Shown: positions 1 through 32,184 of the stretch, in pieces
Numbering within the stretch: position 1 is the first letter of the stretch
Layout: each line of letters starts with the position of its first letter
Source of the DNA: an uncultured Clostridia bacterium
GTDB lineage: Bacteria > Bacillota > Clostridia > Oscillospirales > Oscillospiraceae
DNA: 32,184 nt
Assembly (NCBI GenBank): GCA_945877515.1
Contig: CAMCSE010000019.1
Span: 1-32,184 of the forward strand
Reading direction: 5' to 3'
Position numbers and translations under genes: made by a program
The notes under the pieces: generated by a model
The model's input: only the letters and a program-made list of their open reading frames with translations
Told to the model about the DNA's origin: nothing
Databases searched by the model: none

Positions 1-50
1 TGGACACCCTGATTAAGAGTCAGGTGCTCTACCAACTGAGCTAAAGGTGC
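1..50 (-). tRNA. tRNA-Lys (anticodon CTT), 3' part beyond the window
   Basis: Read on the minus strand from 50, the sequence gives a 7-nt acceptor strand (GCACCTT), T8-A9, a D arm beginning GCTC, and a 5-bp anticodon stem CCTGA/TCAGG closing the loop CTCTTAA. The anticodon is therefore CTT, which reads lysine AAG codons. The variable loop starts just before position 1, and the T arm and 3' acceptor strand lie outside the window. A good sigma-A promoter lies just upstream. Confidence 0.93.
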
Positions 51-70
51 ATATGTTTTAGAACGGTGAT

Positions 71-99
71 ATTATAACCGATTTGCTTTCAATTTGCAA
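71..99 (-). promoter_or_regulatory. Sigma-A promoter of the tRNA-Lys gene
   Basis: On the minus strand, a -35 TTGCAA (94-99) and a perfect -10 TATAAT (71-76) are separated by 17 bp. They sit about 20 bp upstream of the tRNA 5' end, the spacing expected for a stable RNA promoter. Confidence 0.8.
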
Positions 100-131
100 G
101 GCCTTTTTTAAAGGAATGACGATTTTTGTAA

Positions 132-166
132 AAAAGATGCCTTTACCTGAAGCAAAGGCATCTTTT
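132..166 (-). terminator. Rho-independent terminator after the XRE regulator
   Basis: The arms AAAAGATGCCTTT and AAAGGCATCTTTT are perfect complements around a 9-nt loop. On the minus strand the stem is followed by a T-rich tract. It lies 9 bp past the stop codon of the regulator and separates it from the tRNA promoter. Confidence 0.85.
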
Positions 167-174
167 AGCAAAAT

Positions 175-1164
175 TTACTTTTTGGACTGCTGGATCAAAT
201 TGACGACTACCATAACGGCGCCGAACAGAACACCGGCAATGGCCCAGATAAACCAGCTGTACTGCGGCTGCATGTTTCCGAATGGACCGAAGGTATACAG
301 CATGAAGATGGCAGTGACAAGCAGCCAGTAAACGGCGCTGACTGCACCTTTGATGCTGCGGTGTGACTTGCGGCTGCGAGCATAGTCGCCTTCTTCCAAC
401 AATCTGTCCATTGCTGCCTGCACGGTGCCACCGTATACAAAAGCAGTGCATCCAATACCGGCGATGACCAGCAAAATGCAGACAGCTGCCACATAAACGA
501 TGTCAGCTGCATCGATGCAGCAAGCTGCAAACAACGGTACTACGGATAGGATACAAAGCATAGTACCTGTGATGTTCAAACGGGTATATGTACCGGAAAA
601 TGTCTGTTTGCGCTCCTTTACCATTCCGGTGACGCCGTATTCCGTTTCAAACGGCTCATTGTCCAGAAAGGCGTAATTCCTTACCGGGGCGGAACAGGTG
701 AGGAATAGGGAGACACCGATGGATACCAGGATCAGCAGTACGCACAAGCCGATTCCTGCGGCAGCGTTTTCTGAAATACCCAGTGAGGAGATCTCGCTCA
801 TCGCTCCCAGCATTATCAACGGAGAAGGAGAAATGATGCACAGAAATGTTGCCAAAGCCATTTTCGGAGCGGCGGCCTTACGCAGGTCAAGATAGGTGGC
901 TGCCTCTGCCATGGAGACTCTCCGCAGCGTAGATACTGAGGAGACTTCACCATATTCTTCGGCTTCCAGTTCATCTTTCAACAAAAAATCAGTAGTGACG
1001 CCAAATAAACGGCTCATCTGTACGACTTTATCCATGTCCGGAACCGACTGTGCGCCCTCCCACTTGGAGACTGACTGACGGGTGACATTTAATTGTGCCG
1101 CCAATTCTTCCTGAGACCAGCCGGCTTTTTTTCGTAAGCTGATAATTTTATCTGCCAAGATCAT
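175..1164 (-). CDS. XRE-family HTH regulator with C-terminal membrane domain
   Basis: A 329-residue protein. Residues 1 to about 65 form a Cro/C1-type helix-turn-helix (LRKKAGWSQEELAAQLNVTR, then QSVSKWEGAQSVPDMDKV), a DNA-binding domain typical of small Firmicute repressors. After a charged linker come about five hydrophobic segments, so it is probably an inner-membrane-tethered regulator. I chose the ATG at 1164 because GGGAGG precedes it at the right spacing; a longer reading from 1203 would add 13 residues unlike the family and bury the Shine-Dalgarno. It is monocistronic, with its own terminator, and an inverted repeat at 1264-1278 lies upstream. The signal it senses and its target genes cannot be told from the sequence; regulators of this layout often control themselves or a neighbouring transporter, but none is adjacent here. 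Confidence 0.85.
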   Translation of the reverse strand: MILADKIISLRKKAGWSQEELAAQLNVTRQSVSKWEGAQSVPDMDKVVQMSRLFGVTTDFLLKDELEAEEYGEVSSVSTLRRVSMAEAATYLDLRKAAAPKMALATFLCIISPSPLIMLGAMSEISSLGISENAAAGIGLCVLLILVSIGVSLFLTCSAPVRNYAFLDNEPFETEYGVTGMVKERKQTFSGTYTRLNITGTMLCILSVVPLFAACCIDAADIVYVAAVCILLVIAGIGCTAFVYGGTVQAAMDRLLEEGDYARSRKSHRSIKGAVSAVYWLLVTAIFMLYTFGPFGNMQPQYSWFIWAIAGVLFGAVMVVVNLIQQSKK

Positions 1165-1263
1165 GATATGATTCCTCCCAAATAGTAGACGCCGCAGCGC
1201 CATTGCTGAGAAAATGATACACTTTTTGCCGGTTGCAAACCAGAAAGAAGGCTTGGATATTTG

Positions 1264-1278
1264 TCAACTGACGGTTGA
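1264..1278. promoter_or_regulatory. Inverted repeat upstream of the XRE regulator, possible operator
   Basis: Perfect 5-bp arms TCAAC and GTTGA flank TGACG. On the minus strand the repeat overlaps a TTGACA hexamer (1262-1267). No convincing -10 stands 16-18 bp from that hexamer, so the promoter assignment is weak. An XRE protein binding its own upstream region would be ordinary. Confidence 0.35.
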
Positions 1279-1312
1279 TATCACAAAAAATGAAACAAAT
1301 AAACACAATACG

Positions 1313-2941
1313 TCACTTTTTAAGGTGATCAGCTAATAGCCTTTGGAAGAAAAGCAATGCCGTCTTCTGAAACGCTTCGGGTGCGGGAGAAGTGTTTTCC
1401 AGTATATCCGTGCAATGGGTACGGTAAAAAGCATCGTCTTTTTGGGCAGCCACTCGCAGACGGGCATATTCATCGGAGATCCCATCCCGGGCCATGATGC
1501 GCCGGATGCGATCCTCCACCGGAGCCAAAACTGCCAGTGTCCGGTCACACAGCTTTGAAAGGCCAGATTCCACCAAATTAATGGCGTCAATGCCGATGAT
1601 CGGGGCAGGAGAGGCTGCCATACGGCGCTCCAATTCCCGGGGCAGATGTGCATAAATAATGGTGTTGAGCCGTACCAGCTGTTGAGGATCGCCAAACACC
1701 AGCGTACCCAGTTTCTGGCGATCCAGCTGTCCGTCCGCAGTAAAGACGCTGCCAAATGCGTCTGTGAGGGCGCGGCGGAGACCGTCATCGCTGCGCAGCA
1801 TATCGTGATAGATGGCGTCGCAGTCCAGCACGCAGCCGCCCAGCTGCTCCAGCGCCCGCAGGGCGCTGGTTTTCCCGGCGCCGGTGGGACCTGTGATCCC
1901 TACTATCAACGGCCGGGGCGCTTCAACGACATGGAAGCCTGCCGCTTTTTTCAAACGGTTGCCCACCGCCAATCCCAAGCCGCCTTCATCAGGACACTGG
2001 GCGAAAATCTCTGTCACGTCGGTACCATCGAAGGTGCGCAGGGCGTCAAACACATGCTGCGCCTGAGCCAGCTTGTCACCGGCAGGTCCCAGCCGATGAA
2101 TGATGTTGCCTTCAAACAGAGGAGCATATTCATCAAAACAGATCACGCCGCTGTGCTTTGTCAAATGGGCGGCGATATATGCGGCGGAGGCGCCCGGCGT
2201 ACCGGTAATGACCGTGACCGGGGCCTTGGGGGCATAGTGGCGATACTTCATACCGGGCGCCTTGGCTTGCTCGCCGTCCGCCAGCTTCTGCCGCACCGCC
2301 TTGTCCACTGTTACCGTGCCCAGAACCGCTTCCAGTGCTTCCAGCGGTAGTCCGCCGGGCCGCAACAGGCGGGGCGGCGTCACTGTCAGATCAATGATGG
2401 TGCTTTCTACACCTACGGAGCAGGGGCCGCCGTCCACAATGCCGTTGATCTTGCCATCCATATCCTCCAGCATATGCCGGGCTGTGGTGGGGCTGGGCCT
2501 GCCGGAGGTATTGCCGCTGGGCGCAGCCACAGGGATACCGGCTTCCCGGATGATGGCCAGCGTCATGGGATGGTTGGGGCACCGCACGCCTACTGTCTCC
2601 AACCCGCCGGTGGTGCGCAGGGGCACGATGTCGCGGCGGGGCAGGATCATGGTCAGCGGTCCCGGCCAGAAGCGCTCCGCCAAGGTGTAAGCCACCGGCG
2701 GAATGTCATGGCAGTACAGCTCCAGCCAGTCCGCACCGGGGACATGGAGGATCAGGGGATTGTCCTGAGGCCGGCCCTTTGCCTCAAAAATATGGAGGAC
2801 CGCCGTCTCGTCGAGGGCGTTGGCTCCCAGTCCATATACCGTTTCCGTGGGAATACCCAACAACCCGCCGTGGCGGAGAATGGCGGCTGCCTGTTGAATG
2901 GCGGTGTTGTCTGTCTCAGGGTGGAATACGATCGTTTTCAA
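1313..2941 (-). CDS. Fusion of threonylcarbamoyl-AMP synthase (Sua5/YrdC) and dephospho-CoA kinase (CoaE)
   Basis: 542 residues in one frame with two complete enzymes. Residues 1 to about 210 are a YrdC domain (PTETVYGLGANA at 31, KGRPQDNPL at 55, PSGNTSGRPS at 141), which makes threonylcarbamoyl-AMP for the t6A37 modification of ANN-decoding tRNAs. Residues about 229-340 are the Sua5 linker and domain (PGMKYRHYAPKAPV). Residues 345-542 resemble CoaE, which phosphorylates dephospho-CoA in the last step of CoA synthesis: P-loop GPTGAGKT at 351-358, DCDAIYHDML at 373, LDRQKLGTLVF at 406, DAINLVESGL at 452. The start is TTG at 2941, with only a weak A/G-rich Shine-Dalgarno. Last gene of the ddl-prfA run; no terminator is visible downstream. 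Both halves keep their main motifs, so I expect both to be active; this is inference. Confidence 0.9.
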   Translation of the reverse strand: MKTIVFHPETDNTAIQQAAAILRHGGLLGIPTETVYGLGANALDETAVLHIFEAKGRPQDNPLILHVPGADWLELYCHDIPPVAYTLAERFWPGPLTMILPRRDIVPLRTTGGLETVGVRCPNHPMTLAIIREAGIPVAAPSGNTSGRPSPTTARHMLEDMDGKINGIVDGGPCSVGVESTIIDLTVTPPRLLRPGGLPLEALEAVLGTVTVDKAVRQKLADGEQAKAPGMKYRHYAPKAPVTVITGTPGASAAYIAAHLTKHSGVICFDEYAPLFEGNIIHRLGPAGDKLAQAQHVFDALRTFDGTDVTEIFAQCPDEGGLGLAVGNRLKKAAGFHVVEAPRPLIVGITGPTGAGKTSALRALEQLGGCVLDCDAIYHDMLRSDDGLRRALTDAFGSVFTADGQLDRQKLGTLVFGDPQQLVRLNTIIYAHLPRELERRMAASPAPIIGIDAINLVESGLSKLCDRTLAVLAPVEDRIRRIMARDGISDEYARLRVAAQKDDAFYRTHCTDILENTSPAPEAFQKTALLFFQRLLADHLKK

Positions 2942-3033
2942 AGTAATTTCTTCTTTCTGAAACCAAAGGTCTCATGAGTCCGCACCGTAGATGCGGCATA
3001 CGGTTGGCTGATGTAACAAAGATGATTCGCCGA

Positions 3034-3672
3034 TCAAAGCCCCAGATCTTCGCCTACCAGAACCACCTTGATCCGGCCGGCAGGGTTGCAGAAACGGGTA
3101 ATGACCATCTGCGCGCAGATACAGTCGGGGCTGGTGCAGTTGCCGCACTGGCCGATAACGCGGCAGGGGGACTTACCTGCAAAGCGCTGTGCATTGGCGG
3201 GAGCGGCAATATGACGCGCCCGGGCAACAGCACCGTCCAGATCGGCGGCCACTTTGTTCATGCCGGCCACCACGATCACCTGACGGGGGCCGAAGCACAG
3301 GGCCGCCACACGGTTACCGGTACCGTCGATATTCACCAGCTGGCCGTCCTCGGAAATGGCGTTGCTGCTCATCAGGAAGGTATCGCAGCCCAAGGCCTGA
3401 TGCAGCATGGCCATACGCTCGTCGGGCGTCTTGGCGGTGTCACGGTCAATGACTGCCTGACCCCGCTGGCGCAGCTGCTCCTTGATACCCAACTGGTCCA
3501 CAGTGGCCACACCGCCCCAACTGACCACATCTCCGACAGGGATCAGCTCCAGCACTTTTTCCACCGCTTCGGCGGCGGTGGAGCAGTAGTATGCCTCAAA
3601 TTGCCGCTTGTTCAGGGCCTTGACCACATTGGGCCCGGATGTATCATACATTTTCTTCATAGGTGCCAACAT
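3034..3672 (-). CDS. LUD-domain protein (LutC/YkgG-like)
   Basis: 212 residues of the LUD (DUF162) family, which includes the lactate-utilization proteins LutB and LutC. Visible features are a helical N-terminus (ALNKRQFEAYYCSTAAEA), the central VSWGGVATVDQLGI, the FLMSSNAISEDGQLVNIDG core, and VIVVAGMNKVAADLDGA. The C-terminus carries a Cys-rich stretch (CGNCTSPDCICAQ) that could bind metal or an Fe-S cluster. The Shine-Dalgarno AAAGGAG lies 8 nt before the ATG at 3672. It stands alone, without lutA or lutB, between prfA and the Sua5-CoaE fusion, so a lactate-oxidase role is not supported by context and its reaction is unknown. Confidence 0.8.
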   Translation of the reverse strand: MLAPMKKMYDTSGPNVVKALNKRQFEAYYCSTAAEAVEKVLELIPVGDVVSWGGVATVDQLGIKEQLRQRGQAVIDRDTAKTPDERMAMLHQALGCDTFLMSSNAISEDGQLVNIDGTGNRVAALCFGPRQVIVVAGMNKVAADLDGAVARARHIAAPANAQRFAGKSPCRVIGQCGNCTSPDCICAQMVITRFCNPAGRIKVVLVGEDLGL

Positions 3673-3688
3673 TCGCTTTGCTCCTTTC

Positions 3689-4756
3689 TTATTCTGCGCC
3701 CTCTTGCAGACGCTGTGCTTGTTGATTCAGTGTCAGCGCGTCGATCAGGGGATCGAGATCGCCGTTCATAACGGAGGCGATGTTGAAATTCTTGCTGTCG
3801 CCCGTCAGACGGTGATCGGTGACGCGGTTTTGGGGGAAATTGTAGGTGCGGATCTTGCCGCTGCGGTCGCCGCTGCCTACCTGACTTTTCCGCTCCTTGG
3901 CAATGGCGGCATTTTGCCGTTCCTGCTCGGCCTCGTACAGCCGGGAACGCAGGATCTTCATAGCCCGCTCCCGGTTTTTATGCTGGCTGCGTTCGTCCTG
4001 ACACTCTACCACCGTACCGGTGGGCAGGTGTGTGATGCGGATGGCGGATTCCGTCTTGTTAACGTGCTGCCCGCCGGCACCGGAGGAACGGTAGGTGTCG
4101 ATCTGCAGATCCTTGGGATCGATGGAAAACTCCACCTCCTCCGCCTCCGGCATCACGGCCACGGTAGCGGCGGAGGTCTGGATACGACCGGAGGACTCTG
4201 TCTCCGGCACCCGCTGTACCCGATGAGTACCAGCCTCAAACTTCAGACGGGAGAAAGCTCCGGCACCCTCCACGGTGGCCACGGCTTCCTTTACGCCGCC
4301 CAGCTCCGTTTCGTTGATGGATACCACATCCAGCGCGAAGCCCTTCCGCTCGGCGTACATTGTGTACATCCGCAGCAGGTCGGCGGCAAACAGCGCGCCC
4401 TCCTCGCCGCCGATGCCGGCCCGGATCTCCAGCACGACGTTTTTCTCGTCGTTGGGGTCTTTGGGCAGCAGCAGGCGCTTTAATTCACCTTCCAGCCGTT
4501 CCCGCTCCGCTTTGGCAGCGGACAGCTCCTCCTGCCCCAGTTCCCGCAGTTCGGGATCGGACAGCATTTCCGTGGCGGCGGCAATGTCCGCCTCGGCCCG
4601 GGCGTAGGCTCGAAAGGCTTCCACTACCGGCGTCAGCTCCTTTTGCTCCCGGCTGAGCTTCGCCATGGCCTGCCGGTCACTGTATACGGAGGGATCGGCC
4701 AGCTGCTGTTCCACCTGGGCCAGCCGCGCCTCAATTTTTTGAAGCTTATCCAACAT
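3689..4756 (-). CDS. prfA: Peptide chain release factor 1
   Basis: 355 residues, full length for RF1, which recognises UAA and UAG and triggers peptide release on the ribosome. The codon-recognition tripeptide is P-E-T (184-186), the RF1 P-x-T pattern rather than the S-P-F of RF2. The catalytic GGQ is at 228-230, within [17 protein letters not shown]. The N-terminal helical domain and the conserved C-terminal RVTDHRL are present. The start at 4756 overlaps the 3' end of the flavodoxin-like gene by 11 bp, suggesting coupled translation. The usual neighbour prmC, whose product methylates the GGQ glutamine, is not in the window. Confidence 0.97.
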
Positions 4757-5243
4757 GACCGTTCTCCAGATACTGCTGTACGTCGGAGATAAACTTATCC
4801 CGCCAGAAGGTATAGCCTACGCTGCCGGGCTGCAGCGAGACCTCCAAAAGATGCTTTTCGGCGGTATACAGATCCATTTGGTCGTACACGCTGACGCAGC
4901 GGCGGTTACCACTGCGGGTCAGCACATAGGCCACACGGGACATCTCCAGTCCCCGGCGCTTGAGGAGCCCGCGGATGGGACTGGAGCAGCGGCCGCCCCA
5001 CACAGGGGTACCCACGATCACCAGCTTGTAGTCCTCAATGTTGCGCTCCGTGGTAAAAGGCTTCAGGGGCGCGGTGCTGCGGCGCATGGCGTCCTTGCCG
5101 GCCCGCAGGCGGCCGCGCCAGCCATTGCGGTCAGCACCGTCGTCAATGGCCACGATCTCCGCGCCCACGGCGTCGGCGATCTCCTTCATGGCCCGGCGGG
5201 TGTTGCCGCTGAATGAATAGTAGATACACAGTACGTCGCTCAT
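4746..5243 (-). CDS. Flavodoxin-like protein
   Basis: About 165 residues with a flavodoxin fold signature: the N-terminal strand plus phosphate-binding loop ([11 protein letters not shown]) and the second FMN-contact region ([19 protein letters not shown]). It probably binds FMN and serves as a small electron carrier or quinone/flavin reductase. I prefer the ATG at 5243, 10 nt after GGAGG, over an in-frame TTG at 5249 that would sit only 4 nt from it. The gene begins immediately after the ABC-F stop (5246-5248) and overlaps prfA by 11 bp. The redox partner is unknown. Confidence 0.8.
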
Positions 5244-5245
5244 AG

Positions 5246-7138
5246 TCAAGATTCCTCCAATGCCATAGACAGTTCCTCCCAGCGAGCCATTTCCTGCTCC
5301 AGCCGGGTCTCCGTCTCTTGTTTCTGCGTGAATAGTTCGTTGAGTTTGCCTGCGTCGCAGGCGTTGGCGGCCATGGCCTCGTCCAACTGCGCCAATTCAC
5401 GCTCCAGTTTGGCAATGCCGCTTTCGCAGATGGTCAGCTGTCGGCGGGCCGCCTGCTGGCTGCGATTGCCCCGGGGCTGACGGGTATCGCCCTTCTTTAC
5501 CGGCATAACCGGTTCCGGCTTCGGCTCCGCCGCTTTTTGGGCGCGGTATTGGGTAAAGCCCATGGGGTAGTCGGTAATGGTGCCGTCCGCCAGTTCCCAG
5601 ATGCGGGTGGCAAACCGGTTGATAAAGTAGCGGTCGTGGCTGACAAACAGCAGTGTGCCGTCAAAGGCCTCCACCGCCTCCTCTATCCACTCACGGCTGG
5701 CGATGTCCAGATGGTTGGTGGGCTCGTCCAGAATGAGGAAATTGATCTCCTCGTCCATCAGCATGCACAGCCGCAGCCGGCTCAGCTCCCCGCCGGACAG
5801 CACGCTGACGGATTTGAATACATCCTCCCCCTGAAACTGATACGCGGCCAGACGGTTGCGCGCGCTCTGGGGGGACATATTCTTTTTGGCGTACAGCATG
5901 GTGTCCACCAGATTGCGCTCCGGATGGTCAAAGTGGATGACTTGCTCCAAGTATGCCCACTTCACCGATGGCCCAAGGCGGATAGCGCCGCCGTCGCAGC
6001 TTTCCCGCCCCGTCAGCATGTTCAGAAGGGTGGTCTTTCCTGTGCCGTTCTCACCGATCAGGGCAATACGCTCGCCGCCCTCCACCCGCAGATATACGTC
6101 GGAGAACAGCGTTCGCTCATCAAAGGCTTTTGTCACACCCCGGAGCTGCAATACCTCGTCACCCTTGAACTCCCGGCTGGCAAACCGGGCGTCCATCTTT
6201 TTTGCCTTGGTGGGTTTGGCGGTGGTGCGCATGCGCTCAATACGCTTTTCCATGCTGAAGGCCCGTTTGTGCAGCGCGTCGTTGCCCATAAAGGCCCACA
6301 GGTGCATCTGCTCCGCCGCCTTTTCCAGCTGCTGGATCTTAGCCTGCTCCTTCAGGTACTGCTTCATCCGCTCCTGATAGCGGCGCTCCTTCTCCACGGC
6401 GTAAAAGCTGTAATTGCCGGAATAAAACTCCGCCTTGCCGCCCGCCACCTCAATGACCCGTGACACGGTGCGGTCCAGGAAGTACCGGTCATGGCTGATG
6501 GCCACCACAGTGCCGTGGAATTTGCGCAGGTACTCCTCCAGCCACTCCGTGGCCTGCAGGTCCAAATGGTTGGTAGGCTCGTCCAGCAGCAGAATATCGG
6601 TGTCCTCCAGGATCAGCCGCCCCAGATTTACACGGGTCTTTTCACCGCCGGACAGCTGGTCAAACAGCTTCTGCCGCATGTCGGCGCCGATGGACAGACC
6701 GTTGGCCACCTTATTCTTGGCGGTGCCGGTGTCGTATCCTCCCAGCGCCTCAAAGCGGGCCGTCAGTTCACCGTACCGCCGCAGCAGGACGTCGTCACTT
6801 TCCCCCTGGGACATCCGGGCGGTGAGATCATCCATTTCCGCCTTCAGCGTCTGCATCCGTTCAAAGGCGGAATCCAGCACGTCCTCCACCGTGAAACCGG
6901 CGGGGTAGACAGGGATCTGGGAGATCAGTCCTACCCGACGTCCGGCGGCAATGAGGATCTGGCCGCTGTCCGGTTCCAGTTCGCCGGTCAGCAGACGGAA
7001 CAGGGTCGTCTTTCCCGCGCCGTTCTTCCCCAACAGACCTACCCGCTCGCCGGTATCGATCTGGAAGGTGATGCCGTCCAGTATTTTCTTTTCCAAATCG
7101 AAGGACTTTACAACGTCCTTCACAGAGATATCTACCAT
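5246..7138 (-). CDS. ABC-F family ATPase (YdiF/Uup-like)
   Basis: 630 residues with two ABC cassettes and no membrane segments, the ABC-F layout of ribosome-associated ATPases. Cassette 1: Walker A GKNGAGKTT (37-45), signature LSGGEKTR (162-169), Walker B with LLLDEPTNHLD. A charged linker follows at about 240-325. Cassette 2: Walker A GENGTGKTT (362-370), signature LSGGELSR (448-455), LILDEPTNHLD (468-478). After a Pro/Lys-rich hinge, the last 75 residues form a predicted coiled coil, as in YdiF and Uup. It likely acts on stalled or assembling ribosomes; antibiotic protection is possible but nothing here singles it out. Its ATG follows the murF stop by 1 bp. Confidence 0.93.
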   Translation of the reverse strand: MVDISVKDVVKSFDLEKKILDGITFQIDTGERVGLLGKNGAGKTTLFRLLTGELEPDSGQILIAAGRRVGLISQIPVYPAGFTVEDVLDSAFERMQTLKAEMDDLTARMSQGESDDVLLRRYGELTARFEALGGYDTGTAKNKVANGLSIGADMRQKLFDQLSGGEKTRVNLGRLILEDTDILLLDEPTNHLDLQATEWLEEYLRKFHGTVVAISHDRYFLDRTVSRVIEVAGGKAEFYSGNYSFYAVEKERRYQERMKQYLKEQAKIQQLEKAAEQMHLWAFMGNDALHKRAFSMEKRIERMRTTAKPTKAKKMDARFASREFKGDEVLQLRGVTKAFDERTLFSDVYLRVEGGERIALIGENGTGKTTLLNMLTGRESCDGGAIRLGPSVKWAYLEQVIHFDHPERNLVDTMLYAKKNMSPQSARNRLAAYQFQGEDVFKSVSVLSGGELSRLRLCMLMDEEINFLILDEPTNHLDIASREWIEEAVEAFDGTLLFVSHDRYFINRFATRIWELADGTITDYPMGFTQYRAQKAAEPKPEPVMPVKKGDTRQPRGNRSQQAARRQLTICESGIAKLERELAQLDEAMAANACDAGKLNELFTQKQETETRLEQEMARWEELSMALEES

Positions 7139-7139
7139 A

Positions 7140-8498
7140 TTATTGCGTGTTTGCTTCCAGATCCGCTACGATGTCAGTAAAGTGCATGGCGTGAGAGGCC
7201 TTTACCAGTACCGCCGTGCCGGGGGTGAAAGCCTCCCGAATAGCCGGCAGCGCCTCCTGCACCGTGGGGAACCACAAGACGTCGGGATTGGCGTCCCGGA
7301 TGGCCTGTGCCTTGGTGCCGATGGCTACCACCGTGTCCAATCCCAGTTCCCGGGTCAGCACGCCCATATCCCGGTGGGCTTTTTCCGTCAGATCGCCCAA
7401 CTCGCCCATGTCACCCAGTACCGCCATGCGGCGGGGATGCTCCGTCTGGGCCAGAATGCGCAGCGCTTCCGCCATAGCCTGAGGATTGGCGTTGTAACAA
7501 TCGTCAATGATAACGCGTTCGTGGCTCAGGCGAACCAGATGCATCCGGCTGCCTACCGGCCGGTAAACCGCAATGCCGGACAGGATTTCCTCTTTCGTCA
7601 TGCCCAGATGCTCGCCGATGGCGATGGCCATGGCGGCAGGGTAGATCATATAGGCGCCGGGGGAGGGGATCGCCACGTCATAGATATCCCGTGCTGTGGC
7701 AACGGTACAGGTCACGCCCTCAATGCCGTGCTCTGCCACCTCGGTGACGTGAACGGCGCAGCGTTGATCCCGCCCGCACAGCACCGTCGCAAAGGGCAGT
7801 GTCAGTTCCCGCAGCAGCGCGTCGTCTCCGTTGAGGACGGCCAGACCGCCTGCCTGCAGGTTCTCAAAGATCTCACACTTGGCCTGCAAAATGCCCTGCC
7901 GGGTGCCGCCCAGATTTTCAATATGGGCGTCGCCCACATTGGTGATCACGGCCACGGTGGGACGTACTATCTCACCCAAATAGCGGATCTCACCGAAGTG
8001 GTTCATGCCGGTCTCAATGACGGCGGCCTGATGCTCCGCCGACAGATTCAGAAGCGTCAGCGGCGTACCGATGGCGTTGTTGAAGTTGGCCTGGGTTTTC
8101 AATGTCGGGAATCGCCGGCTCAGTACCGCGGCGATCATCTCCTTGGTGGTGGTCTTTCCGGCGGAGCCTGTGACCTGCACCACAGGAAGATCAAACTGTT
8201 CCCGGTACCACGATGCCAGCGCTTTCAGCGCTGTCAGAGTATCCTCCACCCGGATGTAAAATTTGCCGTCCCGCAGATCAGAGGGCTCTTTTGCTGTCAG
8301 ACAGCCTGCCGCACCGCCGGTAAGGGCCGCATCCAGATAGTCGTGGCCGTCAAACCGCTCACCGGTCAGAGGAATAAACAGCGCGCCTTCCGGGATGCTG
8401 CGGCTGTCAGTGGAGACCGCTGTGATCACTGCGCTGCTGTCTTGCAGCAATGTGCCGCCCACGGCGGCACACAGCTGTTGTACGGTACAGGCGTTCAT
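7140..8498 (-). CDS. murF: UDP-MurNAc-tripeptide--D-alanyl-D-alanine ligase
   Basis: 452 residues. MurF adds the D-Ala-D-Ala dipeptide to UDP-MurNAc-tripeptide in the cytoplasm, the last soluble step of peptidoglycan precursor synthesis. Seen are the N-terminal Mur ligase domain (VSTDSRSIPEGALFIPLTGE), P-loop VTGSAGKTTTKEM (109-121), NFNNAIGTPLTLL, ETGMNHFGEI, and the C-terminal IDDCYNANPQAM and VLGDMGELG. The frame is open further upstream, but the ATG at 8498 gives the family N-terminus and overlaps the ddl stop as ATGA, so the two are translationally coupled. The ddl product is the substrate of MurF. Confidence 0.97.
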   Translation of the reverse strand: MNACTVQQLCAAVGGTLLQDSSAVITAVSTDSRSIPEGALFIPLTGERFDGHDYLDAALTGGAAGCLTAKEPSDLRDGKFYIRVEDTLTALKALASWYREQFDLPVVQVTGSAGKTTTKEMIAAVLSRRFPTLKTQANFNNAIGTPLTLLNLSAEHQAAVIETGMNHFGEIRYLGEIVRPTVAVITNVGDAHIENLGGTRQGILQAKCEIFENLQAGGLAVLNGDDALLRELTLPFATVLCGRDQRCAVHVTEVAEHGIEGVTCTVATARDIYDVAIPSPGAYMIYPAAMAIAIGEHLGMTKEEILSGIAVYRPVGSRMHLVRLSHERVIIDDCYNANPQAMAEALRILAQTEHPRRMAVLGDMGELGDLTEKAHRDMGVLTRELGLDTVVAIGTKAQAIRDANPDVLWFPTVQEALPAIREAFTPGTAVLVKASHAMHFTDIVADLEANTQ

Positions 8499-9556
8499 CG
8501 TCTTTCCGCCTTTCTGGCGGCCAGCGAATCCATCACGATCTTCTCGCACAGATCGGCATAGCTGTAACCGACCTGTGCCGCCTCCTGAGGTACCAGACTG
8601 GTGGGTGTCATACCGGGCAGGGTGTTGATTTCCAGACACCACGCTTTGCCGTCGTCGTCCAGCAGGAAGTCGCTGCGGGAGTACACCGCCAGCCCCAGCC
8701 CCTGATGAAGTTTCAAGGACATCTCGCCCACTTGACGCCATTCCTCATCGGTGATACGCGCGGGACAGATCTCCTGAGCGCCGTCTTTTTGATACTTGGA
8801 TACATAGTCGAAGTATGCGCCTTTGGGAATGATCTCCACGGCGGGGAGGTAGCTGTCGCCCAGCACGGCGATCTGAATCTCCCGGCCTTTGATCTTTTTC
8901 TCCACCACCACATGACCGCCGTAGGGCAGCAGATCGTTCAGAGCCTTTTCCAGTTCCTCGCGGGTATCAGGCAGCGCCATACCGATAGAGCTGCCGCCGT
9001 TGACCATCTTCACGGCACAGGGGACCATCAGCTCCTGCGCCAAACGGGGGATATCCTCTTTTGTATAATGTACATCTGCCCAAGGAGCGGTGCGGATCCC
9101 CATAGAATCCATCATCCGCTTGGTAACGGCCTTATCCATAGCCATGGCACTGCCCAGATAGCCGGAGCCGGTGTAGGGTACACCCAGCAGATCCAGCGCC
9201 GCCTGGATCCGGCCGTCCTCGCCGTTGGCACCGTGCATGGCCAGAAATACCACGTCCGCCATGGCGCACACGGTCAGCACATCCTTGCCGATCACGGAAG
9301 GACTCTTATCCTGCCGTGCGGCCCGGACGGCGTCCAGATCCGGCGCGGTTTCCTCAATGGCTGCCTTTTCCAGCAGACCATCCGGCGCGTCGAAGATATC
9401 CTCCAGCTTGCCATGGTAGTTTTCCAGACCCATGAACATATCCACAAAGATGGCTTGATGGCCCTTTTCCCGCAGCGCGCGGCACACGCCGCTGCCGCTG
9501 ACCAATCCCACATGGCGTTCGGTACAGAAACCACCGGACAAAACTACGATCTTCAT
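8495..9556 (-). CDS. ddl: D-alanine--D-alanine ligase
   Basis: 353 residues of the ATP-grasp family, joining two D-alanines for peptidoglycan. Motifs: N-terminal GGFCTERHV (8-16) with the catalytic Glu at 13, MHGANGEDGRIQ (108-118), YTGSGYLGSAMAMDK (128-142), GGSSIGM (187-193), loop YFDYVSKY (248-255) whose Tyr-Lys-Tyr pattern matches D-Ala-specific rather than D-lactate-type ligases, and EINTLPGMTPTS (309-320). The family Ser in the G-G-x-S-x-E motif is Cys11 here. A loop at about 45-90 is longer than in E. coli DdlB, as in many clostridial enzymes (from memory). A perfect AAGGAGG precedes the ATG. First gene of the minus-strand run, with two candidate promoters upstream. Confidence 0.97.
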   Translation of the reverse strand: MKIVVLSGGFCTERHVGLVSGSGVCRALREKGHQAIFVDMFMGLENYHGKLEDIFDAPDGLLEKAAIEETAPDLDAVRAARQDKSPSVIGKDVLTVCAMADVVFLAMHGANGEDGRIQAALDLLGVPYTGSGYLGSAMAMDKAVTKRMMDSMGIRTAPWADVHYTKEDIPRLAQELMVPCAVKMVNGGSSIGMALPDTREELEKALNDLLPYGGHVVVEKKIKGREIQIAVLGDSYLPAVEIIPKGAYFDYVSKYQKDGAQEICPARITDEEWRQVGEMSLKLHQGLGLAVYSRSDFLLDDDGKAWCLEINTLPGMTPTSLVPQEAAQVGYSYADLCEKIVMDSLAARKAERR

Positions 9557-9589
9557 AAAAAGACCTCCTTATTTATGGCAGATGCCAAT

Positions 9590-9654
9590 ACTATACCAAG
9601 ATTACACCTATTATATCAATTTATCAGTATAGCATATTCCACCGGAGATTACAA
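9590..9654 (-). promoter_or_regulatory. Two candidate sigma-A promoters of the ddl-murF run
   Basis: The distal one has -35 TTGTAA (9649-9654), a 17-bp spacer and -10 TATACT (9626-9631). The proximal one has -35 TTGATA (9614-9619), an 18-bp spacer and -10 TATAGT (9590-9595). Both face ddl. The distal -35 lies 27 bp from the -35 of the divergent RNase P promoter. Confidence 0.65.
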
Positions 9655-9681
9655 CATACTTTCCGCAAAAGGCTTTTGCCG

Positions 9682-9710
9682 TTGACTTTTGCCAAAAGGT
9701 TGGGTAAAAT
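9682..9710 (+). promoter_or_regulatory. Sigma-A promoter of rnpB
   Basis: -35 TTGACT (9682-9687), 17-bp spacer, -10 TAAAAT (9705-9710). Transcription would begin at about 9717-9719, exactly where the P1 helix of the RNase P RNA starts. The 8-bp direct repeat CTTTTGCC occurs at 9673-9680 and 9686-9693, the second copy touching the -35. Confidence 0.8.
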
Positions 9711-9718
9711 GAATACTG

Positions 9719-10146
9719 CGAGTGGATCAGACAGTCGCGGCGGCAAGGCGAAAGCCTGCCGATGAGGAAAGTCCGGGCTCCACAGGGCAAGGATAACGGG
9801 TAACGCCCGCCGAAGGCGACTTCAGGAAAAGTGCAACAGAGATATACCGCCGCGCAGTTCTTTCGGGAGTGATCCTGAAGGAATGAAGGCACAGTGAAAT
9901 GGACGAGCCGTACCGTTTGCGGTACGGCAAACGGCATGGTGCGTGCCGGCGCGGTAAGGGTGGAAAGGTGAGGTAAGAGCTCACCCGATGGCGCGGAAGT
10001 GTCCATCGCTGTAAACTCTATCCGGAGCAACACCGGTATGGGGACATTGGCTGGCCCGGCCGTCCCCGGGGTGGCTTGAGCGAACCGGTAACGGTGCGCC
10101 TAGATAGATGACTGTCAAGACAGAACCCGGCTTACAGATCGGCTCG
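9719..10146 (+). ncRNA. rnpB: RNase P RNA, class A
   Basis: Catalytic RNA of RNase P, which matures tRNA 5' ends. The conserved 5' block GAGGAAAGTCCGGGCTCC is at about 9764-9781, a GGTAAGAGCTCACC-type block near 9972, the GTAAACTCTATCCGGAGCAA block at 10012-10031, and the 3' block TAGATAGATGACTGTC followed by ACAGAACCCGGCTTA at about 10101-10134. The ends pair as P1 (9719-9728 with 10137-10146; 9 of 10 positions pair, counting one G-U). The overall form is class A rather than the class B of Bacillus. Length is about 428 nt. Confidence 0.97.
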
Positions 10147-10155
10147 TAATGATAT

Positions 10156-10186
10156 GGAAAAGGCGGCGCAACACGCCGCCTTTTCC
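10156..10186 (+). terminator. Rho-independent terminator of rnpB
   Basis: Perfect 13-bp arms GGAAAAGGCGGCG and CGCCGCCTTTTCC around CAACA, followed by a T-rich stretch (CTTGTTTTG). It begins 10 nt after the end of the RNase P RNA. Confidence 0.85.
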
Positions 10187-10264
10187 CTTGTTTTGTCAGA
10201 AAAACAGCGCTTATATTCATGTACATGCCGTAAGCATTTGATGCAAGGCAAAGGCCATATTGTG

Positions 10265-10276
10265 CAGCGAACGCTG
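10265..10276. repeat. Short palindrome in the leader of the amino acid transporter
   Basis: CAGCG-AA-CGCTG, perfect 5-bp arms about 85 bp upstream of the candidate promoter. It could be a regulator site or chance. The rest of 10187-10340 shows no gene. Confidence 0.25.
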
Positions 10277-10348
10277 TGAAAATACATTGTTTTTGTGAGA
10301 TATATGAAAAACTACTGCCGCTTTTCTCCCCTTTTTTGTCAAAACCGA

Positions 10349-10380
10349 CACTTTACATTAGTGTGATAAAGTGGTAGAGT
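10349..10380 (+). promoter_or_regulatory. Candidate promoter with overlapping inverted repeat for the amino acid ABC transporter
   Basis: -35 TTTACA (10352-10357), 17-bp spacer, -10 TAGAGT (10375-10380). Overlapping it, CACTTTA (10349-10355) and TAAAGTG (10367-10373) are perfect inverted arms, with a smaller nested pair ACACT/AGTGT (10348-10352, 10360-10364). Such an arrangement suits a repressor operator, but the regulator is unknown. Confidence 0.5.
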
Positions 10381-10443
10381 ATTATCATACTAAAAACAAA
10401 ACATGGCGCCGATCAAGACGCCAGCAAAAAGGAGAAAAGTAAC

Positions 10444-11259
10444 ATGAAAAAGTTTTTGGCAATGCTGATGGCACTGGTTATGGTGCTGAGTCTCGCCGCC
10501 TGCGGTAATCAGGCGAACACCCCTGACGATGCGAACAAGGACGATGCCCCTGATACCCAAGAGCTGACCTATGCGGTGGAAGCCGGCAGCGCCGGTGAGG
10601 AAGTGGCCAATGAGAAGGGCTGGAATATCAACTCCGTCGCTACTCAGGCTGATGCTTTGATGGAAGTCTCCGCCGGTACTTCTGATGCGGCGATCATCGA
10701 TCTGCTGATGGCCGGCGCCATGGTGGGCGAGGATACCAGCTATCCTGACCTGAAGGTCACCGATGAGAAACTGAACTCTGAGGAGTACGGTGTGGGCTGC
10801 CGCAAGGGCAGCGATCTGGCCTCCTTTATCAACAGTGTCTTTGGTGAAACCTATGCTGACGGTTCCCTGCAGGAACTGGCCAAGACCTACGGCGTGCAGG
10901 AGGCTCTGCTGGAACAGTCCGCTTCTGACTTCGTCGCCTCCGAAACCGACAGCGATGTAAAGTATATCCAGGAAAAGGGCAAGCTGGTGGTTGGTATCAC
11001 TGAGTTCGCGCCTATGGATTACAAAGATGCCAACGGCGAGTGGATCGGCTTTGACGCCGACATGGCCAGAATCGTGGCCGAGAAACTGGGCGTTGAGGTG
11101 GAGTTCGTCGTGATCGATTGGGACATGAAGGTCAACGAGCTGGACAGCAAGAACATCGACGTGGTGTGGAACGGTATGACCCTGACTGAGGGCGTGATGG
11201 CTGCCATGGAGTGCACTAACGCCTACTGCCAGAACGCGCAGGTAGTCGTGACCAAGTAA
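10444..11259 (+). CDS. Amino acid ABC transporter substrate-binding lipoprotein, lobes in circularly permuted order
   Basis: 271 residues with a lipoprotein signal peptide and lipobox L-A-A-C, Cys20 becoming the lipid anchor. In the usual polar amino acid family (PF00497) the mature chain runs: G-x-L-x-V-G-I-T strand, G-F-D-x-D, G-M-T-x-T, Q-V-V-V, then A-x-x-x-G-S-A-G-E, D-A-x-x-x-D, E-E-Y-G-I-x-x-R-K-G, helical C-terminus. Here the second half comes first: YAVEAGSAGEEV (43-54), GTSDAAIID (78-86), SEEYGVGCRKGSDL (112-125), DGSLQELAKTYG (139-150). A linker (about 151-178) then leads to GKLVVGITEFAPMDY (179-193), GFDADMARIVAEKLG (202-216), WNGMTLTEG (242-250) and AQVVVTK, where the protein stops. 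The frame is continuous, with a Shine-Dalgarno (AAAAGGAG) before the ATG. It should deliver a polar amino acid to the permease and ATPase that follow; the ligand is unknown. Confidence 0.9.
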   Translation: MKKFLAMLMALVMVLSLAACGNQANTPDDANKDDAPDTQELTYAVEAGSAGEEVANEKGWNINSVATQADALMEVSAGTSDAAIIDLLMAGAMVGEDTSYPDLKVTDEKLNSEEYGVGCRKGSDLASFINSVFGETYADGSLQELAKTYGVQEALLEQSASDFVASETDSDVKYIQEKGKLVVGITEFAPMDYKDANGEWIGFDADMARIVAEKLGVEVEFVVIDWDMKVNELDSKNIDVVWNGMTLTEGVMAAMECTNAYCQNAQVVVTK

Positions 11260-11285
11260 ACGTATTCCGCAAGACATATCCCTTC

Positions 11286-11312
11286 GGCAGAGAGCGGTTC
11301 CCGCTCTCTGCC
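11286..11312 (+). terminator. Hairpin between binding-protein and permease genes, possible attenuator
   Basis: Perfect 12-bp arms GGCAGAGAGCGG and CCGCTCTCTGCC around a TTC loop, 27 bp after the binding-protein stop. The tail (TTTGGGCGG) is not a clean T tract, so I read it as a partial terminator or 3' stabiliser. Such elements commonly let the binding protein be made in excess over the membrane components. Confidence 0.6.
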
Positions 11313-11367
11313 TTTGGGCGGCTTTTGGCTTGTTTCTTTTCTTGACTATACATAAAGGAGTTTTCAC

Positions 11368-12024
11368 ATGTTCTGGACCGTCACCTTCTCGCTGCTTCAG
11401 GGAATGGGCGAGCTTTTAAAGATCTTTTTCCTGACGCTGCTGTTCTCTCTTCCACTGGGACTTATCATCGCCTTTGCCCTGCGCAGCCGGTGTAAGCCTG
11501 TCAGCTGGCTTTTCAACATCATCGTGTGGATCATCCGTGGTACGCCGTTGATGCTTCAGCTGATCATCATCTTCTACGGCCCCGGCAAATGGTTCGATAA
11601 CAATATCTGGGGTTATTTTTCTGACGGTCGTATGGCGGCCTGCGTCATCGCCTTTGTCATCAACTACGCATGCTATTTTGCCGTCATCTATAAGGGCGGC
11701 ATTGAGAGCGTTCCGGTAGGCCAGCGGGAGGCTGGTCAGGTTCTGGGCATGACAAAGAGCCAGATCTTTTTCAAGGTGACACTGCTGCAGATGGTCAAGC
11801 GTATCGTCCCCCCCATGTCCAACGAGATCATCACATTGGTGAAGGATACCTCTCTGGCCCGGATCATCGCCATTATGGAGCTGACCAAGATGGGTGAGAG
11901 TTTCATCAAATCCAAGGGCATCACATGGCCCCTGTTCTACACCGGCGTGTTCTATCTGGCGCTGGTGGGGATCCTGACGCTGCTGTTCAACTACATCGAG
12001 CGCAAGCTCAGCTACTTTAAGTAA
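11368..12024 (+). CDS. Amino acid ABC transporter permease (HisM/GlnP type)
   Basis: 218 residues with about five membrane helices. Diagnostic features are RGTPLMLQL (57-65) after the second or third helix and the EAA loop REAGQVLGMTKSQIFFKVTLL split across 120-140, the cytoplasmic helix that docks to the ATPase. The C-terminal part NEIITLVKDTSLARII is typical of the polar amino acid family. The Shine-Dalgarno AAAGGAG precedes the ATG. It probably acts as a homodimer, since no second permease gene is nearby. The ATPase gene follows after 12 bp. Confidence 0.93.
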   Translation: MFWTVTFSLLQGMGELLKIFFLTLLFSLPLGLIIAFALRSRCKPVSWLFNIIVWIIRGTPLMLQLIIIFYGPGKWFDNNIWGYFSDGRMAACVIAFVINYACYFAVIYKGGIESVPVGQREAGQVLGMTKSQIFFKVTLLQMVKRIVPPMSNEIITLVKDTSLARIIAIMELTKMGESFIKSKGITWPLFYTGVFYLALVGILTLLFNYIERKLSYFK

Positions 12025-12036
12025 GGAGGTGTCACC

Positions 12037-12807
12037 ATGGCGATTCTGGACGTACAGCATATTGAAAAGCATTTTGGCGATACTCCTGTGTTGGAGGACA
12101 TCAGCTTCTCTCTGGAGGAGGGACAGGCCCTCAGCATTATCGGTTCCTCCGGCAGCGGAAAGACAACGCTGCTGCGGTGCCTGAACTTTCTGGAAACGCC
12201 GGACAACGGTGTGATCTCCGTACGGGGAGAGACGTTGTTTGACGCAAACGATCCCGATACCAAGCGGGAAGCGGATATCCGCAAAAAGCGCCTGCATTTT
12301 GGCATGGTGTTTCAAAGCTTTAACCTGTTTCCTCAGTATACGGCTCTGGAAAATGTGACGCTGGCCCGTCAGCTGATGGCAAAAACGGAAAAGACCGGTG
12401 AGAGCATGGAGTCCATTCTGGCCGAGGGTAAGGCGCTGTTGGAAAGGATGGGTCTTGCCGATCGAATGGAGAACTATCCCCACCAGCTTTCAGGCGGACA
12501 GCAGCAGCGGGTGGCTATCGCCCGGGCGCTGGCCATGAAGCCGGACATCCTGTGCTTCGACGAGCCTACCTCCGCGCTCGATCCGGAGTTGACCGGAGAG
12601 GTGCTGAAGGTCATCCGGGGGCTGGCGCAGCAGCATACTACCATGATCATCGTGACCCATGAGATGGCTTTCGCCCGTGATGTGGCGGATCAGGTGATCT
12701 TTATGGACGGCGGGGTTATCGTGGAGCAGGGCCCGGCCCGTGATGTGATCGACAATCCCCAGCAGGAGCGCACCCGCCATTTTCTTTCCCGCTATTCCCA
12801 GCAGTAA
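12037..12807 (+). CDS. Amino acid ABC transporter ATP-binding protein (GlnQ type)
   Basis: 256 residues. Walker [10 protein letters not shown] (36-44), Q-loop in [17 protein letters not shown], signature LSGGQQQR (151-158), Walker [13 protein letters not shown] (about 171-182), H-loop [14 protein letters not shown]. These match the GlnQ/HisP group that powers amino acid uptake. Strong TAAGGAGG Shine-Dalgarno. Third gene of the transporter operon, which ends at the terminator at 12833. Confidence 0.95.
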
Positions 12808-12832
12808 AGCGTCTTTGCATGTTGAATCCTAC

Positions 12833-12866
12833 TGTGCCGCGGCAAAAAGCCACGGCACATTTTTTT
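12833..12866 (+). terminator. Rho-independent terminator of the amino acid transporter operon
   Basis: Arms TGTGCCG and CGGCACA enclose an inner GGC/GCC pair and an A5 loop, followed by seven T residues. It lies 25 bp past the ATPase stop. Confidence 0.88.
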
Positions 12867-12875
12867 GCTTTCCGA

Positions 12876-12904
12876 TTGAATCCCTTACCGGATTGCGGTA
12901 TAAT
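12876..12904 (+). promoter_or_regulatory. Sigma-A promoter of the murD-yunB-ligA-GH13 unit
   Basis: -35 TTGAAT (12876-12881), 17-bp spacer, perfect -10 TATAAT (12899-12904). It lies 37 bp before the murD start and just after the preceding terminator. Confidence 0.85.
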
Positions 12905-12940
12905 AAAACAAATTTTATTTTAGACAAGGGAGGCTATCCC

Positions 12941-14326
12941 ATGACATTACAAGAGTATCTGAACGCCATCCGCCGCAAGACCGTGGCCGTAGTGGGCATC
13001 GGTGTCAGCAACACGCCGCTGATCCGTATGCTGCTGCGTGAGGGTATCGCTGTTACTGCCTGCGACAAGCGGACACGGGAGCAGCTGGGTGAGCTGGCGG
13101 ATGAACTGGAACAGGGCGGTGCATGTCTTCAGCTGGGTGAGCAATATCTGGAGGGGCTGACACAGGATATCATCTTCCGTACGCCGGGTCTGCGGCCCGA
13201 TGTTCCCCAGCTGGCACGGGCTGTGGAACGGGGCAGCGTTCTGACCTCCGAGATGGAGGTGTTTTTTCAGGTGTGTCCCTGTCCTATCATTGCCGTGACC
13301 GGCAGTGACGGAAAGACCACCACGACCACCATCATTGCCAAGCTGCTGGAGAGAGCCGGTTACACTGTCCATGTGGGCGGCAACATTGGTCAGCCGCTGC
13401 TTTGCGAGGCGGGGGAGATGCAGCCCGATCACTATGCCGTACTGGAACTGTCCAGCTTTCAGCTGATGACCATGACATGCAGCCCCCATATTGCTGTTGT
13501 CACCAATCTGGCGCCCAACCATCTGGATGTGCATAAAGATATGGCGGAGTATGTGGCCGCCAAGGAGAATATTTTCCGGCACCAGAAGGAAGGTGATGTG
13601 GCGGTTTTCAACTTTGATAACGACATTACCCGCACACAAGGACAGGGTGTCGCTGACCGCGCGATTTACTTTAGCCGGCAGAGCGAGCCGGAAAAAGGAG
13701 TATTCCTGAGGGGGGAAGATATTGTCTGCCGGGATAGCCGCGGTGAGCGGACGGTCATGTCCACGGCGGATATCAAGCTGCCCGGCGTTCATAACGAGGA
13801 GAACTATATGGCAGCCATTGCCGCTGTCAACGGCCTTGTACCGGACCATGTGATCCGTGATTTTGCCCGTGAATTTGGCGGTGTGGAACACCGTATCGAG
13901 TTGGTACGAACCTATCACGGCGTGCGCTATTATAACGATTCTATTGCCAGCAGTCCCAGCCGTACCACGGCAGGCCTGCGCTCTTTTAAGGAGAAGGTAA
14001 TTCTGATTGCCGGCGGTTATGATAAGCACATTCCCTTCGATGCGCTGGGCGGTGAGATCGTGGAGCATGTCAAGCTACTGGTGCTTTGCGGCGCCACCGC
14101 AGCCAAGATCCGGGCCGCTGTAGAAAACGCCCCGGATTATCATCCCGGCCACCCGGAGATCTTGGAAGTTACTCCCTTCCAAAAAGCGGTGGAAGCTGCC
14201 CGCGACCACGCCGTGGCAGGCGATGTGGTGACGCTGTCGCCTGCCTGCGCGGCATTTGACCAGTTCAAGAACTTTGCCGAACGCGGCAAGATCTTTAAAG
14301 TCATTGTGAACAGCTGGCAGGAATAA
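12941..14326 (+). CDS. murD: UDP-N-acetylmuramoyl-L-alanine--D-glutamate ligase
   Basis: 461 residues. MurD adds D-glutamate to UDP-MurNAc-L-Ala in the cytoplasm. N-terminal Rossmann-like domain (VAVVGIGVSNTPLIRML), P-loop VTGSDGKTTTTT (119-130), GGNIGQPLL, ELSSFQL, NLAPNHLDVH, then the C-terminal domain with GVEHRIELV, NDSIASSPSRT, LIAGGYDKH and LSPACAAFDQFKNFAERG. The frame is open upstream, but the ATG at 12941 has AAGGGAGG before it and gives the family N-terminus; a start at 12815 would lie upstream of the promoter. Confidence 0.97.
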   Translation: MTLQEYLNAIRRKTVAVVGIGVSNTPLIRMLLREGIAVTACDKRTREQLGELADELEQGGACLQLGEQYLEGLTQDIIFRTPGLRPDVPQLARAVERGSVLTSEMEVFFQVCPCPIIAVTGSDGKTTTTTIIAKLLERAGYTVHVGGNIGQPLLCEAGEMQPDHYAVLELSSFQLMTMTCSPHIAVVTNLAPNHLDVHKDMAEYVAAKENIFRHQKEGDVAVFNFDNDITRTQGQGVADRAIYFSRQSEPEKGVFLRGEDIVCRDSRGERTVMSTADIKLPGVHNEENYMAAIAAVNGLVPDHVIRDFAREFGGVEHRIELVRTYHGVRYYNDSIASSPSRTTAGLRSFKEKVILIAGGYDKHIPFDALGGEIVEHVKLLVLCGATAAKIRAAVENAPDYHPGHPEILEVTPFQKAVEAARDHAVAGDVVTLSPACAAFDQFKNFAERGKIFKVIVNSWQE

Positions 14327-14371
14327 GGATAAGCTGCCGCGGCATACGCTTCCTGTAAGGGGGTGTGGGCC

Positions 14372-15067
14372 GTGCAACACTTGCCATATCTGCGCCTGAC
14401 GGCCCGCCAGCGGGTGGGCATATGGCTGACTTTGCTGGCGCTGGTGCTGGTGTCGCTGGCGGTGACGCTGCTGCTGCACCTCAAGCCGGTGATGACCAGT
14501 ATGGCCACCGCCCGGGTTTCCAATCTCGTCAACCGCATTGTCATGGTTGCCGTAGACGAGGCGGTGGCCAAGGGTGAGATCGATTATGATAATTTTGTGA
14601 CTTTTGAGAAGGATGAGACGGGCCATATCACGGCGCTGCGCAGCAATATTGCGGAGGTCAACCGGATACAGGGCGAGATCGCCGACGAGATACTCAAGCG
14701 CTTGTCAGAGGTGTCCACCAGTGAGCTGGAGATCCCGCTGGGCACTCTGACCGGCTCGGCGCTGCTGGCGGGCCGCGGTCCCAGCCTGTTTGTCCGGATG
14801 CAGGCAGTGGGCAGCGCATCTGCCACCTTTCGCAATCAATTTACCTCCGCCGGTATTAACCAGACCCGCCACCAGATTTTTCTGGATGTGGATGTGTATA
14901 TGAGCATTCTGCTGCCGGGACTGACCACTTCTACCAAGGTCTCCAATGAGGTCGCCGTGGCGGAAACAGTGATCGTTGGCGGCGTGCCGGACAATTACAC
15001 CTATTTCAGCACTATGCCTGACGAGATCAGCCAGTATGCCGAGGATTATATCTTGAACAACGGATGA
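14372..15067 (+). CDS. yunB: Sporulation protein YunB
   Basis: 231 residues with a short cytoplasmic N-terminus, one membrane helix (about 15-36) and an extracytoplasmic domain. Family signs are the conserved start of the outer part (ATARVSNLVNRIVMVAVDEAV), YDNFVTFEKDETGHITAL, LEIPLGTLTGSALLAGRGP, and the C-terminal EVAVAETVIVGGVPDNYTYF. In B. subtilis yunB is expressed in the mother cell under sigma-E and is needed for normal spore formation; its biochemical role is unclear. I prefer the GTG at 14372, 8 nt after AAGGGGG, to the GTG at 14363 that overlaps that Shine-Dalgarno. It sits between murD and ligA. Confidence 0.88.
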   Translation: MQHLPYLRLTARQRVGIWLTLLALVLVSLAVTLLLHLKPVMTSMATARVSNLVNRIVMVAVDEAVAKGEIDYDNFVTFEKDETGHITALRSNIAEVNRIQGEIADEILKRLSEVSTSELEIPLGTLTGSALLAGRGPSLFVRMQAVGSASATFRNQFTSAGINQTRHQIFLDVDVYMSILLPGLTTSTKVSNEVAVAETVIVGGVPDNYTYFSTMPDEISQYAEDYILNNG

Positions 15068-15071
15068 ATGA

Positions 15072-17054
<1,983 letters not shown>

Positions 17055-17080
17055 ATTGAATCAACGGAGGAGACCTTTCC

Positions 17081-18349
17081 ATGGCGATCAATACTGATTT
17101 GATGCTGCGTCATCAGGTAATTTACAGCGTGTTTGTCCGCGGTCATACGAAGGAGGGAACCTTCCGGGCGCTGGAGGGTGACCTTGACCGTTTAAAAGGG
17201 TTGGGGGCGGATATCCTCTGGCTGATGCCCATCCATCCCATCGGGGAAGAAGGCCGCAAGGGGACGATGGGCAGCCCCTACGCGATCCGGGACTACCGTG
17301 CCGTCAATCCGGATATGGGTACTGTGGAGGATCTGCGCCATCTGGTGGATGCCATCCATGATCGGGGCATGAAGTGTATCATCGACGTGGTATACAACCA
17401 CACCTCACCGGACTCCGTGCTGGCGCAGACTCACCCGGAGTTCTTCCTGCGGGATGCTGCCGGCAAGCCCACCCGCAAGGTGGCAGACTGGTGGGATATC
17501 GTAGATCTGGACTATACGAACCGCGACCTGTGGCGTTACCAGATCGATACGCTGAAGCAGTGGGCGGCGATTGTGGATGGATTTCGCTGTGACGTGGCCA
17601 GCGCTGTGCCGCTGGACTTCTGGCGGCAGGCCCGGGACGAGGTGGAGACAGTCCGCCCCGGCTGTATCTGGCTGGCGGAGAGCGTCCACGGCGCCCATGT
17701 GCTGGCCATGCGAACAATGGGTGCCTATTGCGCCACGGATACCGAGCTGCAGTCGGTGTTCGATATGACCTACGACTACGATATCTGGCCCTGCTATGAA
17801 GGTGTACTGACGGGGAAAACGAGCCTGCGGGAGTATGCGGACCTGCTGAACTATCAGGAATTGACCTATCCGTCCCATTATGTCAAGGCCCGGTGTCTTG
17901 AAAACCATGACACGCCCCGGGCGGCCTCCTATTTTGATAGCGATACACAGCTGGACAACTGGTTGGCGTTCCTGTACTTCCAGCGTGGCGCGGCCATGCT
18001 CTACAGCGGTATGGAGTATGCCCCGAAAGAGCGGGTGGACTTTTTTGAGCGGCAGAGCAACTACGGCGATATGCAGCGGGATGTGCAGCGGTACCTGTGG
18101 AAGCTGAAGGAGATGAAAACAACGTTGCCGAGCACCGGCGGCTATTGGCTGGATACGGCGGATGGCGTCCTGCTGGGCCGGTATGACGGCCCGGAGGGTA
18201 AAGCCTTGGGCGTGTTCGACCTGTGCCGCCGCGGCGGCGGAACAGTGCGCGTCGATTTGCCTGACGGCACATATCCCAATCGTCTGGGCGGCATCGTGAC
18301 CGTTCAGAACGGACAGCTTGTTTTCGACGGTAAACCGGTTGTAATCTGA
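17081..18349 (+). CDS. GH13 alpha-amylase family glycosidase
   Basis: 422 residues without a signal peptide, so probably cytoplasmic. The TIM-barrel motifs are complete: region I DVVYNHTS (102-109), region II GFRCDVAS with nucleophile Asp171, region III WLAES with acid/base Glu200, region IV LENHDTPR with Asp277. The short B domain (about 110-140) and small C-terminal beta domain (about 345-422) suit an oligo-alpha-glucosidase or similar hydrolase acting on maltodextrin or glycogen fragments; the substrate cannot be read from the sequence. GGAGGAG precedes the ATG. It probably shares the murD promoter, which is an odd setting for a carbohydrate enzyme. Confidence 0.93.
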   Translation: MAINTDLMLRHQVIYSVFVRGHTKEGTFRALEGDLDRLKGLGADILWLMPIHPIGEEGRKGTMGSPYAIRDYRAVNPDMGTVEDLRHLVDAIHDRGMKCIIDVVYNHTSPDSVLAQTHPEFFLRDAAGKPTRKVADWWDIVDLDYTNRDLWRYQIDTLKQWAAIVDGFRCDVASAVPLDFWRQARDEVETVRPGCIWLAESVHGAHVLAMRTMGAYCATDTELQSVFDMTYDYDIWPCYEGVLTGKTSLREYADLLNYQELTYPSHYVKARCLENHDTPRAASYFDSDTQLDNWLAFLYFQRGAAMLYSGMEYAPKERVDFFERQSNYGDMQRDVQRYLWKLKEMKTTLPSTGGYWLDTADGVLLGRYDGPEGKALGVFDLCRRGGGTVRVDLPDGTYPNRLGGIVTVQNGQLVFDGKPVVI

Positions 18350-18413
18350 TTTGTCTTTTTCTACAAAAATTTTTCTTCTCCATAAGGAAAAACGCAGAAA
18401 TCTTGGAGATGAA

Positions 18414-18445
18414 TTGACTTTCCCCTGAAACGTGTTACCATAACA
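18414..18445 (+). promoter_or_regulatory. Promoter of the PFOR gene with overlapping inverted repeat
   Basis: -35 TTGACT (18414-18419), 16-bp spacer, -10 TACCAT (18436-18441). The -10 lies inside a perfect inverted repeat TGTTA-CCA-TAACA (18433-18445). Its half-sites recall those of the redox repressor Rex, but the centre is one base too short for the usual Rex operator. The leader to the ATG is about 70 nt. Confidence 0.6.
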
Positions 18446-18518
18446 ATTGTATATCTGTGCATTTTCACCGGTTCTTTGCCGGCGGAATCGTGCTCGGAAT
18501 AAAGAGGAGGAAAAGAGA

Positions 18519-21500
18519 ATGAGTAAGCTAATGAAAATCTGTGACGGCAACGAGGCGGCGGCATATGTGGCATATGCTTTCTCCGAAGTTGCTGCCATCT
18601 ATCCCATTACGCCGTCCAGCCCCATGGCGGAGCATGCGGATGAGTGGTCGGCCAAGGGCCGCAAGAACATTTTCGGCCAGACGGTCCGTCTGGTGGAGAT
18701 GCAGTCCGAAGCCGGCGCCTGCGGCGCCTGCCACGGCGCGTTGGAGGCCGGTGCGCTGGCCACCAGCTTTACCGCGTCTCAGGGCTTGATGCTGATGATC
18801 CCGACGATGCACCGTATCTCGGGCGAGCGTCTGCCCGGCGTGCTGCACGTGGCGTCCCGTACCGTAGGTACCCACGCGTTTTCCATTTTCGGCGATCATT
18901 CCGACGTGATGAACTGCCGCCAGACGGGCTTTGCCATGCTCTCCAGCGGCAGCGTCCAGCAGTCGGCCGATCTGGCCGCTGTGGCCCACCTGAGCGCTAT
19001 CAAGGCCCGCATCCCGTTCCTGCATTTCTTTGACGGTTTCCGCACCAGCCACGAGATCCAGAAGATCGATGTGCTGGAGTATGATGACTACGCCAAGCTG
19101 GTGGATTATGACGCGCTGGCCAAGTTCCGTGCCAATGCGCTGAACCCCGAGGATCCCCGGATGCGTTCTCTGGTGGATAATCCCGATATCTATTTCCAGC
19201 TGCGGGAGTCCAACAACACCGACTACGCCGAGCTGCCCGATGTGGTGGAGGACTATATGGCGCAGATCAGCAAGCTGACCGGCCGTGAGTATCACCTGTT
19301 CAACTACTACGGCGCCCCGGATGCCGAGCGTGTCATCGTAGCCATGGGCAGCGTGGCCGGCTGCGCGCAGGAGGTCGTCAACTATCTGAACGCCAAGGGC
19401 GAGAAGGTAGGCTTCCTGCAAGTGCATCTGTTCCGCCCCTTCTCCGCCAAGCATCTGCTTGCCGCCATGCCCAAGACGGTGAAGAAGATCGCCGTTTTGG
19501 ACCGTGTGAAGGAAGCCGGCTCTATCGGCGAGCCGCTGTATGAGGATATCTGCGCCGCCTACATCAACGACGCCAACCGTCCGCTCATCTATGCCGGCCG
19601 CTACGGCCTCAGCAGCAAGGATACCACCCCTGCCCAGATCAAGGCCGTGTTCGACAATCTGACGCTGGAGGAGCCGAAGAACCACTTTACCATCGGCATC
19701 GAGGACGATGTGACCCATCTGTCCCTGCCGCTGGGTGCGCCGCTGCTGACCGAGCCGGAAGGCACCATTGCCTGCAAGTTCTGGGGCTTGGGTTCCGATG
19801 GTACTGTGGGTGCCAACAAGAACTCCATCAAGATCATCGGCGAGACCACCGATATGTACTGTCAGGCGTACTTCGAGTATGATACCAAGAAATCCTTCGG
19901 TATTACTAAGAGCCATCTGCGCTTCGGCAAGCACCCCATCAGCTCCACCTACTATGTCAGCAACGCTGACTTTGTCGCCTGCCACAACCAGACATACCTG
20001 ACCAAGTACGATATCATTTCCGAGCTGAAGCCCCACGGCAGCTTCCTGCTGAACTGCGAATGGAAAGAGGAGGAGCTGGAGCAGCACATCCCCGGCGACA
20101 TCCTCAAATACATCGCGGAGAATGATATCAAGTTCTACATTATCGACGCCAATAAGGAGTCTCAGGCGCTGGGCCTGGGCAACCGCTCCAACATGGTGCT
20201 GCAGGCCGCTTTCTTCAAGCTGGCCAATGTGATCCCTGTGGAGGATGCCGTGGAGCACATGAAGGCCGCCGTGAAAAAGACCTACGGCCTGAAGGGCGAG
20301 AAGGTCGTCAACATGAACCTGCAGGCGGTGGACGCCGGTATCAGCGCGCTGGTGGAGGTCAAGGTAAAACCCGAGTGGAAGAATCTGTCCGGCGCCGCCA
20401 TCAAGCCTGCCGCAGAGGATCTGCCCTACGTCATTAAGAACATTCTGGTACCCATCAATGCCCAGAAGGGCGACGATCTGCCTGTCTCCGCCTTTAAGGG
20501 CATGGAGGACGGCACCATGCCGCTGGGTACCTCCCGCTATGAAAAGCGCGGCATCGCCACCCATCTGCCTGTGTGGGACGCTGCCGAGTGCCTGCAGTGC
20601 AATATGTGCTCCTTCGTCTGCCCCCACGCCGTTATCCGTCCCTTCCTGCTGGACGAGGCTGAAGCGGCCAATGCTCCCGCAGGTCTGGTGATGACCGATG
20701 CCAAGGGCCCCCAGCTGGCCGGCATGAAGTACGCCATGGGCGTGTCCACGCTGGACTGCACCAGCTGCGGCAGCTGCGTGTCCTCCTGCCCCAAGAGCGG
20801 CAAGGCCCTGAAGATGGTGCCCGCTCACGAGGTATCTCTGGATCAGACCAACTGGGAGTATCTGTTCAATCTGCCCATCAAGGGCGACAAGCTGGATAAG
20901 TTCAGCCTGAAGGGCAGCCAGTTCAAGCAGCCTCTGGTGGAGTTCAACGGCGCCTGCGCCGGCTGCGGCGAGACTCCCTATATCAAGCTGCTGACCCAGC
21001 TGTTCGGCGACAAGATGTATCTGGCCAACGCCACCGGCTGCACGCAGGCATGGGGCGCGGCAATGCCCTGCGTTCCCTACTGCAAGAACCAGGAGGGCAA
21101 GGGCGTAGCATGGTCCAACTCCCTGTTTGAGAACAACGCCGAGTTCTCCTATGGTATGTGCCTGGCTGTCAAACAGCTGCGTGACTGCGTGACCGGCTAT
21201 GTGAAGGAGCTGGATGCGCTCACCAAGAATGAGGCTGTCAAAGCGGCTATCGCCAAGTATATGGAGACCTACGACGATCTGGATGCCTCCACGCCCGCTA
21301 CCGCTGAACTGGTGGCCCTGCTGGAAAAGACCGCTTTCTCTGCCGACGAGCAGAAGATCGTGGACGAGATCCTCAAGCGCAAAAAGGACCTGTCCAAGAA
21401 GACCATGTGGATGTATGGCGGCGACGGCTGGGCCTACGATATCGGTTACGGTGGTCTGGACCATGTGTTCGCCATGGGCGAGGATGTGAATGTGCTGCTG

Positions 21501-22031
21501 GTGGATACCGAGGTGTATTCCAACACCGGCGGACAGTCCTCCAAGGCCACTCCTGTGGGCGCTGTGGCCCAGTTCCAGGCCAGCGGCAAAAAGACCAAGA
21601 AGAAAGACCTTGGCATGCTGATGATGACCTATGACAACGTCTATGTGGCCCAGTGCTCCATGGGCGCCAACCCCAACCAGCTCATCAAGGCCATCAAGGA
21701 AGCCGAAGCCCACAAGGGCCCGTCCCTTGTCATCTGCTACGCGCCCTGCATCAACCACGGTATCAAGAAAGGCATGAGCAATGTCCAGCAGGAGATGAAG
21801 GACGCTGTTGCTTCCGGCTACTGGAACCTGTACCGCTACGATCCCACCACCAAGAAATTTACGCTGGACAGCAAGGAACCCACCATGCCGCTGTACGACT
21901 TCATGAAGGGCGAGGTGCGCTATGCCTCTCTGGAGCTGAGTTTCCCCGAAAACGCCAAGACGCTGTTTGCCGAGGCGGAAGAGGACGCCAAGATCAAGTA
22001 CGAGTCCTACAAGCGCCGTAGCGAGAACTAA
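18519..22031 (+). CDS. nifJ: Pyruvate:ferredoxin (flavodoxin) oxidoreductase, single chain
   Basis: 1170 residues, the normal size of the fused enzyme. It converts pyruvate and CoA to acetyl-CoA, CO2 and reduced ferredoxin, the main anaerobic route from pyruvate. Domain I begins with AYAFSEVAAIYPITPSSPMAE. The gamma-type region follows (FWGLGSDGTVGANKNSIKII). A two-cluster ferredoxin domain has Cys691-x2-Cys-x2-Cys-x3-Cys701-Pro and Cys747-x2-Cys-x2-Cys-x3-Cys757-Pro. A C-terminal TPP domain has ACAGCGETPYIKLL, GDGWAYDIGYGG (near 968) and EVYSNTGGQSSKATP. The ATG at 18519 follows GAGGAGG; the longer open frame from 18447 lies in the leader. Monocistronic, with its own promoter and a strong terminator. 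Confidence 0.97.
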   Translation: MSKLMKICDGNEAAAYVAYAFSEVAAIYPITPSSPMAEHADEWSAKGRKNIFGQTVRLVEMQSEAGACGACHGALEAGALATSFTASQGLMLMIPTMHRISGERLPGVLHVASRTVGTHAFSIFGDHSDVMNCRQTGFAMLSSGSVQQSADLAAVAHLSAIKARIPFLHFFDGFRTSHEIQKIDVLEYDDYAKLVDYDALAKFRANALNPEDPRMRSLVDNPDIYFQLRESNNTDYAELPDVVEDYMAQISKLTGREYHLFNYYGAPDAERVIVAMGSVAGCAQEVVNYLNAKGEKVGFLQVHLFRPFSAKHLLAAMPKTVKKIAVLDRVKEAGSIGEPLYEDICAAYINDANRPLIYAGRYGLSSKDTTPAQIKAVFDNLTLEEPKNHFTIGIEDDVTHLSLPLGAPLLTEPEGTIACKFWGLGSDGTVGANKNSIKIIGETTDMYCQAYFEYDTKKSFGITKSHLRFGKHPISSTYYVSNADFVACHNQTYLTKYDIISELKPHGSFLLNCEWKEEELEQHIPGDILKYIAENDIKFYIIDANKESQALGLGNRSNMVLQAAFFKLANVIPVEDAVEHMKAAVKKTYGLKGEKVVNMNLQAVDAGISALVEVKVKPEWKNLSGAAIKPAAEDLPYVIKNILVPINAQKGDDLPVSAFKGMEDGTMPLGTSRYEKRGIATHLPVWDAAECLQCNMCSFVCPHAVIRPFLLDEAEAANAPAGLVMTDAKGPQLAGMKYAMGVSTLDCTSCGSCVSSCPKSGKALKMVPAHEVSLDQTNWEYLFNLPIKGDKLDKFSLKGSQFKQPLVEFNGACAGCGETPYIKLLTQLFGDKMYLANATGCTQAWGAAMPCVPYCKNQEGKGVAWSNSLFENNAEFSYGMCLAVKQLRDCVTGYVKELDALTKNEAVKAAIAKYMETYDDLDASTPATAELVALLEKTAFSADEQKIVDEILKRKKDLSKKTMWMYGGDGWAYDIGYGGLDHVFAMGEDVNVLLVDTEVYSNTGGQSSKATPVGAVAQFQASGKKTKKKDLGMLMMTYDNVYVAQCSMGANPNQLIKAIKEAEAHKGPSLVICYAPCINHGIKKGMSNVQQEMKDAVASGYWNLYRYDPTTKKFTLDSKEPTMPLYDFMKGEVRYASLELSFPENAKTLFAEAEEDAKIKYESYKRRSEN

Positions 22032-22039
22032 CACCCCAT

Positions 22040-22080
22040 ACAAAAAGAATCTCCGGCCTTTGACCGGAGATTCTTTTTGT
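22040..22080. terminator. Bidirectional terminator between PFOR and the small membrane protein
   Basis: Perfect 17-bp arms, 22040-22056 and 22064-22080, with a 7-nt loop. A runs on one arm and T runs on the other serve both strands, and the genes on either side converge on it. Confidence 0.92.
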
Positions 22081-22087
22081 ATATTTG

Positions 22088-22417
22088 TCACGCCGATTTT
22101 TTCTTTACGATATAGCTGATCAGCAGTCCTGCGGCAAGGCCAAGCACGACCGTCAGCAGGTATGTCTCAAGGATCAGCCAGACCAGCGCAATGCCAATGG
22201 CCGCTCTCTCCAGCTGCTGCACAATGATCATCACAGCGATATCCCCCACAAGCAGCAGCCCTCCGCAGACGGCGATGGGCAGCCACGGCCTTTTTAGCTG
22301 GTGAAACAGGAAAAACTGTATGGCCAGCGCCGCAAGGAAAACGAGAGGGATCAGAAAAGAATGGAGATTTCCAAATTCCCAGAAGCGAAAAATGGCGCGA
22401 AACGCATTGAGAAGCAT
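22088..22417 (-). CDS. Small membrane protein of unknown function
   Basis: 109 residues with three hydrophobic segments: about 22-38 (LIPLVFLAALAIQFFLF), 46-66 (LPIAVCGGLLLVGDIAVMII) and 76-103. The C-terminus is basic (VKKKSA). AAAGGAG stands 7 nt before the ATG and a strong terminator follows, so I take it as a real gene. I do not recognise a family. The 126 bp upstream (22418-22543) contain short inverted repeats such as GGGCG/CGCCC but no gene. It may be read through from sdaAA. Confidence 0.7.
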   Translation of the reverse strand: MLLNAFRAIFRFWEFGNLHSFLIPLVFLAALAIQFFLFHQLKRPWLPIAVCGGLLLVGDIAVMIIVQQLERAAIGIALVWLILETYLLTVVLGLAAGLLISYIVKKKSA

Positions 22418-22543
22418 CAGAACACTCCTTTCCGGGCGTTATATTTCGCCCTTATCCGTGCCAACTGTGACCGGTGCGGGTTTACTCCCCATCAACACCG
22501 GCAAATGGTTCAGTCCCGCTGCTGAGCAGTGACAGTCCTCGGA

Positions 22544-23419
22544 TTACTGGGGCTTACGCATCCGCTTGGTAACGGCGCGGCCTGTGGGTGTAGCGGCCAA
22601 ACCGCCCAGCGCCGTTTCACGGAACTCCACCGGCATCCGGCGGCCCACCTCGCCCATAGCGTCGATGACCTCGTCCACAGGGATACGGCTCTCTACGCCG
22701 GCCATGGCCATATCCGCCACACTGACGGCGTTTACCGCGCCGATGACATTGCGTTTCACGCAGGGGACTTCCACCAGACCTGCCACCGGATCGCAAACCA
22801 GCCCCATCAGATTTTTCAGCGCCATCGCCACGGCGTGACCGATCTGCTCACCGCTGCCGCCTTGCAGGGCTACCAGCGCGCCTGCCGCCATAGCGGAAGC
22901 GGTGCCGATCTCCGCCTGACAGCCGCCGGACGCGCCTGCAATGCAGGCCCGGTAGGCGATGACCGCGCCGATACCGCTGGCCACATACAACGCCTCTAAA
23001 AGCTGGTGCTGGCTCAGCTCTTCATATTTGCACAAAGGCAGCAGCACCGCCGGAAGCACGCCGCAGGCACCCGCCGTGGGGGCTGCCACGATGCGGCGCA
23101 TGCAGGCGTTGGATTCCGCCATACTGAGGGCCTCGGCAATGACCTCACTGACATAGCCGCCGGACATGGCCTCGCCGCGGATACAGTATTGACGCATCTT
23201 CATGCCGTCGCCGCCCACCAGACCGCTGACAGAACGCCGCCGTCCGGTATAGCTGTCCGCCGCGTCCACCATGGCCTGCCACGTCAGCAGCATCTTGGCC
23301 ATGGACTGGCTGCGGGTCACCTGCCGCGTTTCCATATCATCCTCCAGCACAATTTCCCAGAAGGGTTTGTTCTTCTGGGCCATCTGCTCAAAGATTTCCT
23401 TCATCGAATCCAGAGACAT
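22544..23419 (-). CDS. sdaAA: L-serine dehydratase, iron-sulfur-dependent, alpha subunit
   Basis: 291 residues. With SdaAB it deaminates L-serine to pyruvate and ammonia using a [4Fe-4S] cluster. Family signs are SVSGLVGGDGMKM, AESNACMRRIVAAPTAGACG, ASGGCQAEIGTASAMAAGAL and the end part CDPVAGLVEVPCVKRN, which hold the conserved cysteines. The ATG at 23419 lies 9 nt after GGAGG and gives the typical N-terminus MSLDSMKEI; an in-frame ATG at 23425 is too close to it. The start lies 32 bp inside the sdaAB reading frame, so translation is likely coupled. Confidence 0.94.
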   Translation of the reverse strand: MSLDSMKEIFEQMAQKNKPFWEIVLEDDMETRQVTRSQSMAKMLLTWQAMVDAADSYTGRRRSVSGLVGGDGMKMRQYCIRGEAMSGGYVSEVIAEALSMAESNACMRRIVAAPTAGACGVLPAVLLPLCKYEELSQHQLLEALYVASGIGAVIAYRACIAGASGGCQAEIGTASAMAAGALVALQGGSGEQIGHAVAMALKNLMGLVCDPVAGLVEVPCVKRNVIGAVNAVSVADMAMAGVESRIPVDEVIDAMGEVGRRMPVEFRETALGGLAATPTGRAVTKRMRKPQ

Positions 23420-24086
23420 CTTCATCCTCCTCCTTGTCGTAGTAGGTTATGGACAAAATGCCCGGCAGCTCTGACAAAAACGAAACCTGGCTGGGCTTGA
23501 GATGCTGGTCGGTCTCAATGACCATCAGGGCGTCGCCGCCCCGTTTGTGACGGTACAGGCTCATATTGGCCACATTGACCCGGAGCTGAGTCAAAATGGA
23601 GGTCACCGCCGCCACCGTGCCGCTCTCATCCTGATTGCGAATTACCAAAGTGTTGTACGCACCGGTGAAATTCACGCTGATACCGTCCAGCTTATCCACC
23701 ATGATGCGTCCGCCGCCGAGGCTGGAGGCCTGCATTTCCAGATGCTTGCCCTTTTCGTCCCACACATCGATCACCGCCGTGTTAGGGTGAGCGTCCCGCA
23801 GGTCAACGGCATCAATGGTGTAGTCTAATCCTGCCTTTTTCGCCTCCTCAAAAGCGTAGGGGATCCGCAGGTCATCCGGTTTCATGCCCAGCAAACCTGC
23901 CACCAGAGCCCGGTCGGTACCATGGCCGAAACCTGTTTCGGCAAAGGATCCGTGCAGATGGATGGCGGCCTTTACCGGCTTGCTGCCCAGCAATGTGCGA
24001 GCCATGCTGCCGATTCGCGCCGCGCCTGCCGTGTGAGAACTGGAAGGTCCCACCATTACCGGACCGAGAATATCAAAAATATCCAT
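23388..24086 (-). CDS. sdaAB: L-serine dehydratase, iron-sulfur-dependent, beta subunit
   Basis: 232 residues. The N-terminal signature DILGPVMVGPSSSHTAGAARIG (split over residues 4-25) and LHGSFAETGFGHGTDRAL are typical of the beta domain. Residues from about 145 form an ACT domain (TLVIRNQDESGTVAAVTSIL ... VNVANMSLYRHKRGGDAL), a fold that senses or binds amino acids. GGGAGGAG lies 6 nt before the ATG. The C-terminal 32 bp overlap sdaAA. The product pyruvate feeds the PFOR encoded nearby. Confidence 0.94.
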   Translation of the reverse strand: MDIFDILGPVMVGPSSSHTAGAARIGSMARTLLGSKPVKAAIHLHGSFAETGFGHGTDRALVAGLLGMKPDDLRIPYAFEEAKKAGLDYTIDAVDLRDAHPNTAVIDVWDEKGKHLEMQASSLGGGRIMVDKLDGISVNFTGAYNTLVIRNQDESGTVAAVTSILTQLRVNVANMSLYRHKRGGDALMVIETDQHLKPSQVSFLSELPGILSITYYDKEEDEDVSGFDEGNL

Positions 24087-24116
24087 AAATCGCTCCTCCC
24101 ATGATTTCCTTTACCT

Positions 24117-24157
24117 ATTGTACCATATCCCTTTTGGAAAGGAAAGGGAGAATTATA
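24117..24157 (-). promoter_or_regulatory. Two extended -10 elements before sdaAB
   Basis: On the minus strand TATGG precedes both TATAAT (24152-24157) and TACAAT (24117-24122), giving two TG-N extended -10 motifs 35 bp apart. Neither has a good -35. They could drive sdaAB-sdaAA apart from the marR-TSUP transcript. I see no terminator between the TSUP gene and sdaAB. Confidence 0.45.
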
Positions 24158-24190
24158 CCATACTCCGGAGGAAGCTCTGATGGGGTAAAA

Positions 24191-24967
24191 TCAGGTCAAC
24201 AGGGAAAAGAGCATCACAACGGCGCCCAGTACCACGAGAACGACGCCGGTGGCGCGGTTGAGGGTTTTGGGCGAAGCCTTGTTGGCGAATACGGCGGCGA
24301 TCCGTGCCCAGATCAACGTGAATGCCACGCACAAGACAAAGACCGTCCAGTCCGGCGCGCCGCCGATGGCAAAGTGGGAGATCGCACCGGTCAAAGCGGT
24401 GAACGCCATGATGAACACACTGGTGCCCACGGCGGTTTTCAGCTCGAATCCCAATACAGAGGTCAGGATCAGCAGCATCATCATGCCGCCGCCCGCGCCG
24501 ACAAAGCCGCAGATGAAACCGATGATCACGCCGCATACCAGGGATTGAATCGCCCGCTTTTTGGCCGATACGGCAAGCATGGTCTCCTTTGTGGTCATGA
24601 CAGGCTTCACAATGAACTTAATGCCCAGCAGGAATGTCATGCACACGGAAAACCCGCCCATGGTAGCAGGGGGAACAAGGCTGGCGACATAACTGCCAAT
24701 CACGGTAAAGGTCAGCACGCTTACCATCATGATCAGACCATTGCGTACATCCAGATTTTTGTTTTTTCCATACGTATATGCCGAAATGGCGCTGGCCAGC
24801 ACGTCCGATGACAGCGCGATGCCCACAGCCATGTAGGGATCCATGTCCAGAAAGGTGATGAGCATGGGGCTGATAACGGCAGCGGCGCTCATACCGGCAA
24901 AGCCGGTGCCAAGACCGGCCCCCATGCCGGCAAAAAATGTTACGATAATAGTAAACAGCAGCTTCAT
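24191..24967 (-). CDS. TauE/SafE (TSUP) family membrane exporter
   Basis: 258 residues with about eight hydrophobic segments in two halves. Family signs are the glycine-rich GAGLGTGFAGMSAAAVISPM near the N-terminus and the repeat GFICGFVGAGGGMMMLLIL at the start of the second half. Members export sulfite, sulfoacetate or related organosulfur anions, though many are uncharacterised. The start overlaps the marR stop as ATGA, so the regulator and exporter are coupled. AAGGAG stands 10 nt upstream. Substrate unknown. Confidence 0.9.
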   Translation of the reverse strand: MKLLFTIIVTFFAGMGAGLGTGFAGMSAAAVISPMLITFLDMDPYMAVGIALSSDVLASAISAYTYGKNKNLDVRNGLIMMVSVLTFTVIGSYVASLVPPATMGGFSVCMTFLLGIKFIVKPVMTTKETMLAVSAKKRAIQSLVCGVIIGFICGFVGAGGGMMMLLILTSVLGFELKTAVGTSVFIMAFTALTGAISHFAIGGAPDWTVFVLCVAFTLIWARIAAVFANKASPKTLNRATGVVLVVLGAVVMLFSLLT

Positions 24968-25404
24968 TCCGCTATATCTCCTTCCAGCAGCTCATTTAGA
25001 TTTTTATCCATAATCGCAATGGTTTTCAAAAAAGCGTCCTGCATCTGTTGATCTGTGTGGGCGAACAGCCGCTGCAGGAACGCCGATTGCAGCTGACGGC
25101 CCTGCATAATAACCGGTTGTGCTTTCTCCGTACACAACAGCCGGGTCTTTCGCCGGTCGCCCGGCATGGATTCCCGGGTCAGGTAGCCGTCCCGAACCAG
25201 CTTGTCCACGTTGACTGACACCAGATTTGCCTTGATCTTCCGAACCTCTACAATGTCTGCGGCGGTTTGATATGCCGGATTATTGGCCAGAAACAGCAGA
25301 ATGTCAAAGGCCGTCTGGGGCAGCTTCAGCGTTTGACACAGCGGCTTGCATACCGCAGTATACGCCAGCGCCAATTTTCGGGAAAATTCCATACTCATAT
25401 TCAT
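24964..25404 (-). CDS. MarR-family transcriptional regulator
   Basis: 146 residues with a winged-helix core: QTAFDILLFLANNPAYQTAA, the recognition region VRKIKANLVSVNVDKLVRDG, and the wing YLTRESMPGDRRKTRLLCTE (D-R-R is the conserved wing contact). N- and C-terminal helices would form the dimer. AGGAGG lies 6 nt before the ATG. It is first in an operon with the TSUP exporter, and an inverted repeat spans its own promoter, so it probably represses both genes until it binds an effector, perhaps the exported compound. Confidence 0.92.
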   Translation of the reverse strand: MNMSMEFSRKLALAYTAVCKPLCQTLKLPQTAFDILLFLANNPAYQTAADIVEVRKIKANLVSVNVDKLVRDGYLTRESMPGDRRKTRLLCTEKAQPVIMQGRQLQSAFLQRLFAHTDQQMQDAFLKTIAIMDKNLNELLEGDIAE

Positions 25405-25453
25405 GGTATGCCTCCTGGGAATAGTCCAAAACAGAAAAGTACAAATTTGAAGT

Positions 25454-25484
25454 AAATATTAGCATGTGTCAGCATATTTGTCAA
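25454..25484 (-). promoter_or_regulatory. marR-TSUP promoter with candidate MarR operator
   Basis: On the minus strand, perfect -35 TTGACA (25479-25484), 17-bp spacer, -10 TAATAT (25456-25461). The inverted arms AAATAT (25454-25459) and ATATTT (25474-25479) overlap both hexamers, a position suited to repression by the regulator encoded just downstream. Confidence 0.75.
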
Positions 25485-25521
25485 GCATGCCGTTTACCGA
25501 ACACAGACACATGAAAAATGA

Positions 25522-25550
25522 TTGACAATCGGGGAACAATATAGTATACT
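25522..25550 (+). promoter_or_regulatory. Sigma-A promoter of the valine T-box and valS
   Basis: Perfect -35 TTGACA (25522-25527), 17-bp spacer, -10 TATACT (25545-25550). Transcription should start near 25557, at the beginning of the T-box leader. Confidence 0.88.
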
Positions 25551-25556
25551 GCTTAC

Positions 25557-25816
25557 AATATTGAACAGCGATGACGGGAAGCAGTAGGCGGTCAGCGGAT
25601 GCCAAGAGAGGGAGCGGTCGGTGTAAGCTCCTGTGATGCCCCGCCCAAGTCGTCCCTGAGCTTTCGGCTGAACAACAGTAAGCCGTAACGGTTGCCCTCC
25701 GTTAGCGGGGCGCGGCGTGACAGCGCCGCATGAGTGCGGGAATTATCCCGAATACAGGTGGTACCACGGACAATTGTTCGCCCTGTTTTGCTGATGGCAA
25801 AACGGAGCGATTTTTT
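25557..25816 (+). promoter_or_regulatory. T-box riboswitch, valine specifier GUC
   Basis: The T-box sequence AGGTGGTACCACGG is at 25756-25769; its UGGU can pair with an ACCA tRNA end, fitting the discriminator A of tRNA-Val. In Stem I the helix GGCGG/CCGCC (3' arm 25641-25645) is followed by the specifier loop, with AGTA on the 5' side and GTC at 25649-25651 on the 3' side, a valine codon. AGAGAG and GGTGTAAG motifs of the Stem I apex are present. The terminator arms are about 25778-25791 and 25797-25810, followed by six T residues. Uncharged tRNA-Val should favour the antiterminator and read-through into valS. Confidence 0.93.
25778..25816 (+). terminator. Regulated terminator of the valS T-box
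   Basis: Stem of about 14 bp with one C-A mismatch and one G-U pair, a short loop, then TTTTTT. It is the alternative to the antiterminator formed by the T-box sequence just upstream. Confidence 0.88.
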
Positions 25817-25854
25817 GTTGCCCTTTTTGCCAAATACGGAAAGGAGAAACCCCT

Positions 25855-28488
25855 ATGCATAAGGAATTGCCGAAAGTGTATGATCCGCGGGAGGTGGAGC
25901 CCAGCATCTATCAGATGTGGATGGACAACGACTGCTTCCACGCCGATCCAAATCCTGACAAAAAGCCGTTTTCCATTGTTATGCCGCCCCCCAATGTTAC
26001 TGGACAGCTCCATATGGGCCACGCCATGGACTGCACGCTGCAAGATATCCTGATCCGGTACAAACGGATGCAGGGCTATGAGGCACTGTGGCTGCCCGGC
26101 AGCGACCACGCCGGCATTGCCACTCAGATCAAGGTGGAGGAAGAGCTGCGCAACACAGAGGGCCTGACCCGCCATGATCTGGGCCGCGAGAAGTTCCTGG
26201 AGCGTGTCTGGGCGTGGAAGGAAAAATACGGAAGCCGTATCGTGGAGCAGCAGAAGAAGATGGGCGCTTCCTGCGACTGGAGCCGCGATCGTTTCACCAT
26301 GGACGAGGGCTGCTCCCGCGCCGTCCGTGAGACCTTCTGCGAACTCTATGAGAAGGGCCTGATCTACAAGGGCAGCCGCATCATCAACTGGTGTCCCCAT
26401 TGCCTGACCGCCCTGTCCGACGCCGAGGTGGAGTACACCGAAAAGCCCGGCCATCTGTGGTATGTCCGCTATCCCCTCAGCGACGGCAGCGGCGATATCG
26501 TCATCGCCACCACCCGTCCCGAAACCATGCTGGGCGATACCGGCGTGGCCGTCAACCCGGAGGATGAGAAGTTCAAGCACCTCATTGGCAAGAAGTGCGT
26601 TCTGCCGCTGATGAATCGTGAGATCCCCATCGTGGGCGACGAATACTGCGAGATCGGATTCGGTACCGGCGCGGTGAAGATGACGCCTGCCCATGACCCC
26701 AACGACTTCGAGGTGGGCCTGCGCCACAACCTGGAGGTTATCCGCTGCATTGCCGATGACGGCACCATCAATGAAAACGGCGGCAAGTATCAGGGAATGG
26801 ATCGCTACGAGTGCCGCAAGGCCATTGTGGAGGATCTGGACGCCGCCGGCTATCTGGTCAAGACCGAGCCCTACAGCCACAACGTGGGCACCTGCTACCG
26901 CTGCCATAACGACGTGGAGCCTCTGATCTCCGCCCAGTGGTTCGTGAAAATGGCGCCTCTTGCCAAAGAAGCCATCCGCGTGGTGGAGGACGGCACCGTC
27001 AAGTTTGTGCCGGAGCGTTTCACCAAGACCTATATCAACTGGATGGAGAACGTTCATGACTGGTGTATTTCCCGCCAGCTGTGGTGGGGCCATCAAATCC
27101 CCGCGTGGTACTGTGACGAGTGCGGCCATATCAATGTCAGCCGTGAAGATCCCACCAAGTGCGAAAAGTGCGGCTGTACCCACCTGACCCGTGAGGAGGA
27201 CGTGCTGGATACCTGGTTCAGCTCCGCCCTGTGGCCTTTCTCCACACTGGGCTGGCCGGATCTGGACGCCGCCGACCTGAACTACTGGTATCCCACCTCT
27301 GTGCTGGTCACCGGCTACGATATTATTTTCTTCTGGGTGGCCCGTATGATCTTCTCCGGCATGGAGCAGATGAAGAAGGAGCCCTTCAAAACGGTGCTCA
27401 TCCACGGCCTTGTGCGGGATGATAAGGGCCGCAAAATGTCCAAGTCTCTGGGCAACGGCATCGATCCGCTGGAGATGGCGGAGAAGTACGGTGCCGACGC
27501 GCTGCGCTTTAACCTGATCACCGGCAACAGTCCCGGCAATGATATGCGTTTCTTCGTGGAAAAATGTGAGGCCATGCGTAACTTTGCCAACAAGATCTGG
27601 AATGCCAGCCGCTTTGTCATGATGAATCTTACCATTGACAAAGTGCAGCTGCCGGAAAAGCTGGAGCTGGAAGACAAATGGGTTCTCAGCAAGCTGAACA
27701 CGCTGATCCGTGAAGTGACAGAGAACATGGATGCCTTTGAGCTGGGTGTGGCGTCCGCCAAGATCTATGATTTCATCTGGGACACCTATTGCGACTGGTA
27801 TATCGAGCTGACCAAGACCCGCCTCAACGGCGAAGACGCCGGGGCGAAGCTGGCAGCCGAAAACGTGCTGTGCTATGTGCTGCTGCGTATTCTGGAACTG
27901 CTGCACCCCTTCATGCCCTTCATCACCGAGGAGATCTGGCAGGCGCTGCCCCACGAGGGTGACTTCCTGATCCGCGCGGCATGGCCGACCTATCAGGAAG
28001 CCCTGCACTTCCCGCAGGCGGAGTCCGATATGGAGAATGTGAAGGATGCCATCACCGCCGTCCGCGCCCGCCGTTCCGAGATGAACGTGCCGCCTTCCAA
28101 GAAGGCGCAGTTGATTTTGGTGACCCGCCGTCCTGAGACCTATGAGGTGGGTAAACACTTCATTACCCGTATGGCCTATGCCAGTGAGGTGACGGTCACA
28201 GACAAAGTGCCGTCTGACCTGAAGGGCATGGTCACTGTGGTGACTCACGATGCCAATATCTATCTGCCGCTGGCGGAGTTGGTCGATATTGACGCAGAGC
28301 TGGAACGTATCGCCAAGGAGAAAGCTAAGGCCGAGGACAACCTCAAGCGCATCGAAGCCAAGTTGGCCAATGAATCCTTCACCTCCCGCGCACCGGAAAA
28401 CGTGGTTAACGCCGAGCGTGAAAAGGCTGATAAGGCCCGTGCCTTGATTGCCAAGCTGGAGGAATCCGCTGCCGCTATGAAGTTATAA
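25855..28488 (+). CDS. valS: Valyl-tRNA synthetase
   Basis: 877 residues, class I synthetase that charges tRNA-Val. HMGH (the HIGH motif) at 53-56 after PPPNVTGQL, the editing domain ([20 protein letters not shown]), KMSKS at 527-531, the anticodon-binding helical domain, and a C-terminal coiled coil ([20 protein letters not shown]) that helps bind the tRNA. A zinc-binding Cys cluster [12 protein letters not shown] ... CEKCGC is near residue 420. GGAAAGGAG precedes the ATG. Expression is set by the T-box upstream. Confidence 0.97.
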
Positions 28489-28637
28489 GGATAGTCCCGT
28501 TGTCTTGCGTGTTTTTGCTTCCCAATGGATTGCTTTTCCGAGAGCAGAACACTTCGGTATACAGGCAAGGCCATAAATCTTTGATTTATCCGTTTCGTCG
28601 GCGAATTTCGTGCAAAAGCGCAGGATGAATCCCGTAT
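28489..28637. other. Non-coding stretch between valS and its probable terminator
   Basis: About 150 bp with no supported gene. A TATAAT at 28634-28639 has no -35 partner. One minus-strand reading frame crosses it but only continues as an antisense shadow of valS. The segment could be a long valS 3' UTR or a dispersed repeat; I cannot tell. Confidence 0.4.
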
Positions 28638-28676
28638 AATCACCGTAGAGAGATTTCTCTGCGGTGATTATTTTTT
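28638..28676 (+). terminator. Rho-independent terminator downstream of valS
   Basis: Arms 28638-28651 and 28656-28669 (AATCACCG outer part, AGAGA inner part, one mismatch) with a 4-nt loop and then ATTTTTT. It separates valS from the spoIIA operon. Confidence 0.8.
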
Positions 28677-28692
28677 GTCATGATAATAAAAA

Positions 28693-28711
28693 GGACATGC
28701 CTGCGGCATGT
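28693..28711. repeat. Palindrome before spoIIAA
   Basis: GACATGCC-TGC-GGCATGTC, perfect 8-bp arms about 35 bp upstream of the spoIIAA start. It may be a regulator site or a leader hairpin. No clear sigma-H promoter (AGGA-type -35 with a GAAT-type -10) is visible at correct spacing here. Confidence 0.5.
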
Positions 28712-28745
28712 CAGTACATGTAGAACATATAAAAGGAGCATGAAA

Positions 28746-29051
28746 ATGGAAGTGACTGCCACTTACCGGGACAGAATTCTGGAGCTGCATTTGAAAGGAG
28801 AGTTGGATCATCACGGAGCCCGTGGCCTTCTGACAAAGTTGGAACGGGAGATCGAAGCCACGCTGCCTGCGGAATTAGTGCTGGACTTCAGCGGTGTTAC
28901 CTTTATGGACAGCGCCGGTATTGCTGTGGCGCTGCGGGGTTGGCAGCGCATGAGAGAACTGGGGGGGTGCGTCAAGTTATACCATGTTGCGCCCCAACCC
29001 AAAAAAGTATTGGAGGCCGCAGGCGTCGGACGCATGATGACCGTCCAATAG
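28746..29051 (+). CDS. spoIIAA: Anti-sigma F factor antagonist SpoIIAA
   Basis: 101 residues, a STAS-domain protein. In the forespore its unphosphorylated form binds SpoIIAB and frees sigma-F. The phosphorylation motif is TFMDSAGIAVAL, the Ser next to Asp being the SpoIIAB kinase target. The N-terminal GELDHHGARGLL is also typical. I chose the ATG at 28746, 7 nt from GGAG; an ATG at 28740 would be only 1 nt from it. First gene of the spoIIA operon, followed by an unusually wide gap of 99 bp before spoIIAB. Confidence 0.95.
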   Translation: MEVTATYRDRILELHLKGELDHHGARGLLTKLEREIEATLPAELVLDFSGVTFMDSAGIAVALRGWQRMRELGGCVKLYHVAPQPKKVLEAAGVGRMMTVQ

Positions 29052-29150
29052 TGTGATGGATAGCAATCATATGGCAGCGCACCGGGGAGACTATGCCGCC
29101 CCAATAGTCAACCATCAAAAGAAATATCGACATGAGAGAGGAGTATACAT

Positions 29151-29591
29151 ATGCAGCGTATGGAAAACTATGTGACATTGGAATTTCTCAGCCGCAGCAG
29201 CAATGAGGGATTTGCCCGTGTAGCGGCAGCCGGCTTCGCGGCCCAACTGGACCCCACACTGGATGAACTGGGGGATATCAAAACGGCTGTCAGTGAAGCG
29301 GTCACAAATGCCATTGTTCACGGATATCCCGATCAGTTGGGCAAGATCGTAATGAAGCTGAAACTGCTGGAAAACAATACGCTGGAGATTACCGTCCGCG
29401 ACTGGGGAAAAGGAATTGAGGATATTCAACAGGCTCGGCAGCCGCTGTTTACCACTGGCGGGGAGGAGCGCAGCGGCATGGGCTTTACCATTATGGAAAG
29501 CTTTATGGACCGGCTGACTGTCAAATCAACACCGGGCCGTGGTACCACAGTTACCATGCGCCGGCGCATCTCTGCCCGGATCAAGCGATGA
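29151..29591 (+). CDS. spoIIAB: Anti-sigma F factor and serine kinase SpoIIAB
   Basis: 146 residues of the GHKL ATPase/kinase fold. N box DIKTAVSEAVTNAIVHGY, G1 box VRDWGKGIEDI, the lid with SGMGFTIMESFMD, and GRGTTVTM at the end. It holds sigma-F inactive and phosphorylates SpoIIAA. AGAGGAG stands 7 nt before the ATG. Its stop overlaps the sigF start as ATGA, so sigma factor and anti-sigma factor are made together. Confidence 0.96.
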   Translation: MQRMENYVTLEFLSRSSNEGFARVAAAGFAAQLDPTLDELGDIKTAVSEAVTNAIVHGYPDQLGKIVMKLKLLENNTLEITVRDWGKGIEDIQQARQPLFTTGGEERSGMGFTIMESFMDRLTVKSTPGRGTTVTMRRRISARIKR

Positions 29592-30292
29592 GCGAGATGT
29601 TTGCGCTGCTGGAACGGGCGCAGGGGGGAGACGACGAGGCGTGCCAGCAGGTACTGACGGAGAACAGTGGACTGATCTGGTCCATTGTCAAGCGGTATTA
29701 CGGCTGCGGTGTAGAAACGGACGACCTCTATCAGCTGGGATGTATCGGCTTTATCAAGGCAGTAAAAGGTTTCGATCTTAATTATGGTACCCAGTTTTCT
29801 ACCTACGCCGTGCCTAAAATCTCCGGTGAGATCCGACGTTTTCTTCGAGATGATGGCGCCATCAAAGTAGGCCGCACCATCCGGGAAAAGGGACAGACCC
29901 TCTGGTCAGCAAGGGAAAAACTGCGGCATCAATTGGGGCGGGAGGCCCACCTGTCCGAGCTGTCAGAGGCCACCGGAATGACAGTAGAGGAAATCGCCAA
30001 TATTGACCTTGCCACTGTGGCTCCGGAATCGTTGCAGCAGGAAACTGCAGAGGGCCTGACACTGGAATCGACATTAGGTACGGATGCAGAGGAAGAGCGC
30101 CTTGTGGAGAGCATAGCCTTGCGGGAGGCCATTGATACGCTCCCGGAAAAAGAAAAGATGACCATTCTCCTGCGCTTTTTCAAGGGGCTGACTCAGGAGC
30201 AGACCGCTCGGATCGTGGGAGTATCGCAGGTTCAGATTTCCCGTTTGGAGCACAGGGGCTTGGAAAAGCTGCGCAAGCTGCTGGCGGATTGA
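29588..30292 (+). CDS. sigF: RNA polymerase sigma factor SigF (forespore)
   Basis: 234 residues of the sigma-70 family, sporulation group. Region 2 holds LIWSIVKRYYGCGVETDDLYQLG and the conserved GFIKAVKGFDLNYGTQFSTYAVP. Region 3 includes LRDDGAIKVGRTIREKG. Region 4 carries the helix-turn-helix LTQEQTARIVGVSQVQISRL. The position after spoIIAA and spoIIAB identifies it as sigma-F rather than sigma-G. Its last 113 bp are also read, on the other strand, by the DUF4130 gene, and no terminator follows. Confidence 0.96.
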   Translation: MSEMFALLERAQGGDDEACQQVLTENSGLIWSIVKRYYGCGVETDDLYQLGCIGFIKAVKGFDLNYGTQFSTYAVPKISGEIRRFLRDDGAIKVGRTIREKGQTLWSAREKLRHQLGREAHLSELSEATGMTVEEIANIDLATVAPESLQQETAEGLTLESTLGTDAEEERLVESIALREAIDTLPEKEKMTILLRFFKGLTQEQTARIVGVSQVQISRLEHRGLEKLRKLLAD

Positions 30293-31067
30293 CGCCTTTT
30301 TGTTGTGCTTCATAGTCGTCCGGCAAAAACTCTGTCATAGTGCCGCGATAGCGTTTGGGCATAAACGTGTTCTGACACCGGGGGTTATACCGCTCTTGGA
30401 TCGCAATGGTTTCATAGAATCGTTTCCATAATCTGCGAAACTGAACCTCTTCTTCACCGGGCAGCGACAACTGCAGACTGTCCACTATAAGAAGACGGGA
30501 GTGACTGTTGGCATAAACCAGCAGCTCTTTGTTGGTCCGGTCATATATAAAAAACGCCTCATTGGCATACCGGTCGCAAAAGTGCTTTCGCAGCAGGGGC
30601 AAAACCCGGTTTTTTGGTTCGATCTCCGCCCCCAGAACACCCTTGTAATCTGAAAAGCGGACAAAGCCACGCAATTTTTCCAACTCGCCGCTCAGGTGCC
30701 GAAGGGCCTTGGCAACGGGATAGTACACCGGATCAGAAATATTGTGCAAAAAACCGGCGCCTTCCTCATATAACTTTCGAACCACTGCGTATAATCGGGA
30801 TTCCTTTTCCGGCAGACAGGTGAGAAATCCGCGCCGCACTACATCCGCTGCGCCTTTGGAACGCCGCAGAATACTGTCGTATACACGGCGGGCATGCTCT
30901 CGCTCTGTCACCACATAGCGCACCTCATACAGCGACCAACATTCCTCATTGCCGGAAAAAGCAATGGGGAATTCTTTATATACATAACTCTCAAACACGC
31001 AGCAGAGAAAACCTTCAAACGTTCCGTCATATTGAAAAACCACATCTCTCCATGCCACACTGTTCAC
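30180..31067 (-). CDS. TIGR03915-type (DUF4130) putative DNA metabolism/repair protein
   Basis: 295 residues. The body matches the DUF4130 family usually paired with a radical SAM protein: N-terminal YDGTFEGFLCCVFESY, HNISDPVYYPVAKALRHLSG in the middle, RFSDYKGVLGAEIEPKNRVL, and the end motif KRYRGTMTEFLPDDY. A uracil-DNA glycosylase domain, fused in some relatives, is absent. The start is GTG at 31067, overlapping the radical SAM stop as GTGA, so the pair is coupled. The last 37 residues, after the normal end of the family, are Pro/Ser/Ala-rich and antisense to sigF, which suggests loss of the ancestral stop codon. The activity is unknown. Confidence 0.85.
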   Translation of the reverse strand: MNSVAWRDVVFQYDGTFEGFLCCVFESYVYKEFPIAFSGNEECWSLYEVRYVVTEREHARRVYDSILRRSKGAADVVRRGFLTCLPEKESRLYAVVRKLYEEGAGFLHNISDPVYYPVAKALRHLSGELEKLRGFVRFSDYKGVLGAEIEPKNRVLPLLRKHFCDRYANEAFFIYDRTNKELLVYANSHSRLLIVDSLQLSLPGEEEVQFRRLWKRFYETIAIQERYNPRCQNTFMPKRYRGTMTEFLPDDYEAQQKGVNPPAACAAFPSPCAPNGKSEPAILPRSERSAPESAP

Positions 31068-32184
31068 CCCGCTGCGTCAAATAAAGATAGCTGCTGCATC
31101 TCACCTTCTGGCAACGACCCTCGTTCCGCGGCCTCCAGCTGCTGCACGATAGTGGAAGGGGAGAACCGAAGCCCGGGAGCGGCGTGACCGTCACAGAGAA
31201 CGAAATACTGTGCCCGCTTAACGACCACCCCCAGTTTTTTCAGCTCCTCAAACCGCAGATGTGTGGTACGCCGGGCTGCGAGGATACGCTTGGCACTGGT
31301 AGGGCCGATACCCGGAACCCGCAGGAGCGTTTCATATTCTGCTCGCATGATCTCCACTGGGAATTGCTCCAAATGGGCAACCGCCCAACTGCATTTGGGA
31401 TCCAGCCGGGGATTGAAGTCCGGGTGAGCCTCATCCAACAACTCGGAGGCACGAAAACCATAAAACCGCAGCAGCCAGTCCGCCTGATAGAGCCGATGCT
31501 CCCGCAGCAGCGGCGGCTTGGTATCCAGAGAGGGCAGGAGATTGTTTTCTACTACCGGCACATAGGCAGAATAAAACACTCGTTTGAGCCGGTACTCCTG
31601 ATAAAGAGCCTCCGTCAGATGCAGAATGTGCCGGTCGGTGTCCTGTGTCGCTCCCACGATCAGCTGGGTGCTCTGTCCCGCCGGAGCAAAGGACGGGGCG
31701 TGCTTATATTTGACCAATTCCTGACGGTTTTCCAATACCCTGTCGCGGATCAGTCCCATAGGCCGCAGGATAGCTTCCCGCGTTTTGTCGGGAGCCAACA
31801 GCTGTAATCCCTGATGGGAGGGCAGCTCGATGTTGACACTCATGCGGTCAGCCAAAAGGCCCAACTGCTGCACCAGTTCCGGAGATGTGCCGGGGATGGC
31901 TTTTGCATGGATGTACCCATTAAAGCCGTATTCCTGCCGCAGGATCTGCAGGGCACGGATCATTTGCTCGGTAGTGTAGTCGGCATTGCGCAGCACACCG
32001 GAGGAAAGAAAAAGCCCCTCAATATAATTCCGCCGATAAAATCCTATGGTCAGTTCCGCCAGCTCACGGGGCGTAAAAGCAGCACGACGGGTATCGTTAG
32101 AGCGCCGGTTGACGCAATATTTGCAGTCGTAAACGCAGCTGTTGGTCATCAATACCTTCAACAGCGTGATGCAGCGTCCGTCGG
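31064..32184 (-). CDS. TIGR03916-type radical SAM protein, putative DNA modification/repair; 5' end beyond the window
   Basis: The frame is open to the window edge and reads D-G-R-C-I-T-L-L-K before LMTNSC, as inside known family members, so the true start lies past 32184. The radical SAM Cys-x3-Cys-x2-Cys (C-V-Y-D-C-K-Y-C) has codons starting at 32137, 32125 and 32116. Further in are LSSGVLRNADYTTEQM, YIHAKAIPGTSPELVQQLG and FAPAGQSTQLIVGAT. Near the C-terminus LLRVPGIGPTSAKRILAARR is a helix-hairpin-helix, a non-specific DNA-binding motif that supports a nucleic acid substrate. The family is annotated as putative DNA repair because of its glycosylase-linked neighbours; no reaction is established that I know of. 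Confidence 0.9.
   Translation of the reverse strand, partial: DGRCITLLKVLMTNSCVYDCKYCVNRRSNDTRRAAFTPRELAELTIGFYRRNYIEGLFLSSGVLRNADYTTEQMIRALQILRQEYGFNGYIHAKAIPGTSPELVQQLGLLADRMSVNIELPSHQGLQLLAPDKTREAILRPMGLIRDRVLENRQELVKYKHAPSFAPAGQSTQLIVGATQDTDRHILHLTEALYQEYRLKRVFYSAYVPVVENNLLPSLDTKPPLLREHRLYQADWLLRFYGFRASELLDEAHPDFNPRLDPKCSWAVAHLEQFPVEIMRAEYETLLRVPGIGPTSAKRILAARRTTHLRFEELKKLGVVVKRAQYFVLCDGHAAPGLRFSPSTIVQQLEAAERGSLPEGEMQQLSLFDAAG

Follow-up and report, generated by a model that had tools for sequence, protein, structure and literature searches.

Natural circular permutations are usually described as rare. In the canonical fold of the family-3 substrate-binding proteins, lobe 1 holds both termini and is joined to lobe 2 by two crossing strands. 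Classic natural permutants are the DNA methyltransferases and the swaposins, for which permutation by duplication is the model (PMC3320104). Among binding proteins, TpMglB-2 (Tp0684) of Treponema, a type I glucose-binding lipoprotein placed in "Type Ic / Cluster Bc", has been described as naturally permuted; it is reported to bind glucose and to change shape and to have relatives in gut Gram-positive bacteria, and its authors raised tethering as a possible reason for the permutation (PMC4990184).

Here we describe P0001, the product of an open reading frame in a 32,184-nucleotide stretch of DNA (the window) from an uncultured Clostridia bacterium. Like TpMglB-2, it is an ABC binding protein on a tether whose chain has been circularly permuted in nature. 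TpMglB-2 has the type I sugar fold, a cut in the N-lobe and a fourth crossover, and is reported as a single family (PMC4990184), whereas the P0001 group belongs to the type II amino-acid family, is cut in lobe 2 or the hinge and appears to have many origins. By sequence, P0001 does not show the type I fold of the type Ic proteins: PF00497 was the sole Pfam family above cut-off, and the recognisable ones among its PDB matches are family-3 type II proteins. Judged from its sequence and surroundings, P0001 is very probably a functional lipoprotein that binds substrate for its own amino-acid-type ABC importer and is encoded by a circularly permuted gene in which the ends of lobe 1 are linked and hinge strand 1 is opened. 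The parts of the locus are as follows, the lobe limits (residues 40–113 and 114–158) being placed from the known fold.

10444–11259, + strand: intact open reading frame for the circularly permuted family-3 substrate-binding lipoprotein (P0001, 271 aa)
10444–10503, + strand: signal peptide of the lipoprotein type, with C20 as the lipobox cysteine, from the sequence
10504–10560, + strand: N-terminal tether, residues 21–39, differing among relatives (alignments A1 and A2)
10561–10782, + strand: lobe 2, residues 40–113, whose canonical place is after hinge strand 1
10783–10917, + strand: hinge strand 2 and the C-terminal helices of lobe 1, residues 114–158, up to the canonical stop point
10918–10947, + strand: junction linker, residues 159–168, between the former C- and N-termini
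10948–11235, + strand: N-terminal part of lobe 1, residues 169–264
11236–11259, + strand: hinge strand 1 (AQVVVTK) and stop, the new C-terminus
11368–12024, + strand: single amino-acid ABC permease gene, PF00528
12037–12807, + strand: amino-acid ABC ATPase gene, PF00005

A gene for class A RNase P RNA (9719–10150) lies 5′ of this operon.

The sequence-only reading of this locus had proposed that the halves of P0001 are swapped, with the lipoprotein signal followed by lobe 2 and the C-terminal helices and then by lobe 1, and searches of PDB chains with phmmer bear this out. Chain 6svf aligns in two stretches, its residues 5–102 with P0001 174–270 and its residues 117–220 with P0001 39–143 (40.2 bits). 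The 14 residues that follow canonical hinge strand 1 in 6svf numbering have no clear equivalent in P0001, and inspection by eye of the three forward frames 3′ of its stop codon revealed no lobe-2 remnant or frameshift. Two matching segments had also been predicted for PF00497, and one was reported: residues 182–271 align with positions 2–91 of the model, which has 132 positions in the Pfam release used (88.5 bits against a cut-off of 26.4, E 4e-25), a match to the lobe-1 half only, with the lobe-2 stretch unreported.

Alignment with a single copy of the canonical sister L118 gave separate matches for P0001 residues 165–266 (72%) and 34–158 (62%). When L118 was doubled, the continuous match anticipated by the earlier reading appeared as one HSP through the join at position 240, pairing P0001 34–266 with doubled L118 117–343 at 64% identity over 233 residues (E 8e-103, the best of five references), beside both half matches. 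Each of the five canonical references, used singly, gave two strong HSPs, one per half, to which one reference added a third at chance level; once doubled, all five gave a long HSP through the join plus two half matches. Of the 28 or so residues suggested as a linker, only about 10 form a linker proper; the others include conserved residues of the helix and the leader. The C-terminus of the canonical sister aligns with Q158 of P0001, and its N-terminal leader restarts near D169.

P0001 does not have the family-3 segment order of lobe 1, lobe 2 and lobe 1 with both termini in lobe 1. We conclude that, as far as alignments can tell, it is a permuted member of family 3 that descends from this family and resembles it, and at that level we regard the circular permutation as confirmed. 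The sequence equally supports the proposed cut at hinge strand 1, which leaves AQVVVTK at the new C-terminus, and the proposed course of the anchored N-terminus into lobe 2; the 3′ genes for a permease (PF00528) and an ATPase (PF00005) form the matching operon.

The nearest canonical family-3 lipoproteins are the WNGMT-type sisters L117–L119 and L123, which have both lobes, the lipobox and the 3′ permease in common with P0001. After re-ordering, P0001 is 62% identical to L117 and 63% to L118, and the permeases of the window and L118 are 61% identical. In the canonical lipoproteins the termini lie in lobe 1, whereas in P0001 the segments are swapped, the termini lie at the hinge and lobe 2, and the anchor leads into lobe 2. 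PDB entries 6gpc, 6y16 and 7a99, also among the phmmer matches of P0001, are presumably engineered single lobes of a family-3 protein; they resemble P0001 in having lobe 1 as one continuous unit, and differ from it in being laboratory-made and in comprising one lobe only.

The window comes from an 83-contig assembly that is 80.6% complete. The swapped order could in principle be an artefact, produced by faulty assembly or binning or by pieces of two genes fused by chance within a single metagenome bin. A scan of genome contigs returned at least 567 relatives among 597 candidate stretches, from which the best 80 loci were kept. The permuted order was present in all 80, at 62–97% identity, and these loci come from many assemblies; some of the records, Oscillibacter sp. 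PC13 (L044) for example, do not bear the title of a metagenome bin. Within the window genus the permuted gene occurs in 5 of 32 genomes, the window's own counted, one of the five being a 2-contig, 100%-complete genome (G001). A permease of the same kind lies directly 3′ in 80 of the 80 loci and an ATPase in 76, the remaining four ending within 651 bases of the gene. The P0001 gene is under purifying selection: pN/pS is 0.08 in the comparison with the closest relative, whose protein is 97% identical, and 0.26–0.27 in comparisons with three more distant relatives. The artefact reading is refuted by the independent assemblies, and we give it practically no weight.

The lipobox-like motif, L-A-A-C at residues 17–20 of P0001, is present in 113 of 116 distinct permuted open reading frames, those without it by the pattern used being L147, L148 and L154. 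In L154 (102–1109, minus strand), a permutant of the cut-B class described below, a transmembrane-like N-terminal segment replaces the lipobox; the same genome (G045) holds a second cut-B permutant, L126. L155 (2486–3592, minus strand) carries a canonical family-3 domain after N-terminal repeated YAPDGR units, with no plain tether.

To find how widely the order is distributed, a profile (A1) was built from P0001 together with 79 scan loci, all but L095, and used to search 393 class genomes with a threshold of E ≤ 1e-30. Canonical proteins are expected not to cross the former terminus junction, and a gene was called permuted when its match crossed this junction from profile position 125 or lower, a rule that is blind to cuts at about positions 126–185, a stretch covering the final helices, the linker and the first residues of lobe 1. 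Twenty-three genes in 20 genomes cross, the window's included, and a second profile, A3, adds G192 and G216, giving permuted genes in at least 22 of the 393 class genomes. At the level of the order they occur in at least 15 of 295 genomes, and in a draw from the phylum in 3 of 398, the window's own included. Nearly all junction-crossing genes of the surveys were also read as translations; two candidates, in G170 and G385 (L156 and L157), were rejected on finding their translations canonical, and a match in G115 (118–264, internal stops) was left out of the permuted count.

In plasmids, tblastn matched 336 records, none with a single place covering more than 80% of the query, a result that leaves room for diverged or otherwise-cut permutants. 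The best plasmid match, H1 (L112), is canonical. Among the ten matches listed, three seemed to cross the junction: H2 and H8 were rejected, since the match starts within about 50 bases of an annotated gene start and reads as a canonical leader; H7 shows an apparent crossing in a record that carries no annotation. Among solved structures, the best stretches of the best 60 of 81 PDB sequences matched by A1 show no permuted order, none reaching back beyond profile position 152. In agreement with the earlier reading, which knew of no described natural permutation in family 3, none was found among the matches listed from the open-licence literature, judged by titles and the starts of abstracts; term searches of PMC12667903, PMC11757225 and PMC2912341 likewise brought up none.

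Three classes of cut site were assigned by eye from the alignments, with strands and helices named after the canonical fold; the unclassed rows L026 and L031 were dropped. Cut A falls on hinge strand 1 or where lobe 2 begins; this class comprises the window clade, L114, L115, L163 and L164, L121, and L149, L150 and L153. Cut B lies in lobe 2, where the conserved I-D motif is followed by a helix and then by the loop that is cut, and is found in L116, L122, L126–L128, L146–L148, L151, L152, L154, L165, L176, L178, L190–L196, L214 and L246. Cut C, past the first strand of lobe 2, is found in L142–L145 and L189. Of 222 open reading frames scored, all 136 permuted ones have a crossing match that starts at profile positions 1–103 and reaches 264–267, so that in this set the N-terminal part of lobe 1 is never cut (not counted here are two later additions, L214, at a contig end, and L246). 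Every cut found lies in lobe 2 or in the hinge leading into it, so that the lipid anchor shifts from lobe 1 to lobe 2.

Trees were built on sequences returned to canonical order by script. A quick tree took 14 of the 79 scan loci L033–L111 by name and omitted L032 and seven other duplicates or near-copies, a near-copy filter keeping 118 of 129 rows; canonical rows that had no junction position were given a fallback start. In this tree there are 10 changes between the canonical and permuted states, at least seven of them forced by starred branches. A more careful tree, to which closer canonical relatives were added, used 93 of 136 rows (five long or odd rows dropped, 38 thinned by hand) and has 16 changes, at least 14 of them forced by supported branches, with 15–16 over bootstraps and a long-branch join at the L045 group as a caveat. 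By cut class, A needs five changes, B ten and C one. A single clade was rejected by AU tests for all permuted rows (p 5e-8), for cut A (p 7e-5) and for cut B (p 3e-53), p-values that are weakened by the groups having been named after the first tree was viewed. The window binding-protein clade has support of 100/100 and joins canonical L117–L119, L123 and L129 at 95/83.

A tree of the neighbouring permeases, which is independent of the re-ordering, gives 12 changes in 82 rows, at least seven of them forced; a permease lies directly 3′ in 39 of the 43 permuted tree rows, none being found for the other four. Some pairs of opposite state are close: permuted L246 and canonical L023 stand at 68% in the binding protein and 77% in the permease, and permuted L147 and L148 belong to the same genus as canonical L218 and L220, with L147 at 66% to L218, and 78–81% over the longest stretch. 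Neither L147 nor L148 has a neighbour that matched when the window's permease and ATPase were used as queries. In genus g69 the permuted and canonical close relatives (L252–L256) lie in unlike gene neighbourhoods, which left no flanks to compare for DNA-level breakpoints.

These trees support the view that the window permutation is one of many independent permutations in family 3. The idea that one or a few ancient permutations were spread by gene transfer, with the canonical relatives as reversions, draws on several features of the same data. Change counts are blind to gain versus loss; rooted on a distant canonical group, the careful tree implies either 12–15 gains and 1–4 reversions or 17 gains and none, and thus 1–4 of the 16 changes may be reversions. 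One change is due to a long canonical row, L236_C, that lies inside a permuted group (15 changes on its removal), the permease tree forces only seven, and in it one canonical row falls among 11 window-type rows. Set against this are the rejection of all three single clades, the existence of three cut sites, and the consideration that a reversion is itself a second permutation. We judge a few ancient origins to be very unlikely and favour recurrent permutation. Of the picture of a lone permutant, then, the permutation in P0001 stands, whereas its isolation does not: it belongs to a conserved clade, appears to be one of many permutations, and has a precedent elsewhere in TpMglB-2.

The two-lobe fold is, we infer from the sequences, retained in the permuted proteins. 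The short linker would connect the old termini of lobe 1, with hinge strand 1 as the place of the new ones, and ordinary ligand capture and delivery may be expected, since the anchor, the lobe motifs and the operon are those of an ABC importer binding lipoprotein. In cut A each lobe would be continuous in sequence, with one covalent strand over the hinge, whereas in cuts B and C lobe 2 would be the split domain, with lobe 1 inserted. This single covalent crossover, together with the short linker, could instead allow the halves to form a domain-swapped dimer or two processed chains rather than one cleft. Both halves are conserved together, however, and the old termini are close to each other in the canonical fold; we think such an arrangement improbable and retain the single two-lobed chain. 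The lipid anchor would then pull on lobe 2. The single permease gene presumably supplies two identical subunits facing the two lobes, and with identical subunits the anchor may be free to switch lobe.

The gene itself probably arose when a tandem duplicate lost its first lobe-1 part and its last lobe-2 part. L208 (G656), in the window's family, has a tandem canonical SBP–SBP–permease–ATPase operon, the kind of arrangement from which such a permutation might start. P0001 shares natural circular permutation within a family with the DNA methyltransferases and swaposins, which differ in their unrelated folds and documented duplicated intermediates (PMC3320104); no fused lobe 1–lobe 2–lobe 1–lobe 2 intermediate was seen among the loci fetched here.

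Why the cuts recur in lobe 2 and the hinge admits two main answers. The permutations may be neutral, eased by tandem copies and flexible linkers, with the lobe 2 loops tolerating new ends, and we put this at a little short of an even chance: the native ends already serve the lipoprotein as flexible tethers, and SBP genes in tandem exist, as in L208. The difficulty for neutrality is that the cuts found fall in three lobe-2 or hinge loops and none in lobe 1. The surveys sample genomes with profiles built from permuted proteins and would be expected to detect cuts in most of lobe 1. Twelve gains would all fall in lobe 2 by chance with a probability of about 2e-5, a rough figure that takes sites as uniform and lobe 2 as an estimated 40% or so of the chain, and that ignores detection bias. 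Either selection or an intolerant lobe 1 would account for this restriction, and if the lobe 1 loops are intolerant neutrality still fits. More tentatively, we suggest that the position of the termini may be an evolvable trait in this clade, in which some dozen or more permutations, converging on three lobe-2 or hinge loops, may have been selected for a lobe-2 anchor and a continuous lobe 1, altering tethering, hinge mechanics or docking.

In canonical family-3 members the arginine of the T-x-x-R motif binds the amino-acid carboxylate. The equivalent position in P0001 is Val251, and in the window-type rows it is Val in 76 of 89, Thr in 11, Met in one and Arg in one, duplicates counted. Loss of the arginine was rejected as an effect of permutation, as the canonical sisters have Val here too; any change of ligand must therefore predate the permutation. 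A disulfide staple of C119, C257 and C262 replacing the cut hinge strand was likewise rejected, these cysteines being present in canonical L117 and L118.

That binding proteins can be permuted was already known; what appears to be new is that the type II amino-acid family has such proteins and that they arose repeatedly. In this nutrient-binding protein of gut bacteria the tether enters the opposite lobe, and the family offers many independent events of this kind, some of them fairly recent, at three recurring cut sites. With close canonical sisters beside related permeases, and one permuted and canonical case within a single genus, the group offers a natural test case for the effect of tether position and hinge connectivity on an ABC importer. 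The permuted proteins may also serve as natural scaffolds for sensor design, a field with engineered permutants. Profiles in canonical order match them in pieces, with annotation as truncated or ordinary proteins as a possible consequence.

Elsewhere in the window, the minus strand encodes a DUF4130 protein and an adjoining open reading frame of 365 aa (30180–31067 and 31064–32161), the latter with no Pfam match at 1e-8. A T-box leader at 25562–25788 precedes a class I aminoacyl-tRNA synthetase gene (25855–28488) whose product has a valyl-type tRNA-binding arm.
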